A DNA stretch of 64,000 nt, from positions 124,001 through 188,000 of the forward strand of contig CAITSZ010000011.1 in assembly GCA_903895195.1 (NCBI GenBank), written 5' to 3'. The DNA is from an uncultured Chlorobiaceae bacterium. Lineage in GTDB: Bacteria > Bacteroidota > Chlorobiia > Chlorobiales > Chlorobiaceae. Numbering within the stretch: position 1 is the stretch's first letter; each line of letters begins with the position of its first letter. The position numbers and the translations under genes were made by a program. Shown here piece by piece: positions 1 through 64,000 of the stretch. The notes beneath the pieces were generated by a model, which did not search any database, was not told where the DNA came from, and worked only from the letters and a program-made list of their open reading frames with translations.

Positions 1-1827
1 CTGAAGTCCTGAGAGCTTGAGGTAGACGTAATTATCGGAGGTAAAAGCCGAAAAGCTTGCTCCGATTTTATAAAGTTCTCCGTTGAACTCTGCCGGTTTG
101 AGGGCTGAGGTGCCGAGATAGGAGAGATAGTCAAGTGCAAGCTCAATGTTTTTGCTGTTATTTTTCCCGATATCAAACACATAGTAAAGAGAGAAAAGCT
201 CGTTTTCCCGGTTTTGCAGGTAATGCAGTTTGATGCTCGAATTGACATCAAAAAACTCGATATCTTTTGTATAGTCAAGAAAGCATGGCTCGGTTTTTTC
301 TGATTTCTGAGCCAGAAGTTTTTCCGCAAATGGTGATGCGGTATTGCGGTTCACCGTGAGAGGAGTGATCAGTGGTTTCTGAATCTTGGCTTCACTCTCC
401 GTTACGCCGTGCGCTTTATAAACGCTGACATAATTTGAGCCGTAGTGCTTCCGGCCAAACGCTACCAGCCCCTCTTTTGTGATATTCTGCAGACGTTCAA
501 ACTGACTGACATGTTCCTGCCAGGCCATACCCCATATAAATGAATCAACATAGGCTTCTACACGCCCCTTGTTGTTTTCATAGAGTTTAAGCTGCTCAAT
601 TTTCAGATCATTGATTGCCGCTTCGAGCAGCCAGTCATGAAATTTACCCTCTTTGAGAAGCTCAAGCTGGTTGAGCAGCAGCTCTTTCACCTCTTCAAGA
701 GTTTGTCCCTCTCTTGGCTTTCCGCTCAGCATATGCGCGGAGTAATCTTTCATCATCACCAGCATCGAGCCGCCATCAAGGACTTTCTGCTGCTGGTTGA
801 GGTTAAGATCAATAAGTCCGGCTGTCTGGTTATATAAAATTTTGTCAACAAGGGTAAGGTAATCAGCATCCGGGCTGTTGATTCCATTGAACCGGAACCC
901 TATAACAACCTCTTCTGATTCCGGGCCTGTAACCGTGATGATGGATGGCTCCGTTATTTCCTCCTCCACAGCAGGCGTATAGAGAGGAATCTCCTTTGGC
1001 CGCAGTACCGAAAACTTCTCGTCGATAAGTTTTATCGTTGCATCAGGATCGAAATCTCCTGCAATGCAGAGCGCCATGTTGTTCGGCACATAGTAGGTGT
1101 GGTAGTAGTTTAGAACATTTTTGATTGAAGGATTTTTCAAATGTTCTGCTTTGCCTATCGTGGTCTGGGTGCCGTAGGTGTTTTTTTTAAAAAGGTCAGC
1201 AAACATACTCTCCCATATTTTCCTGCCGTCACTGTCCATAGTCATGTTTTTCTCTTCATACACGGTCTCAAGTTCGGTATGAAAAAGTCTCATGACCGGA
1301 TTACGGAACCGCTCCGCTTCAATGGTAAGCCACTGGCCCAGTTTGTTCGACGGAATATCGTTGAGATAGACGGTCTGTTCAACCCAGGTGTAGGCATTGG
1401 TGCCATGAGCCCCGATGGAGTTCAGAAGTTTGTCATACTCGTTTGGTACGGTATAGCTGGCGGCAATATTTGAAATGCTGTCAATATCCTTGTATATCGC
1501 AGCTCTTTTATCCGCGTCAGCGGTTGAACGGTATTGTTCATAGAGTTCCGAAATCTTTTCAAGCTCGGTATGCTCTTTTGCATAGTCAAGAGCACCGATT
1601 GAATCCGTTCCTTTGAAGAGCATATGCTCAAGGTAATGAGCAAGGCCCGTTGTCTCTGCCGGATCATTTTTACTGCCTGCCCTTACGGCGATTGATGTAT
1701 ATATTCTTGGCTCATCGCGGAGTGTACTCATGAAAACGGTCAGCCCGTTATCGAGTGTATAGATTCTTGTATTGAGAGGATCTCCCGAAACCGTCTTGTA
1801 TGGATAGTTCTTAACGTCGTTGAACAT
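1..1827 (-). CDS. M16 family zinc metallopeptidase, C-terminus outside window
   Basis: The reading frame starts at the ATG at 1827 and is still open at base 1 (609 codons seen), so the 3' part is missing. The first domain carries the inverted zinc motif HxxEH (H64-Y-L-E-H68), followed by an acidic stretch ending EEKN that supplies the third zinc ligand in M16 peptidases. A second M16-type domain (about residues 200-380) and the start of the C-terminal half follow. Full-length bacterial members are about 900 residues, so roughly two thirds is visible. I see no N-terminal signal peptide from this start. It is transcribed divergently from uvrB. The family assignment is firm; the substrate is unknown. 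Confidence 0.9.
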
Positions 1828-2008
1828 GGGCCTGCATGATATTAAATGTAAAAAGGGTATCCCGATCGAAAACAAAGGGATACGGTGGTTTCTGAACCTC
1901 TGAAATTGCCCCGTTGTAAAAAAAAATATAATAATCGGATATAAAGCGCATAATTGCAACCTTCATCACTGACCTTTTTGCATTAATATACAGTCTGGAA
2001 ACTGAAGG

Positions 2009-2110
2009 AGCACTGCTCATGTTACACCGTTGCAGAAGTTGCTCTATTTTAAAGCTCTCACACCGGCGGAATTGGAAGGTAATGACCCGTGGATGTTGCG
2101 TAAGAACTAA
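2009..2110 (+). pseudogene. Possible small-gene relic upstream of uvrB
   Basis: One frame between a TGA at 2003 and a TAA at 2108 reads like a protein C-terminus (ending [16 protein letters not shown]). It has no ATG or GTG start. The nearest ATG (2019, with an AAGGAG ahead of it) is in a different frame, as if one indel had separated start and body. A stem-loop with a T run follows directly. It could be a decayed or misread small gene, or chance. The rest of 1828-2184 shows nothing else. Confidence 0.2.
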
Positions 2111-2134
2111 CAAATTGCTTTAATAGTTCTTTTT
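2102..2134 (+). terminator. Stem-loop with T run
   Basis: AAGAACTA (2102-2109) pairs with TAGTTCTT (2124-2131) across a 14-nt loop, and T residues follow. This has the form of a weak rho-independent terminator on the plus strand, just before uvrB. Confidence 0.4.
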
Positions 2135-2184
2135 ATGCGCGTGAAAGAGGAATACGAAATACTATCAAGAGAGGAGAGTTGTTT

Positions 2185-4239
2185 ATGCAGGGGAACGGGA
2201 GCGGAATATACAGGCTTGTAAGTCCATACAGTCCGGCAGGTGACCAGCCGAAAGCCATCGAAGCGCTTACCGAGGGAGTCCTGTCAGGTAATCCATACCA
2301 GACTCTGCTTGGCGTTACCGGTTCCGGCAAAACGTATACCATTTCAAACGTCATTGCCCAGGTCAACAAGCCTGTGCTGGTGATGAGCCATAACAAGACC
2401 CTTGCTGCACAGCTCTACGGCGAGCTCAAGCAGTTTTTCCCCGATAATGCCGTTGAGTATTTTATCAGCTACTACGACTTCTATCAGCCTGAAGCTTACC
2501 TGCCGGCGCTTGACAAGTATATAGCAAAAGACCTGCGCATAAACGACGAGATTGAACGCCTGCGTCTCAAAACTACCAGCGCGTTGCTCAGTGGCAGGAA
2601 GGATGTTATTGTGGTCAGTTCTGTCAGTTGCATTTATGGTCTTGGTTCACCTGAAGATTGGAAGGCCCAGATTCTTGAACTGCGTTCCGGAATGGAAAAA
2701 GATCGGGATGCTTTTCTCAAAGAGCTGATAGCTCTTCATTATATCCGTGATGATGTCCAGCCCACTTCGGGGAAGTTCAGGGTCAGGGGTGATATTATTG
2801 ATCTTGTTCCTGCTCATGAAGAGCTTGCTCTTCGAATAGAGTTTTTCGGAAACACGATAGAGAGTCTTCAGACCTTTGAAATCAACAGCGGGGAAGTGCT
2901 TGGGGTCGAAGACTACGCCTTTATTTATCCAGCCCGGCAGTTTGTCGCCGATGAGGAGAAGCTCGGAGACGCCATGCTGGCAATTGAAAACGAGCTTGCA
3001 GGTCGGTTGAATTATTATCGTGATGAAAACCGCTTTCTTGAGGCCCGCAGGATTGAGGAGCGGACCCGTTATGATCTTGAAATGATCAAGGAGCTCGGCT
3101 ACTGTTCGGGGATTGAAAATTATTCAAGGCACCTTTCCGGACGCAAAGAGGGTGAGCGGCCTTACTGCCTCCTTGATTATTTCCCTTCGGATTATCTTGT
3201 TGTCATTGATGAATCCCATGTAACGCTGCCGCAGATTCGCGGCATGTACGGTGGCGACCGCTCCCGCAAAACCATTCTTGTTGAGCACGGTTTCAGGCTT
3301 CCTTCAGCGCTCGACAATCGCCCGCTTCGTTTTGAGGAGTTTGAGGAGATGGCACCGCAGGTCATCTGCGTCAGCGCCACCCCCAGCGAGCATGAACTGA
3401 TGCGTTCAGGCGGAGTGGTGGTCGAACAGCTTGTGCGTCCTACAGGTCTGCTTGACCCTCCGGTTGAAGTTCGTCCAGTCGCGGGGCAGATCGATAATCT
3501 CCTTGCTGAAATCCGTATCCATACAGGCAAAGGTCATAAGGTTCTGGTCATGACGCTGACAAAGAGAATGGCTGAAGATCTGCACGACTTTTTCCGGAAA
3601 ACGGGCATACGCTCGCGCTACCTGCATTCGGAGATCAAAAGTCTTGAGCGCATACAGATTCTCAGGGAGCTCAGGGTGGGGGATATCGATGTGCTTGTGG
3701 GGGTTAACCTCCTTCGTGAAGGGCTTGATCTTCCCGAAGTATCGCTTGTGGCTATTCTTGATGCCGATAAGGAGGGCTTTTTGCGCAACACCCGTTCGCT
3801 TATGCAGATTGCCGGCAGGGCGGCGCGTAATGTTGAGGGCTTTGTTGTGCTCTATGCCGATGTTCTGACGCGCTCCATTCGTGAAGTGCTCGATGAAACC
3901 GCAAGGCGTCGTGCGATTCAGCATCGGTATAACGAGGATCATGGCATTACTCCGCAGTCAATTATAAAATCGCTTGATCAGGTTCTTGATACCACCAGTG
4001 TGGCTGATGCGGAAGAGCGCTATCGCAGAAAGCGTTTCGGCCTTGAGGCAAAGCCTGAAAGGCTGCTGTCGGGCCTCATTGAGACGCTGACGCCTCAGGA
4101 AACGTATGCCATGGCAGCTGAACTCCGGATTGAAATGCAGGAGGCTGCTGTGCAGATGGAGTATGAAAAAGCGGCCTACCTGCGCGATGAAATTTCAAAG
4201 CTGGAACAGGCTATAAAGCGTTTGCCGGCTGAGGGATAG
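2185..4239 (+). CDS. uvrB: Excinuclease ABC subunit UvrB
   Basis: UvrB is the damage-verifying helicase of nucleotide excision repair: it receives DNA from UvrA and positions UvrC for incision. The 684-residue length is typical. Visible parts are Walker A GVTGSGKT (43-50), the beta-hairpin [12 protein letters not shown] that inserts into DNA, the DESH helicase box in the middle, the [10 protein letters not shown] helicase motif, and a C-terminal UVR motif ([14 protein letters not shown]) that contacts UvrC. I chose the ATG at 2185 because GAGGAG lies 8 nt upstream; an in-frame TTG two codons earlier is less likely. It appears to be monocistronic. Confidence 0.97.
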
Positions 4240-4439
4240 ATTTTACGGCTCATGGAGAAGGCTATGTCTATCAGCTAAAAGTTAGCATACACGATGCACA
4301 TGAAAACTCATGAAAATGCGCCTTTAACGGTTATTCTGTTTCTTCCTTTGAATTTTTTCCTCGCTCAAAGAGTTGGTATGGTATCATGTTAATTGTTTGC
4401 AGTTCAGAAAATCGGCTCATTTTTCAGGAGGGAAACGTC

Positions 4440-5519
4440 ATGCAGCAGCTATTTTCACCAACCACAATAGGTTCACTCACGCTCCGAAATCATCTGGTGA
4501 TGGCACCGATGACCCGCAATCGGGCAATAGGCAATCTTCCCGGCGAGCTTATGGCTGAGTACTATGCTCAGAGGGCTTCGGCAGGCCTCATCATCACTGA
4601 AGGCGCATCTCCTTCTCCAAACGGGTTGGGCTATCCACGGATTCCGGGAATTTTTTCAAGGGAGCAGATAGATGGATGGAAGCTTGTCACTAAAACAGTT
4701 CATGCTAAGGGCGGAAAGCTGTTTATCCAGTTAATGCATGGTGGACGAATCGGTCATCCTCTTAATTTACCTGCTGGTGCACATCTGCTGGGACCTTCAG
4801 CAGTGGCTGCAGCTGGTGAGATATACACCGATGCCGAGGGTATGAAACCGTATGTCGTCCCGCAGGCAATGAGTGATGAAGATATCAAAAGCACTATCGA
4901 AGAGTTTGCACAGGCCGCGAGAAACGCTATTCAAGCCGGATTTGATGGTATAGAACTGCACAGCGCAAACGGCTATCTGCTTGAGCAATTTATCCGGCCT
5001 ACTTCCAATCAGCGCAAAGATCACTATGGCGGCACTATTGAGCACCGTTCCCGCTTTGTGCTCGAAGTCGCTGACGCGGCGAGCAAGGCTATCGGCAAGG
5101 AGAGGGTTGGCATCCGCCTGTCGCCTTACGGCATTTTCAATGATATGCCGCTCTACCCGGCTATGGAGGCTGATTATACCTATCTTGCAAGGCAGCTCAG
5201 TGCTCGCTGTCTGCTCTACATCCACCTGGTCGATCACTCATCGATGGGTGCGCCGGAAGTACCTGCCTCAATCAAAGCAACGTTCCGTAACGAGTTTAAC
5301 GGGAAGCTGATTCTCTCTGGCGGCTACGATGCCGCTCGTGCGGAGCGTGATCTGGCAGAGGAAAAGTGTGATCTGATAGCAGTGGGGAGGCCGTTCCTTG
5401 CCAATCCTGATCTGGTTGCGAGATGGAAGTCCGGTGCTGCGGTCAACGAAGCGGATATGACGACCTTCTATATGTCCGGGCCTGAGGGGTATACCGATTA
5501 CCCAGCGTTGAGTTCATAA
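4440..5519 (+). CDS. Old Yellow Enzyme family alkene reductase (NemA-like)
   Basis: A 359-residue FMN-dependent TIM-barrel reductase of the Old Yellow Enzyme family, expected to use NAD(P)H to reduce activated C=C bonds or electrophiles such as N-ethylmaleimide. The family hallmark is HSANGYLLEQFIRP followed by NQRKDHYGG; its H-x-x-N pair binds the phenolic or carbonyl group of the ligand. The N-terminal FSPTTIGSLTLRN and the C-terminal VGRPFLANPDLV phosphate-site motif also fit. The ATG at 4440 is preceded by AGGAGGG at 7-nt spacing, which favours it over an upstream ATG at 4386. It converges on kdsD with only 7 bases between the stops. The physiological substrate cannot be read from the sequence. 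Confidence 0.92.
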   Translation: MQQLFSPTTIGSLTLRNHLVMAPMTRNRAIGNLPGELMAEYYAQRASAGLIITEGASPSPNGLGYPRIPGIFSREQIDGWKLVTKTVHAKGGKLFIQLMHGGRIGHPLNLPAGAHLLGPSAVAAAGEIYTDAEGMKPYVVPQAMSDEDIKSTIEEFAQAARNAIQAGFDGIELHSANGYLLEQFIRPTSNQRKDHYGGTIEHRSRFVLEVADAASKAIGKERVGIRLSPYGIFNDMPLYPAMEADYTYLARQLSARCLLYIHLVDHSSMGAPEVPASIKATFRNEFNGKLILSGGYDAARAERDLAEEKCDLIAVGRPFLANPDLVARWKSGAAVNEADMTTFYMSGPEGYTDYPALSS

Positions 5520-5526
5520 CGATCTG

Positions 5527-6507
5527 TCAGAGGCCAAGGGTTATCAGGTCATGAATATGAACCATGCCGACCGGATGCTGTTCACTGTCGCAGACCAGAA
5601 GCTGCGTGATGCGGTAGGTTTCGAGGATATCAAGACAATCTTTGGCCATGGTGCTGGTAGAGACTGTTTTCGGGTTTGCAGTCATGACTGAGCCTGCACT
5701 GAGGCTAAGGAACTCTTTTCCGCTTTGAACAAGGCGGCGGAGATCGCCGTCGGTAAATATGCCCCTCAAGCGTCCTTCTTCATCGACAACAGCACTTACC
5801 CCGTATCGTTTCGAGGTCATTTCAAGAATCAGGTCGGTGACAGAGGCATTTTCTTTGACGAATGGTACTGCGTTGTCTTTTGCCATGATATCCGTAACTT
5901 TTACGGTCAGCCTTCGTCCGAGTGATCCTTTGGGGTGGGTGAGCGCAAAATCCCTCTGGGTGAAATTCTTCTGCTGCATCAACGAGATGGCGAGCGCATC
6001 TCCCATGGCCAGCATTGCTGTGGTTGACGTGGTCGGGGCAAGGTCGTAAGGGCAGGCTTCCTTTTCTATGTCGGTATCAAGGGTAATGTGGGCGTTCAGG
6101 GCAAGAAACGATCGTTTATTGCCGGTCATGGCAATGATTGTTGCGCCGATCTGCTTGAGTGCGGGGATTATAAAATTAAGTTCTTCCGTGGTGCCGCTTT
6201 TGGACAGGCAGATAACAACATCATCCTGGCTGACGATACCAAGATCTCCATGAGCAGCATCTGCAGGGTGAAGAAAAAGGGCTGTTGAACCGGTGGACGA
6301 CATGGTTGCTGCAATTTTCTGGGCGATAATGCCGGATTTCCCCATGCCGGAGATAATGATTTTTCCCTTGCATGCGACGAGCAGCATGACAGCCTCGGAA
6401 AAACTGCTGTCAAGCCGTTCAGCAATCTGTTGAATGGCACGAGCTTCCTGTTCCAGAATTGTTCTTCCTGTTTGCGTAATGTACTGGTTTGGAGATGAGG
6501 TATTCAT
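5527..6507 (-). CDS. kdsD: Arabinose-5-phosphate isomerase (KdsD/KpsF/GutQ family)
   Basis: Interconverts ribulose-5-phosphate and arabinose-5-phosphate, the first step to KDO for lipopolysaccharide. The 326-residue length matches the family. An N-terminal SIS sugar-isomerase domain holds GMGKSGIIAQKIAATMSSTG and FLHPADAAHGDLG, the family signature. Two CBS domains fill the C-terminal third (from about residue 205). It fits a Gram-negative envelope role together with lpxB elsewhere in this window. It reads divergently from the small membrane gene at 6628. Confidence 0.94.
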   Translation of the reverse strand: MNTSSPNQYITQTGRTILEQEARAIQQIAERLDSSFSEAVMLLVACKGKIIISGMGKSGIIAQKIAATMSSTGSTALFLHPADAAHGDLGIVSQDDVVICLSKSGTTEELNFIIPALKQIGATIIAMTGNKRSFLALNAHITLDTDIEKEACPYDLAPTTSTTAMLAMGDALAISLMQQKNFTQRDFALTHPKGSLGRRLTVKVTDIMAKDNAVPFVKENASVTDLILEMTSKRYGVSAVVDEEGRLRGIFTDGDLRRLVQSGKEFLSLSAGSVMTANPKTVSTSTMAKDCLDILETYRITQLLVCDSEQHPVGMVHIHDLITLGL

Positions 6508-6627
6508 GCTATCGTTATGAATATGTGCTTCAATAAATAAAAGAAAATCAGTTACTCTTTTTATAAAGTGTAATATCGGCTAAATTGGGTAATTACCATT
6601 TGGTTTACTAATCATAACGTTACGGAA

Positions 6628-6990
6628 ATGAATTTTGATTCGATGAGCTGGGTTCTCGTTATGGCGTTATCCCTTTCGGTGTTTTCCTTGTTTATTTTTT
6701 TGTTCACCAAGTTTATAGGGTACATGAAAACGGAGCAAAACCTGCAAATAGAGTCGTTTAAGGATTCGCTGATTGATAAGGATAATCCTGTGGGTCTGCA
6801 TGGTGATGAACTTGAAAAGCTTAAAGAACAGCAGGCGGAAGCACAGCGCCATCTCAAGGAGGTTATATCAAGAATTCCTGTTATTCAGAAAGATGGAAGA
6901 TTTCAGATTGATGCGGAGGCTATAAGGAAGCAAAAGGAGGCGGCCAATGGTTCCGGAGTGACAGGGACGGCGGCTGAAGGTAATGGTTAA
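6628..6990 (+). CDS. Small membrane-anchored protein of unknown function
   Basis: 120 residues. One hydrophobic segment (about residues 8-30) is followed by a charged, partly helical region (roughly 45-85) rich in E, K and Q, and a Gly/Ala tail. This suggests a single-pass inner-membrane protein with a cytoplasmic coiled helix. I do not recognise the family. ACGGAA precedes the ATG. It ends 24 bases before the flippase gene in the same direction, so the two are probably co-transcribed. Confidence 0.65.
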   Translation: MNFDSMSWVLVMALSLSVFSLFIFLFTKFIGYMKTEQNLQIESFKDSLIDKDNPVGLHGDELEKLKEQQAEAQRHLKEVISRIPVIQKDGRFQIDAEAIRKQKEAANGSGVTGTAAEGNG

Positions 6991-7014
6991 GTTTTTTTTG
7001 ATTTTATTTTTTGC

Positions 7015-8529
7015 ATGCTTTCAAAGTTAAAGCTTCTTTTCAAAGATACCGTTATCTACGGTTCGAGTACCATACTGGCTCGCAGTCTCAATTATCTGCT
7101 GGTTCCCCTCTACGCCAATAAACTTTCAACGTTTGATAATGGTGTGCAAACCATTATCTATGCCAACATAGCTCTGGCCAATGTATTGTTTTCGTATGGG
7201 CTTGAGACTTCATACCTCAAAGTGGTTTCAGATTCGGCCGATAAAGATCGGGATGAAACGCAGCTTTTCTCAACGGCCTTTCTTACCCTGTTTGTTACCT
7301 CTACCCTGTTTGCACTGGGGGTAGTATTTTTTGCTCCACTTATTGCCCAATTAATCGGGTTATCGACTACTGATTTTACGTTCGTCCGGTATGCCGCACT
7401 TATTTTGTGGATTGACACTCTTCTGGTTATTCCATTTGCAGAACTTCGATTGAAAAGAAAGGCTCTGCAATTTGCCATTGCCAGAGTAGTCGGGGTGATT
7501 GCTGTCGTTGTCAGTGCAGTGATTCTTATTGTCCCTCTGCATTTCGGTTTGTCCGGGGTTTTTATTGCCGAGGCTTTCGGCTCTCTGGTCAGTCTTTTGC
7601 TCGTTATTCCTGTGTTCAGTCAGTTCAGACTTTTCTTTTCAGCTACGCAGTTGCGTGAAATGCTTCGCATAGGGTTGCCTTATGTACCGACAGGGATTGC
7701 AGGGCTATTGATTCATCTGATTGACCGGAATATTTTAATCCGCATACCAGCTTCACAGATAGAACAGATCTATGGGAAAGGCTATCAGCCCTCTGATATT
7801 GTAGGTATTTATGGAAGGATTGCAGCTTTCGGGGTTGTACTGCAGCTTTTTATCCAGGTATTTCGTTTTGCATGGCAGCCTTTTTTTCTGCAGCATGCAA
7901 AGGATCCGGATGCTAAAAAGCTCTTTCAGCATGTGCTGAGTATTTCAACCTTTGTTACCATGTTTCTTGCCCTGGCAGCTACTTATTTTGTTCCTGATCT
8001 TGTACGCTATCACTATGCAGGCAGTTTTTACCTGCTTCCTCCCCGTTACTGGATAGGGCTTTCCATATTGCCTTGGATTTTTTTGAGTTATGTGTTTGAT
8101 ATGGTATCGACCAATCTTTCCGCTGGCATTCTTATAACAGGTAATACCCGATATCTGCCTGTTGTCACGTTTGCCGGTGCGGCAGTTACTGCACTTTTCT
8201 GCTGGTGGCTTGTTCCATTACGAGGTATGGATGGTGCTGCGTATGCTATTGTAGCCGGGACTGCTGTTATGTGCCTTGTTATGGCGTGGTACTCGCTTAA
8301 AGTCTTTCCCGTCAGCTATGACTGGCTGAAACTTTTTCTGTTGTTTGTGGCGGGTACAGCACTGGGATGGATTCAGTTTGCTGTCGGACCGGAGCTCTTT
8401 CAGGCAGGAACGATCGTTGGCATAAAAGCAGCCATGCTTCTGCTTTATCTTGCGTTTGCCATGGCGCTTTTCCGGGAAGAGACGAGGCTTGTTGCCGTGA
8501 AGGTGGGCAATAAGTTCAGGCGGGCCTGA
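7015..8529 (+). CDS. Polysaccharide flippase/exporter (Wzx-like, MATE/MVF superfamily)
   Basis: A 504-residue, very hydrophobic protein with about a dozen predicted membrane segments and the N-terminal pattern of oligosaccharide flippases ([25 protein letters not shown]). Such proteins move lipid-linked sugar repeat units across the inner membrane during O-antigen or exopolysaccharide synthesis. No clear ribosome site precedes the ATG at 7015 (the upstream bases are a T-rich run), so translation may be coupled to the small gene before it. No polymerase or glycosyltransferase gene lies beside it, so the glycan is unknown. Confidence 0.85.
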
Positions 8530-8555
8530 TTTCTAACCTGTTTTCTCCTCTTATG

Positions 8556-9089
8556 TTATCGCGGAGGTCGATTGCAATCTCCTTTGACAGCAGAAGGGGC
8601 ATCACCCCATCGCCCTCTGCCTCCATGGTGCAATTTGCGGGTTGCCATGTTTTCAAGCACCTCTTTTAACCGGCCCTTTTGTTCGGGTGTGCAGAGTTTG
8701 GTCAGCTGATGAAAATGAATAACCTGTTCACGCTCTATGGCGGCATGATGAACGCCTATTGAGGCAACAATGGATTCAGTTGTTTTAGTATCAGGCTTAT
8801 CCTTAAGCGACTCCACAACCAGTTGTTTTTTTAGCGAGGCAATGCTCTCTATTTCCGGTCTGACTTTTAGAAAATGCTCCTGACGCAGTTTTTCGAAAGT
8901 GACAGTCTGTGATGCATTGAGGTCGAGCTGCCTTGCGAAAAAATTGTCATGATTGAATTGGCGGCCTCCTGGGGGCGGCTCCGGTCTGGGCGTGTTCTGC
9001 ATCCAGAGAACGCTGAGCAGTGCTCCATTGAACAGAACAAGAAGTACAAACGCGGAGGTGATTATGCGTTTTGAAGTAAAAAAGTTCAT
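8556..9089 (-). CDS. Membrane-anchored Spy/CpxP/CnrX-like periplasmic protein
   Basis: From the ATG at 9089 this is 177 residues: one N-terminal hydrophobic anchor (about 9-27), a Pro-rich linker, then an all-helical region with the repeated 'LxxxQ' style of Spy/CpxP/ZraP proteins (QLDLNASQTVTFEKLRQEH; LCTPEQKGRLKEVL), ending in a His/Gly/Arg-rich tail. Such proteins sense metals or misfolded protein in the periplasm. It is the last gene of a cluster with an ECF sigma factor, an anti-sigma-like gene and a second Spy-like gene. Upstream in-frame ATGs at 9101 and 9146 are less likely, because the region between them forms a strong stem-loop. Confidence 0.7.
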   Translation of the reverse strand: MNFFTSKRIITSAFVLLVLFNGALLSVLWMQNTPRPEPPPGGRQFNHDNFFARQLDLNASQTVTFEKLRQEHFLKVRPEIESIASLKKQLVVESLKDKPDTKTTESIVASIGVHHAAIEREQVIHFHQLTKLCTPEQKGRLKEVLENMATRKLHHGGRGRWGDAPSAVKGDCNRPPR

Positions 9090-9107
9090 AATGTAAAGCA
9101 TAATTTC

Positions 9108-9138
9108 AAGCAGGCCATCAGTTTTGATGAGCCTGCTT
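9108..9138 (-). terminator. Intergenic stem-loop between two Spy-like genes
   Basis: AAGCAGGC (9108-9115) pairs with GCCTGCTT (9131-9138). An inner CATCA/TGATG stem, one bulged A and a 4-nt loop complete the 13-bp hairpin. The following T run is poor, so it may attenuate transcription or protect mRNA rather than fully stop transcription. Confidence 0.5.
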
Positions 9139-9161
9139 ATTTTCAAAAGGGCTGAGTTATA

Positions 9162-9776
9162 TTATGGCATCATGCCGCAGTTACCCCTCATCCCGCAGTT
9201 CCAACGCATCTGACGCGGCCCCATCATTGGCTGCATTTTTTCGATCTGAGCCGGTGAAAGTATTGTGGCAAGTTCAGCCAGGTGAGAGCTTTTCAGGTGG
9301 GCCAGGTTGGCGTGCAACCTGCCGATTTTTTCGGAAAGCACATCGATTTTTTTCTTGTCAAGATGATTTTTTATCGATTCCTGTCGAAGTTCGCCGTTTA
9401 ATGCTGCAAGTTTTTCCTTCTCAGCAATCATAGTATTGAAGTGTTTCTTATGCAGTTCCTGCATTTGAGCGCTTTGTTTGTCGTTCAGTCCCAGACGTTC
9501 CTGCATCCAGGGATTCCCGCAATTTTGCCAATTTCCTCCCGCTTCCCCGGGTCCTCTCATGTAAGGCATTCTGTCATCAGGTCCAAGCTCTGCAAGTCTT
9601 TTTTGCCATTCATGGTGGTAAGCCATCCTATCTTCGACGGGTGAATTTTTCATTTTTCCTCGAAGAGCTGCCAGTTCCGTGTCGGTTGCATGGCTGTAAT
9701 CAGTTGCAGCAAAGGCAACACCGCCAAAACCAAGCAACGAGGCCGACATGAGTAACATCATCATGGTTTTTTTCAT
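9162..9776 (-). CDS. Periplasmic Spy/CpxP-like chaperone/metal-sensing protein
   Basis: 204 residues from the ATG at 9776, chosen because AAGGAG sits just upstream; an in-frame ATG nine codons earlier lacks a ribosome site. A signal peptide (KK, then a hydrophobic run ending AFA-ATD) predicts export. The mature part is helical, with LGLNDKQSAQMQELHKKHF and LATILSPAQIEKM, both close to the LTxxQ repeats of the Spy/CpxP family, and a Met/Cys-rich tail (CGMRGNCGMMP) that could bind metal. It belongs to the ECF-sigma cluster, which suggests expression under envelope or metal stress. Confidence 0.75.
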   Translation of the reverse strand: MKKTMMMLLMSASLLGFGGVAFAATDYSHATDTELAALRGKMKNSPVEDRMAYHHEWQKRLAELGPDDRMPYMRGPGEAGGNWQNCGNPWMQERLGLNDKQSAQMQELHKKHFNTMIAEKEKLAALNGELRQESIKNHLDKKKIDVLSEKIGRLHANLAHLKSSHLAELATILSPAQIEKMQPMMGPRQMRWNCGMRGNCGMMP

Positions 9777-9848
9777 CGGATCTCCTTTTTTATTGTGAGT
9801 CAATTATCACTCAATTCAAGTAGTTGTCTTCAAAATACAGGTTAGCGT

Positions 9849-10259
9849 TTAAGGCGTCTGGTTTTCATTTGGAACGGTGTCAGCCGCATAGGTGGCAGAC
9901 TGGTCGTAGTAAGCAAATTCCTGACTCGTATAGTCGTCACTTAGTTTATCAAGCATTTCGCTGATGGTGGACACTGATGTTGTCCCCCGGTTATTATGCT
10001 GAACGGAGAGCAGTGTGGCACCGATATTGATAATAATAAGCAGCGCAAAAAATGCCAGACGTAAAGCGAAGCGATTGCCAGCAAAAGTAATTGAGTGCTT
10101 TGCCCCGGGTACGAACTCCCGCTCTATGCGTTGCATCAGCCGCGCTCTGAAAAAATGATTAACCTCCAGTGGTTTCATTTCGTCTAGCAGCTTCATGGTC
10201 TCAGCGACATGTTCTTCAGTATTTTTGTTGTGCTGTTTCATCATAATTTCCTGTTTCAT
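9849..10259 (-). CDS. Probable anti-sigma factor (single-pass membrane)
   Basis: 136 residues: a short cytoplasmic N-terminal helical region (EEHVAETMKLLDEMKPLEVNHFFRARLMQRI), one membrane segment (about 75-95) and a periplasmic tail of about 40 residues. This size and layout, and its place 45 bases after an ECF sigma gene, fit an anti-sigma factor that holds the sigma factor at the membrane. The zinc HxxxCxxC motif of the ZAS class is absent. Two internal ATGs (10244, 10241) sit behind AGGAAA and may be the real start. The role is inferred mainly from context. Confidence 0.6.
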   Translation of the reverse strand: MKQEIMMKQHNKNTEEHVAETMKLLDEMKPLEVNHFFRARLMQRIEREFVPGAKHSITFAGNRFALRLAFFALLIIINIGATLLSVQHNNRGTTSVSTISEMLDKLSDDYTSQEFAYYDQSATYAADTVPNENQTP

Positions 10260-10304
10260 TATATCTGACGACAGGCAGTTGAAAACCTTGTGGTTGCAAT
10301 AAAA

Positions 10305-10925
10305 TCATTGCTGTTTGTAGTATCCATAGAGCTTGTCGTGAAGGTTTCTTTTTGCGCGGTGTACTAGAGATTCAACGGCTGATACCGATGTTTTGAGGAT
10401 ATCAGCAATTTCCTGATTGCTGAAGCCCTCCTGTTTGCTGAGAAGAAACGCTGTTTTCTGGCTGTCGGGGAGAGTGCCGAGAGCCTCCTGTAAGACCCGG
10501 GCTTCTTCGGTTTCCGCAAATGCTGCAGCCGGGTTTTCACTGAAAGGAGCTGGGATGTCAGAGGATGGATCCTCAATGCCGATGACCCTTTTTAATGAGC
10601 TGAACCGTTTTTTTCGTTTCAAACGGCGCAGATGGTCAAGGGATTTTGTGACTGCGATTCTGTATATCCATGTCGATAGCCTGGCTTCTTCCCTGAACTG
10701 TTCAAGAGACCGGTATACTTCGATAAAAACGTCCTGGGCAAGATCTTCAGCATCTTCCCGGTTAAAGACAAACCTGTAGCAGGTATTGATTACCATTTCC
10801 TGATGTTCAGCAACAAGGGATCTGAACGACTCTTCTTTCGATGCCATACCTGATTTATGCAATGCACTGTTTTTCACTGCGCCGGCTATTGCTGCCTTTT
10901 CCGCATTTGCTGTAAACTCATACAC
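10305..10925 (-). CDS. ECF-type RNA polymerase sigma factor
   Basis: 206 residues from a GTG at 10925; an internal ATG at 10847 (start MASKEESF) gives the usual ECF length and may be the true start. Region 2 ([25 protein letters not shown], then [18 protein letters not shown]) recognises the -10 element. Region 4 ([26 protein letters not shown], then [14 protein letters not shown]) recognises the -35. It heads a minus-strand run: sigma, anti-sigma-like, Spy-like, Spy-like. The set resembles envelope- or metal-stress regulons, where sigma is released when the membrane partner is inactivated. I did not find a convincing autoregulated promoter by eye. Confidence 0.9.
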
Positions 10926-11095
10926 TTGGCATTATCTCCCAGGTAACCTATTTGACTGATCACCTGTTTCGACGTCAGAACACTATAATTCATGCGCTGG
11001 TATTCACAAATAAAATCGGGTATACGATAAATGACGATCTCCCTGCTTGATAATCCAGGAAAATCGTCATTCATTACGTTCTGCCCAATGGCTTA

Positions 11096-12478
11096 TCAGG
11101 CAAGTTTTGAGGCAAAGGCAAGGACCTTGTCAACTTTTTCCTGTGAATCCGCTTCGCAATATAGGCGCAGTACCGGTTCTGTTCCGGAAGGCCGTATCAG
11201 CATCCATCCACCTTCAAAGTGATATTTGTAGCCGTCAAGATTATTGAATTTCAGGATTTTGTATCCCGCAATGTTTTCAAGGCTGCCTGTGGAAGCACGG
11301 TCAATAATAGCCTGTTTTATTTCGTCACTCACGCGCAGGTCGAGTCGGTTATAACAGAAAAAGCCGTATTCATCGTAGAGTTCCTGAACAAGCTCTGAAA
11401 GCTTCTTTTCTCTGCGGGTCATCATTTCAAGGATCAGCAGGCCGGTGTATACACCATCGCGTTCAGGTAGAAATGAGGTAATGCCTATACCGCCGGACTC
11501 TTCACCTCCGATAAGTATGTTGTTGGTTGTCATGAGCTTACTGACATGCTTGAATCCGACCGGCAGTTCATGCATGACAAGATTATACTTTTTGCAGATT
11601 TTGTCGATTACATCGGTAAGGGCAAATGTTTTGGCAACTTCGCCGGTTTGATGCTTTTGTTCAACAAGATCCTTGAGAATAATGGCAAAAAGTTTGTGGG
11701 AGTCCACAAAAGCGCCGTTTTCATCGAGCATGCCTATTCTGTCAGCATCCCCGTCATTGATTATGGCGACATCCGGCTCAACCTCTTTAAAGAACTCGAT
11801 GAATTCTGTGATATACTGAGGAATAGGTTCGGGATTAATGCCTCCGAAACCAGGGTTGATGCTGCAGTGGTAACAGCTGAGCATCGATTCATCAAACAGG
11901 CTAGTGATAAGATCCTGACCGGCGCCGAACATGGCGTTATGGGCAATTTTTATTCTGGACTCGCGAATAAGCGGAAGATCAATGCTGCTTTTCAGATAGG
12001 TTAGATAAAAACCTTTCATATCAGTCAGCTCGATCAGTTTATTATCAATTACTATCTTGGTTTGCGGATCAATTTGAGGAAGGATATTCTCAATTTCCGC
12101 AATCACTTCCGGGTGAGCCGGACCGCCATAGGAGGCCTTGACCTTGAAGCCGTTATATATGGAGGGATTGTGGGATGCGGTAATGACAATTCCACCTGCA
12201 AGCTGCTTTGCTTTTGTATAGAGAGAGACAGCGGGAGTTGAAGCAAAACTGTCTGACAGATAGACCTTCAGTCCCTGTGATGAGAATACTTCAGCTGTAT
12301 ATTGGGCAAACTCTTTTGACATGAAACGGGTATCGTACCCGACACATACACCCCTTGCACTGTTTGGATGACTAAGAAAGTAACGGGCAGAAGCGAGTGC
12401 TGCCAGTTTCAGGTTATCATAGGTATAATCTTTTGCTATAATCGCGCGCCATCCGTCCGTACCGAATTTAACTTGCAT
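11096..12478 (-). CDS. Phosphoglucomutase/phosphomannomutase
   Basis: A 460-residue alpha-D-phosphohexomutase that moves phosphate between C1 and C6 of a hexose. All four family sites are seen: the phosphoserine loop ITASHNP (S102), the metal loop DGDADRIG (about 240-247), the sugar loop GGEESGGIG, and the phosphate-binding RPSGTEPVLRLY near the C-terminus. The subtype (glucose, mannose or glucosamine substrate) cannot be fixed by eye; the length suggests a PGM/PMM rather than GlmM. It is divergent from lpxB with about 110 bases between starts. Confidence 0.93.
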   Translation of the reverse strand: MQVKFGTDGWRAIIAKDYTYDNLKLAALASARYFLSHPNSARGVCVGYDTRFMSKEFAQYTAEVFSSQGLKVYLSDSFASTPAVSLYTKAKQLAGGIVITASHNPSIYNGFKVKASYGGPAHPEVIAEIENILPQIDPQTKIVIDNKLIELTDMKGFYLTYLKSSIDLPLIRESRIKIAHNAMFGAGQDLITSLFDESMLSCYHCSINPGFGGINPEPIPQYITEFIEFFKEVEPDVAIINDGDADRIGMLDENGAFVDSHKLFAIILKDLVEQKHQTGEVAKTFALTDVIDKICKKYNLVMHELPVGFKHVSKLMTTNNILIGGEESGGIGITSFLPERDGVYTGLLILEMMTRREKKLSELVQELYDEYGFFCYNRLDLRVSDEIKQAIIDRASTGSLENIAGYKILKFNNLDGYKYHFEGGWMLIRPSGTEPVLRLYCEADSQEKVDKVLAFASKLA

Positions 12479-12589
12479 TCTTTATTGATTTTGATATAAT
12501 GGAAATCGAAACATAGTCATTCAATATTGTGATAAATATGTCGCAAAATACAGTTTCCCTGTCGTTCATCCAATTATCTCTCTTTTTTG

Positions 12590-13732
12590 ATGGCAAAGAA
12601 GCTTTTTGTTTTAGCTGGTGAAGTTTCAGGTGATATGCATGCCTCAGGAGTGATAGCCGAACTTTTGAAGGCAAGGCCTGATGTCAAGGTGTTCGGTATA
12701 GGCGGCGAGAAACTTCGGGCCCTTGGCGCGGATCTGCTGTATGATTGCTCAGAGACAAGCATCATGGGGTTTGTCGATGTACTGAAGCATTCAGGATTCT
12801 TGCGACGCGTTATTCGCGATCTCAAGGAAGCGGTACAGAGGGAAAAACCTCTGGCGGCTTTGCTTGTTGATTATCCGGGCATGAATCTGCTGATGGCGCG
12901 TTTTTTTCATGAGCTTGGCATCCCTGTTATCTATTATATATCACCCCAGGTCTGGGCATGGAAAGAGGGGCGTGTAAACGCGATCAGACGAGATGTAGAC
13001 CGGCTGCTTGTTATTTTTGATTTTGAGGTAGATTTTTATCGCCGCCATGGCATACATGCTGAATTTGTCGGTCACCCGGTGATTGAGCAGCTTGCGGAAC
13101 TCTCTCTCTGTTCCAGAGAGATGTTTTTAAAGAAGCATACTATAGCACCGGATATCATGCTTATCGGCCTTCTTCCGGGAAGTCGTCCGCAGGAGATAGC
13201 TCATATTCTGCCTGAAATGCTTAAAGCTGCCCGCCTGCTGAACAAGGAGTACCGTGTGGTATTTCTTTTCGGTCGCGCTCCTAATCTCACTGACTCCAGT
13301 TACCATGTTTTGAAACAGTACGGGGAGCTCTCCATTATACCATGTTCAGCCTATGAGGTCATGCAGTTCAGCGATCTTGCTTTAGTAACCTCCGGAACAG
13401 CAACTCTTGAATCGCTTTGTTTTGGTGTGCCGATGATTGTTGTCTATAAAACGGGGATGCTTAACTATCTGATAGGGCGGCTGGTTATCAAGCTGAAAAA
13501 TATATCGCTGGCCAATATCGTTGCCAAAGGACTTTGGAGCAGTGAGAGAGCTGTTCCTGAACTCATCCAGCATGAGGCTAACGGAGCGGAGATATACCGG
13601 ACTGCAAGAATGATTCTTGATAACCCTGAGGCAGCAGCTGCTATGCGCCGGGAGTTGACTGCAGCTCGAGACAAGCTTGCAAGCGCTTCTCCTTCAAGAA
13701 AAATTGCGGCTATCTTACAGGAATATCTTTAA
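12590..13732 (+). CDS. lpxB: Lipid-A-disaccharide synthase
   Basis: 380 residues. LpxB joins UDP-diacylglucosamine and lipid X to make the lipid A disaccharide at the inner face of the membrane. Diagnostic motifs are the N-terminal FVLAGEVSGDMHASGV, then VDYPGMNLLMARF, YYISPQVWAWKEGR and LLPGSRPQEI. The start is the ATG at 12590 rather than the TTG one codon before. It is followed 17 bases later by a small membrane-protein gene. Confidence 0.96.
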   Translation: MAKKLFVLAGEVSGDMHASGVIAELLKARPDVKVFGIGGEKLRALGADLLYDCSETSIMGFVDVLKHSGFLRRVIRDLKEAVQREKPLAALLVDYPGMNLLMARFFHELGIPVIYYISPQVWAWKEGRVNAIRRDVDRLLVIFDFEVDFYRRHGIHAEFVGHPVIEQLAELSLCSREMFLKKHTIAPDIMLIGLLPGSRPQEIAHILPEMLKAARLLNKEYRVVFLFGRAPNLTDSSYHVLKQYGELSIIPCSAYEVMQFSDLALVTSGTATLESLCFGVPMIVVYKTGMLNYLIGRLVIKLKNISLANIVAKGLWSSERAVPELIQHEANGAEIYRTARMILDNPEAAAAMRRELTAARDKLASASPSRKIAAILQEYL

Positions 13733-13749
13733 ACAAAGATCATGTAACT

Positions 13750-14028
13750 ATGGAAAAAGCTATTGACTATCTCGTTGGTCATCCTGTTCTGTTTGTTATC
13801 GCGGTCATCATTGCGATTATGATTCTGTTCTCTTTTTTGAGAAGAGTCATGCGATTATTTCTTGTGACAGCTGCTATTCTGGTGCTTTATGCGGCCTATC
13901 TCCAGCTCACAGGGGGGGCAACGCATGAGGCTTTTCAACATATTGGCCTCTGGTTCAAGAACATATTCCATTTTGTCTCGACTCTGTTCAGCCATATTTT
14001 TGACTTCCTGAAATCTCCCAAAAAGTAA
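13750..14028 (+). CDS. Small integral membrane protein, unknown
   Basis: 92 residues with two hydrophobic spans (about 12-29 and 34-54), a basic FLRRVMRLF link between them, and an amphipathic aromatic C-terminal stretch. It lies just behind lpxB on the same strand and ends 10 bases before the convergent oxidoreductase gene. I do not recognise a family. Co-transcription with lpxB hints at an envelope role, which is inference. Confidence 0.6.
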   Translation: MEKAIDYLVGHPVLFVIAVIIAIMILFSFLRRVMRLFLVTAAILVLYAAYLQLTGGATHEAFQHIGLWFKNIFHFVSTLFSHIFDFLKSPKK

Positions 14029-14038
14029 TGTTCTGTTG

Positions 14039-16009
14039 TTACCCAGGGGTTAAGGAAATCGCCCCGGTAGGACAGCCGTCTGTCATGAGGGAGCTGTCAA
14101 GGGCGGCATCGCCATCTGACTGCTCAAGCATACGGACACATATTCCGCAGTCAACGCACTTTTCTCTTTCCAGGCTTATGTCGGCTTTTGTCGCCTTATA
14201 AAAACCCGTATGATTATGGGGTTCTGCTGTTTTCAAGGGCGAAAACCGATTTGCGAGCTCTCTCAGACGGCAATCCGTGATTGCGCCGCACCTGCACTGG
14301 AGGCATCTCCGGGCTTCCTGACGGGCATAATCTTCGGTATAGCCAAGCGCAACTTCCATGAAACTTTTTGATCGTTTTTCCAGAGATAATTCAGGCATAG
14401 GGACTCTTTCCGCAGGTGGTTTTGCCTCATAGAATGCCTTCGGTGCATGGTCTCTGGCGCCATAGGAAGAGTTGAAAGAATCTTTTGGTCTTCGAGGCAC
14501 TTCGCCGTTTAAAAAGAGGTTTATGGTATGAGCCGCCCGTTTTCCCTGATCAACCGCACGGATAGCAATATTGGTGCCGGTTATGCAGTCTCCTCCGGCA
14601 AATATCCATGGCGTTGCTGACTGCAGAGTCTCGGGATTTACTTGCAGTTCTCCTCTTTCAGCAACACCTATGCCTGCTGAATTTGCTGCTGACGGGTCAA
14701 TTTGCTGGCCGATAGCTGATATGATTGTATCTGTGGTTACAGTAAACTCTGAGCCTTCGACAGGTACCGGGACTCTCCGTCCTGTATTGTCCGGTTCGCC
14801 AGGCTTCATGCGAATTGCCGCGATTTGAAGGTTGCCGTTTACGGTGTTGATCGCTGCTGGAGCAGCGTGCTCAATGAGAGTGATACCTTCGGCAAGCGCT
14901 GCCTCAATTTCGGAGGGGTTTGCAGGCATCTCTTGTTTAGAACGTCGATAAAGGATCGTTACTGTTGCTGCTCCAAGACGAATCGCTGTTCTTGCTGCAT
15001 CAATGGCGGTATCTCCACCACCGGTTACGATGACATGCTGTCCGATAGTCTGCTGCTCGCCGCAAGATGCTTTACGAAGAAACGCAATACCGCTTATTAC
15101 TCCGGGTTCGTGTTCACCGGGAATGTTCATGCTCAAGGCAACTTGCGCGCCGACGGCAAGAAACAGTGCATCATATTCCTTTTTCAGGGTGTCGACAGTG
15201 ATTTGCTGGCCGAAAGTTGTGTTGAAACGGAACTCTACACCCATAGCCCGCAGTGTTGCGATATCACTCTCTATAACACTCTCGGGAAGTCTGAAGCGTG
15301 GAATTCCGAAGCGCATCATGCCTCCGGCATCAGGAGCGGATTCAAAAATTGTGACTGCATGCCCATTGCGGAGAAGGAAGTAAGCTGCGCTAAGTCCGGC
15401 TGGTCCTGATCCTATTACTGCAACTTTTTTTCCTGTTTCAGGGGCAATTTCAGGGATAAACCGATCGTGCTCTGCGCTCTCTCTATCCGCGGCATACCGT
15501 TTGAGGGAACAGATAGATACGGGAGTATCTATTCCATGCCTTCTGCATTCGTCTTCACAGGGAGCCGGGCAGATCCTGCCGAGGATCCCTGGAAGGGGAA
15601 TTGTTTCCTTTATTATTTTTAGAGCCTCTCTGTCATTCTTTTGTGAAATTGCTGCGATAAAGTCTGGAATATCGCAACCCGCAGGGCATGACACCTCACA
15701 GGGTCCCATGCAGTCTCCGCTATGTTCTTCGATGATGTTTTCAATGCTTTGCCTTCTCATCGAGTTCAGGGTTTCATTGTCAGTTTCAATGATCATCCCT
15801 TCTGATACGAGCGTGTGGCATGCGGGAACAAAACGGTTTTTTCCCTTGATCTCCACAATGCACATCCAGCATGAACCCGTTTCGTGGAGGGAGTCCTGAA
15901 AACAAAGAGTTGGAATCTCAATGCCTGCATTTGTTGCAGCTTCAAGAATCGATAGATCGGGTGAGGATGTAACGTGTTGACCGTTGATGGTTAACGAGAG
16001 TGAATTCAT
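14039..16009 (-). CDS. Ferredoxin-domain/GltD-like FAD oxidoreductase
   Basis: 656 residues in three parts. An N-terminal 2Fe-2S ferredoxin-like domain (about 1-95) has cysteines in [14 protein letters not shown] and PACHT. Next comes a GltD (glutamate synthase small subunit) type module with cysteine clusters [13 protein letters not shown] and [14 protein letters not shown], an FAD site ([19 protein letters not shown]) and an NAD(P)H site ([17 protein letters not shown]). The C-terminal domain carries RCLQCRCG and KCVDCGIC for further iron-sulfur centres. The layout resembles NAD(P)-linked subunits that feed electrons to hydrogenase, formate dehydrogenase or glutamate synthase partners. The start overlaps the ispH stop by 4 bases, so the two form a transcription unit. 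IspH needs reduced ferredoxin-type electrons, so an electron-supply link is possible but unproven. Confidence 0.85.
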
Positions 16010-16977
16010 GAAGTTGTTCCAAAGTTCTGTTCAATATAGTGGGATACTTTTTCAAGAAGCCACATGGGCGTTGAGGTTGCGCCGCATACCCCGACATTGT
16101 CAACCCTCTTGCCTTCAGCGCTCCTCAACCAGGTGTCCTGGAGTTCATCGATGTCTTCAATAAAGTAACTGTGCGGGTTTGCCGCTTTACAGATATTGAA
16201 AAGCACCTGGCCGTTTGAGCTTTTTTTGCCTGCTACAAAGATGACCGTGTCATTGGCAAGAGAAAAGTCATGGAGTTTCTGGTTTCTGCTTGATACCTGG
16301 CGGCAGATTGTGTCTTTGAAGACATGCTGCGGCATGGGAAGTACCTTGGTCATATCAGCGGTAATGTCAATATCCCGGATTGCCATCCATGAGGCCTGTT
16401 TAGCTGAACCAGCTGGAGCGAAATAGCGCTCAAGATTTTCCTTAAGCTCATAAAACCCGGGAATATCCATGGTTGTCTGAGAAATAAGCGCTGATTTTTT
16501 TGAAGGGTCAAGCGCCTTTATCTCTTCAGGGTCGCTGAGGTCGGGGTGCTTGATAATGACAGCGGAATTATCGCATTGTCCGTTGATGCCGATAACTTCA
16601 GGGTGGGTGTGTTTGCCGTATATAATGATCTGGTAGCCCAGCTTATAGAGCATTCTGGTCGTTCGCTGAAGTCGGGATACGACAGGACAGGTTGTGTCGG
16701 TAATGGTGAGATTGTTTTCTCTGGCAATCCTGTATGTCGAAGGAGGCTCTCCATGTGCCCGGATAAGCACCTTGGCGTTTTTGAGCTTTTTAAAACCGTT
16801 TTCGTCAACGGTTACAAGTCCGAGGGCTTCCAGACGTTTCACTTCAACCTCATTATGGACAACATCGCCGAAAGAGTATAATCCTCCCTCTGTCTGAAGT
16901 TTTTCTTCAGCAACAAATATGGTTCCCTGCACTCCTATGCAGAATCCTGACGAAGTTCTGTCGAGGTTTACTTTCAC
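16006..16977 (-). CDS. ispH: 4-Hydroxy-3-methylbut-2-enyl diphosphate reductase
   Basis: The last step of the MEP isoprenoid pathway, a 4Fe-4S enzyme making IPP and DMAPP. The three cluster cysteines sit in GFCIGV (C13), DTTCPVV and GVCGATSTP; the substrate histidines are in VVHNEVEV and KHTHPEVIG, and RAHGEPPS is also seen. I chose the GTG at 16977 ([13 protein letters not shown], 323 residues) because the protein family begins there. A TTG nine codons upstream (17004) would add an unrelated extension. The product feeds carotenoid, chlorophyll-tail and quinone synthesis in a phototroph. Confidence 0.95.
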
Positions 16978-17111
16978 GCTGTACCGTTTTAAGTCAAAAA
17001 TCAAAAATCACCAATCGAAAATGAAAGTAACAAGTATGGATACAAAAGGCAAAATCGAAAAGAAGAGCACTGTGTTTCAGCGAGTGAGGTCGAGATGTTT
17101 TTGTTCGGCTG

Positions 17112-17927
17112 TTATACTTCAATCAGTTCAACATCCGGCATGTCTGAACCCATGAAGAGCTGATAAAGCATGCTGAATTTTTGAGGAAGATCGCTGACCA
17201 GGAGGTGTGGAGCGTAAGCTTTCCCGACGGGGTTAAGCAGTTCCGACTCCGTCAGCAGTTGTTTTGTCCTGAGTGCTACAGCTTCGGCAGAGTCAATGAT
17301 ACGGATTCCATGACCGATTGTTTCTTCAATCACCTGACGAAGAATGGGGTAGTGTGTACAGCCGAGTACCAGTGTATCAATTTCCTGTTTTCTGAGTTCT
17401 GAGAGATATTCGGTTGCAATAAGTTTTGTCGCATGATGATCGATAAAACCCTCTTCAGCAAGAGGAACAAAAAGAGGGCAGGCTTTTGAAACGACCTCTA
17501 TCTCTGGATTAAGCAGGTTAATTGCACTCGCATAGGCGTTTGAAGAGATTGTTGCCTGCGTGCCGATCACGCCGATACGGTTATTTTTTGTTGCCTTAAC
17601 TGCAAGTTCAGCACCGGCTTTTAAAACTCCAATAACTGGAATTGCTCCACATGCGTTCTCGACAACATCGAGTGCAAGTGCTGAAACGGTATTGCAGGCA
17701 ACAATAATCATTTTTGGCTGATACCTCATGAGAATGCGGGTATCGTCAGAAGCGTACTTTCTTATGGTAACCTGAGATTTCGGTCCGTAGGGGACCCTTG
17801 CTGTATCGCCAAAATAGATAATCCGTTCAAAAGGCAGGGCTGCCTGTACGGCTTTGACTACAGTGAGTCCGCCAATACCGGAGTCAAAAATACCGATAGG
17901 ACTTCCAGAGGAAACGTTATTAATCAT
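17112..17927 (-). CDS. murI: Glutamate racemase
   Basis: 271 residues. Converts L- to D-glutamate for peptidoglycan. The two catalytic cysteines are in the conserved contexts [11 protein letters not shown] and [10 protein letters not shown], and the N-terminal [15 protein letters not shown] and [11 protein letters not shown] motifs are present. It is on the same strand as ispH but about 130 bases upstream of its start, so it may be transcribed separately. Confidence 0.96.
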
Positions 17928-17974
17928 TGCCGGTCTTAATAATGAACAACTGTCAACGGTTAAAAAGCTATAAG

Positions 17975-19066
17975 CTATACATTAAAACGGAAAACAATGA
18001 CATCGCCGTCTTTAACAATATACTCCTTGCCTTCTGAACGGAGCTTTCCGGCAACCTTGACTTTCTGCTCGGAACCTAACTCTATTAGATCGCGGTATGA
18101 CATCACTTCTGCGCGGATAAATCCTTTTTCAAAATCAGAATGGATTGCTCCAGCAGCTTCCGGTGCAGCGGCGCCTTTATGTATCGTCCATGCGTGAACC
18201 TCTTTCTCTCCGGCAGTAAAATAGGTCTGCAGTCCAAGCAGATCATAGGCTGTTTTAATCAGTCGATCAAGGCCCGACAAGTTCAACCCTATGCTTTCGA
18301 GAAATTCCGGCCGCTCTTCCTCAGGCAGTTCCGCAATATCTGCTTCGGTCTGCGCACTGATAATCAGCATTTTGGCGCCGGATGCCTCTGCAACTTCCGC
18401 AACCTTTTTTGAATAGTCGTTTCCATCAGGAAGATCTGATTCTGCGACATTAGCGGCAAAAAGTATGGGTTTGGACGACAAGAGGAAAAACTGCCGGGCC
18501 ATTACCTTTTCCTCATCGGTTTCAAGGATGGTTCGCGCAGGAATACCTTCACTGAGTCCAGTGATTATTTTTTCTGCAAGATCAAGTTGCAGCAGAAGCT
18601 CTTTTTCCTTTTTTGCATTTTTTCTCAGGCGTTCTATCCTGCGTTCCATACTGTCAAGATCGGCCAGCATCAGCTCAGTTTCAATAGTGACAATATCGTC
18701 AGCAGGGTCAATCCGGCCTTCGACATGGATGATGTTGTCATCATCAAAACATCGAACGACGTGCACAATCGCATCAACCTCCCTGATATGTGACAGGAAC
18801 TGGTTTCCCAGTCCTTCACCCTTGCTTGCCCCTTTTACAAGGCCGGCAATATCGACAATTTCAAGAGTTGCAGGAACAAGTGTCGGAGTATGAACGACAT
18901 CGGCAATCTGCTGCATACGCTCGTCCGGCACCAGAACGGTTCCGACATTTGGTTCTATAGTGCAGAATGGATAATTGGCCGCTTCAGCCTGTTTTGCAGT
19001 TATAGCATTGAAAAGTGTAGACTTCCCAACATTTGGCAGTCCGACGATGCCGCAGCGAAGTGACAT
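17975..19066 (-). CDS. ychF: Redox-responsive ATPase/GTPase YchF (OLA1 family)
   Basis: 363 residues, the typical length. Obg-family P-loop GLPNVGKST (9-17), [20 protein letters not shown] (G3/switch II) and a C-terminal TGS-type domain ([32 protein letters not shown]). YchF prefers ATP, binds ribosomes and is linked to oxidative-stress responses. It is divergent from cmk. Confidence 0.96.
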
Positions 19067-19172
19067 AAAGAGAAATATTGAAATATGAATGACTAAAAAC
19101 CAAGGGTTTTAACATGTAACCAATATGTTTGGAAAAAGCAAATATTTTTTATAAAATGAGAGTCTAATTAAA

Positions 19173-19886
19173 ATGCGTGTGAAACAGCAAATCGGGAAAA
19201 AGCGTATCATCATTGCCATTGACGGGCCGGCAGCTTCCGGGAAGAGTACAACTGCCCGAAGAGTGGCGCAGCAGCTTGGATATACCTATATCGACACTGG
19301 TGCAATGTATCGTTCAGTTACCCTCAAAGCCCTTCGGCTGGGGTTACTCGATGATTTGCGACGCTCTCCCGAGAGCGTTTCCGATTTAATCAAGGATATT
19401 TCAATACGGTTTGACGGCGACCGTGTCTTGTTGAACGGCGGCGATGTTACTGCTGAAATCAGGGATAACCGCGTAAGCCGTGAGGTAAGTTTTATAAGTT
19501 CACTCAAGCCTGTTCGTGACAGGCTCAGGGAGATGCAGCAGGAGCTTGGGCACGAGCGCGGGGTTGTCATGGATGGACGGGATATAGGAACTGTTGTTTT
19601 TCCTGATGCCGAACTGAAAATATTTCTTGTTGCCGATGCCAGGGAAAGAGCGAAACGGCGATATGCTGAGTTGATTGCAAAGTGCGTGGATGGAGCTGAA
19701 CTGCCTGATCTTGATGTGCTTGAAGATGAAATAAAGCAAAGAGATCGTGAGGATGCCGAAAGGGAGTATGCACCGTTAAAAAAACACGTTGACGCTCACG
19801 AAATTGATACATCGGATCTGACGATAGAGCGCCAGGTGGATATAGTATATAATCTTGCGTTGGATTTACAGAAGGATGGCCGGTAA
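19173..19886 (+). CDS. cmk: Cytidylate kinase
   Basis: 237 residues. Phosphorylates CMP/dCMP. P-loop GPAASGKST (18-26), the CMP-binding [10 protein letters not shown], and the [20 protein letters not shown] motif are all present. It is followed about 100 bases later by rpsA in the same direction, an arrangement common in bacteria. Confidence 0.96.
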
Positions 19887-19988
19887 ACACTACGGCGGTC
19901 CACAGATTCTTTTTTATTAACCCTGAAACCCCATGCCGATATCTCTCGCGGCTGGCCGGCTAACTACAAGAGAGGAAGGAAAAAATTA

Positions 19989-21779
19989 ATGGCAGAAGCA
20001 TTTACTACACAGGACAAGAAGGTCAAGGAAAGACCAGCAAGAAAAAAACTCAAGTTTTTTGCGCACTACGAGCCCGCTGAACTTGCATTGATGGAGCAGC
20101 TTTATTCAAGCACGCTCAATGAAATTACCGAAGATGAGATTATCAAGGGCCGCATCGTCTCGATATCCAACAAGGATGTTACGATTGATGTCGGGTTCAA
20201 ATCTGAAGGTATCGTATCACTGCTTGAATTCAGAGCCGAGGATGAAGTCAATGTCGGTGATGACGTTGAAGTTTATCTTGAGAACATCGAAGACAAGATG
20301 GGGCAGCTTATTCTTTCAAAGAAGAAAGCTGATGTCCTTAGAATCTGGGATAAAATCTATGATTCAATTGAAAACGATACGATCATCAACGGTAAGATTA
20401 TCAATCGTGTCAAGGGCGGCATGACCGTATCCCTGTCCGGAGTTGAAGCATTCCTTCCCGGTTCGCAGATTGATGTTAAACCAGTTCGCGATTTCGACGC
20501 TCTTGTCGGTCAGACGATGGACTTCAGAGTGGTCAAAATCAATCCAGTTACCCAGAATATTGTTGTCAGTCATAAAGTCATCCTTGAAGAGGCGTATGCC
20601 GCCCGTCGTGAAGAGATGCTTGACAATATCAAGGTTGGTATGGTACTTGAAGGAACGGTCAAGAATATTACCGACTTCGGTATCTTTGTAGATCTTGGTG
20701 GTCTTGACGGTCTGGTACACATTACCGATATCACATGGGGTAGAATCAATCATCCTTCAGAGGTTGTTGAACTTGACCAGCCGATCAAGGTTGTTGTTGT
20801 CGGCTTTGACGAAAACACCAAGAGAGTCTCGCTCGGCATGAAGCAGCTCGAGTCTCACCCTTGGGAAAATATCGAGCTCAAGTATCCTGTTGGATCGAAA
20901 GCTCAAGGTCGTGTTGTTTCGATTACTGATTACGGCGCTTTTGTGGAAATCGAAAAGGGCATCGAAGGCCTTGTTCATATTTCCGAAATGAGCTGGACAC
21001 AGCATATCAAACATCCGGGTCAGTTTGTTACCCTTGGCCAGGAAGTTGAGTGTGTTATCCTCAATATTGACAAGGATCATACCAAGCTCTCCCTTTCCAT
21101 GAAGCGTGTCAACGAAGATCCATGGATTGCGCTTTCGGAAAAATACATTGAAAACTCTCTGCATAAGGGTACCGTCAGCAATATCACTGATTTTGGTGTG
21201 TTTGTTGAGCTGGAGCCTGGTGTAGACGGACTGGTTCATATTTCTGACCTGTCATGGACGAAAAAAATCCGTCATCCAAGTGAGCTGGTCAAAAAGAATC
21301 AGGAGCTGGAAGTCAAGGTGCTTAAGTTTGACGTTCATGCCCGCCGTATTGCTCTTGGCCACAAGCAGATCAATCAGGATCCATGGGATGAGTTTGAGCA
21401 GAAATATGCTGTCGGAGCCGAAACACCCGGACAGATTTCACAGATCATCGAAAAGGGTGTTATTGTGATTCTTCCTGGAGATGTCGATGGTTTTGTTCCT
21501 GTATCGCACCTTCTTCAGGGCGGCGTAAAGGATATCCACTCGTCATTCAAGATCGGTGATGAACTTCCTCTTCGCGTCATTGAATTCGATAAGGAAAACA
21601 AACGCATCATTCTTTCTGCTCTTGAATATTTCAAGGATAAGAACAAGGAAGAGATTGAAGCATACCTGCTTGCTCACCCTAATGAGAAAAAGGAGATCGA
21701 GGCAGCTTCAGCTGAACTTGAGCCTCCTGTTAAATCGGGTGACAGAAAGAGCAGCGAACAAAAGCCGGTTGAGAATTAA
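19989..21779 (+). CDS. rpsA: 30S ribosomal protein S1
   Basis: 596 residues with six S1 RNA-binding repeats. The clearest are the [38 protein letters not shown] and [15 protein letters not shown] blocks, each followed by an HPxE/Q segment. S1 unfolds mRNA on the small subunit. The ATG at 19989 follows AGAGGAAGG. A strong terminator lies 27 bases after the stop. The C-terminal tail is charged and low in complexity. Confidence 0.97.
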
Positions 21780-21805
21780 CTTTTCTTTTTCGGTCTACTC
21801 TCTAT

Positions 21806-21844
21806 AAAAAAAGCCTTCTCTATAACAGGGAAGGCTTTTTTTTG
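21806..21844. terminator. Bidirectional rho-independent terminator between rpsA and era
   Basis: AAGCCTTC (21811-21818) pairs with GAAGGCTT (21830-21837), with A residues before and T residues after the stem. It can therefore stop transcription of rpsA on the plus strand and of era on the minus strand. Confidence 0.85.
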
Positions 21845-21868
21845 TTCTATCAGAAATTGTGAATGCTA

Positions 21869-22786
21869 TTAATAGCCGTAGCTTTTCAACAGGTTGTTTT
21901 TCTTTCTCCAATCAGGGCGCACTTTTATAAAGAGTTCAAGAAATACAGGACGTCCCAGCATCTCCTCAATATCTTTTCTTGCAGTCTGACCAAGTTTTTT
22001 CAAAGCAGCTCCCTTGCTGCCAATCAATATCTGCTTCTGGGTTTCACGCTCAACGACGACCGAGCAGCGGATAAGATCTTTTCTTGTTGGATCGGCTTCA
22101 TGCTGTTCTTTGAATTCATCAATGACTACTTCTGTTGAATAAGGAACTTCACGGCCGTAGAGCAGAAATATCTTTTCACGAATGATTTCACTGACAAAAA
22201 ACCGCTCTGGCGCCGTGCTGAGAGTATCTTCCGGATATAAGGGATAATGGAGTGGAAGAAACGGCCGGATAGTTTCGATAAGCTGCGGGAGGTTACTTGC
22301 TTTCAATGCTGAAACGGAGAGAACTGCAGCCGGATTCCATGTTTTTCTGACAATCTCTTCAGCTTCAAGCTGACGGGCGCTGGTTACAAGATCGCATTTA
22401 TTGAGAACTGCAATAACCTTTTTCCCGGAGGGTTTCAACCAGTCATTAAAAAGTTCTTCAGCAAATTCCCTGTCAAAAAGATCTTTTTTCCCTGAAAATG
22501 GGAGCAGGGCGATAACGATATCTGCATCTTTCAGGGTGGTTCTGATAATTTCAAGCATGGACTGATGAAGCTGCTGTTGAGGCTTCATGATGCCCGGTGT
22601 ATCGAGAAAAATTATCTGACAGGTATCGTTGTGATATATTCCTGTGATTTTTTTCCTTGTAGTTTGCGGCTTTGGTGTTACAATAGAAAGTTTATAGTCG
22701 AGAATCTCGTTGAGCAGGGTCGACTTGCCAGCATTTGGCGGACCTATAATAATTGCGAAACCGCAAGAGAAAGGAGAGGAATTCAT
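21869..22786 (-). CDS. era: GTPase Era
   Basis: 305 residues from the ATG at 22786; a TTG at 22810 would add 8 residues. Ribosome-assembly GTPase that binds the 3' end of 16S rRNA. G1 GPPNAGKST (15-23), G3 DTPG and G4 NKCD are present, followed by the KH-domain signature ([19 protein letters not shown]) and a C-terminal [13 protein letters not shown] stretch. It converges on rpsA and is divergent from mtaB. Confidence 0.95.
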
Positions 22787-22926
22787 AGAACTTTTTATGA
22801 GAGGATTCAATCTGTTTACAAGGGACTATACGAAATTACAGTCTTACATGATAAAGAAAAAGGCGGGGAACTCTTTCTATAAAGATTGATGCTTTCGAAG
22901 TATTACAATGCAGGAAAAATAGAGAT

Positions 22927-24285
22927 ATGAACGGTCATATTCATAAGCGAGTTGCTGCAGTAACCCTTGGGTGTAAATTGAATTATTCTGAAACCTCCTC
23001 TATTCTTGATGATTTATGTCAGCATGGGTGGGAGTTGCGCTCAATAGAAGAGGGCGCTGATCTTATTATTGTGCATACCTGTGCAGTCACAAAACAGGCT
23101 GAAAAGAAAAGTCGTCAGAAAATCAGGGGGATCATAAAAAAAAATCCTGCCAGCCGGATTGCAGTTATCGGATGTTATTCTCAGTTGAATCCGGAAAATC
23201 TTGCTTCAATAGAGGGTGTAGACGCCATTTTTGGCAGTAACGATAAATTCGATATACAATTATACGATGATATCAGCGCTGGAACGATTGTCTCCCCCCT
23301 TGTCAAGGTCTCTCCGGCCAGTACTATTGAAGAGGTATATCCCGGATATTCTTTGCCGGCGGTTAAGAGTTCTGACCGGACCCGTGCTTTTTTGAAAATA
23401 CAGGATGGCTGTGACTATGGATGTGCCTATTGCACGATTCCGAAAGCAAGGGGACGGTCGCGCTCGCTTTCTATAGCTCGAATTGTTGAGCGTGCACACA
23501 CCATGGCTTCATCAGGATATCGGGAAATTGTTCTGACCGGAGTTAATATAGGCGACTATCGTCATGAGGGGATGACGCTTTGTGATCTCTTGCAAAAGCT
23601 TGAGCATGTCAACGTCAGCCGTATCCGTATCAGTTCGATAGAACCGGACTTTATTGATGAAAAGTTGATTGCGCTTGTTGCACGCTCAGAAAGAATAGCA
23701 CCTCATTTTCATATTCCTCTCCAGAGTGGATCGGACACTATTCTCAAGGCGATGCGCCGCCGTTACGATACGGCAATGTACCGCTCAAGAGTAATGCATG
23801 CCGTAGAGCGAATTGCCGATTGTGCCATCGGAACTGATGTGATAGTTGGCTATCCTGGAGAAACCGTTGATGATTTTTCGCAGATGTACCGTTTCCTTGA
23901 GAATCTTCCTCTTGCATATCTTCATGTATTCAGTTGTTCCATGCAGCCAGGAACCCCTCTTGCCCGGCAAGTGGAAAACCATGAGCTCAACCCTGTTGAG
24001 TCGGGTGAGATTGCAAGGCGATATGCAGCATTGATAGAACTTGGGCGTCAAAAGGAGTATCAGTTTAAAGAGCGTTATACAGGAAAAGAGTGCATGGTGC
24101 TTTTTGAGGGGAGCAGACCGGTTAAAAAAGGGATAGCACAATGCAGCGGTTATACGCCCAACTATCTTCGTGTGCTGGTTGAGACTGATCCTGCTGTTGA
24201 ACAAACTCTTTCAGGAAATGAATTGCCGGTGTTGATTGAGTCTTTAGGAGATGATTTGAATTTAAAAGGGAGAGTGCTATCTTGA
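22927..24285 (+). CDS. mtaB: tRNA (N6-threonylcarbamoyladenosine-37) methylthiotransferase MtaB-like
   Basis: 452 residues. A radical-SAM methylthiotransferase: N-terminal UPF0004 domain with cysteines in TLGCKLNYSE, VHTCAV and VIGCY; radical-SAM loop CDYGCAYCTIPKARG; C-terminal TRAM-like region. The GCKLNYSE form of the first motif marks the MtaB (ms2t6A) branch rather than MiaB or RimO. It is followed by apt 45 bases downstream on the same strand. Confidence 0.9.
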   Translation: MNGHIHKRVAAVTLGCKLNYSETSSILDDLCQHGWELRSIEEGADLIIVHTCAVTKQAEKKSRQKIRGIIKKNPASRIAVIGCYSQLNPENLASIEGVDAIFGSNDKFDIQLYDDISAGTIVSPLVKVSPASTIEEVYPGYSLPAVKSSDRTRAFLKIQDGCDYGCAYCTIPKARGRSRSLSIARIVERAHTMASSGYREIVLTGVNIGDYRHEGMTLCDLLQKLEHVNVSRIRISSIEPDFIDEKLIALVARSERIAPHFHIPLQSGSDTILKAMRRRYDTAMYRSRVMHAVERIADCAIGTDVIVGYPGETVDDFSQMYRFLENLPLAYLHVFSCSMQPGTPLARQVENHELNPVESGEIARRYAALIELGRQKEYQFKERYTGKECMVLFEGSRPVKKGIAQCSGYTPNYLRVLVETDPAVEQTLSGNELPVLIESLGDDLNLKGRVLS

Positions 24286-24330
24286 TTTCCAGTGTCACTT
24301 ACCGCACCATCAACTAAATTATAGTCATCC

Positions 24331-24864
24331 ATGCCCATTAAATCCCGTATCCGTTCGATTCCAGACTATCCGAAAAAAGGGATCCTCTTTCGTGATATTA
24401 CCACCCTTATCAAGGATCCGGTAGGTTTCAGGCTGGTAATTGACAATCTGACTCAGCACTACCTGCTTCAGGGGCTCGATTTCGATGTTATTGTCGGAAT
24501 AGAGGCAAGAGGATTTATCATCGGCGGCGCCCTGGCTTACACACTTGGCAAAGGTTTTGTTCCGGTAAGAAAACCGGGAAAACTCCCTGCTGATGTTGTG
24601 TCGCAGGAGTACGAGCTTGAGTATGGTACAGATAAAATAGAGATCCATGTTGATGCACTTGTTGCGGGCCAGAAGGTTCTTCTTGTTGATGATCTGCTTG
24701 CTACCGGTGGAACTGCTCTGGCCGCGGCTGCATTGGTCGAAAAGGTAGGCGGGATCATTTCTGAAATGGCTTTTATCGTTAATCTGCCTGACATTGGCGG
24801 CGAACAAAAAATACGTGATAAAGGATACAGCGTTTTCTCTCTAACTGATTTTGAAGGGGAGTAA
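24331..24864 (+). CDS. apt: Adenine phosphoribosyltransferase
   Basis: 177 residues. Salvages adenine to AMP with PRPP. Family motifs are IPDYPKKGILFRDIT at the N-terminus, GIEARGFIIGGALAY, and the PRPP loop LLVDDLLATGGTALAA. It is probably co-transcribed with mtaB upstream and the antiporter gene, whose start is 9 bases after the apt stop. Confidence 0.97.
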   Translation: MPIKSRIRSIPDYPKKGILFRDITTLIKDPVGFRLVIDNLTQHYLLQGLDFDVIVGIEARGFIIGGALAYTLGKGFVPVRKPGKLPADVVSQEYELEYGTDKIEIHVDALVAGQKVLLVDDLLATGGTALAAAALVEKVGGIISEMAFIVNLPDIGGEQKIRDKGYSVFSLTDFEGE

Positions 24865-24873
24865 GAAAGAGGT

Positions 24874-26280
24874 ATGAGTATATCGCTGATTGCAGCGAAT
24901 TGTAATGAAACGGCAGCACTTGCTGCCGTTCATCTTTTGCATCCGCACCATAACCTTCCTCCTGTCTGGCTTGCAGCTCCTTTCATTCTTCTTCTTTTAA
25001 TGATCGCCACAGGTCCACTTCTGTATTCGCACTTCTGGGAGCACCATTACAGCAAAGTATCCATCGGGCTTGGTGGAATAGTTGCTGCATATTACTGGCT
25101 TAACATGGACCAGGGGGTCAGGATTCTGCAGCATTCGCTTGAAGAGTATCTCTCATTTATTGCATTGATAACAGCCCTCTTTGTTGTTTCCGGCGGAATT
25201 CTTATCAGGATTGAGAGACGGGGGAGTCCTTTTATTAACGGAGCGTTACTTTTAGCTGGAGCACTGGTTTCAAATTTGATCGGTACGACAGGAGCCTCCA
25301 TGCTTCTTATCCGCCCCTATATTCGAATCAATGAAGGCAGGATAAAGGCGTTTCATATCGTGTTCTTTATTTTTATTGTCAGCAATATTGGTGGAGCCTT
25401 AACCCCTATTGGCGACCCGCCTCTGTTTTTAGGATTTTTAAAAGGAGTGCCGTTTTTCTGGTCACTCCAGAAAATATGGATGCCCTGGATGCTTACGCTT
25501 GGCGGTCTGATTCTGATTTTTATTGTGTTAGACAGCAGGGTAGGGAGAGGTGAGATGACGAGACCTGAACAATCCGGAAAAATAAGCGTTTTTGGAGCTA
25601 AAGGCTTCATTTATATGGCCATGGTGATAGGCGCTGTTTTTATTGACCCCGCCGTTATGGCCTGGGTACCGAGTCTTCAGGCCATATTGCACCTGCCATT
25701 AGGTATTCGTGAGCTGATCATGTTTGCTGTTGCCTTTGCTGCTTATAAAACTGCCGATAAGGAGGCGCTGAAAGGCAACGATTTTAACTTTATCCCGATT
25801 CGGGAGGTTGCCATTCTTTTTGTCGGGATATTTGCAACAATGATTCCTGCACTTGAGCTGATGGGCGACTATGCATCAACCCATGCCGGTGGATTTTCAG
25901 TAACGCGCTTTTACTGGATGACAGGATTTTTTTCGGGCGTTCTTGATAATGCGCCAACCTATCTGAGCTTTTTAGCCGGAGCTTTCGGAAAGTTTGGGAT
26001 GGATCTCAATTCAGTCACGGATATGCAGAAATTTGCCTACGGAGTAAGCTCTCCCGTTGCCGGGGATCTACCTTCTGACATCTATCTGATGGCCATTTCC
26101 ATGGCAGCGGTATTTTTTGGCTCATTGACCTATATTGGCAATGCTCCGAATTTTATGGTCAAAAATATTGCTATCCAAAGCGGTGTAGAAATGCCTCACT
26201 TCATTGAGTATATCTATAAATACTCAATGCCTGTTCTGATACCGTTGTTTGTCTTGATATGGTGGCTCTTCTTTACATAG
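24874..26280 (+). CDS. NhaD-type sodium:proton antiporter
   Basis: 468 residues, about 11-13 hydrophobic spans, ion transporter superfamily (ArsB/NhaD). Conserved NhaD patterns include LIGTTGASMLLIRP, NIGGALTPIGDPPLFLGFLKGVPF and FFSGVLDNAPTYL. It is expected to exchange cytoplasmic sodium for protons. GAAAGAGGT precedes the ATG. The N-terminal part contains a His/Pro stretch (LHPHHNLPP) before the first clear span. Confidence 0.85.
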   Translation: MSISLIAANCNETAALAAVHLLHPHHNLPPVWLAAPFILLLLMIATGPLLYSHFWEHHYSKVSIGLGGIVAAYYWLNMDQGVRILQHSLEEYLSFIALITALFVVSGGILIRIERRGSPFINGALLLAGALVSNLIGTTGASMLLIRPYIRINEGRIKAFHIVFFIFIVSNIGGALTPIGDPPLFLGFLKGVPFFWSLQKIWMPWMLTLGGLILIFIVLDSRVGRGEMTRPEQSGKISVFGAKGFIYMAMVIGAVFIDPAVMAWVPSLQAILHLPLGIRELIMFAVAFAAYKTADKEALKGNDFNFIPIREVAILFVGIFATMIPALELMGDYASTHAGGFSVTRFYWMTGFFSGVLDNAPTYLSFLAGAFGKFGMDLNSVTDMQKFAYGVSSPVAGDLPSDIYLMAISMAAVFFGSLTYIGNAPNFMVKNIAIQSGVEMPHFIEYIYKYSMPVLIPLFVLIWWLFFT

Positions 26281-26298
26281 TAAAGAGAACTGATGGGT

Positions 26299-26607
26299 CT
26301 AATTCCCACCTGGTTTCAGACTTTCACTCACGGCGAGCTTGAACTCCTTTGAGATTTTAAAAGTCGGTACGTTTTTAGGGTCAACAGTAACCTTCTCTCC
26401 AGTTCTCGGGTTTCTTGCCTGTCGTAGATTTTTATACCTGATATTGAAGGAGCCGAAACCTCTTATTTCAATTCTCTTTCCTGCTTTCAGAGAGTCAATG
26501 ATACTTTCAAACAAGCTGTCAACTATAGATTCTGTTTCATTCTTTGTCAAGCCTGTTTTGTGGGCAATTGCATTGACCAGGTCTGCTTTTGTCGTTGTGT
26601 TTCCCAT
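26299..26607 (-). CDS. HU/IHF-family DNA-bending protein
   Basis: 102 residues. The helical N-terminus (TKADLVNAIAHKTGLTKNETESIV) and the arm motif (RGFGSFNIRYKNLRQARNPRTGEKV) are those of bacterial HU/IHF. VDPKNVPTFKISKEFK resembles IHF-beta/HU of Bacteroidota-Chlorobi. It acts as a dimer that bends DNA in the nucleoid. It converges on the antiporter gene, with 18 bases between stops. Confidence 0.93.
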   Translation of the reverse strand: MGNTTTKADLVNAIAHKTGLTKNETESIVDSLFESIIDSLKAGKRIEIRGFGSFNIRYKNLRQARNPRTGEKVTVDPKNVPTFKISKEFKLAVSESLKPGGN

Positions 26608-26644
26608 GGCTCTATAATGCTTAGGTTATATGCAAGGCATATGC

Positions 26645-27010
26645 TTACTTAAACCACAAATGTAAAGCAACAATTCCCATAAAAACGGAAAAAGCTTTCC
26701 GGAGTATGTCATTTGAAAGATGAGTCGCAATTTTCGCTCCGAAATAAGCTCCTGCAAAAAGTCCTGCGGCAATGGTAAGTCCGATCAAAATGTTTTCCAT
26801 CGAAATTTTTCCTGACCGATAATACTCGATTACCCCAAGAAGCCCGACCGGAAGAAGCAGCGCAATAAGTGAGGTGCCGACAGCACTCTGTTGGGTCATG
26901 CCGAAAAAGAGTACCATCGCCGGAACTATTATAACTCCTCCGCCAACACCGAACATTCCTGAAAGAAGGCCGGCACCGATGCCGATCCCAAGTAAACCGA
27001 TAAGTTGCAT
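26645..27010 (-). CDS. Half-size TauE/SafE family membrane protein
   Basis: 121 residues with four hydrophobic spans. The start IGLLGIGIGAGLLSGMFGVGGGVIIVPAM is the glycine-rich first repeat of TauE/SafE anion exporters. Normal members are about 250 residues with two such repeats; only one is present here and no second half follows, so it may work as a homodimer. The substrate is unknown. It ends 37 bases before the HU-family gene and starts 22 bases after the ftsH stop, which suggests co-transcription with ftsH. Confidence 0.8.
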   Translation of the reverse strand: MQLIGLLGIGIGAGLLSGMFGVGGGVIIVPAMVLFFGMTQQSAVGTSLIALLLPVGLLGVIEYYRSGKISMENILIGLTIAAGLFAGAYFGAKIATHLSNDILRKAFSVFMGIVALHLWFK

Positions 27011-27032
27011 GGGTAATTTGCGGTTAATCCGG

Positions 27033-29018
27033 TTATGAAATAGCCATGCCGGGAAAAGGCTGTTCGTAACCTATAATCTCGTGTATCTCTGTTGCATTGA
27101 GCGACTCCTTTTCAATAAGCACTTCGGCAAGTCGATGCAGAATCGAACTCTTTTCGTTGATAATCTTTTTGGCATTCTCCATGCAGGTCATAATAATATT
27201 TCGAACTTCGATATCTATCTGCAGGGCAGTTTCTTCACTGTACTCGCGTATATGGGAGTAGTCCTTTCCAAGAAAAACCTCTTTGTGGCTGTCCCCGTAA
27301 TTAATAGGGCCGAGAGTTTCGCTCATTCCCCATTGCCGTACCATTCTTCGGGCAATATCTGTAGCCTTTTCTATATCATTCGCCGCACCTGTACTGGTTT
27401 CATGAAATACAATATCTTCTGCCACCCTTCCTCCAAGCGCATAGGTGATCATTGCCAGCAGGTACTCCTTATTATGAGTGTAACGGTCTTCGAGAGGCAG
27501 ATATGCCGTAAGCCCCAGGCTTCTGCCTCTCGGAATAATCGTTACTTTATGTATAGGATCCGATCCCTTTGTATATGTTGAAACAAGCACATGACCAGCT
27601 TCGTGATAGGCTGTCAGTTTTTTCTGTTCATCAGAAATAAACATGCTTTTCCTTTCAGGGCCCATCAGGATTTTATCGCGTGCCTGCTCGAAATTATCTG
27701 CAGTAATAAGCTGCTGATCAGTGCGAGCGGCCAGAAGTGCTGCTTCATTGACCAGATTTGCCAAATCGGCACCTGAAAATCCAGGAGAGCTTTTTGCAAG
27801 GACGTTGATATCGACATTTTCTGCCAGCGGAGTATTGCGGGTATGAATTTTTAAAATAGCTTCACGTCCGCGTATGTCAGGTTTGTCGATTGTGATCTGT
27901 CTATCAAACCTTCCAGGCCTTAGTAGTGCAGTATCGAGCACATCAGGGCGGTTAGTTGCTGCAATAAGGATAACATTCTCGCTTGTTGTAAACCCATCCA
28001 TTTCCACCAGAAGCTGGTTCAGGGTCTGCTCCCGTTCATCATGACCCCCGCCAAGGCCTGCTCCCCGACTGCGGCCGACCGCATCAATTTCATCGATAAA
28101 AACAATACAAGGTGAATTCTTCTTGGCCTGCTCAAACAGATCCCGTACTCTTGCGGCTCCGACTCCAACAAACATTTCAACGAAATCAGCTCCGGATATT
28201 GAGAAAAAAGGAACTTTGGCTTCGCCTGCAATAGCTTTGGCTAAAAGAGTTTTACCGGTTCCGGGAGGGCCGAGAAGCAGTACTCCTTTAGGGATCTTTC
28301 CGCCGATTCTCTGGAACTTTTCAGGATTGGTAAGGAATTCGACGGTTTCCTGCAGTTCTTCTATCGCCTCATCTACGCCTGCAACGTCATTAAATGTTGT
28401 TTTAACATCAAATTCACTGACAAGTTTTGCACGGCTTTTGCTGAAGCTGAAAATAGTTTTAGCCTGCCCGCTGTTCTGACCGTTCATTCGCCTGAAGAGA
28501 AAGAAGTAAATAACACCGAAAATAATCCAGGGGGCGAAAAGAACTAAAAAGGTATTCAGCGGGCTGGTGCCCTCTTCAACTTTGATGCGGATTCCTTTTT
28601 CTGCAAGTATGTCGGCTTGCTCCAGACTGAAAGAAGGGATTCTGACAGCAAACCGATCAGACGGCAGGGTTGTATTGTTGATAAGAGAGAGCGGGGTGAC
28701 AGTTTTAAGTTTTCCATTCAGAATAGCTGATTTATCTTCAAATGTTTTAACCGTTACTTCAGTAACAATTGTTTGGGAAAGAAGCGATTTATACTCGTTA
28801 TACGTTATTTCAGGGTTGGCGGGATTTGCAAAAAAACGTTGAAAAACAAACAGCAACAAAAAGGCAACCATCATAAAAAAGATGAAACGAGGCAACTTTG
28901 CCTGAGGCCCTTCTCCAGTTCCCTGAAACCATCCGGACTTTTCTTCATCATCTTTCACCGGCTTGAATTTATTTCGGGAAGTATCTTTCCCCGGCTTTTT
29001 AAAGGGATTTTCAGGCAT
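27033..29018 (-). CDS. ftsH: ATP-dependent zinc metalloprotease FtsH
   Basis: 661 residues from the ATG at 29018 ([10 protein letters not shown]). An in-frame start at 29096 would add a doubtful hydrophobic extension. Membrane-bound hexameric protease that degrades misfolded membrane proteins and regulators. A charged N-terminus precedes two membrane spans around a periplasmic domain. The AAA core has Walker A GPPGTGKT (about 250), Walker [12 protein letters not shown] and the arginine-finger segment RPGRFDRQI, and the zinc site is HEAGH (about 470). The length is typical. Confidence 0.97.
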
Positions 29019-29267
29019 AAAACAAATTGAGTGGTTACGTAAAATGTAACTTACTACATTTAAAGTAATTAAAAGTAAAACTGCAATTGAAAACAAAAAG
29101 TTTATGTGAGATGGCCTGATATTGAAGAAAGTTATATCCTTTAGGCCCGCGGGATCGAGAATTTCTGGTTAATCTGTTATCTTGAGTCTTCAAAAGCGGT
29201 GAGTTTTTCTTAAATTCATTACTCTTGCAATAGTTCCCTGTCAATAATAAACAGTACAACGCTCATT

Positions 29268-30776
29268 ATGGTTGGTAAAAGGGTTAGAACCAGGTTTGCA
29301 CCTTCTCCAACAGGATATTTACACGTAGGCGGACTGAGAACCGCACTGTATAACTACCTGTTCGCAAAGAAAATGAATGGAATTTTTGTAATACGTATTG
29401 AAGATACCGATCAAGTCAGGAAAGTTGAGGGGGCGCAGAAAGATCTTATCAAAACTCTTGAATGGGCAGGAATTATTGCTGATGAAAGTCCTGAACATGG
29501 AGGTGATTTCGGGCCCTATGTTCAGTCTGAGCGGCTTGACATCTATGCGAAATATTGCCAGCAACTGCTTGACGATAATCATGCCTACTACTGTTTTGCA
29601 ACCCATGAAGAGCTGGAAGAAAACCGGCAGCTTCAGATAAAGCAGGGACTGCAGCCGAAATACAACCGCAAATGGCTTCCCGAAGAGATGGGCGGTTCCA
29701 TACCCGCGAGTCAGATCAAAAAAAAGCTCGACGAGGGATCACCCTATGTAGTCCGCATGAAAGTGCCAGATTATGTTTCGGTGTGGTTTGAAGATATTAT
29801 CAGGGGCCCTGTAGAGTTTGATTCTGCAACTATTGACGATCAGGTTCTGATGAAATCCGATGGGTTTCCAACCTATCATTTTGCCAGTGTTATTGACGAC
29901 CACCTGATGGAGTTCACCCATATTATCAGAGGTGAAGAGTGGCTTCCTTCTATGCCAAAGCATCTTCTTCTCTACGAATTTTTTGGCTGGGAACCTCCCA
30001 AGGTTGCCCATCTCCCGCTGCTGCTTAATGCTGATCGCTCAAAACTCAGCAAAAGGCAGGGCGACGTTGCTGTTGAAGATTATGTCCGCAAGGGATACAG
30101 TTGTGATGCTATCGTGAATTTTGTCGCCATGCTGGGCTGGAATGAAGGAGAGGGCAGCGAGCAGGAGGTGTACAGTATGCAGCAGCTTATTGACAAGTTT
30201 TCACTTGAAAGGGTAGGAAAAGCCGGCGCGGTTTTTAATGTTGACAAGCTCAACTGGCTTGAAAAACAGTACATCAAAAATCGTCCTTCAGAGAAAATTA
30301 TTGAGGTGATAAAACCTCTTCTTCTCGGTGAACTTGAAACAAAAAAGTCACTGATGCCGCTCGAGGTTATTACAGGGGATGCATACCTTGAAAAGGTGAT
30401 AGAGCTCATGCGTGAACGGGTTGGATTTGAGCATGAATTTGTGACATTTTCGTCCTACTTCTTTTTCGAGCCTGAATCCTATGATGCAGAGGCCGTACAA
30501 AAGCGCTGGGAGGCAGATACCAATGCTCTTCTTCGCGAGTTCAGTGCAGTTCTTTACTCTCTTGAGGAGTTCAGTGCTGAGAACATTGAGGCAAAGCTTA
30601 AAGAATTTGTGGCTCCGAAAGGTCTTAAAGCAGCCTATCTTATCCATCCGCTGAGAATACTGACTTCAGGAGTAAGTTTCGGCCCAAGTCTTTATCATAT
30701 GCTTGAGGTGCTGGGAAAGGAAGCCGTACTCAGGCGTATAGAGAAAGGTATTGAAACAATCACTGTTCCGGCTTGA
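29268..30776 (+). CDS. gltX: Glutamyl-tRNA synthetase
   Basis: 502 residues. Class I synthetase with the HIGH-type motif in [22 protein letters not shown] and a KMSKS-type loop KLSKR (259-263). It charges tRNA-Glu and also supplies the first substrate for chlorophyll and haem synthesis by the C5 pathway. Whether it also charges tRNA-Gln cannot be judged here. It starts about 250 bases from divergent ftsH and ends at a clear terminator, before tRNA-Phe. Confidence 0.97.
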
Positions 30777-30793
30777 CCGTGGAACATGATTAC

Positions 30794-30832
30794 GGTAAGC
30801 ACAAAAGTGCTTACCCTCAGGTTTGGTTTTTT
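30794..30832 (+). terminator. Rho-independent terminator after gltX
   Basis: GGTAAGCAC (30794-30802) and GTGCTTACC (30807-30815) form a perfect 9-bp stem with an AAAA loop. A T-rich run follows at about 30822-30836. It sits 18 bases after the gltX stop. Confidence 0.75.
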
Positions 30833-30881
30833 TCCTTTTGAAAAAAGAAGATTTATTCCTATACTTTGCCTCACGAAAAAA

Positions 30882-30954
30882 GGACAGGTAGCTCAGTTGG
30901 TAGAGCAAAGGACTGAAAATCCTTGTGTCGGGGGTTCGATTCCCTCTCTGTCCA
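30882..30954 (+). tRNA. tRNA-Phe (anticodon GAA)
   Basis: A full cloverleaf can be drawn by hand: acceptor stem GGACAGG/TCTGTCC (one G-T pair), D stem GCTC/GAGC, anticodon stem AAGGA/TCCTT with loop CTGAAAA giving anticodon GAA, and T stem GGGGG/CCCTC with loop TTCGATT. The discriminator base is A. The 3' CCA is not encoded (CGCC follows), so it must be added by the CCA-adding enzyme. Confidence 0.97.
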
Positions 30955-31103
30955 CGCCCAGAAACGGCAGTTTCCTCGAAGTTGCCCCGGATATGAAATA
31001 CATGTCCACCCTTTTTTTCCTGCTTTCCACTTTTACAAAGGTATCACATGTCATGCAAAGCATCGAGCACTGCTTCCGTGTTTGAACAAAACCCAATGCA
31101 GGC

Positions 31104-32234
31104 ATGAATATTACGACTGAGCGTGATCAGGAAGTCTGGCATGATTTACAGGAGCCCGGAGCATACGAGTGGTGGTATTTCGATGCTGAAGACAGGCGTA
31201 GTGGGTTTTCTTTTGTAATTATCTGGTTTTCCGGGTTTCCTTTTTCCCCCTACTACACCAGTCATTATGAAAAATGGAAAAATCGATTAACCTCCGAAGC
31301 TCCACTGCCTTCCAATTACTCAGGGTTTAGTTTCCAGTTGTACGAAAACGGACGCGAGATCGTTAATTTTATTAGAGAAGGACGTAATGGACTTTTCGAA
31401 AGTACCCGATCTGATATCGGTGTCAGGTTCGAAAAAAACTGCTTTACCTACGACGTCTTGAAAGATGAGTATACTCTGGATATCGATTTTGCCTTTCCTG
31501 CCCGTCAAAAAGCTGTAAAAGCAACTTTTTTGTTTTCATCCTGCCGTAGAATTGTATACGAAAAAAAAGATGAAAACAATGCAGGCAGGGTTCCCCTTCA
31601 CCAGTGGCTTTTGAGTGTCCCGAAGGCTGATGTTGAAGGTATGATTGACATTACTGATCAAAAGAGCGGTGCTGTTCGAACTGTTCCTGTCCGCGCGACT
31701 GGATATCATGACCATAATATGGGCGATTTACCCATGCAGGAGTATCTCTCCCGCTGGTATTGGGGCAGGGCGTTTTCAGAGAGGGTTGACTTGATTTATT
31801 ATGTGACATTTTTTAACAATAATGCCTTTCAGCCTCTTGCACTGCTGCTTTTGCACGACAATACGACAGCTAAAGTGACGGTGTTGGATACGCTGAAGTT
31901 CAGGGAACGCAATTATCGACGAGGCTTTTTTTCTCCGCTGCACAGCCGGGATCTTGAGTTGCAGTATGAGAATATTTTTTTGAAGGTGCATCAGAACAAG
32001 GTGCTGGATGCAGGGCCATTCTATCTTCGGTTTGCATCCGACATTTCATTGCAGCTTGAAGGAACTCACATAGGGGGCATCAAGGGTATATCTGAATTTC
32101 TCAATCCCGGGCGCCTGCAGTCAAAATTCATGAGGTTTTTTACCCGAAGCCGTATATGGCGCCACGGAACGTCATCGACAATGTATGACGGCTATAATAA
32201 TATTAAACGCTCTCTGGATTGGATTAATCGTTAA
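31104..32234 (+). CDS. crtC: Carotenoid 1,2-hydratase (CrtC family)
   Basis: 376 residues. The N-terminal EPGAYEWWYFDAEDRRSGFSF and the central ATGYHDHNMGD are typical of the hydroxyneurosporene synthase (CrtC) family. It adds water across the terminal double bond of a linear or monocyclic carotene. In green sulfur bacteria this leads to hydroxylated and glycosylated carotenoids such as hydroxychlorobactene. It lies just upstream of petC-petB, the same order I recall from Chlorobium tepidum. No ribosome site stands out before the ATG. Confidence 0.85.
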   Translation: MNITTERDQEVWHDLQEPGAYEWWYFDAEDRRSGFSFVIIWFSGFPFSPYYTSHYEKWKNRLTSEAPLPSNYSGFSFQLYENGREIVNFIREGRNGLFESTRSDIGVRFEKNCFTYDVLKDEYTLDIDFAFPARQKAVKATFLFSSCRRIVYEKKDENNAGRVPLHQWLLSVPKADVEGMIDITDQKSGAVRTVPVRATGYHDHNMGDLPMQEYLSRWYWGRAFSERVDLIYYVTFFNNNAFQPLALLLLHDNTTAKVTVLDTLKFRERNYRRGFFSPLHSRDLELQYENIFLKVHQNKVLDAGPFYLRFASDISLQLEGTHIGGIKGISEFLNPGRLQSKFMRFFTRSRIWRHGTSSTMYDGYNNIKRSLDWINR

Positions 32235-32246
32235 AAAAAATATAAA

Positions 32247-32275
32247 TTGACAGTTTGTTTGGGCTTTTTTGAATT
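32247..32275 (+). promoter_or_regulatory. Candidate sigma-70 promoter for petCB
   Basis: TTGACA (32247-32252), 17 bases, then TGAATT (32270-32275), about 130 bases before petC. The -35 is perfect but the -10 is poor, so this is only a candidate. Confidence 0.3.
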
Positions 32276-32405
32276 GCCTTCGGAATGGTTGCTGTTCAAG
32301 AAAAGAATCAAGCATACCTGAGAGAAAGTGGCTGTCGTTGAACCGCCGGGAGGTACTTGCCTTTTGATTTGATAACAAAAAGTTTTAAAAAGGAGATAGA
32401 TCGTA

Positions 32406-32951
32406 ATGGCACAACAAGGTAATTTCAAGAGTCCGTCAAGGTTGGGCGCACTTGGAGCAGGTGCACCAGTCTCTTCATCCGGTTCCGTTCCCGGCGGTAA
32501 GCCACGGGAGGAGGGCCTTAAAGGAGTTGATTTCGAGCGCCGCAGTTTTCTCGGAAAAATTGTAGGAGGTATAGGCGCTGCTGTTGCCATCTCTACACTT
32601 TATCCTGTAGTCAAGTACATTATTCCTCCAACCAAGACCGCCACAAACGTCCAAGAGCTGGTTGTGGGAAAAGCATCTGAAGTTCCGCTGAAAGGGTTCA
32701 AAATTTTCCAGTTTAACAAGGACAAGATTCTTGTTGTCAACGACAACGGCAAGCTGACAGCATGCAGTGCCGTGTGTACTCATCTTGGATGCCTTGTTCA
32801 TTGGGACAGTGCCTTGAATCTTGTCGCCTGCCCCTGCCATGGAGCAAAGTACAAACAGACCGGAGAAATCATTTCCGGCCCGCAGCCCTTACCTTTACCG
32901 TCGTTTAAAGTAAGGGTTGAAGGGGAAAATCTTATTATCGCAAAAGCTTAA
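32406..32951 (+). CDS. petC: Rieske iron-sulfur protein of the cytochrome bc complex
   Basis: 181 residues. A flexible Gly/Pro-rich N-terminus, then a membrane anchor (about 55-78, preceded by RRSFLGKIVGG), and a soluble 2Fe-2S domain. Cluster ligands are C124 and H126 in CTHLGC and C142 and H145 in CPCHG; C129 and C144 can form the family disulfide. It passes electrons from menaquinol toward a c-type cytochrome. AAGGAGATAG precedes the ATG at 32406. It forms an operon with petB, 35 bases downstream. Confidence 0.96.
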   Translation: MAQQGNFKSPSRLGALGAGAPVSSSGSVPGGKPREEGLKGVDFERRSFLGKIVGGIGAAVAISTLYPVVKYIIPPTKTATNVQELVVGKASEVPLKGFKIFQFNKDKILVVNDNGKLTACSAVCTHLGCLVHWDSALNLVACPCHGAKYKQTGEIISGPQPLPLPSFKVRVEGENLIIAKA

Positions 32952-32986
32952 CCTTTAATTCTTGAAAACCAAGGGAGTCAGGAAAG

Positions 32987-34255
32987 ATGGCTGAAAACAA
33001 CCAGAACGCTTCAGCAGGAAATATACCCGCCAAGCCGAAACCCGCCGCTCCAGGCGCCGCCAAGCCGGCAGTTCCAGGTGCTGCAAAACCAGCAACCCCT
33101 CCGCCGGCTGCTGCAAAACCTGCAGCAGCACAAAGTGGTGTTTATAAACCTCCGGTAGATCGCCCGGATTCGAATCCGTACAAAGATTCACGCCTGGGCC
33201 CTTTGGGTGCCTGGTTCCAGGAGCGCTTTTATGTTGTGCTTCCGGTAATTGATTACCTGAAGAAAAAAGAAGTTCCCAAACACCGCCTCTCTTTCTGGTA
33301 TTACTTTGGCGGACTGGCCCTTTTCTTCTTCATTATCCAGGTTCTGACCGGGTTACTGCTGCTGCAGTACTACAAACCAACCGAAGCTGAAGCTTTTGCT
33401 TCATTTGTCTTCATCCAGAAAGAGATTCCGTTCGGCTGGCTTCTTCGCCAGATCCATGCATGGTCGGCCAATCTCATGGCGCTGATGGCATTTATTCACA
33501 TGTTCAGCACCTTCTTTATGAAGTCATACCGCAAACCCCGTGAGCTTATGTGGGTGAGTGGTTTTATCCTTCTTGTGCTGACCCTCGGTTTTGGATTTAC
33601 AGGATACCTTCTTCCCTGGAATGAACTTGCATTCTTCGCTACCCAGGTTGGTACCGAAACTCCAAAAGTTGCTCCTGGTGGCGCATTGCTTGTCAGTATT
33701 CTCCGTGGTGGTGAAGATGTCAGTGGTGAAACGCTTACCCGCATGTTCTCCATGCACGTTGTTCTACTTCCAGGACTTATACTGTTGCTGCTTTCAGCTC
33801 ATTTGGCTCTTGTTCAGATCCTTGGCACATCAGCCCCGATTGGTTACAAAGAGTCCGGCTTGATTAAAGGGTACGAGAAGTTTTTCCCGACCTTCCTTGC
33901 CAAAGATGCAATCGGCTGGCTTATCGGGTTTGCCCTGCTTGTTTATCTCGCAGCTGTATACCCATGGGGAATAGGTGTTAAAGCTAATGCGCTCGCACCT
34001 GCACCTGTCGGCATCAAGCCTGAGTGGTACTTCTGGGCAGAGTTCCAGATGCTCAAAGATCTCAAGTTTGAGGGTGGAGAGCTTGTAGCTATCGTTCTCT
34101 TGACTGTCGGTGGACTTGTATGGGCAATTGTTCCGTTCCTTGATCGCAGAGCTTCACAGGAACAGAAAAGTCCAATCTTCACCTTCCTGGGTCTTGCTGT
34201 TCTTGCCTTCCTGCTCATTAACACCTATCGTGTTTATTTAGAGTATGGCTGGTAA
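32987..34255 (+). CDS. petB: Cytochrome b of the Rieske/cytochrome b complex
   Basis: 422 residues. The core has the haem-ligand helices ([41 protein letters not shown]), a TGYLLPWNE stretch and the quinol-site motif PEWYFW. This is cytochrome b6 and subunit IV in one chain. The N-terminal ~50 residues are a low-complexity Ala/Pro/Lys repeat (AKPA... units) before the first span, an extension absent from mitochondrial cytochrome b. A strong terminator follows 19 bases after the stop. No cytochrome c1 gene follows, in line with the reduced chlorobial complex. Confidence 0.95.
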
Positions 34256-34274
34256 CTGAAACACTTGTTTCAAC

Positions 34275-34313
34275 AAACAGAAAAGCCCGGTTTATCCGGG
34301 CTTTTCTGTTTGT
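34275..34313. terminator. Long bidirectional terminator after petB
   Basis: A perfect 17-bp inverted repeat (34275-34291 with 34297-34313) around a TTTAT loop. It contains the GC core AGCCCGG/CCGGGCT with A and T runs on either side, so it can serve petB and the convergent glycosidase gene. Confidence 0.9.
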
Positions 34314-34341
34314 ATTATTAATGACAAAGGGGGAAATAAAT

Positions 34342-37300
34342 TCAGGCTTTTATCCTGAGCAGTTCTCCCATCTCATATCCGGCAAGGAATGCCTGCATAT
34401 CGATGGTTTCAGTAGCTTCTATCCACTCAGCAATCACTGTTTCCGGAATTTCTTTGCCAGCAGGAGCTGCTTTCAATAATTGATGCAGGGTAAGCCAGGC
34501 TACAAGTACACTGAATCGGTGTTCGCGGAACCATATTTTCTGATGCCGTTCATCAAACTGCAGCATACGTTCAAGATGCATTTTGTTTTTCGTAAAGAGC
34601 ATCTGTAACAGTGCCTGAAGCTGCGTGTCAGGTTCATCAGCAATAAGTCCGCGTTTGTCACTAAGCATGCAGCAGAGCAAGTCGGGCAGGTTGTCGCCCG
34701 GAATGCCGATTGCACCCTTTTCCGGATAAATGGAAGCCAGTGCACTATGCATCAGCCATTTGTCGATCAGGTTCGACTCTTCTCCTTCCGTTGATTCGAC
34801 CATCCGCTGAAGGGTATCAAGGACAATCCAGTGTTTTACAATCATGAAATAGTCTGACCCATCCGGGCTGCTCAAGCCTAACGCGGTTAACAGTTTTCGA
34901 GAGTCAGGCTGCTTTGGTAACAGCAAAGAAAGAGCAGCAGCTCTGCTGTAAAGGAGAGAAGCGTTTATTGCAAGAGTTTCAGAAACCTCAAGTGGCTTTT
35001 CCATGAGTTCACTGAACTGCAATGCAACATCGCCAAGAAGTCCCGCTATAGCTTTTTCAAATGCTAAAGCATCATGTTCATCATGTAATTCTGCAACCAC
35101 CGGTGTGAGTTGCTCAGAAGTAAGACATGCAGTCACTAAGCGGTGTATCGGAGAGAGACTCATGGTAAGCACAGCCTTCTCCATAGACTCAGTTCCACGA
35201 CCGTTCAGTTCAAATGCAAGCCGGTCGTAAGGGCGGAGTCTGGAAGGGCGTACTTCTCTGAATTCAAGGAATACATTGTACTTATAGCCATCCAGAGCAA
35301 CCATGATTCCGTTGTCGGCAATTTCTCTGTTGGAACGGATAAACTCCATTCCACTGGCATGATCCCTGAAAATAACATAGGAGCCCTCTTCATGACTCAG
35401 ATTGAGCCCATCAATCAATGAACTCTGGTGTATTTCATCGTTCTGTCGGTAGCCTACAGAGGTTTTAATCCAGCCGCTCGCATGTTCAAATCGGTTGTTA
35501 AAGACTATAAGAGCTTTATCGTCACCGAGCCGGTTAGAATAGGCGAAAATATTTTCATTAACACTTCCTTCCGGAGAATAAACATCATACAGGAAAAAAT
35601 TTCGTACCTCAGCAAAAAGCGGGCGCTTTTTCATGATTGGAAAAATCTCACGGTAGTGTCGTGAAACGAGATTTTCGTCCGGCTGTTCATCATAATAGGC
35701 TTTGGCGTACTCCATACCGTACTTTTCGGTGAAACCCTCCACCTGTCCGTGGCCGAACATTGGAAGTCCAGGCATGGTCAGCATCATCACGCATACACCG
35801 AAGTATTTATCTCCCCTTCCGAACTGGGCTATAGCAGTATCTTCATCCGGGTTATTCATGAAGTTGACATACCGCTTGAGGATTTCAGCATCAAACTCCA
35901 GGGTGTTCTTGATCAGATACCGGTAATCAGCATTATCCTCTTTTTTCAGCATGTGCATGAACGCACTGTTATAGACACGATGCATTCCCAGCGTTCTGAC
36001 AAAATACCCCTCAAGCATCCAGAATGCTTCAGCCAGCAGCAGGGTGTCCGGGACTTCCCGTTGAATCCTGTCAACGACTTCGCGCCAGAACTCCTCAGGA
36101 ATCGCGGCATCGAATTCAGCCATGCTCATTGCACAGGAAGATCGTGAAGGTACCCCGCCGCTCTGCCCGTGAAGAGGAAACCAGAGGCGTTGAATGTGCC
36201 GTTTAGCCAGCACCATGGCCGCATCAAAACGGATGATCGGAAACATCCTTGCTACATGAAGGATCTGTTGAATTACTCCCTCACGCACTTCAGGACTGAG
36301 AAAGTTCAATTGGGCTGTATCATTCCAAGGCATTATAGTGCCGTCATTGCCATGATAGATATATCGGGTGTCGCCTGTGAGGTAGTCAACCCGTTTAAAG
36401 GTTACCGCAGCATCGGAACGGTTCCAGTAGCCATCTTCAAGGTAAATGCCGTAGCGGGAATCACTGCTGAGATTAGGCCCGTTATAAGAGTAATTATAAT
36501 ATGGCGGTGTATAGGTGGAAAGAAACCAGTCAGGACTGTTACGCACCAATTCAGAATCCATTCCGGTATGGTTCGGAACCATATCGCTTGCAAGACGGAT
36601 TCCTCTAATTCTGGTTCTGTGCCGGAGGTTCTCATAACCCTCATAGCCGCCGATATCTTCGGAAATATCATATTTTTCAAGCGCATACGCCGAAGCTTTT
36701 GCTTCAGGGTTTCCCTGGAGCTGTTTAATCTTTTGCGAAGCGTTGCTTCTTTGCCAGATGCCGATTAACCACAGTGCTGTAAAACCGCGATCAGCCATCA
36801 GGTCCAGTTCGGTGTCTGGAATATCCTGAAGTCGATGGATAGGGCGCCGGTAAAGTTTGCTGAGCTGATCGAGCCAGACGTAAGTGCTTTTTGCAAGCAT
36901 GACCACTTCAGGCATCCATGATGAGTCGGTGGAGTAGTTTGCCGGAGCATCACCATCAGAGGCTGTGTAATTCGGTATATGGGCCTCTTTTTCAAAAAAG
37001 TGGCTTGCTTTGCCTGCTTCTTCGGCATGGGCGATTCTTTGGAAAAACAGGTACTTATCCTCATCCTCAATCAGATCAATAGCTGCGGGCAGCAGTGTCC
37101 AGAGAGGACATTCTGTCAGCAGATCTGACCAGTTCAGCTGGATGTAACGGAGCTGATCAAGGATTGATGACGGAGCGTGTCGTATGGGCTCAGTGAGCAG
37201 TTCCATAAGATCAATATTCCCGGCTCCTACCGATCCCATCTCTTTCATTGAGGTCTGTATAGTCATAATCAGTTTCCGGAATGCCTCTTCCTTCATCACC

Positions 37301-37836
37301 TTCTGATCGGACAGCAGGTCGGAAAACTGATCAAGCGCGGGATTTTGGGAATTAAGCCAGACCAGGAATGATTCCTCAAGCAGATATTTTTTGTTGTTCT
37401 GCCTGTTCAGCCATGTTATGGGCGTTTCAGAACCAGCATAAACTGCTTCTGTTGGAAATGCACTGATAAACCGTGTGAGGTACTCTCTGGATTGCTCTTT
37501 AGAAATATCAGTTTCAAATTTCAAATAAGCGTTTTCAAGAAGGGTCGGCTGCCTGACAGCCATGGTTGACATCATAACATAGTGAAACAATTCATGCAGC
37601 AGTTTCATGCCGTTGAACTGCGCAGGAAGAATAGGTTTCGCTTCCGCACCGTTCTGTTTTGTCAGAAAGTCGTTAATGATGGCAGCCTGTTTCTCTGCTT
37701 GTTTAAAACTTACCGGACCAGTGGTGGGTAAAGCGAGAAATTCAGGATCGGTCAGATGAAAAAGTTCGCGGGCATTTCGGTTGACATAAAAGTGCTCTCT
37801 ATTCTGAACTACTGACGGGTTATGCTGGATGGTCAT
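34342..37836 (-). CDS. Large alpha-amylase family (GH13) glycosidase
   Basis: 1164 residues. The four GH13 regions can be placed: region I SDMVPNHTG (about 419), region II IRFDAAMVLAKRH with nucleophile D538, region III LLLAEAFW with acid/base E603, and region IV FMNNPDED with D664. It has an N-terminal ~380-residue helical extension and a C-terminal ~350-residue helical part without recognised carbohydrate modules. No signal peptide is visible, so it is likely cytoplasmic and could act on glycogen-like glucan. The exact activity is not predictable from motifs. Confidence 0.85.
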   Translation of the reverse strand: MTIQHNPSVVQNREHFYVNRNARELFHLTDPEFLALPTTGPVSFKQAEKQAAIINDFLTKQNGAEAKPILPAQFNGMKLLHELFHYVMMSTMAVRQPTLLENAYLKFETDISKEQSREYLTRFISAFPTEAVYAGSETPITWLNRQNNKKYLLEESFLVWLNSQNPALDQFSDLLSDQKVMKEEAFRKLIMTIQTSMKEMGSVGAGNIDLMELLTEPIRHAPSSILDQLRYIQLNWSDLLTECPLWTLLPAAIDLIEDEDKYLFFQRIAHAEEAGKASHFFEKEAHIPNYTASDGDAPANYSTDSSWMPEVVMLAKSTYVWLDQLSKLYRRPIHRLQDIPDTELDLMADRGFTALWLIGIWQRSNASQKIKQLQGNPEAKASAYALEKYDISEDIGGYEGYENLRHRTRIRGIRLASDMVPNHTGMDSELVRNSPDWFLSTYTPPYYNYSYNGPNLSSDSRYGIYLEDGYWNRSDAAVTFKRVDYLTGDTRYIYHGNDGTIMPWNDTAQLNFLSPEVREGVIQQILHVARMFPIIRFDAAMVLAKRHIQRLWFPLHGQSGGVPSRSSCAMSMAEFDAAIPEEFWREVVDRIQREVPDTLLLAEAFWMLEGYFVRTLGMHRVYNSAFMHMLKKEDNADYRYLIKNTLEFDAEILKRYVNFMNNPDEDTAIAQFGRGDKYFGVCVMMLTMPGLPMFGHGQVEGFTEKYGMEYAKAYYDEQPDENLVSRHYREIFPIMKKRPLFAEVRNFFLYDVYSPEGSVNENIFAYSNRLGDDKALIVFNNRFEHASGWIKTSVGYRQNDEIHQSSLIDGLNLSHEEGSYVIFRDHASGMEFIRSNREIADNGIMVALDGYKYNVFLEFREVRPSRLRPYDRLAFELNGRGTESMEKAVLTMSLSPIHRLVTACLTSEQLTPVVAELHDEHDALAFEKAIAGLLGDVALQFSELMEKPLEVSETLAINASLLYSRAAALSLLLPKQPDSRKLLTALGLSSPDGSDYFMIVKHWIVLDTLQRMVESTEGEESNLIDKWLMHSALASIYPEKGAIGIPGDNLPDLLCCMLSDKRGLIADEPDTQLQALLQMLFTKNKMHLERMLQFDERHQKIWFREHRFSVLVAWLTLHQLLKAAPAGKEIPETVIAEWIEATETIDMQAFLAGYEMGELLRIKA

Positions 37837-38057
37837 AGTCTAAATGTAATGCCCAAAAATTAAACTGGTTAAGAGCAGCAGGGAAATCTGCTGCTTCCGA
37901 TGATATCGGGAGTGCATGCTTTCCTTTGAGCCCGAAATCATCAATTACTCTGTCAAACAAGGTACGGAATTTCTGTAATAAAAGTCATGTTGTCATATGA
38001 AAGCCCTGAATGGGGAAGAGGTTCAGGGAACGGACTTGGGAGGATGTAATGGGCAGG

Positions 38058-38435
38058 TTACTTAAGTTTACTGTCGATATATTTTTGAAGGTAACTGAAG
38101 CCAAGATCCTTCGCTGAACGGAGTACATCAATCCCGATGGTATAGAGAGCACTGTTTCTCTGTGGTTGTACAGGGTAACTGTCCGGCTGTTCATTTGAAG
38201 GGGTACGTTTGCTGCCGCGTAATGCTCTTGTTAACACTAAACCGGTCATAAAGGTTATTCCAGCTGCCTGAAATGGATATTTTTTGACAAACTCCACTGG
38301 TGCAAGTTCAGCTTTAATACTATCTGAAAGATGCAGAGCTCTTGACTTTATCTGATCTTCTTTTTCGGTAATAGTGTTCCGCAGCTCTTCTATTCTTGCC
38401 TGAATGCTGTTTAAAGGCTCATTTTTTGTAGTCAT
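38058..38435 (-). CDS. Small protein of the YqjD/YqjE-like cluster
   Basis: 125 residues: an N-terminal coiled helix (about 8-45, rich in E/R/K/I), a short hydrophobic stretch FQAAGITFMTGLVLTRAL (about 54-72), and a polar tail. Its start overlaps the end of the holin-like gene by 17 bases. The helix-plus-anchor plan resembles the DUF883/YqjK-type membrane proteins that sit beside YqjE in other bacteria. The function is unknown. Confidence 0.6.
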   Translation of the reverse strand: MTTKNEPLNSIQARIEELRNTITEKEDQIKSRALHLSDSIKAELAPVEFVKKYPFQAAGITFMTGLVLTRALRGSKRTPSNEQPDSYPVQPQRNSALYTIGIDVLRSAKDLGFSYLQKYIDSKLK

Positions 38436-38820
38436 TGACCGATAAGAAAATTTTTTGAAGCAGGTTTTTCAGAAGGTACGGCTTGAGTTTTGTGAGAAAT
38501 ACAAAGCTGGAAAGAAAAATAAGACTTACGATAAAATAGCCCAGAAACGTATGCCCCAGCAGCTCTCCTGTGAGCAATGCAAAGGTAGTGATAAGGTAGG
38601 CAATGCCGATAATAAGTATTACGCCAAGAATAACCATCGCTGACACAAGCGAAACCTTGTCAGTCAATTCAATTCTGACCAGCTCGATTTTTGCTTCTAT
38701 TATCGCTATAACGTCTTGATAGGTGGACGTTGCCGTATCATCAAGGATTTTATGGATTCCGGTGTGGTTGCTTTTTTCTTTAGGTCGAGGCGGAACCTTT
38801 TCCTTAGGGCGGTTCATCAT
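38419..38820 (-). CDS. YqjE-like membrane protein (phage-holin superfamily 6)
   Basis: 133 residues with two hydrophobic spans (about 59-82 and 91-110) preceded by an amphipathic segment (YQDVIAIIEAKIELVRIELTDKVSLV). This matches the Phage_holin_3_6/YqjE family, which is chromosomal and not phage-derived despite its name. It lies between a DUF883-like gene upstream and the 125-residue gene downstream, as in the yqjDE(K) arrangement of other Gram-negative bacteria. Confidence 0.7.
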   Translation of the reverse strand: MMNRPKEKVPPRPKEKSNHTGIHKILDDTATSTYQDVIAIIEAKIELVRIELTDKVSLVSAMVILGVILIIGIAYLITTFALLTGELLGHTFLGYFIVSLIFLSSFVFLTKLKPYLLKNLLQKIFLSVNDYKK

Positions 38821-38841
38821 AAGGGCTTCAATAAATGCCTG

Positions 38842-39117
38842 TTAATGCTTTCTTCTAAACAAAAATCCAAAAAAGGCACCTGCGCCGAGTGTATAGAGTA
38901 ATGCCTGAACAGGGTTTTTTGCAATGTACTCTTTCGCTTTATCGGCACTTTTTAAGAGAAGATCATAGGATTCGCTCTCTTTGAAACGCGAAAAAGCATC
39001 CGAGAGGGTTTCACTTATCTCTTTGAGCTGTTCCGGAATGAAGCTCTCGCCATGCGGCTCCTTTACTGGATTTACGGGATCATGGTCGTGAATTATAACC
39101 GGGACTTCCTGTTCCAT
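38842..39117 (-). CDS. DUF883/ElaB-YqjD-like membrane-anchored protein
   Basis: 91 residues. A polar, helical body (about 27-65) ends in YIAKNPVQALLYTLGAGAFF then GFLFRRKH, the glycine-rich C-terminal anchor with a basic end typical of ElaB/YqjD proteins; these tether ribosomes or respond to stress in other bacteria. It is the first gene of a three-gene minus-strand operon. Confidence 0.65.
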   Translation of the reverse strand: MEQEVPVIIHDHDPVNPVKEPHGESFIPEQLKEISETLSDAFSRFKESESYDLLLKSADKAKEYIAKNPVQALLYTLGAGAFFGFLFRRKH

Positions 39118-39203
39118 AATAGCTCCAAAGGTTATGATGAGTTTCTTTAAACCGATCTGAAAACAATATATAAAAACTAAATGGTCTTTTCCATCGCCCG
39201 CTC

Positions 39204-39941
39204 TTATTGAAGAAGCCTTCCACCGTCAACACTGATTACCTGACCGGTGATATAATCGCTTTCAAGAAGAAAGGTGATAGTTTTAATGATATCAAGTGGA
39301 TCGCCAAGGCGCTTGAGCGGAATTTTTTTGATCATTTCGGCCTCCGAATCCATCTCTATTTCAGGATTGATCGTAACCGTTCCGGGTGCAATGGAATTTA
39401 CAAGGATACCGGGAGCACATGTTTTTGCAAAGATTTTTGTGAGGTGCTGAATCCCTGCCTTGGCAACCGTATAAGGGGCAAAGTTTCGCCAGATAAGATT
39501 TGCAGAAATATCGGTAAGTGTAATGATACGGGAGATAGTCGACTGTTTCAACATTATTCTTACCGCTTCCTGCATGGTAAAGAATGTGCCCTTCAAATTA
39601 GTGTCAACGAGATTGTCCCAGTCCTCTTCTGTAATGTCAGGGATGGCAGTGCTGTAAAAATTTGATGCGGCGGCTATAAGAAGATCAAGACGATCAAAGT
39701 GCTGCCGGAAAGCTGTAAAAGCAGCGATAATATCGCCGGGTTTTGAAACATCGCAATGTATCATCTGGGATTCAGGGCTTACCCAGCGAATTTTTTGAAG
39801 GATTTGCAAAGCCTTCTCTTCAGAGGAGTTATAGGTAAAGAAAACTGTGTAGCCCTGACCAGCCACCGAAAGCGCGATTTCACTTCCCAGAATACCGGTA
39901 GCTCCAGTCATGAAACAAACTCTCTTGCCGGAAGTTGTCAT
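39204..39941 (-). CDS. Short-chain dehydrogenase/reductase (FabG-like)
   Basis: 245 residues. Cofactor loop TGATGILGSEIA (TGxxxGxG), an AAASNFYS motif where the usual NNAG is altered, active-site YTVAKAG (YxxxK, near 155) and the C-terminal GQVISVDGG. The catalytic Ser is not obvious at the expected place (LTDISANL), so the reaction may differ from standard FabG. The nearest name is 3-oxoacyl-ACP reductase-like, but the substrate is unknown. Confidence 0.85.
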   Translation of the reverse strand: MTTSGKRVCFMTGATGILGSEIALSVAGQGYTVFFTYNSSEEKALQILQKIRWVSPESQMIHCDVSKPGDIIAAFTAFRQHFDRLDLLIAAASNFYSTAIPDITEEDWDNLVDTNLKGTFFTMQEAVRIMLKQSTISRIITLTDISANLIWRNFAPYTVAKAGIQHLTKIFAKTCAPGILVNSIAPGTVTINPEIEMDSEAEMIKKIPLKRLGDPLDIIKTITFLLESDYITGQVISVDGGRLLQ

Positions 39942-40098
39942 GGTTATAATGATTACTATCCTGTAAAGTCACTTTTTACCTTCTTATAATAAACGGAAAT
40001 CCATGGCAAATCGTTGACTGAAATTTAAAGGGATGTTGCAGTCAGGGCAACTTTAAGTGATAGACCTATTGCCGTTATATCTTCCGCTTGAAGCATCA

Positions 40099-40971
40099 TC
40101 ACTTGAGCGGCTCTTCATTGCTTGGATAAGGATGAATAATGACCCCGATATCCGCAGGTTTTCCGAAGTAGACTGAAGAGAGAACCAGTATATCGACACC
40201 GGTTTCCGCATAGGCAGCAGCATTTTCAGCATTGATGCCTCCGGCTGCCGAAATTATAATACCCGGCCTTGCCAGTCGGATTTCCTTAACCACTGTTGAG
40301 AGTTCATCTGGTGTAAGCTTGTCAATCTGTACAACGTCAACACCTGCCCGAGCAATCTTCAAGGCTTCCCCGGCACTTTCGGCTTCTACAATTATGGTAT
40401 GTTCAGGTGCTTTAGCTTTCAGTTCGGCAAAGGTTTCAAGAAAGCTGTCCAGTCCACCCATAAAGATAGTATGCTGCCTGAAAACTAGAATTGACTCCGA
40501 AAGGCCAATCCTGTGAGGTAGCGCACCACCTGCCATGATTGCCTTGAGGGCAATTTTTTTTGTTCCGGGAAAAGACTTCCGGGTTGACACAACACTGATT
40601 CTAGGATTGATTTCCCTGGCCCGGGTTACTATTGTTCTGGTTCTTGTGGCAATGCCTGAAGCATATTCCAGCAGGTTCATGGCAACTTTCCATCCAGCAT
40701 GAAGGCTGCTCGCAGGCCCGGTCGCCGTAAGGATGGTAACTCCGGCCTCAACCACTGAACCGCTTTCTATGCAGTAGGTCACGGTTGCCCCGCACTGCTC
40801 AAGAACGCTCGCAGCCTCTTCGGTGCAGCAAAGAGCGGTTGAATGGCGGGTTGAAAACGTTATTTCTCCTTTCAGAGAGCCAATACCAAGCAGTGATGTG
40901 GTTAGATCCCCGAAAGGCACATCCTCTTCGATAAATCGCTCTATATCACGGTCGGGCAGTTGATACAGCAT
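40099..40971 (-). CDS. modD: ModD, quinolinate phosphoribosyltransferase-like protein
   Basis: 290 residues, homologous to NadC. The N-terminal EEDVPFGDLTT, ATRTRTIV, STRKSFPGTKKIALKAIMAGGALPHRIGLSES and the C-terminal SAAGGINAENAAAYAETGVD stretches are typical. The STRKSFPGTKK wording and the RIGLSE segment point to the ModD branch often found beside molybdate transport genes rather than true NadC. No modABC genes lie nearby, so its role here is unclear. Confidence 0.82.
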   Translation of the reverse strand: MLYQLPDRDIERFIEEDVPFGDLTTSLLGIGSLKGEITFSTRHSTALCCTEEAASVLEQCGATVTYCIESGSVVEAGVTILTATGPASSLHAGWKVAMNLLEYASGIATRTRTIVTRAREINPRISVVSTRKSFPGTKKIALKAIMAGGALPHRIGLSESILVFRQHTIFMGGLDSFLETFAELKAKAPEHTIIVEAESAGEALKIARAGVDVVQIDKLTPDELSTVVKEIRLARPGIIISAAGGINAENAAAYAETGVDILVLSSVYFGKPADIGVIIHPYPSNEEPLK

Positions 40972-41249
40972 GAAAGTATTTTTATTTCACGCTATATAGC
41001 AAGAAGGATAACGAATTACAATTTTTATGATCACGTTTCCAGCGGAACACCTTTACTTCAAACGTCAACACGAGAATGCTGTAGTAAACCAGCAGGAGTG
41101 TGCTGTAAACTTATTTTCTTCCGGTATACATTTTATTACCAGCAGAGAGAGCTGTAAGGGAGGAAAAAATGATGAAAAAAGTTGCAAGAAGTTTTGGGCA
41201 ATAAAAAATAACTCATCCTTTACTGTCCGGAGGTTTATACTATACGTAA

Positions 41250-42026
41250 TTAAATGGCAACAGGAGACTTCCTTAGGCGAAACGCAACCAGCAGTCCACC
41301 CAAGCCAATGAGAGTCACAGTGGATGGTTCTGGTACTGCTGAAGATAATTGGATACCGTTGATGATACCGACATTATGTGTTAAAGGGTCTATTGTATTT
41401 GGAGTTACAGGAGAGTAGTTCATTACGAATCCTCCCTGATTATCTGTGGTAACTTGTATTTTTAGATAGTTCTGCCCCTGAATGAATGTAGACGCGTCAG
41501 CATGAGACTCACTCGTTGATGCTGAAACTCCATTTACGATATTTATATTCAATTGATCTTTATTGTTATTACCTTGGCTGTATACATACAAGTCGTATTG
41601 TGAACTTGCTTTTAGCCCTGTAAAAGTCATAGAACTCTGACTGCCAGTGGAAAGATATCCAGTCATCAAATTGTTGTAAGTCCCTCCGGCAAATCCACTA
41701 CCGTCATACAATCCGGTACTGGTTTGGCCATTAAATGTGACCTGTGCATTCGGTAGGAGAGGACTACTTAATCCATTTGAAGCAAGCAAGAGGGGGCTAA
41801 TGGTACCAGTAGTCCCAACCGCCTGATTCCAATAGTCTGAAGAAGAAGAGCCCGTTATACCTGTTACACCTATACCAGTATATGCAACGGGAATAGTACC
41901 CCCAAAGACCAAATCTTCAGAAACGAATTGGATATTGAATAAGTCAGCCTTTGCCTGTAGAGGATTGATTAGGGTAATCATGACAATGGCCATGATCGCA
42001 TATAAATATCTGTTCAGTTTATACAT
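41250..42026 (-). CDS. PEP-CTERM exported protein, paralogue 1
   Basis: 258 residues from the ATG at 42026 (GAGGTGA upstream). A signal peptide (RYLYAIMAIVMITLI, ending QAKA) is followed by a Ser/Gly/Thr/Asn-rich beta-type body. The C-terminus is the sorting tripartite VPEPSTVTLIGLGGLLVAFRLRKS: PEP motif, membrane span, basic end. Such proteins are processed by exosortase, usually in polysaccharide-producing bacteria. It shares its overall plan with the next gene (FNIxF start, DLYVYSQ/GLYVFSQ, NYL, INGIxLSS before PEP), so the two are probably a tandem duplication. Confidence 0.88.
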   Translation of the reverse strand: MYKLNRYLYAIMAIVMITLINPLQAKADLFNIQFVSEDLVFGGTIPVAYTGIGVTGITGSSSSDYWNQAVGTTGTISPLLLASNGLSSPLLPNAQVTFNGQTSTGLYDGSGFAGGTYNNLMTGYLSTGSQSSMTFTGLKASSQYDLYVYSQGNNNKDQLNINIVNGVSASTSESHADASTFIQGQNYLKIQVTTDNQGGFVMNYSPVTPNTIDPLTHNVGIINGIQLSSAVPEPSTVTLIGLGGLLVAFRLRKSPVAI

Positions 42027-42135
42027 AATCACCTCAAGGCATGATAAAAATTATTGATTATAAACGACTTTAATATGAAAAAATACAATCCATTCGAGAA
42101 GGGGATCAAAAACCCTTTCTTTTTCAAAAAGCTAC

Positions 42136-42912
42136 TTAGCTTGCCACAAATTCTTTGAAGACTTTTCCTTTCAATTTAACGGCAACAAGCATGCCACCAA
42201 TGCTTAACAATACTAAAGTTGCAGGCTCAGGAGCATGAGCTGTGGATGATAATACAATACCATTTATATCACCTTGATTCGTAGTTCCTGAGATAATGAA
42301 AGGGGCGTAAGTAATACCAATTTTTCCTTGATTATCTGCAATAACATTTACAGCAAGATAATTCAGCCCTTCAGAAAATGATGAAGTTGATCCTATTGAC
42401 TTATCAGTTGTTGCAGTAACTCCAAAATTGGTATTTATTGTTAATTGCTGGCCACTTGACTTTGATGCTGCTTGGGAAAATACGTATAGGCCATAAGTAT
42501 GACCCGCAACTAAACCGCTAAAAGTTAAAGTCTTGTTGGGTAAAACACTATAAATATATGAACTCATCAATGTTGCATCGCTACCTCCTGAAAATGAATT
42601 GTCTCCAGGATTAATATTGGAGATGCCTGAAAGTGTATACGAAACCCCGACGCCAGGAGAGGACGCGTAATTACCATGAGAGTCTTTTAGTTGTAAATTA
42701 TTTGTAGGCTTTCCTGCTGCTGGATTCCAATACTCAGTCGCTTGGGTGTCTCCAGTTACTACACCCGTATTGCCGGTGAATCCTTTAGTACCAAATTCTA
42801 TATTGAAGATTACAGGAGGCGGAGACCCTGCTTTTGCTGGCATCGGAACACACAGCAAAACCAAAGCAACAACAACAAGGCTATTGTATTTAAATCCATG
42901 CTTTTTCTTCAT
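42136..42912 (-). CDS. PEP-CTERM exported protein, paralogue 2
   Basis: 258 residues from the ATG at 42912, chosen because GGGAGG lies 7 bases upstream and a signal peptide follows (LVVVALVLLCVPMPAKA). The C-terminus APEPATLVLLSIGGMLVAVKLKG is the PEP-CTERM signal. The body matches paralogue 1 in length and block order. The frame stays open upstream to about 43090 without a good start; that extension (ending KDHVLKGRPE) may be a relic of another gene. No exosortase gene is in this window. Confidence 0.88.
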   Translation of the reverse strand: MKKKHGFKYNSLVVVALVLLCVPMPAKAGSPPPVIFNIEFGTKGFTGNTGVVTGDTQATEYWNPAAGKPTNNLQLKDSHGNYASSPGVGVSYTLSGISNINPGDNSFSGGSDATLMSSYIYSVLPNKTLTFSGLVAGHTYGLYVFSQAASKSSGQQLTINTNFGVTATTDKSIGSTSSFSEGLNYLAVNVIADNQGKIGITYAPFIISGTTNQGDINGIVLSSTAHAPEPATLVLLSIGGMLVAVKLKGKVFKEFVAS

Positions 42913-43115
42913 TTCAGGCCTCCCTTTAAGGACGTGATCTTTTGCTATTTCAAGTAGATCATGGGATGGGTTGTTTAAACGCCAATCATCAGATATTGTT
43001 GCGCCAGCCACATCTGATATGTCAAGATCGAGAGCTTTTCTTGTATCCAGACCCTTTTGATCTTTTCGTTTGCGTTTAGACGATCTACTAATTCCAGGCG
43101 CACTTTTGTGCTAAT

Positions 43116-43523
43116 ATGATTTCAATTATCGTACCAAAAAGCTTGATCAGTGGGAGTGTGTCGTATATGAAGGGATGGGTAAATGACGCTTTATTGCTTT
43201 TAAATAAATGTTTTAGGTATGTGTTGATATATGTGTAAAAAGTGTGCGATCCGGGTTTTTAGCAAGGTTGTATATAGTGATAAAAGCGTCTCATTTTACG
43301 TCACACTGTCTCAATTTACATAGCTATGTCTCGTATATGGGCGTGGTATGTAATTGCACTGCCAGTCTCAGTTGGTCTAGATATTGTCTATTGCTTTTAA
43401 TGAGTTGTTAATCGTATGTTTGCGATGAACTATAAAAGTGTAGATGATGCAAAGGTCATTATCAGTTATTGAATACAGCGGGGATGAAGAGGCGATGGCT
43501 TCGATAGCCAAAGCGCTCAGTCA
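43116..43523. repeat. Upstream copy of the arsR promoter/5'-gene duplication
   Basis: About 408 bases matching 44328-44733 at diverged but clear similarity over the whole length. Shared landmarks include TTTCAATTxxCGTACCAAAA at the left end, CTCATTTTACGTCA, the TTGCTT/operator block and the first ~27 arsR codons. The two copies lie about 1.21 kb apart in direct orientation. Each begins upstream of a minus-strand PEP-CTERM gene. The ~200 bases left of this copy (42913-43115) show only the open frame noted for paralogue 2. Confidence 0.85.
43411..43426. promoter_or_regulatory. Degenerate ArsR operator (copy 1)
   Basis: ATCGTA-TGTT-TGCGAT: a 16-bp palindrome with one mismatch, equivalent to the perfect operator at 44622. 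A TTGCTT lies at the same distance upstream; the -10-like TATATT of the intact copy is TATGTT here. Confidence 0.6.
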
Positions 43524-43563
43524 ACATTTTTTACATCATCAAGGGCAACCCGAAGTTCTATAA
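43444..43563 (+). pseudogene. Truncated arsR copy (39 codons)
   Basis: ATG at 43444 begins a frame whose first ~27 codons parallel the intact ArsR (MMQRSLSVIEY then MASIAKALSQ against MMQRTLSVIEY and MASIAKALSH). Similarity stops exactly where the DNA-binding domain should begin, and a stop comes at 43561. The AAGGAG ribosome site of the intact gene is replaced by AGTGTAG. It is a decayed duplicate; translation seems unlikely. Confidence 0.75.
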
Positions 43564-43579
43564 CAGGGCTTCGGGTTGC
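43545..43579 (+). terminator. Stem-loop behind the arsR relic
   Basis: GCAACCCGAAG (43545-43555) pairs perfectly with CTTCGGGTTGC (43569-43579) across a 13-nt loop. Only a weak T run follows. It lies between the relic and the end of the convergent PEP-CTERM gene. Confidence 0.55.
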
Positions 43580-43599
43580 TTATTTACAGGCGATTACGA

Positions 43600-44295
43600 T
43601 TAAGAAGGCAATGAGACTGGATCCTGACTTGTTTCTGACTGCTGTTTCTTCTTCCTGCGCATTGCTGAAATCCCTGCTATGCCAGTGCCAATGAGAATCA
43701 TAGAGGCTGGTTCCGGAGCGTTAGACGTTGTGGTGAGATCAGTAATACCGATATATGCGTCTGTGAGAGTAAAATATTTGATTGAAGGATTACTCTCAGA
43801 GAAGCCATAGAATTTGCCGGTATTATTGTCTCCACTTGTGGAAAAATTGAGTGTAGCGCTCTCAATTAGAGTATTTGATGCGTCATAGACCGATATGACA
43901 GGCTGGTCACCTGCATCCGGATAATAATTTATAAAACCGCCAACGGCCTTAACCGGTGAACTAAAGCTGAATGTCATAGAGTCGGTAACAGCGAAAGTAC
44001 TTGTAGCCTCATTAAGCCCGGCCATTACTATTGGTTTGAACCAATTGCCGTTCGAACCAAAACTGTATCCCCAATCCCAGCCAAAGAGTGGACTTCCTTG
44101 AGTGGAGGCGTTTGTCGCAGACCAGGTAATGTTACCAGAATCAAAAGTTTGAGGCTCTTCGCCGATGTAATTAACTGCCGGTATAGAAATAATATTTCCA
44201 TCAGGAATTGAAGTCACAAGCGTGGCATTTGCTACTCCAGCCATGCCAAGCATCAACGCCCCTGATACCAACCCGGTCAAAATTTTCTTTTTCAT
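43600..44295 (-). CDS. PEP-CTERM exported protein, third gene
   Basis: 231 residues. Signal peptide (KKKILTGLVSGALMLGMAGVANA), a body with an FSFSSPVKAVGGFINYYPD block common in PEP-CTERM proteins with a lectin-like fold, and a C-terminal APEPASMILIGTGIAGISAM followed by RRKKK. It is not close to the other two PEP-CTERM genes in its body. It lies between the two copies of the arsR block and faces away from arsR, so the duplicated block could also hold its promoter. Confidence 0.88.
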   Translation of the reverse strand: MKKKILTGLVSGALMLGMAGVANATLVTSIPDGNIISIPAVNYIGEEPQTFDSGNITWSATNASTQGSPLFGWDWGYSFGSNGNWFKPIVMAGLNEATSTFAVTDSMTFSFSSPVKAVGGFINYYPDAGDQPVISVYDASNTLIESATLNFSTSGDNNTGKFYGFSESNPSIKYFTLTDAYIGITDLTTTSNAPEPASMILIGTGIAGISAMRRKKKQQSETSQDPVSLPS

Positions 44296-44327
44296 TATTC
44301 ATCCATGTTTAAGTTTTATGTTCTATC

Positions 44328-44733
44328 ATGGATTTCAATTGCCGTACCAAAAGCGTAATAAAGGGCTGGCAAGTTACAGTAACTGTTGAGGCAAATGATG
44401 GCTTAAAGGCTTTAAAAGTAAGATTTAACTGCTTTGTGTAATAAGTGTAAAATATTCGTGATTTGTATTTTTATCAAGATTATGAAAAGTCGTCAAGTGC
44501 CTCATTTTACGTCATTATGTATCATAAAATACAGTAATGTCTCGTTTTTGGAGTTGGTATGCAATTGCGCTGCAAGTCTAAGATGGTTTTGATATTGCCT
44601 GTTGCTTGTTTTGAATTATTAATCGTATATTTACGATGAACTAAAAAAAGGAGATGATGCAAAGGACATTATCAGTAATTGAGTACGGCGTGGATGAAGA
44701 GGTGATGGCGTCTATAGCCAAGGCACTCAGTCA
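44328..44733. repeat. Downstream copy of the arsR promoter/5'-gene duplication
   Basis: About 406 bases equivalent to 43116-43523. This copy has an intact operator, a ribosome site and the full arsR gene. Conservation of non-coding parts such as ATGTCTCG and the TTGCTT box suggests they carried regulatory function when duplicated. Confidence 0.85.
44622..44637. promoter_or_regulatory. ArsR operator overlapping the arsR -10
   Basis: ATCGTA-TATT-TACGAT is a perfect 16-bp palindrome 16 bases before the arsR start. A possible promoter is TTGCTT (44602-44607), 18 bases, TATATT (44626-44631), so a bound repressor would cover the -10. The related sites at 43411 and 45014 support this. Confidence 0.75.
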
Positions 44734-44992
44734 TCCGGTGCGACTGAAAATTTTGAAACTGCTTGCGTCGCATAAGTGTTGTTTTACAGGTGAGCTCACT
44801 GAGCTTATTCCAATGGCGCAGTCAACAATTTCTCAGCACCTTAAAGCTCTTGTGGAAGCAGGCTTGATTCAGGGGGAGATTAATCCCCCAAAAGTCCGTT
44901 ACTGTATCAATCAGGAGCAGTGGTTGAAAGCCTCAGTTCTCTTTGGGAAGTTTTTCATTGCAGACAAGGAGTGCCTCTGCGATTGTGGTTGA
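44654..44992 (+). CDS. ArsR/SmtB-family transcriptional repressor
   Basis: 112 residues. Winged-helix plan: SHPVRLKILKLLASHKCCFTGELTE, then AQSTISQHLKALVEAGLIQGE. The adjacent Cys pair (SHKCCFTGEL) and a C-terminal CLCDCG provide possible thiol sites for arsenite or another soft metal. AAGGAG abuts the ATG at 44654. It heads a run with a thioredoxin-like gene and a permease; the operator pattern suggests it represses both itself and the next gene. Confidence 0.9.
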   Translation: MMQRTLSVIEYGVDEEVMASIAKALSHPVRLKILKLLASHKCCFTGELTELIPMAQSTISQHLKALVEAGLIQGEINPPKVRYCINQEQWLKASVLFGKFFIADKECLCDCG

Positions 44993-45013
44993 TTGCTTTT
45001 TTCTTTAACGATA

Positions 45014-45029
45014 ATCGTTCATTTACGAT
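45014..45029. promoter_or_regulatory. Second ArsR operator, before the thioredoxin-like gene
   Basis: ATCGTT-CATT-TACGAT, the arsR operator with one arm mismatch, 22 bases before the start at 45052. TTGCTT (44993-44998) lies at nearly the same distance as in the arsR promoter, so an internal promoter is likely. Confidence 0.65.
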
Positions 45030-45051
45030 AAACTTATACTGGAGATCAATA

Positions 45052-45345
45052 ATGAAAAAGATAAAAATTCTTGGTAGTGGCTGTCCAAGCTGTAATCAAC
45101 TGGCTGATGTCGTAAATGCAGTAATCGCGGCTGAAGGTATTGCGGCCTCGGTTGAAAAGGTGGAAGATATTCAGGCAATCATGGCCTACAACGTTCTCTC
45201 GACACCAGCGCTCGTCGTCGATGAAAAGGTTCTTTCCAAAGGGCGTGTCCCATCATATGCAGAGATCAAGGAGCTGCTGACAGCAAAACCTCATAGCTGC
45301 TGCGGTAACCATGGTAATAAAGGCAGTCACGGCGGCTGCTGTTAA
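45052..45345 (+). CDS. Small redox-active disulfide (thioredoxin-like) protein
   Basis: 97 residues. The N-terminal KKIKILGSGCPSC has the CxxC redox pair (C11, C14) of the TM0996/MTH895 family of small thioredoxins; NVLSTPALVVDEK supplies the cis-Pro loop. A Cys/His/Gly-rich tail (HSCCGNHGN...GGCC) is unusual and may bind metal. GGAG precedes the ATG at 45052. These genes commonly sit between arsR and a DUF318 permease, as here. Confidence 0.88.
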   Translation: MKKIKILGSGCPSCNQLADVVNAVIAAEGIAASVEKVEDIQAIMAYNVLSTPALVVDEKVLSKGRVPSYAEIKELLTAKPHSCCGNHGNKGSHGGCC

Positions 45346-45351
45346 TATACT

Positions 45352-46413
45352 ATGACGCCTAATCGACAACCTTCAGGCGCCGCTTCTGAGAGTACAACTG
45401 TGCAATGGATTTCCAGAGTTGTTGTGGTAGCTGTTTTGTGGCTCCTGCTTTACAATAATCTTGAGTGGTTTGCGGCTCAGCTGCTTCAGCTCGCAGGGAT
45501 AAGCCGGATAAACCGCTTAGGAGAAGCTTGCTTCTTTTTTCTCTATGAGGTTCCTAAAGTGCTGCTGCTTCTTACTGGCGTGGTCTTTCTGATGGGAGTC
45601 ATCCACACCTTTATTTCGGCCGAACGAACAAGGGCTCTGCTTTCAGGTCGTAGAACAGGGGTTGGAAACATAATGGCCGCCACTCTCGGCATTGTTACTC
45701 CTTTCTGTTCCTGTTCAGCGGTACCGCTGTTTATAGGGTTTCTTCAGGCGGGCATTCCGCTTGGAGTGACCTTTTCGTTCCTTATTTCAGCCCCGATGAT
45801 CAATGAGGTTGCCCTTGCGCTCCTTTTCGGCATGTTCGGCTGGAAGGTTGCCCTGCTCTACACGGTTATGGGTCTTGCAGTTGCAATATTGGCCGGTATG
45901 GTAATCGGTAAACTCCGGATGGAAAAGTATCTGGAAGAGTGGGTTCAGAAACTGCAGGAGAGCGGGATATCTGCTGAATTGGATTACAAAGCAATAAGCT
46001 GGCCTTTGAGGCTGCGAGAAGGAGTCAGGCATGTTCGTGAAATTGTCGGTAAGGTATCGCTCTATATTTTACTTGGTGTAGGCCTTGGAGCCGGAATACA
46101 TGGTTATGTGCCTGAAAACTTTATGGCCTCACTGATGGGCAAAAGCGTCTGGTGGTCAGTTCCAGTCGCTGTTCTGATTGGCGTTCCCATGTACTCGAAT
46201 GCTGCAGGTATTCTTCCTGTTGTTCATGCACTGCTCGGCAAGGGTGCTGCACTTGGTACGGTTATGGCATTCATGATGAGCGTGATTGCCTTGTCAGCCC
46301 CTGAAATGATCATTCTGCGCAAAGTGCTTAAGCCCCGGCTGATTGCTGTTTTTGCAGGCGTTGTTGCCACCGGTATCATGATAGTCGGTTATGTGTTTAA
46401 TCTTCTCCTCTGA
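45352..46413 (+). CDS. ArsP-type permease (DUF318 family)
   Basis: 353 residues, about 8-9 hydrophobic spans. Diagnostic stretches are TPFCSCSAVPLFIGFLQAGIPLG, APMINEVAL and GVPMYSNAAGILPVV of the DUF318 permease family, which includes ArsP exporters of trivalent organoarsenicals. The start is 6 bases after the thioredoxin-like stop, so the genes are one operon. The substrate is inferred from the ArsR context; other soft-metal or thiol compounds are possible. Confidence 0.85.
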   Translation: MTPNRQPSGAASESTTVQWISRVVVVAVLWLLLYNNLEWFAAQLLQLAGISRINRLGEACFFFLYEVPKVLLLLTGVVFLMGVIHTFISAERTRALLSGRRTGVGNIMAATLGIVTPFCSCSAVPLFIGFLQAGIPLGVTFSFLISAPMINEVALALLFGMFGWKVALLYTVMGLAVAILAGMVIGKLRMEKYLEEWVQKLQESGISAELDYKAISWPLRLREGVRHVREIVGKVSLYILLGVGLGAGIHGYVPENFMASLMGKSVWWSVPVAVLIGVPMYSNAAGILPVVHALLGKGAALGTVMAFMMSVIALSAPEMIILRKVLKPRLIAVFAGVVATGIMIVGYVFNLLL

Positions 46414-46454
46414 AAAGAGCGGTTTCAGTCTATTCGTTCCAACCGTACCGGAGT

Positions 46455-46778
46455 TCAAGCAAAGCCAAGCCACACGGCGAGAGCTCGATTAATCGTCAGC
46501 ATCGTAGCATCGTCGAGACGACCGAAGGTGGCTCCCAATTTTTCACGAGGTACGGTTTGAACCTTATCGACCATCACTTGTGATCTTTTTTCAAGGTTGG
46601 TCACAGTTGTAGGCTCAACGTCAATCCGAAATAACGGAGCTTTTCGAAGGTCGCTTGTCACGGGCAGGATTGTCACAGAAGGGTGTTCAGAAAAAAAAAT
46701 GGACTGAACGACAAGGGCAGGGCGGGGTTTTCCGTAATCACCTTGAAGCGCAATGGTAACAAGATCACCTCTCTTCAT
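46455..46778 (-). CDS. MazF/PemK-family toxin (mRNA interferase)
   Basis: 107 residues. KRGDLVTIALQGDYGKPRPALVVQS is the MazF/PemK start; ILPVTSDLR and VDKVQTVPREKLG are the other family blocks. It is expected to cut mRNA at short motifs when free of antitoxin. Its ATG overlaps the antitoxin stop by 4 bases (ATGA), typical for a coupled pair. It converges on the permease gene. Confidence 0.92.
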   Translation of the reverse strand: MKRGDLVTIALQGDYGKPRPALVVQSIFFSEHPSVTILPVTSDLRKAPLFRIDVEPTTVTNLEKRSQVMVDKVQTVPREKLGATFGRLDDATMLTINRALAVWLGFA

Positions 46779-46987
46779 GCTTTCCAGCCCTCGCGGTCTG
46801 CTGTTTCATCTAAAAACCGCAAAACCTCCTTTTCATGCTGGCCATTTTTGATCAGTGCTGATTGCCGCTTGCACTCCTCAGCAAATCCCTCGCATCGTGT
46901 ATCCGGAACCCAGATTTGTACCGGCCGCATTCCTGCCTTGCGTAAACCCGCCCTGTGTTTTTGGACCCGTTCAACAACTCCAGCCAT
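46775..46987 (-). CDS. MazE-like antitoxin (DUF3018 family)
   Basis: 70 residues from the ATG at 46987, preceded by AAGAGGTG. The start MAGVVERVQKHRAGLRKAG and MRPVQIWVPDTR are the DUF3018 antitoxin pattern; the C-terminal part (FLDETADREGW) should wrap the toxin. A longer in-frame start at 47035 runs into the probable operator and is unlikely. A decayed copy of its 5' end is found at 49621-49695. Confidence 0.88.
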   Translation of the reverse strand: MAGVVERVQKHRAGLRKAGMRPVQIWVPDTRCEGFAEECKRQSALIKNGQHEKEVLRFLDETADREGWKA

Positions 46988-47016
46988 CTTGCACCTCTTG
47001 ATTCGTTTGTAGGTAT

Positions 47017-47063
47017 GTAACTTTGTTACATGCAACGTATGTCAAAAATCTGTTACATGCAAC
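47017..47063. promoter_or_regulatory. mazEF operator region with direct repeats
   Basis: TGTTACATGCAAC occurs twice (47024-47036 and 47051-47063, 27 bases apart). The first copy overlaps the small palindrome GTAAC-TTT-GTTAC (47017-47029). The spacing and the position upstream of mazE suggest sites for the antitoxin or toxin-antitoxin complex. Confidence 0.6.
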
Positions 47064-47129
47064 AAAATATTGCCAATGGTTTTGGTGGTAGGATATTCAT
47101 GGCGTAAATTTTCTTGGTTTTTGCTTTGC

Positions 47130-47168
47130 TGTATGCAATAATAAAGTTGAACTTTAATATTGCATACA
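47130..47168. promoter_or_regulatory. 39-bp near-perfect palindrome before the ATPase relic
   Basis: The arm 47130-47148 (TGTATGCAATAATAAAGTT) pairs with 47150-47168 around one central G; only one of the 19 pairs mismatches. It ends directly at the ATG at 47169, so it is probably the operator/promoter of the (now broken) ATPase gene. Confidence 0.6.
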
Positions 47169-47453
47169 ATGATTGCGCGTCATCTCATGTCTGCCCTTAG
47201 AGTATCCTGTTGTAACGCTTACCGGTCCAAGGCAATCAGGGAAAACCACTCTTTGCAGAACTGCTTTTCCTGAAAAACCTTACAGCAATCTGGAGAGGCC
47301 CGATATTCGTAATTTTGCACAGCATAATCCGGCAGGATTTTTGGCCCAGTTTCCAAAGTATACGCTGGTCAGGAACAACAAAAACGCAGCAATGCTGAAG
47401 TGTTAAGTTATCTGTATGCGGGTGAAGCCGCAAGAGAAAACCCGCTATCTTGA
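47169..47453 (+). pseudogene. Broken ATPase gene (AAA_14/DUF4143 type)
   Basis: The ATG at 47169 starts MIARHLMSALR. Then the frame shifts by about 2 lost bases near 47200, and the next frame continues EYPVVTLTGPRQSGKTTLCR, a P-loop typical of AAA_14/DUF4143 ATPases, and NLERPDIRNFAQHNPAGFLAQFP. After about 47365 the family pattern stops. A third frame reads EQQKRSNAEVLSYL... to a TGA at 47451, which may be the tail of another gene. It is at least one frameshift plus a large internal deletion. Confidence 0.7.
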
Positions 47454-47515
47454 TACCAGCAGTATTCCTTGATCATCTCAACATTTTGCCTTTGAAGAAG
47501 TATTCTTATGATACT

Positions 47516-48421
47516 ATGAAGAAAAACAGGATTGACTTTGAACGGATTAAACGCCTGATCATCATTGCGCTGGTGTCTGATGACTATTTAATGGAGACGC
47601 TGGTTCTGAAGGGTGGCAATGCGCTTTCAGTCGCTTACGAACTTTCATCGAGGGCTTCTTTTGATCTTGATTTTTCTATTGGTAATGATTTCAGAAATGT
47701 GCCCGATGTAAGATCACGCATGATGAAAGTGCTTGAAGAAAAGTTCCGATTAGAAGGGTTTCAAGTATTTGATTTTTCTTTTCTTGGAAAACCTCGAGTA
47801 TCAAAAGAGGCTTTAAAGGATTTCTGGGGCGGATATTTAGTGACGTTCAAGTTTATTGAATTGGAGCTGTTGCGGCAACTTGGTCGGGATGCCAATTTTG
47901 AAGATATGCGCAGAAATGCAGTACCGATTTATCCGGATCAATCACGATCAATCGTGATTGAAATCAGTAAGTATGAGTTTATCGAGGACCTGCAGGAAGT
48001 AGAGCTGGATGGGTATACGGTGCAGGTGTATGCCCCGCGATTACTGATTTTTGAAAAGGTTCGGGCCATCTGTCAGCAGTTAAAGGAGTATAAAGAGGTT
48101 ATTCCATCGTTTTCGCCGAGAGTCCGGACGCGGGATTTTTATGACATTGCTACACTGATGAGTCATTTTTCGGTTGATCTGTTCTCAGCGGAGAGCAGAA
48201 AAATTCTGATGCAGGTTTTTGATGCCAAGCGGGTCCCTTATGCCTATCTTCACAACATAAACAGTAGCAGGGAACTGCACAGACAGGGTTTTGCGTCGTT
48301 AGTTGACACGGTAACTGCCGATGAGAAGGAAAATCTTAAGGATTTTGATTTTTACTTTGATTACGTGATCGAGACGTTTTCATCTATGCTGGATGAAGAT
48401 CTTCAGAAGCCTTTGGGATAG
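47516..48421 (+). CDS. AbiEii/AbiGii-family nucleotidyltransferase (toxin)
   Basis: 301 residues from the ATG at 47516; a frame extension back to a TTG at 47450 is possible. The nucleotidyltransferase pattern LVLKGGNALSVAYELSSRASFDLDFSI (GG...DLDF) and the downstream EVELDGYTVQVYAPRLLIFEKVRAICQQ and RTRDFYDIATLM blocks identify the AbiEii toxin family, which modifies tRNA or other targets with NTPs. Its 3' end overlaps that of the opposite-strand AbiEi-like gene by 19 bases. The usual AbiE layout is a same-strand operon with antitoxin first. Confidence 0.85.
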   Translation: MKKNRIDFERIKRLIIIALVSDDYLMETLVLKGGNALSVAYELSSRASFDLDFSIGNDFRNVPDVRSRMMKVLEEKFRLEGFQVFDFSFLGKPRVSKEALKDFWGGYLVTFKFIELELLRQLGRDANFEDMRRNAVPIYPDQSRSIVIEISKYEFIEDLQEVELDGYTVQVYAPRLLIFEKVRAICQQLKEYKEVIPSFSPRVRTRDFYDIATLMSHFSVDLFSAESRKILMQVFDAKRVPYAYLHNINSSRELHRQGFASLVDTVTADEKENLKDFDFYFDYVIETFSSMLDEDLQKPLG

Positions 48422-49278
48422 TAGAGTTGCCAGGTTTCTGAGTACTCGGTTTCCTGCATGGCATATGTGAGGTAGAAATCATACTGAAATTCCCGTTTTT
48501 TTAGCAGGTTGAGCAGGCTGTCTCGGTAGCCAGCTTTTTCCATATAGAAGCCAATAGCCTGATGGTAAGGATAGGTGAAGTCAAGCCTGCCAAGCATAGC
48601 GTTCAGCTTGTTGACAGAAACGTTTTCACGGGCGTTTTCGTACGCTTTGAGTACCTCTCCGATTCCTCCTGAATATGCCGGTCGAACGGCAATATCGATA
48701 AGGGTTCTTTCTATGTTTGTGACGTGAAGAGTCCCTTCTTTTTGATGTTCCATTGTCATTATACCTTCATTGTGCGTACACTTGCCGTTGAGTAAGGAAA
48801 TTGTGACTCCTTCATAGACAGCAAGGTTATTTGATGATCGTTGTGGCTTGGAAAAAGCCGTTTCGATATCTTTTTGCTTTAAAACTGTCTTTTCGATTTC
48901 TTTGGGGGATTGCTCAAAAGTGACATAGATGGTTTTGGGTATTTGCTCGGTCAATTGATGGAGATACAGAGCTGTATAGTGAGAAAGGTAAGCTTTGGGT
49001 TTTAATCCTTGGACGAGTTCATAGAGAGGGGCACTTCCGTAGACGTAACGTTTCAGTGTGGTTTTTAAAAAAGGAAAGGTTAGAGCTTGCAGCTTAGTTT
49101 TTGAGAGCAATTCATCAATGAATTTTTCTGTTGTCATACTTTGAGTGAGTCGCCATTCATTACGATGTTTGTCGAGAATGGTTGCGATATCATGTGAGCT
49201 GAAAACCTTGAGAGGATTATTCTCTAAGAATGTTATGATATCTTTCTTTGCGATGGAAAATCGGGTGATGCCTGCCAT
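48403..49278 (-). CDS. AbiEi-like antitoxin/regulator
   Basis: 291 residues. The N-terminal winged-helix region (KVFSSHDIATILDKHRNEWRL), the middle YLSHYTALYLHQLTEQIPKTIYVT and the later VTNIERTLIDIAVRPAYSGGIGEVLKAYENAR are the plan of AbiEi/type IV antitoxin proteins, where the N-terminal domain binds DNA and the C-terminal part neutralises the toxin. It faces the toxin tail-to-tail. Three long palindromes lie upstream of its start and are likely its operators. Confidence 0.8.
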   Translation of the reverse strand: MAGITRFSIAKKDIITFLENNPLKVFSSHDIATILDKHRNEWRLTQSMTTEKFIDELLSKTKLQALTFPFLKTTLKRYVYGSAPLYELVQGLKPKAYLSHYTALYLHQLTEQIPKTIYVTFEQSPKEIEKTVLKQKDIETAFSKPQRSSNNLAVYEGVTISLLNGKCTHNEGIMTMEHQKEGTLHVTNIERTLIDIAVRPAYSGGIGEVLKAYENARENVSVNKLNAMLGRLDFTYPYHQAIGFYMEKAGYRDSLLNLLKKREFQYDFYLTYAMQETEYSETWQLYYPKGF

Positions 49279-49295
49279 GAGTTATTGTAGTAAGC

Positions 49296-49321
49296 AACAT
49301 GTAGTATTTATACTACATGTT
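49296..49321. promoter_or_regulatory. Palindrome 1 of 3, shared core
   Basis: Perfect 12-bp arms AACATGTAGTAT/ATACTACATGTT with a TT centre, 18 bases upstream of the AbiEi-like start. The core AGTATTTATACT recurs in the next two palindromes. Confidence 0.7.
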
Positions 49322-49384
49322 GTAAATTTACATTTTTATAAGGACAAAAGCAAGAGCTTGCGTATTATTATTGATTTATACAGT

Positions 49385-49410
49385 ACTGGTAAGTATTTAT
49401 ACTTACCAGT
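49385..49410. promoter_or_regulatory. Palindrome 2 of 3, shared core
   Basis: Perfect 12-bp arms ACTGGTAAGTAT/ATACTTACCAGT with a TT centre; one more pair can be added at each end. The centre lies 89 bases from palindrome 1. The outer arm bases differ from palindrome 1 but the AGTATTTATACT core is the same. Confidence 0.7.
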
Positions 49411-49494
49411 AAATTAATAAAACAAAAGCTAACAGTCAAGGGATATTTTTTAAGCCCATATAACTATAATTATTTGAATCTTTTAGATCATCCT

Positions 49495-49526
49495 GCATTG
49501 TGTTAGTATAAATACTAACACAATGC
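49495..49526. promoter_or_regulatory. Palindrome 3 of 3, shared core on the other strand
   Basis: Perfect 15-bp arms GCATTGTGTTAGTAT/ATACTAACACAATGC with an AA centre. The core AGTATAAATACT is the reverse complement of the core in palindromes 1 and 2. Its centre is 113 bases from palindrome 2. Confidence 0.7.
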
Positions 49527-49620
49527 GTGTGCTAATAAGTTCCTGACAAAGACGGGGCAGCTTCAAGATACTCATCAATCAACCGCTGAGCCATCGGATG
49601 TATCGGCAGAAACCTTAGTT

Positions 49621-49695
49621 CTTGCGTAAACTTGCACTGTGTATTTGTACCCTTTCAACAACTCAAGCAATCTTGCTCCTCTTCATTCGTTTGAA
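49621..49695 (-). pseudogene. Relic of a mazE (DUF3018) gene 5' end
   Basis: These bases align closely with 46937-47011, the start of the intact mazE including its ribosome site. The copy reads IA*VVERVQIHSASLRKN*: start ATG changed to ATT, an early stop, and a second stop after 18 codons. Beyond this a different frame continues QELRFLPIHPMAQRL to a stop near 49535, apparently the tail of an unrelated gene fused by deletion. Confidence 0.75.
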
Positions 49696-50819
49696 TTTAT
49701 TGGTGGAACTTCTTGACTTTGAAGGGGAACGTCAGTTAATAATATCCAACGGTTTACCAAGAGAGTATCTTGAGGGTCAAAAGATCGATCGATAAGTTGT
49801 TCATATAGTATCCTTGCGGTTTCTATTGTTCGTTGGTCGCCGATTGCGGCAAGGTCGGCGTAGATAAGGATCGGATGTGTCGTATCGCCATCACCGAAGC
49901 CATTGCCGAGCGGCCAGAAGCGTTCGAAAATCTCTATGTTGCCCTGCGGGTCCTTTTTCAGCCTGTTAGCGATTACCAGCTCTCCGAGACGATTCTTGTC
50001 TGCGTATAGAGTGATAGTGCCTGGTTTCAAGTATCCGGTCAGTTTTGCTGCGGCAACCTCTCCACTCCACTGGGCGAGGGTAGGATCCATTTGGATATCT
50101 TTCCACCACTCCTTATCACCCCGGAATCGTCCCAGCAACAGTTTGGGTTTCAAGTAGTCGGGATACGCTTCAATCCAGCGCTCAAAAAGCTTCTTTTTAT
50201 TCAGGAGCTTTTTTCCCTTTTTGCCCATCTCAACAATGAAGCCTTTCTGGATCAGTTCGGTCATGGTGCTTTTTACCGTTCCCAAGGCGACATTCGTCAT
50301 TTCGGCAATATCACGATAGGGTCTCTTGACGAGTTCCGGTTGGCACAAAAAGAGATAGACGATTTTCAGGCCAACCCCATTGAAGAGACGAGCTGTGGGA
50401 GCAGCGATTTCATCCTTTTCCGGTTTATTGCCTTTAACGAAAATCAACAGTGGCGGTTGATTGACAAAGGCATTTCCGGCCGTGTCGATGAACTGGATAC
50501 CGGCGTCGCGCAATCTTCCTGCGGCCTGGGGGGGAATGTATCTTGCAGCTAACAGAAATGGATGCGGCATCTTATCCATGTTCATCAAAAACTGGAGCTC
50601 TCCTGGTTTGGTAAGATGTTTTGTTACGTCGACGCACCAAACGAATTCTTTCCCGAAAACTTTTACCCTCACAACGCAGTCGTATTTATGGTCAGGAATG
50701 ACGTAAACCGGTTCGATAGCGTATTCCAGTGGTGCGATTCTGTTAAGGGCTTCCATAGCCTGCCGAAGGATTAGTGCTTTGTGCTCGGCTAAATTATGTT
50801 CAATAATATCATTGTTCAT
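49683..50819 (-). CDS. Orphan AbiEi-like winged-helix protein (type IV antitoxin family)
   Basis: 378 residues from the ATG at 50819. An N-terminal ~120-residue domain reads like the restriction-endonuclease-like fold common in this family (DCVVRVKVFGKEFVWCVDVTKHL; RLRDAGIQFIDTAGNAFVN). A winged helix follows (about 155-215: KRPYRDIAEMTNVALGTVKSTMTELIQKGFIVE), then a ~150-residue C-terminal domain. I recognise it as the DNA-binding antitoxin type that normally pairs with a nucleotidyltransferase. No partner lies directly beside it, so it is either an orphan regulator or the remnant of a pair. It overlaps the mazE relic at its 3' end. Confidence 0.65.
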   Translation of the reverse strand: MNNDIIEHNLAEHKALILRQAMEALNRIAPLEYAIEPVYVIPDHKYDCVVRVKVFGKEFVWCVDVTKHLTKPGELQFLMNMDKMPHPFLLAARYIPPQAAGRLRDAGIQFIDTAGNAFVNQPPLLIFVKGNKPEKDEIAAPTARLFNGVGLKIVYLFLCQPELVKRPYRDIAEMTNVALGTVKSTMTELIQKGFIVEMGKKGKKLLNKKKLFERWIEAYPDYLKPKLLLGRFRGDKEWWKDIQMDPTLAQWSGEVAAAKLTGYLKPGTITLYADKNRLGELVIANRLKKDPQGNIEIFERFWPLGNGFGDGDTTHPILIYADLAAIGDQRTIETARILYEQLIDRSFDPQDTLLVNRWILLTDVPLQSQEVPPINSNE

Positions 50820-50849
50820 ATATTTTGAACATAAAAAATAATTGAACAT
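50796..50849. promoter_or_regulatory. Nested inverted repeats at the orphan gene start
   Basis: Outer arms ATGTTCAAT (50796-50804) and ATTGAACAT (50841-50849) enclose inner arms TGTTCA (50813-50818) and TGAACA (50826-50831). All share the word TGTTCA/TGAACA, so two dimers could bind. They straddle the start codon, which fits autoregulation. Confidence 0.5.
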
Positions 50850-51510
50850 TAATCAACATCATGATAGCATGACTTGAGCACCAAGGTGTCCTCAACTGCT
50901 GAGCCAAACGAAAGATTTGTAACCATTCTGGAGTTTGTATCAATAAACGGTCATTTGATGAGACGCTGAAGTCGAAAAGCGAAAAGATCGAAGCAAGTTT
51001 GCGCGGGATGGTGGAGGCAGCGAGGTTACGCTGTTCGAGATCGGTTCGCCCGTCGGGTCTTTTCAATCCGGATATTGACATACCATTCGATTTCCGCAGG
51101 CATGGCCTTCAGAGCATAAAACTAAGGTGCTTGATTGGCAAGGTGTCGGTCATGGCGCCTGGATGATGGTGTTTGTGCTGCTATTTAATTATGATAAAAT
51201 ACATTATCAGTATTAAATATGAAAACACATAGGCCTACTGAGAACGCATGTTGCAAATATCAGATGATCGCTTTGCTCAATGATTTTTAGCGCAGAAATG
51301 CTGGGATATGGATGTAATAAATTACTTTGTACAAGGGTATAAGTTTGTTTTTTCTGGAAGAAAAAGATCAGGCTATGCAGTATGAGGTAATTTTGATGCT
51401 CAATACCGCGAAAGCTCATTTCTGGGAATATTACGGTTGTAATCGGGAACTCATAACTATCGTTTATGCCGTTAGTTACGTTTATATAAAAACATAAAAG
51501 CATTAGATAT
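50850..51510. other. Intergenic region with a possible integrase fragment
   Basis: No full gene seen. On the minus strand near 51026-51112 one frame reads MPAEIEWYVNIRIEKTRRAN before a stop, which resembles the N-terminal core-binding part of tyrosine recombinases. The remaining ~400 bases are AT-rich and without convincing frames. The qatA promoter should lie in the right part. Confidence 0.3.
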
Positions 51511-53376
51511 ATGTGGAATGATATCGAAACAACAGAAGACTTATTGAATTTTAAAGTCGTAGCAGATACTGCTGCTCAAATGATCAAAGATGGTAACGGA
51601 GAACCTGTATCTATTGGTGTTTCAGGAAGTTGGGGAGTTGGGAAATCGTCATTGGTAAAAATGATTGGTGATTCGCTTAAGGCACTTGATGGTGGGAAAA
51701 ACTACATCTTCATCGATTTCAATGCATGGTTATATCAGGGTTATGATGACGCTCGGATGGCTCTTTTACAGAAAGTCGCCGATAAAATCATGGAAGAAGC
51801 TGAATTAAAAAAGACATGCGTTGATAAAGCTATGATATTTATCAAGCGCATTAATTGGTTGAGAACGGCAAAGTTTCTAGCTCCCGTTGCCTCTGGAATA
51901 ATTACTGGGGGAGTAGTTGCTGGTCCAGTTGGGGCATTTATGGGTGCTATTAGCGGATTATTTAGCCAAAAAGGAAATCCGAGTCAGAAAGATATCTCCA
52001 TGATTAAAGAGTCTTACACTCAAATCGAGCCCGATATCAAAAAACTTCTTAATGATAAAGAAGAGAAATCCGTACCTAAAGAAATCGACGCTCTGCGGGC
52101 GCTTTTTCAGGATATTCTAGAAAGTCTCGATTTAACACTGATTGTTCTTGTCGATGATCTTGATCGATGCCTTCCGAATACAGCTATTGCGACGCTTGAG
52201 GCTATGAGGTTACTACTATTCATACCGCATACAGCATTCATTATTGCCGCAGATGAGCAAATGATTCGCAATGCAGTCCGATCTCACTTTGGCAACATTG
52301 ATCTCAGCGATGAACTTGTCACCAGTTACTTTGATAAGCTTATTCAAATACCTCTCAGAGTTCCTCGACTTGGAGCCAATGAGGTCAAGGGTTACCTGAT
52401 TTTGCTTTTAGCTGACTTAGCAGAACGCCGTAACATTATTACTCAAGAAGAGAAGCAACAAGGTCAAGATGTGATTGTTGCAGCGATCAAAAAATCTTGG
52501 TCTGGCGGACTGACAAAAAAAGTTATCGAAGAAGCCTATGGCAATGCGGCATCGAAACTTTCTACACAAATCGAGTTAGCTGATCAGCTTGCCAATATCA
52601 TGGCGACGTCTGATCATATTGCTGGAAATCCGAGACTCATTAAAAGGTTTTTAAATAATCTCATTATTCGTGAGTCTATTTCCAAAGCACAAGGAATGAG
52701 TGTTGCATTCGAGGAACTTGTTAAGATTCAACTTTTTGAAAGATGTGCTCCAACTTCTGCTTTTGAATATTTAGTTAAGCAAGTTGGTGAGAGTGATGAC
52801 GGCAAACCAAAATTTTTGAACCAATTAGAAGGTCAGATCGCCAAAGCTGAAGATCTTACCTTTTCGCATGATTCATGGAGGGTTCCATTTATTGCGGACT
52901 GGTTGAAACTGAGCCCTCCTTTGGCCGACATTGATTTACGTCCATTACTTTATTTGAGCAGAGATAAAGCAATATCTATCGCCAGTTTTGATGAACTTTC
53001 GGCTGGTGGAAGAGAGCTAATAACCGCTCTATGTAAAGCGCAGGGTATATATCAGCCGTTGATTGAAAAAATAAAATTAATTGGCGCAACTGAGTCTGAC
53101 AAAATTCTCTCTAGAATGAAACGCAAAGTGAGAAATCAACAGTGGGACTCAACAGTAATCACTCAAGCATTACACTTGCCCAAAGCATTTCCTGAACTTG
53201 CGTCATCATTCCTTTCATTGCTTGACGAAATTCCTGCAACCAAAAGACAGGTCAGCCTGATTCCGCTTCTTAGAAATGAATCGTGGGCTCAGGAGATATT
53301 AGGCCGCTGGGAAACAGATGAGACTTCACCGCCTACGGTCAAGAAGGCTATACTCTCAAATAGGAGCAAAAAATAA
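51511..53376 (+). CDS. qatA: QatA, KAP-family P-loop ATPase of the Qat defence system
   Basis: 621 residues. Walker A GSWGVGKSS (39-47), a KAP-type FIDFNAWLYQGYDDARMALLQ segment, a hydrophobic insertion with Gly/Ala-rich hairpin (about 130-150) and Walker B LIVLVDDLDRC (D215, D216). The KAP ATPase, followed by a QatB-like, a QueC-like and a TatD-like gene, is the described Qat anti-phage system. It is the first gene; its stop overlaps the qatB start by one base (TAATG). No ribosome site is obvious before its ATG. Confidence 0.9.
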   Translation: MWNDIETTEDLLNFKVVADTAAQMIKDGNGEPVSIGVSGSWGVGKSSLVKMIGDSLKALDGGKNYIFIDFNAWLYQGYDDARMALLQKVADKIMEEAELKKTCVDKAMIFIKRINWLRTAKFLAPVASGIITGGVVAGPVGAFMGAISGLFSQKGNPSQKDISMIKESYTQIEPDIKKLLNDKEEKSVPKEIDALRALFQDILESLDLTLIVLVDDLDRCLPNTAIATLEAMRLLLFIPHTAFIIAADEQMIRNAVRSHFGNIDLSDELVTSYFDKLIQIPLRVPRLGANEVKGYLILLLADLAERRNIITQEEKQQGQDVIVAAIKKSWSGGLTKKVIEEAYGNAASKLSTQIELADQLANIMATSDHIAGNPRLIKRFLNNLIIRESISKAQGMSVAFEELVKIQLFERCAPTSAFEYLVKQVGESDDGKPKFLNQLEGQIAKAEDLTFSHDSWRVPFIADWLKLSPPLADIDLRPLLYLSRDKAISIASFDELSAGGRELITALCKAQGIYQPLIEKIKLIGATESDKILSRMKRKVRNQQWDSTVITQALHLPKAFPELASSFLSLLDEIPATKRQVSLIPLLRNESWAQEILGRWETDETSPPTVKKAILSNRSKK

Positions 53377-54218
53377 TGGGAACTTCATCGTCAAGTTCAG
53401 GTCCGGCATCAGGAGTTTCTTTCGATCCACCATGGCTGAGTTCAGTTGCCTCTGAAATAGGTTCTCCATTGGAAAATATTTCTGGAGAAGAATCTGATCT
53501 TGGTAATCAGCCAACCGAACCAGTCACTCAACCTTTTGAAATGTCCCCACCACGGCGTTTTGGTAACGCAAGGCGATATTTGGGTGAATATGTAGGCAGT
53601 GGTGACAGAGGTACACTTAAAAAAGCAATAGGCAGCTACTCTCGTAAAGGGATGGGTGGTGCTGCGAACGTTGCAAGAAGGATGCGGGCATCTACATCTG
53701 CTGGTGCTGGGCTGTTTAATTTTCTTCAAGGGGTTAGCGATAGTTCGGATATAAATGTCAGGGATTGGGTAAACCAACTTACAGCGAACAATCTTTCGGC
53801 CTATGAAATCGCCGATCGAATTATTGATCAGGTTATTTCTTCAGGTGGCAGTCTTGATGAAGAGTCTTGCAAAGATTCGATGGCTCAAGCCATGTCTGAG
53901 TTGTTGACAATCAATCCAGAAGTTGATCTGATGAAAATGGACAATGACAGCATCTGGACAGTAATTGAATTGTTTATGGCTAATGAGGCATTTAATAGAC
54001 TTGACCTTGATATCGGCCAATTGTTTGAGAGTGCAAAATATTCGCCCTATGAAGCGGTTTCTCGAATGAATGACATGCGAGAGTATCTGAAGTCTGAAAT
54101 TTTCGCACAAATTCAAGCGCTTAGAGCAAGCACGCCAAATCCATCTAAAGAAGAAATGAACAACCTACTTCAATCGGCATTGAGGCTGACCTTTGAAATA
54201 TTTGAGGAGGAAATATGA
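53376..54218 (+). CDS. qatB: QatB, Qat system protein of unknown activity
   Basis: 280 residues. A Ser/Gly/Pro-rich N-terminus (first ~50) is followed by an all-alpha body with RRYLGEYVGSGDRGTLKKAIGSYSRKGMGGAANVARRM, a segment I associate with QatB. No enzymatic motif is visible. AGGAGC precedes the ATG. It overlaps qatA by 1 base and qatC by 4, so translation is coupled. The assignment rests on position and general similarity. Confidence 0.85.
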   Translation: MGTSSSSSGPASGVSFDPPWLSSVASEIGSPLENISGEESDLGNQPTEPVTQPFEMSPPRRFGNARRYLGEYVGSGDRGTLKKAIGSYSRKGMGGAANVARRMRASTSAGAGLFNFLQGVSDSSDINVRDWVNQLTANNLSAYEIADRIIDQVISSGGSLDEESCKDSMAQAMSELLTINPEVDLMKMDNDSIWTVIELFMANEAFNRLDLDIGQLFESAKYSPYEAVSRMNDMREYLKSEIFAQIQALRASTPNPSKEEMNNLLQSALRLTFEIFEEEI

Positions 54219-55498
54219 GGAAAATTATTTGCGCCCCAGAAAATCTCATTCCTCAGCAAATGGAGGGTGAAAAAAAATATTTCTGTACATACTCCAATCC
54301 TCAACGTGATGATGTGGGATATTTCGGTCGCACACTGAAAAAAGATATAGAACGTGCAGGACTTCGTCCTTCGGTTGCAGTTTGGGATTTTACCACAATT
54401 GCCCTCTCTGTCGCTGCGGCTGATAATTCCATTCATAGAAAGACGAGTGCTGATGGCTGGACAAGACAAATAGATCTGACTGTTCATCTTTCTGAACCAT
54501 CGGCATGGGAACCAGTAAAGCTTAACCTACAGAAAACCTTAAAGTTTTTGACAGGAGATTTTTGGTATTTAACTTTCAAAAATGGTGGTGTAAATCCACC
54601 CAAAGCTAAGAATATCAAGCAATATGATTGTGATTGTGTTTCTTTGTTGTCAGGAGGAATAGATAGTTTGGTTGGAGCAATTGACTTGACGTCAGATAAT
54701 CACAAACCAATTTTTGTTTCCCAGATTGTAAGAGGTGATGCTAAAACGCAAAGAGAATACGCTAAAAGAATAAGACCTGAAAGTGCTCACTTCCAGTGGA
54801 GTCACAAGATTCATCCGCCTAGTGGAGAATCAGAAGGATCAACTAGGGGTCGATCAATAGTCTTTTTTGCATTTGCTGCCTTGGCATCATCCGCAATCAA
54901 TACACAACATGAAGGGCCTGTTAAAGTTTTCATTCCCGAAAATGGTTTCATCAGCTTAAACATACCTCTCAATTCAGGTCGCATGGGGAGCTTCAGTACA
55001 AAGACGACGCACCCTGTATATCTAGCTGGCATCCAGAATATTTGGTCGAAGCTTGACATCGGCATTCAGTTGATTTCACCATATCAGTTTAAAACTAAAG
55101 GGGAGCTTATGTATGAATGTAGGAATAGAAGCCTTTTATGTGAATTGATAAATAAATCAGTGAGTTGCGGGAAATATAGGGTTCATACAATGCAACATTG
55201 TGGCCGCTGTGTACCCTGTATGGTGAGAAGAGCTGCTTTTTTAAAGGCTGAGATCGTTGACATCACAACAAACGGATACAAATTTAATAATTTATCATCT
55301 GCTGGCCTGATGCATGGTCCAAATGATGTGGGAGCTATGGCGACAGCCTGCCACAAAATCAGCCAAGTCGGTATTCATAATTTTATTTCCAGCAATCTCT
55401 TTTTTGCAGATACTGACAAGAGAAATAATTTTGAAGGCGTTATAACAAGAGGCTTCAAGGAAATTGAAGATTTTTTGAAAGAAAACGGTTTGTTATGA
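54215..55498 (+). CDS. qatC: QatC, QueC-like PP-loop protein of the Qat system
   Basis: 427 residues. The PP-loop SGGIDS (146-151) binds ATP. Four Cys (C318, C329, C332, C335, the last three in CGRCVPC) form the zinc site of QueC-type 7-cyano-7-deazaguanine synthases. An extra ~140-residue N-terminal part and the operon context separate it from housekeeping QueC. It may act on a base, nucleotide or protein target; the chemistry in Qat is not settled. GAGGAGG precedes the start. Confidence 0.9.
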   Translation: MRKIICAPENLIPQQMEGEKKYFCTYSNPQRDDVGYFGRTLKKDIERAGLRPSVAVWDFTTIALSVAAADNSIHRKTSADGWTRQIDLTVHLSEPSAWEPVKLNLQKTLKFLTGDFWYLTFKNGGVNPPKAKNIKQYDCDCVSLLSGGIDSLVGAIDLTSDNHKPIFVSQIVRGDAKTQREYAKRIRPESAHFQWSHKIHPPSGESEGSTRGRSIVFFAFAALASSAINTQHEGPVKVFIPENGFISLNIPLNSGRMGSFSTKTTHPVYLAGIQNIWSKLDIGIQLISPYQFKTKGELMYECRNRSLLCELINKSVSCGKYRVHTMQHCGRCVPCMVRRAAFLKAEIVDITTNGYKFNNLSSAGLMHGPNDVGAMATACHKISQVGIHNFISSNLFFADTDKRNNFEGVITRGFKEIEDFLKENGLL

Positions 55499-56223
55499 TG
55501 GATTTGCATACTCATTTGGATCTTTACAAAAATGCGATGGATATTCTTTCAAAGGTAAACAGTATCAACAGTTTCACCCTTGCGGTTACTACAAGTCCTC
55601 GTGCGTGGATGGCAACAAGGAAAGTTTTTTCGGGCTATAATAATATCAAGGTAGCACTTGGTTTGCATCCGGAAATCGTTGTTGAGAAATTTAATGAACT
55701 CGATCTTCTTATAGCATTGATTCCACAAGCTGATTTTATAGGGGAAATAGGTATCGATGGCTCTGCAGGATATGTAAAATCACTGCCACAACAGGAAATG
55801 ATTTTTGATAAAACAATAAAAGAGTGCCAGAAAGCTGGCGGCCGCATTATAAGTATCCATTCCAGAGGTGCGGTTGCAAAGGTTCTTGAAATTTTAAAAA
55901 AATACCCGGACTCCGGAATACCAATTCTACATTGGTTTACAGGATCAATTACTGATTTACAAGCAGCAATTGATATGCAGTGCCGATTCAGTATTAATCC
56001 TTTAATGGTTTACAGCAAGAAGGGGAAAGATTTAATATCAAGAATTCCACAATACTTGATATTTCCAGAATCTGATGGGCCGTTTGCCATTCTGAATGGA
56101 AAACCTGTTATGCCTTGGGAAGCTATGGATGTTTGTACTTCCTTGAGTGAAATATGGGTCATTCCTATTGAGGACGTAAAATCTATAATGCACAAAAATC
56201 TGAATGCGCTGTTAAATAACTGA
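55495..56223 (+). CDS. qatD: QatD, TatD-like metal-dependent nuclease of the Qat system
   Basis: 242 residues. Metal ligands of the TatD amidohydrolase fold: HTH near the start (H5, H7), the Glu in GEIGIDGS, the His in ISIHSRGA and ILHWFTG, and an Asp in FPESDGP (normally ETDxP). The last change keeps the Asp. It overlaps qatC by 4 bases. It is somewhat shorter than housekeeping TatD (about 260). Within Qat it is presumed to degrade nucleic acid. Confidence 0.88.
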   Translation: MMDLHTHLDLYKNAMDILSKVNSINSFTLAVTTSPRAWMATRKVFSGYNNIKVALGLHPEIVVEKFNELDLLIALIPQADFIGEIGIDGSAGYVKSLPQQEMIFDKTIKECQKAGGRIISIHSRGAVAKVLEILKKYPDSGIPILHWFTGSITDLQAAIDMQCRFSINPLMVYSKKGKDLISRIPQYLIFPESDGPFAILNGKPVMPWEAMDVCTSLSEIWVIPIEDVKSIMHKNLNALLNN

Positions 56224-56691
56224 ATTCTGAGCATTGTGTCTGGACACTGGCTGGTTGCATAACCAGCTAATGGCAAGCTGTCATTCTTACCCCAAGCTGC
56301 CAACAGCTCAATTCTATTGGCCTTGTCTTACCTACCCTCGCCCCTCTCCACCTGTTAATGGCAGATTCAGCGTTTCCTCACAGCTCAGCCTACAGTCTCC
56401 TACGTGTACTGTTCCGACAGCTTTACACCGTAAGGATACTTCGTCAGTATGTGTCGGTGAGCGCTGACTGAACAACGGGTATGTATTACCGGACAACATA
56501 AAACTACGCGACCTCACGTTGCACCGACATTATCAGCATTAAAGTTGAAAGGAAGAGCTTGCGGTGCGCCACTCCGCTCCTGCCGGTTTCGAATGATTCC
56601 TCTTACGGTGTTATTTTTACGCATAAATACTGAAAAATGTATGCGATTAGCTACATTAAAAATGGTTATGCGCATAGAAAAAAAGGGACTT
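56224..56691. other. Non-coding region behind qatD with two hairpins
   Basis: Two small perfect hairpins follow the qatD stop directly: GTGTC-TG-GACAC (56236-56247) and GCTGGTT-GCAT-AACCAGC (56250-56267). Neither has a T run. The next ~400 bases have no convincing gene in any frame; the base composition changes and CAAGCTG repeats occur near 56274-56300. I could not identify an IS, an intron or an RNA family. Confidence 0.4.
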
Positions 56692-56784
56692 ATGCTGATG
56701 GCAAACAATAACGGTAATGGATTCTCAAACCCGAAACAAGACGAACAAACTGCTACGGTCATCGCATTCGAATCACGGGATTAG
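56692..56784 (+). CDS. Possible small leader ORF upstream of the SPARSA genes
   Basis: 30 codons from the ATG at 56692 with AAGGG 5 bases upstream. The product is polar (MANNNGNGFSNPKQDEQTA...) and ends in a TAG at 56782. It resembles no family I know. It could be a short leader peptide, the start of a gene broken by a frameshift, or chance. Confidence 0.35.
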   Translation: MLMANNNGNGFSNPKQDEQTATVIAFESRD

Positions 56785-56796
56785 AAAGGAGTTCTC

Positions 56797-56901
56797 ATCA
56801 AGCGCAAGAATACGATACTCCAAAACCTCTTTCGCACCTTTTTTTACGAACTGATGACAGCGACGATCAGAGTGCTTCCAACAACCGACGCAACCGAATG
56901 A
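56797..56901 (+). CDS. Possible 34-codon ORF with an ATC start, coupled to the SIR2 gene
   Basis: AAAGGAG (56786-56792) sits 4 bases before an ATC codon. From there the frame reads IKRKNTILQNLFRTFFYELM... and stops at a TGA (56899-56901) that overlaps the ATG of the SIR2 gene in the ATGA form. ATC is a rare start codon, so this is speculative. It could instead be an ATG mutated to ATC, in which case the first usable ATG (56854) leaves only 15 residues. Confidence 0.25.
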   Translation: MKRKNTILQNLFRTFFYELMTATIRVLPTTDATE

Positions 56902-58673
56902 AGAGTTCCTATCAAGATCAGACAAAGAACGAGTTCATTTCGCATTACGTGCAGAATGCCCCTCAAATGATTTGGTTTCTGGGTGCTGGAACGTCGCGGA
57001 CTGCTGGAATGCCAACGGCCAACGATATTACGTGGGATCTGAAGCGTCGTTATTATTGCCTTCAGGAAAATCAGGATATCAGGTCTCATGACCTGAATAA
57101 CAAAGCCGTTAAAGATCGGATTCAGACGTATTTTGACAGCCAAGAATTCCCAGCACTGTGGAGTGCAGAAGAGTATTCGTTCTATTTCGACCTAACATTC
57201 GGGAAAGATTACGCTGCGCAGCAGAAATATCTGGCAGCGAAGTTGTCGCCGCAAAACGTTTCCTTGAACATAGGCCACCGTGCACTCGCCGCGTTGATCG
57301 ATTTGGGGTTGATAAAGATGGTATTTACGACCAACTTTGATGAAGTGCTCGAAGCTGCATTTTCAAACGTAGCAGAGAAAAACCTGACCGCCTACCATCT
57401 GGAAGGTTCATACGCTGCACTTGAAGCTTTGAACGCGGAACATTTCCCAATCTACTGCAAGCTTCATGGTGACTTTCGGTATCAGAGCGTCAAAAATCTA
57501 GCGGTGGACTTGCGCGATAACGATAACAAGATTGAAAAGTGCTTCTTAGCAGCAAGCAATCGGTTCGGAATGGTCGTCAGCGGATACAGCGGACGTGACA
57601 CTAATGTGATGGCAATGTTTCGCTCCGCACTTGAACAATCTAATCCCTTTCCTCAAGGGCTTTTTTGGACAACGACCTCTCTTTCAACTGTTTCCGATCA
57701 AGTTCGAGACTTGGTAGCCTATGCTCGGAACAAGAATGTGAGATCGGAAATAATTGAAGCAGGAACGTTCGACATCATGTTATCGAAGATCTGGAGGCAG
57801 GTGCCAACCCGAACCGATAAGTTGGATGCGAAAGTCCGAACAGCCGAGGCAAAACCAGTATGCATTCCGTGCTCTCAAAAAGGAGTGAAATACCCGATTT
57901 TGCGGATGAATGCTCTGCTGATTTGTGATCTTCCAGACGCCTGTGGATCGATTGAATGCCAGCCGGCATTGGGGTTTGGCGAGTTGAATGAAATAGTCGG
58001 AAGCTCTCGACCGGACGCAATCATGACATGTGCGGAACAAATTTTGTTTTGGGGCAGTTCTGAAACAGTCAGTAAATTATTTGCAGCCGATCGCATCAAA
58101 TCAGTCTCATCTTACCCACTGTCTGAAGCCATCCGATCTACCCCAGACTCGACAGTTTTTCACTCGTTTATTGAGCACGCACTGTCTGCAGCCTTGTGCA
58201 TCGGCAAGCCATTGATGCTTCGCAAAAAAGGCCGATCATATTTTGCTGTTGTTGCCCACGAAGAGATTGGCGACGCGCGACTTGACGCTCTGAAGATAGC
58301 CGTCGGACTCCGAAACTTACCTGGAACTATTGTTGGCAACATTCCGGGGCAGGCGAATACGTTTTGGGCTGAAGCACTCGAAATGAAGGTCGATCGCCGG
58401 GACGGAAAATGGTGGCTATTGATCGAACCAGAGATTTGGGTGTCACCGCTTTCAAAAAGAGAGGAGGTTGTTGATTTTCTGAGGTACAAGCGGTCGAAGC
58501 GCTTCAACTTGCAAGCCAACAATATATTGGATGCTTGGATCAAACTGCTTTGTGGCTCTGTCGGGAAAGGCGAAACCATTTTTGCAGAATGTTATGGAAA
58601 TACGAACTATCCAGCGCAATTTGGAGTGAACACAAGGACTGCATACAGTCGAAGAGGGGGAGCAAATGGCTAG
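56898..58673 (+). CDS. SIR2-APAZ effector of a SPARSA-type Argonaute system
   Basis: 591 residues. The N-terminal SIR2 NADase domain has [13 protein letters not shown] (27-39), TTNFDEVLE with N146 and D148, and the catalytic-type His in KLHGDF (H190). The C-terminal ~300 residues contain no SIR2 features and take the place of the APAZ region that binds the short Argonaute. Its stop overlaps the Argonaute start by 8 bases. In described SPARSA systems, guide-directed recognition of invader DNA triggers NAD+ depletion. The APAZ call depends mostly on the partner and on size. Confidence 0.88.
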
Positions 58674-60090
58674 TTCTTCTACCCAACTTTCTGGACATTT
58701 CGCCTTGCCGGAGCCACTGCTCCTCTTTGCAAAAGGCCGAAAGGACTTGCATCCTCTTCGAGGATTGCTTGAAGCTGGCCCGTATGGCGTTGACCTCGGC
58801 TTCCCCATTCAACTGCGACTTGCATATTTAGCCCCAAGTGATTTGCTAACTCGTCTCGATTCGTTTTTTTTAGAACTGTCGAGGCCAGCAAAGCCGAAAG
58901 ACGCGCTGAACTATTATCCAATGTATCCAGGGTTTGAGCAACTGTTCCAAATACCTTTGGTTGAGCCACCGTTTGGCCTGCGATGTTCAACAAGTCCTGA
59001 CTGTTTGGGGTTGGCGCAACGCCGAAGCGGCCCCGACTTGGTTAATTCTATTTTCCAATCGATGGGTAGCCTCATACGCCAAAGGCAGTCGTTCGATGTG
59101 GTTATCCTGTATTTGCCGAATTCTTGGGCAACATGCTTTGAGTATGATGGTTTTAACCTGCGCCACTGTTTGAAAGCGAGATTGGCACCTCTGAATATTC
59201 CGGTTCAAATCGTGAACGACACTACGTTTGAGCGCAGTTGTCGGGCAAATGTGATGTGGGGGATTAGCGTTGCCCTTTACGCAAAGGCCGGAGGAATACC
59301 GTGGAAGCTGGCCGACTGTGACAAGGACGAAGCTTATATTGGTCTTAGCTATGCAATGAAGAAGCACTCAGACGGTAATGAGTATTCGACCTGTTGCAGT
59401 CAAGTGTTTGATCCAGACGGAACCGGCTTCGAATTCGTAGCTTACGATACTCGCGAGTTCACCCTTGATCGTAAAGGAAACCCGTATCTGAGTTATCAGG
59501 AGATGCAGGCTGTTTTATCCCGAAGTTTGCTTTTGTATCAGAACAGTCATAGTGGGCGAGTTCCGAAGAAGCTCTTCATACACAAAACTTTACATTTCAC
59601 ACAGGAGGAGATTCAAGGTGCCTATGATGCGATTGGAAGTGCGACTGAAATTGAACTGATTCAGGTTATTCAGGGCTGCAGGTGGTTTGGTTTGAAAATC
59701 GACGGGCAAAAGTCCCCGCTGAACAAGCCGGGACCGGCTTTGTATCCGATTGAGCGTGGTGTTTACCAGCCAATCAGCGAAAACGAATGTCTACTTTGGA
59801 CCCAAGGTAGTGTTACTGGAATCAATCAACAAAAGGAGTATCAGCCTGTTTTCAAGGAAGCTGCGTTGAAGCCCCTTCCGCGGCCCATCATGCTTCGTAG
59901 GTTTTCAGGGGATGGTGGTTGGCACAGCACATGTTCGAGTGTGCTTGGCCTTACTAAAGTTGATTGGAACAACAACACACTTTATAAAACTCTCCCCGCT
60001 ACATTGGTTTATTCAAAGGTTTTCGCCGATGTCGTGAAGTTTTCACTGACAATCGCGAACGATACTTATGATTATCGATTCTTCATGTAG
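58666..60090 (+). CDS. Short prokaryotic Argonaute (MID-PIWI only)
   Basis: 474 residues, the size of short pAgos that lack N and PAZ domains. The middle [12 protein letters not shown] and [19 protein letters not shown] parts and the later [15 protein letters not shown] and KLFIHKT stretches follow the MID/PIWI plan. The Asp residues of the DEDX slicer tetrad are not seen at their usual places (IGLSYAM lacks the first Asp, for example), so it should bind guide and target without cutting. GAGGGGGAGC precedes the ATG. With the SIR2-APAZ gene it forms a complete SPARSA-type pair. Confidence 0.9.
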
Positions 60091-60104
60091 ACCCAAGATG
60101 CATC

Positions 60105-60167
60105 ATGCCCACACCCGGAAAACACAAAACCGTCCAAATCCGAATTCTCGAATATGACAAGTGCTAA
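60105..60167 (+). pseudogene. Short MPTPGKH frame: possible hsdR 5' relic (left)
   Basis: 20 codons starting MPTPGKHKTVQIRILEYD and then a stop. This strongly resembles the beginning of type I restriction HsdR proteins of the MPxPGEHKTVQARILEYA kind. Nothing of the rest of the gene follows. It lies 14 bases behind the Argonaute stop. Confidence 0.5.
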
Positions 60168-60218
60168 AACCCGCGTTATCTTCTTGGACTACACAATTTT
60201 TAAATCATCGAAATCCCA

Positions 60219-62516
60219 ATGATTACCAGTTTCAATCTAATTCGGAACGTCGGCCAATTTGATTCTGTCACAGTAGGAGCTCCGTTCGAGCAATTGACGC
60301 TCATCTATGCTGAAAACGGACGAGGAAAGACCACACTATCTGCGATTCTGAGATCGCTCGCAACTGGGGATCCCATCCCAATCAGTGAACGAAGGAGACT
60401 CGCTGCCCAACATTTGCCCCATGCGATTATAACCTGTACTGGCGGGCCTCCTGACGCCATGTTCCAGAATAATACATGGAACCGAACCCTGCCAGATCTG
60501 GTGATTTTCGATGATGTTTTCGTCGATCAGAACATCTATTCTGGTCTCGTTGTTGGGAGCGACCATCGCCAGAACCTGCACGAGCTGATTTTAGGGTCCC
60601 AAGGGGTTACGTTGAATCAACAACACCAAACCTACATTGCTCTCATCGAGCAACACAATAGCGAAATCAGACGCCGTAGTAACGCGATTCCGACCACAGA
60701 ACGTGGAACGCTCTCGGTGGATGATTTCTGTGCGTTGCCAACGAATCACAACATCGACCAAGAGATCCAAGTGGCTGAGCAGGACTTGGCAGCGAGCAGC
60801 CAACAAGATCCGATTAGAGATACGCCAGATTTCCAGCTTCTTCAGCTTCCCGAAATCGACCTCATTGCGATCGAAACCATTCTGAGCTCAGGCATGACTG
60901 AGCTTGACGCTGCTGCGGCTGAACGCGTTCAAGCACATTTGCAATTCATCGGGGATGGTTCCGAACGTTGGGTTGCAGAGGGCATGGTGCGGCAGAACTC
61001 CGTTCAAGAAGCAGGAGGAAATACTTGCGTTTTTTGTGCCCAAAATATCTCCGAATCACCAGTAATAGCTCATTATAGAGCGTTTTTCAGCGATGTCTAT
61101 CGAACGCATCAGCAAAACATCCGTAAGGCCGATTCAAATTTTAATCAAACTCATTCTGAGGTTGCTTCTCATTCTTTTGAGCGATCTGTTAGTACGCTAG
61201 CTGAACGCAGACGTTTTTGGACTGAATTCGGTGAGTTTCCTGAATTTATTATTGATTCTGCTGTGTTTATCGCTGATTGGAGCACCGTTCGCACTCGGAT
61301 TGCGCAACTTCTGGAACAAAAGAAGGGTGAACCTCTTGATGCTATCACGATTCCCAGTACCGTCCGATCACTTGTCGAGGCGTATAACAGACGACGGGAT
61401 GAGATCGTTGACTTAAATCACCAGTTGACATTAGCGAATCAAACGATAGCAGCGATCAAGCTACGAGCAGCGACCGCGAATTCATCTGCACTTTCTACAA
61501 CACTATCCCGGCTTAAGGCGATCAGAGCGAGGTATACGTCTGTAACCAATGCTCTATGTGAGGAATATTTAGAAGAAAAACAGGCGAAGCTCAGAACCGA
61601 ACAGCAACGGGACCAAGCTCGCCAAGATCTGGAGCAGTATCAGACGCAAGTTTTTCCGGCTTACGAGGCTGCAATCAACAGATACCTCCAAAGGTTTAAT
61701 GCGGGCTATCATTTAAATAGTGTCCAACCGATGAATACACGCGGAGGGCCGGCCTGTTCATACAATGTTGTCGTTAACAATACCCCCGTGACCGTTGGTG
61801 GTGGAACCCTGCAACCGGGCGACCATTCATTCAAGAACGTCTTGAGTGCAGGGGATCGAAACACCCTCGCGGTCGCATTCTTTCTTACATCAATCGAGCT
61901 AGATCCAAATCGAGCAAATAGGTTGGTTGTAATCGATGACCCGGTGTCAAGTTTGGATGAACATCGATCTCTGACAACTGTTCAGGAGGTTCGCCGATTA
62001 CTAAATCAGGTTGGTCAGGTGGTGATTCTTTCCCACAGCAAACCGTTCCTTTGTCGAGTTTGGGAAAGCGCTACGTCCGTTCAGAAAGGGGCGCTTCAAG
62101 TTGTAAGACAAGGAACGTCGTCCACGATTGCTCATTGGGACGTGAATGCCGATTCAATAACTGAGAATGACAGGCGGCATGAGGCAATGCGGAATTATTT
62201 AATCAATGGCGGGCCTAATGAGCGGGAAATCGCGGCAGCAATTCGACCAAGTCTCGAAGCGTTCTTTCGAGTTGCATATCCAGCGTATTTCCCCCCGGGG
62301 ACTCTTCTTGGGCCTTTTCGCGGCATCTGTAGCCAGCGGGTAGGTACACCACAGGAAATCTTGTCTCAGCAAGATATAGATGAATTGAGAGATATTGGTG
62401 AATATGCCAATCTGTTTCATCACGACACTAACCCAGCGTGGGCATCGGAAGTGATCAACAGCACGCAACTTGAAGGTTTTGTTCGGCGAGCTTTGGCTTT
62501 TGCGAAGCGTCCATAG
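60219..62516 (+). CDS. AAA_13-family (RloC/PrrC-like) ATPase, probable anticodon-nuclease effector
   Basis: 765 residues. The ABC-type ATPase head is split over both ends: Walker A AENGRGKTT (31-39), signature LSAGDRN (542-548), Walker B LVVIDDPVSSLD (D573, D574) and H-loop H606. Long helical arms in the middle carry C270-V-F-C273, placed like the zinc hook of RloC. The C-terminal part has R676-x3-E680 and HHDTNP (H734, H735), which recall the Arg-Glu-His set of PrrC/RloC anticodon nucleases. The function is inferred; other AAA_13 defence ATPases share the head. Confidence 0.75.
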   Translation: MITSFNLIRNVGQFDSVTVGAPFEQLTLIYAENGRGKTTLSAILRSLATGDPIPISERRRLAAQHLPHAIITCTGGPPDAMFQNNTWNRTLPDLVIFDDVFVDQNIYSGLVVGSDHRQNLHELILGSQGVTLNQQHQTYIALIEQHNSEIRRRSNAIPTTERGTLSVDDFCALPTNHNIDQEIQVAEQDLAASSQQDPIRDTPDFQLLQLPEIDLIAIETILSSGMTELDAAAAERVQAHLQFIGDGSERWVAEGMVRQNSVQEAGGNTCVFCAQNISESPVIAHYRAFFSDVYRTHQQNIRKADSNFNQTHSEVASHSFERSVSTLAERRRFWTEFGEFPEFIIDSAVFIADWSTVRTRIAQLLEQKKGEPLDAITIPSTVRSLVEAYNRRRDEIVDLNHQLTLANQTIAAIKLRAATANSSALSTTLSRLKAIRARYTSVTNALCEEYLEEKQAKLRTEQQRDQARQDLEQYQTQVFPAYEAAINRYLQRFNAGYHLNSVQPMNTRGGPACSYNVVVNNTPVTVGGGTLQPGDHSFKNVLSAGDRNTLAVAFFLTSIELDPNRANRLVVIDDPVSSLDEHRSLTTVQEVRRLLNQVGQVVILSHSKPFLCRVWESATSVQKGALQVVRQGTSSTIAHWDVNADSITENDRRHEAMRNYLINGGPNEREIAAAIRPSLEAFFRVAYPAYFPPGTLLGPFRGICSQRVGTPQEILSQQDIDELRDIGEYANLFHHDTNPAWASEVINSTQLEGFVRRALAFAKRP

Positions 62517-62529
62517 CTAGGAAATATCG

Positions 62530-62604
62530 ATGCCCAAACCCGGAGAACATGAATCTCGACACCGAGTCGTGATTTGCAGAATTCGTGCAGACGTTATCCC
62601 ATAA
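62530..62604 (+). pseudogene. Short MPKPGEH frame: possible hsdR 5' relic (right)
   Basis: 24 codons beginning MPKPGEHESRHRV, then a stop. Only the MPxPGxH beginning agrees with the left relic at 60105. It lies 13 bases behind the AAA_13 stop, just as the left one lies 14 bases behind the Argonaute stop. A shared origin from an hsdR start is plausible but not strong. Confidence 0.35.
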
Positions 62605-62928
62605 ACTTACAATACTTGTGATTAGATCAGTCACTTTTTGCTCGATAAATTAAAGCATGTAAAGTCCTCCTTTTTTGTCGCCAAGATGTGTTGTATAACA
62701 ATCATTATGTAATCTACGATAACGTAATATCCTGAAATGTGTTAAGTGTAATTTAGCTTCTGAAGCCCACTTTTTTTCTTCTCTATTTTGTTATGGGTCT
62801 CGATAGGGATAGGGTTGTATTGAGAGCAAATTTCTGTGCGGATAACTGACCAACATGGACTATGAAAATCAAATATTTGCCAGTAAAAACGGTTTGCTGT
62901 CCAATATTTGATGCCTAATTATTAACCG
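62605..62928. other. Gene-free AT-rich stretch
   Basis: No reading frame of substance and no repeat found by eye. Several T runs, for example near 62673 and 62772, could terminate transcription from the left, but no paired stem is evident. Confidence 0.4.
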
Positions 62929-63270
62929 TTAATGGCTTGATAGAGCATTTCCGGCCATATTGGCCACCTTCGGAGCTAAAGGGGTTATGCTTTTTAGCAG
63001 GTGATCTTCTGCATTTTTTGCATGATAGAGATCCCATCGCTGTTGGAGATTCATCCAGTAGTCAGCGGAAAGGTTGAAATATTTTGCGAGTCTCAGTGCT
63101 GTGGCCGGTGTTACACCACGTCTGCCATTGATGATTTCATTAACCCGCTGATAAGGAACGTGGATAGCGTCAGCTAATTGCCGCTGGGTAATTCCCATGG
63201 GGTTCAAAAACTCTTCAAGAAGCATTTCTCCAGGATGAGTCGGTGCACGATGTGTCGGTATGCGTAACAT
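62929..63270 (-). CDS. higA: HigA-family antitoxin (XRE helix-turn-helix)
   Basis: 113 residues. The pattern HPGEMLLEEFLNPMGITQRQLADAIHVPYQRVNEIINGRRGVTPATALRLAKYFNLSADYWMNLQQRWDLYHA is a textbook HigA (start PGEML, helix-turn-helix, YWMNLQ). It should bind its own operator and a HigB toxin. The toxin gene normally ends at its start codon; here only a 15-codon frame remains there, so HigA is orphaned. Confidence 0.92.
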   Translation of the reverse strand: MLRIPTHRAPTHPGEMLLEEFLNPMGITQRQLADAIHVPYQRVNEIINGRRGVTPATALRLAKYFNLSADYWMNLQQRWDLYHAKNAEDHLLKSITPLAPKVANMAGNALSSH

Positions 63271-63317
63271 TATCGCTTCTTTTTATCTGTTGCCTGATCC
63301 TTAACGGATTGTATCAT
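63270..63317 (-). pseudogene. higB reduced to 15 codons
   Basis: MIQSVKDQATDKKKR followed by a TAA that overlaps the higA ATG (TAATG). HigB toxins commonly begin MIQSFKDQATE and run about 92 residues. The first ~10 codons and the coupled stop are preserved while the body is missing, as expected from one large internal deletion. Confidence 0.65.
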
Positions 63318-63700
63318 GGTAACACGGCTATCATGCTATTTATTGAAAGTAACTAATTATTTTCGGATGCCAAGAGAAATACTTGACAATGAATATGCTG
63401 TTTATCAACACCATGAAAAAGAATTAAAATACACTTTTTCTAACGTTATCTGACGTTTGCTTGACAGCGCAAGAGCTTGGGAGCGGAGTTCATAACGTAC
63501 CGTGGCAACCTTTTTATTGCTTTGGGGAGTTTCTTGAGGTGCTGGTGTTTTGTGATGGTGTGTGGTTGGTGTATATTTAATAAGAAAATTGATTATTAAC
63601 ACGCATAGTCTTTCGTAGTGTAACGGTGCGAAGCAAACTCAGTTTGCTTGGCGATGAAAATCGAATCAACCCGGAACTGAAAGGACGCAGAGAAAAAGCC
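63318..63700. other. Region between higB relic and the last gene
   Basis: No independent gene seen. The hairpin AAGCAAA-CTCAG-TTTGCTT (63631-63649) is perfect. From 63593 the frame of the last gene is already open, so its translation could begin at a GTG at 63626 within this stretch. Confidence 0.4.
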
Positions 63701-64000
63701 ATGAGCGAGCAACCCGTTTCTGATTCCATCCAATCCAAGTCTATCGCAGTCGCTGTAGCGCCCTCCATCTCCAGGCTCTTGGGGGTAGTGCCGATTTTAC
63801 CGGGAGAGTCTGCCGATCTCTATCAGGCAAGTCTTGATACGCTTATCGAAGAGTTAGGCGCTCGTTCAGTGCTTCAGGTCTACCTCGCTGAAAAAATCCA
63901 TGAATGCCTCTGGTGGATGCGTCGCTATGAGGAGCAAAAGCGGGCGACAGTCAGTATCCGGATGGCCTCAGAGCTTAATTCTGGTGTTCCTTTTCACAGC
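63701..64000 (+). CDS. Unidentified gene, 5' part only
   Basis: At least 100 codons from the ATG at 63701 (MSEQPVSDSIQ), still open at the window end. A frame extension back to a GTG at 63626 adds a plausible MRSKLSLLGDENRINPEL. Features are a region LLGVVPILPGESADLYQASLDTLIEELGA and HECLWWMRRYEEQKRATV, a helical, mixed-charge pattern. I do not recognise the family and no ribosome site is well placed for either start. Confidence 0.55.
   Translation, partial: MSEQPVSDSIQSKSIAVAVAPSISRLLGVVPILPGESADLYQASLDTLIEELGARSVLQVYLAEKIHECLWWMRRYEEQKRATVSIRMASELNSGVPFHS

Follow-up and report, generated by a model that had tools for sequence, protein, structure and literature searches.

A convergent variant of the AbiE toxin-antitoxin pair with symmetric palindromes upstream of the antitoxin gene

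How are a toxin and its antitoxin kept in balance when their genes face each other instead of sharing an operon? The question is raised by a locus in a 64,000-nucleotide stretch of DNA from an uncultured Chlorobiaceae bacterium (the window), where an AbiEii-like gene on the forward strand and an AbiEi-like gene on the reverse strand had been predicted to converge and to share 19 bases at their ends. The reading frames and the family matches to both genes bear out this convergent pair, and the shared 3' ends amount to exactly 19 bases, 48403-48421. AbiE is one of the commonest phage defence families, ranked fourth in abundance by PMC11375011. The premise of the original prediction, that known AbiE is a same-strand operon with the antitoxin gene first, agrees with the characterised loci (PMC3985639), which makes the convergent order a departure. 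The features of the pair are as follows.

47516..48421, forward strand: AbiEii-type nucleotidyltransferase (NTase) toxin gene, 301 aa from ATG, NTase motifs intact
48403..48421, unstranded: 19-bp overlap of the two 3' ends, without a terminator-like site
48403..49278, reverse strand: AbiEi-type antitoxin gene, 291-aa product with a wHTH at the N-terminus and the AbiEi domain at the C-terminus

The toxin frame as listed opens with a TTG at 47450, and the ATG at 47516 is the start that matches the family. Its product is an AbiEii-type NTase with catalytic motifs, as judged from (i) matches to Pfam AbiEii (2e-16) and PADLOC, (ii) the motifs KGGNAL, R46/S48/D50/D52, EKVRAICQQ, and RTRDFYDI, in which the invariant residues are kept, and (iii) an AF2 model (mean pLDDT 83) that matches the MenT3/TglT fold. 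The antitoxin is an AbiEi with an N-terminal wHTH and a C-terminal domain; its Pfam AbiEi_1 score is marginal (22.1 bits, just below the 22.2 cut-off), PADLOC AbiEi matches it at 1e-25, and its AF2 model (mean pLDDT 89) matches S. agalactiae AbiEi / Rv2827c (6y8q and 1zel). The bicistronic same-strand operon with the antitoxin first, as known for AbiE, is absent here and in about 30 relatives, and the pair is filed as an AbiE variant rather than a canonical member because its genes converge. The antitoxins of this convergent subfamily are mostly annotated as "hypothetical protein", which gives the toxins the appearance of orphans.

The pair lies within a partly eroded island rich in defence genes, whose other features are listed below.

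46455-47035, reverse strand: MazE-like/PemK toxin-antitoxin pair
47130-47168: near-perfect palindrome, 39 bp with 19-nt arms, present once in the genome, directly before the truncated AAA_14 ATPase gene
47173-47406: truncated AAA_14 ATPase gene
49683-50849, reverse strand: lone AbiEi_2-type regulator (PF09952, 1e-43), without an adjacent toxin
51511-56223: complete QatABCD anti-phage system (QatA 3e-128, QatB 3e-30, QatC 9e-100, QatD 8e-76)

A short open stretch on the reverse strand, at about 49530-49650, could be the remaining end of a lost gene and has no convincing match. Since the island holds other broken defence genes, chance neighbours should be common in it, and a lone AbiEii could adjoin an independent AbiEi-like regulator by accident. 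We regard this as barely credible, as the pair recurs in dozens of loci from several phyla. Moreover, separate partners elsewhere, which had been named in advance as evidence against a functional pair, are not what the plasmids point to: their AbiEi and AbiEii matches fall in nearly the same records.

The original prediction had called for a survey of convergent AbiE pairs, and toxin relatives (mostly 28-45% identity) were taken from genome contigs, plasmids, and whole-genome searches, with gene orientation assigned by HMMs for both genes. One plasmid relative comes from Bacillus subtilis (NZ_CP015223). The same convergent order was found in about 30 diverse loci, from Chlorobiota, Bacteroidota, Pseudomonadota, Planctomycetota, Bacillota, and others, a recurrence that exceeds chance. 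Plasmids of Streptococcus, Lactococcus, Ligilactobacillus, Lactiplantibacillus, and Staphylococcus pseudintermedius carry the two genes in divergent order, and more distant relatives carry them on the same strand. We found no description of convergent or divergent AbiE pairs in the papers searched, which came from an open-licence PubMed Central library. In the final tree, built from both proteins with 45 rows and without the long-branched L038, L058, and L072, a separate clade (100/100) holds the same-strand pairs, and the divergent pairs form a single clade within the convergent group, so that two orientation changes suffice; an earlier tree that included these three loci required three changes, with the placement of L038 unsure. 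L038 itself (Bacteroidota genome G343, 1462-3214) is a distant, convergent AbiE pair with a 28-nt gap and without a palindrome, and its convergence is possibly an independent inversion. Decaying copies also exist, as seen from the split toxin frames of L026, L034, and L010 and the split antitoxin frame of L026.

The closest relative is a Chlorobiaceae genome, whose two genes are 89% and 86% identical to those of the window and overlap by an identical 19 nt, which rules out an assembly artefact. The pair is present in only one other among 150 relatives, which suggests that the module was acquired horizontally. Carriage by phages is unsupported, as no relatives were found in viral contigs and phage records.

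Across the convergent pairs of this subfamily, 29 of 31 overlap at their 3' ends. The commonest overlap, exactly 24 nt, occurs in 14 of them, lengths range from 4 to 81 nt, and two pairs of the core subfamily (L008 and L015) have none; the 19 bases themselves are thus not a conserved feature. Terminator-like sites near the overlap were detected in 1/32 loci in the toxin sense and in 0/32 in the antitoxin sense, and in the window the closest site in the toxin sense lies at 48516-48531, within the antitoxin gene. As no terminator separates the overlapping coding ends, the transcripts probably run into each other, each entering the opposite gene, and the frequency of overlap together with the scarcity of terminator-like sites means that antisense pairing is anatomically allowed. 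The proposed control by mRNA pairing across the 3' overlap is therefore plausible, and mutual antisense or transcriptional interference would link the two genes in a second way.

The locus gives its strongest signal at 49295-49526, beyond the stretch covered by the original prediction, in the form of three palindromes upstream of the antitoxin gene.

49295..49322, unstranded: palindrome P1, 28 bp, 13-nt perfect arms and a 2-nt centre, centred at -31 from the AbiEi start codon
49384..49411, unstranded: palindrome P2, 28 bp, 13-nt perfect arms, centred at -120, identical in the Chlorobiaceae relative
49434..49439, reverse strand: TTGACT, candidate -35 hexamer of an AbiEi promoter, shortly upstream of P2, assigned by position only
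49495..49526, unstranded: palindrome P3, 32 bp, 15-nt perfect arms, centred at -233

P1-P3 are the only palindromes in the 64-kb window whose arms are perfect over at least 12 nt and whose spacer does not exceed 2 nt. A fourth genomic AGTATWWATACT, on contig 5, has arms that are not complementary and serves as a negative control. In the Chlorobiaceae relative, the arms of P3 are changed, mostly with compensation, so that compensated arm changes are directly visible between the window and its closest relative.

Palindromes lie upstream of AbiEi in 30/32 convergent (all except L038 and L061, where none was detectable), 7/7 divergent, and 10/13 same-strand loci. There are one to four per relative; counted from the start codon, they often lie at about -20 to -45, -100 to -160, and -200 to -250. 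Those of the divergent loci occupy the space between the two genes, and in the convergent loci they are not found at the toxin 5' end. A sample of 29 loci drawn from the phylum with Pfam AbiEii (L064-L092) yielded a single palindrome of this kind in each of 2 loci and none in the other 27. Conservation is limited to the centre. Convergent and divergent loci have GTATATATAC or a similar sequence there, and the same-strand sites have GTCCTNAGGAC in 17/17 cases; the arms vary among loci and among copies within one locus, yet remain complementary. Six same-strand loci (L099, L056, L098, L103, L032, and L033) have longer perfect palindromes of 37-49 bp, with the invariant centre GTCCTNAGGAC and unrelated arms.

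To avoid the bias of sites chosen for their symmetry, we seeded further tests on cores that were not selected for arm symmetry. With a 5-bp palindromic core as the seed, the next 8 pairs were all complementary in 60/155 centres upstream of AbiEi in the convergent loci, versus 4/718 elsewhere in the same loci; the corresponding counts of full extension were 17/52 versus 0/146 in the same-strand loci and 14/47 versus 0/148 in the divergent loci. With the family core as the seed, positions 6-13 were fully paired in 49/64 convergent/divergent sites and positions 6-18 in 16/17 same-strand sites, and each of these positions is of mixed composition. When sites at matched positions in related loci are compared, 57/244 arm positions differ, and 52 of these 57 differences are compensated. 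G-T wobble accounts for only 1 of 1686 arm pairs in the scored sites, and the mismatches of the seeded set comprise 5 G-T, 7 A-C, and 15 others, that is, G-T is not in excess over A-C. As the arms differ yet stay complementary almost without wobble, the symmetry is selected or maintained at the level of DNA, and selection on RNA is disfavoured.

The palindromes could nevertheless be RNA hairpins in the antitoxin leader, as all of them lie within the 250 nt that precede the start codon and, as single strands, fold strongly. Besides the near absence of wobble, the position of the promoter argues against this. TTGACT upstream of P2 is also present in the Chlorobiaceae relative, and in 12/30 convergent loci TTGAC begins 31-40 nt ahead of the P1 centre, a spacing that places the predicted -10 element in the left arm of P1 and the predicted transcription start near its centre, so that P1 would not be transcribed in full. 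Scans of the locus for terminator and promoter consensus sequences gave results at chance level, and these promoter statements are hence based on where TTGAC lies with respect to the palindromes across loci. As the palindromes also have no match in Rfam, we consider RNA hairpins very improbable.

Most likely, given their position, the palindromes are AbiEi operators over the antitoxin promoter. On one account, they would be ordinary dimer operators, with arms that are bound by AbiEi homodimers of relaxed specificity and a symmetry that only mirrors the twofold symmetry of the protein. Consistent with this, the positions over the promoter suit an operator, and the convergent group has a weak common half-site (G at position 5, A at 6, and T at 14). 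However, positions without sequence preference should lose their symmetry under such a model, whereas the same-strand copies upstream of one AbiEi differ at 112/218 arm positions, all of them paired in both copies (a count biased upward, as within-locus pairs rest on symmetry-chosen sites). Past the 5-nt core, these arms are thus about as alike as random sequence, and we find ordinary dimer binding somewhat unlikely as an account of the symmetry.

The drift of arm letters under a constant symmetry suggests either that a folded form of the DNA (cruciform or hairpin) matters or that template switching repairs the arms. In the latter case, AbiEi would read only the conserved centre, replication template switching would copy arm changes from one side to the other, and the symmetry of the arms would be only a mutational by-product, with no folded structure having a function. 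Template switching is known to homogenise the arms of imperfect palindromes (PMC7202029, PMC8604942), and it would yield compensated changes without wobble, as seen here. The lengths of the arms are peaked, however (13 or 14 nt in 42/73 convergent-family sites and mostly 18-24 nt in same-strand sites), which suggests a required size, and such palindromes are nearly absent elsewhere in the same loci. A purely mutational origin is therefore a real possibility that falls short of being probable. In the former case, AbiEi-type antitoxins of this group would read DNA shape. Their operators would work in an extruded form, as cruciforms or hairpins whose centre is conserved and whose arms are free in sequence, and antitoxin expression would respond to supercoiling or single-stranded DNA, as may arise during phage attack or plasmid transfer. 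We put this forward tentatively, as an unlikely proposal in its full form. As reasons for the symmetry, we weigh recognition of folded DNA and maintenance by template switching about equally, and the peaked arm lengths make us lean toward a functional requirement.

Taken together, we favour, with somewhat better than even confidence, a reading in which the locus is an AbiE module whose two genes no longer form one operon and face each other. AbiEii would be a tRNA-type nucleotidyltransferase toxin and AbiEi both antitoxin and repressor, as their folds, motifs, and families suggest. AbiEi would repress its own promoter by binding the palindromic operators, of which the nearest lies over the predicted -10/start region. 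The toxin would be expressed separately, from a putative promoter of its own that has no such sites, which would replace the usual autoregulation of a shared operon, and the convergent transcripts would couple the two genes. The convergent order breaks the rule of one autorepressed promoter common to both genes, and therefore offers a natural test of toxin-antitoxin balance without an operon. Palindromes that stay symmetric under drifting letters are a comparative signal seldom met with, and they open the question of what AbiE senses to a direct test; reading of shape, if true, would give AbiE a trigger.

Binding of repeats in their own promoters is established for AbiEi of S. agalactiae, AbiEi of S. 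suis, and Rv2827c (PMC3985639, PMC11062541, PMC7319586). With the type IV AbiE system of S. agalactiae, the pair shares the AbiEii NTase motifs, the AbiEi wHTH and fold (6y8q), and repeats at the antitoxin promoter (PMC3985639). The S. agalactiae genes, however, form a same-strand operon with the antitoxin first, in which abiEi overlaps the 5' end of abiEii by 4 nt, and their operator consists of a pair of 23-bp repeats that are oppositely oriented and separated by 3 bp, in place of the separate perfect palindromes seen here (PMC3985639). AbiG is the solved structure that the toxin family matches best in sequence (PDB 9hlo, 2e-7), and its AbiGI weakly matches the antitoxin family (4e-4). It differs in that a putative bicistronic operon has been described for abiGi/abiGii (PMC3985639). 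Finally, Rv2827c-Rv2826c and MenT3/TglT of M. tuberculosis share both protein folds and the presence of several repeats upstream of the antitoxin gene, but have the same-strand order and repeats with a common sequence consensus (PMC7319586, PMC11375011).
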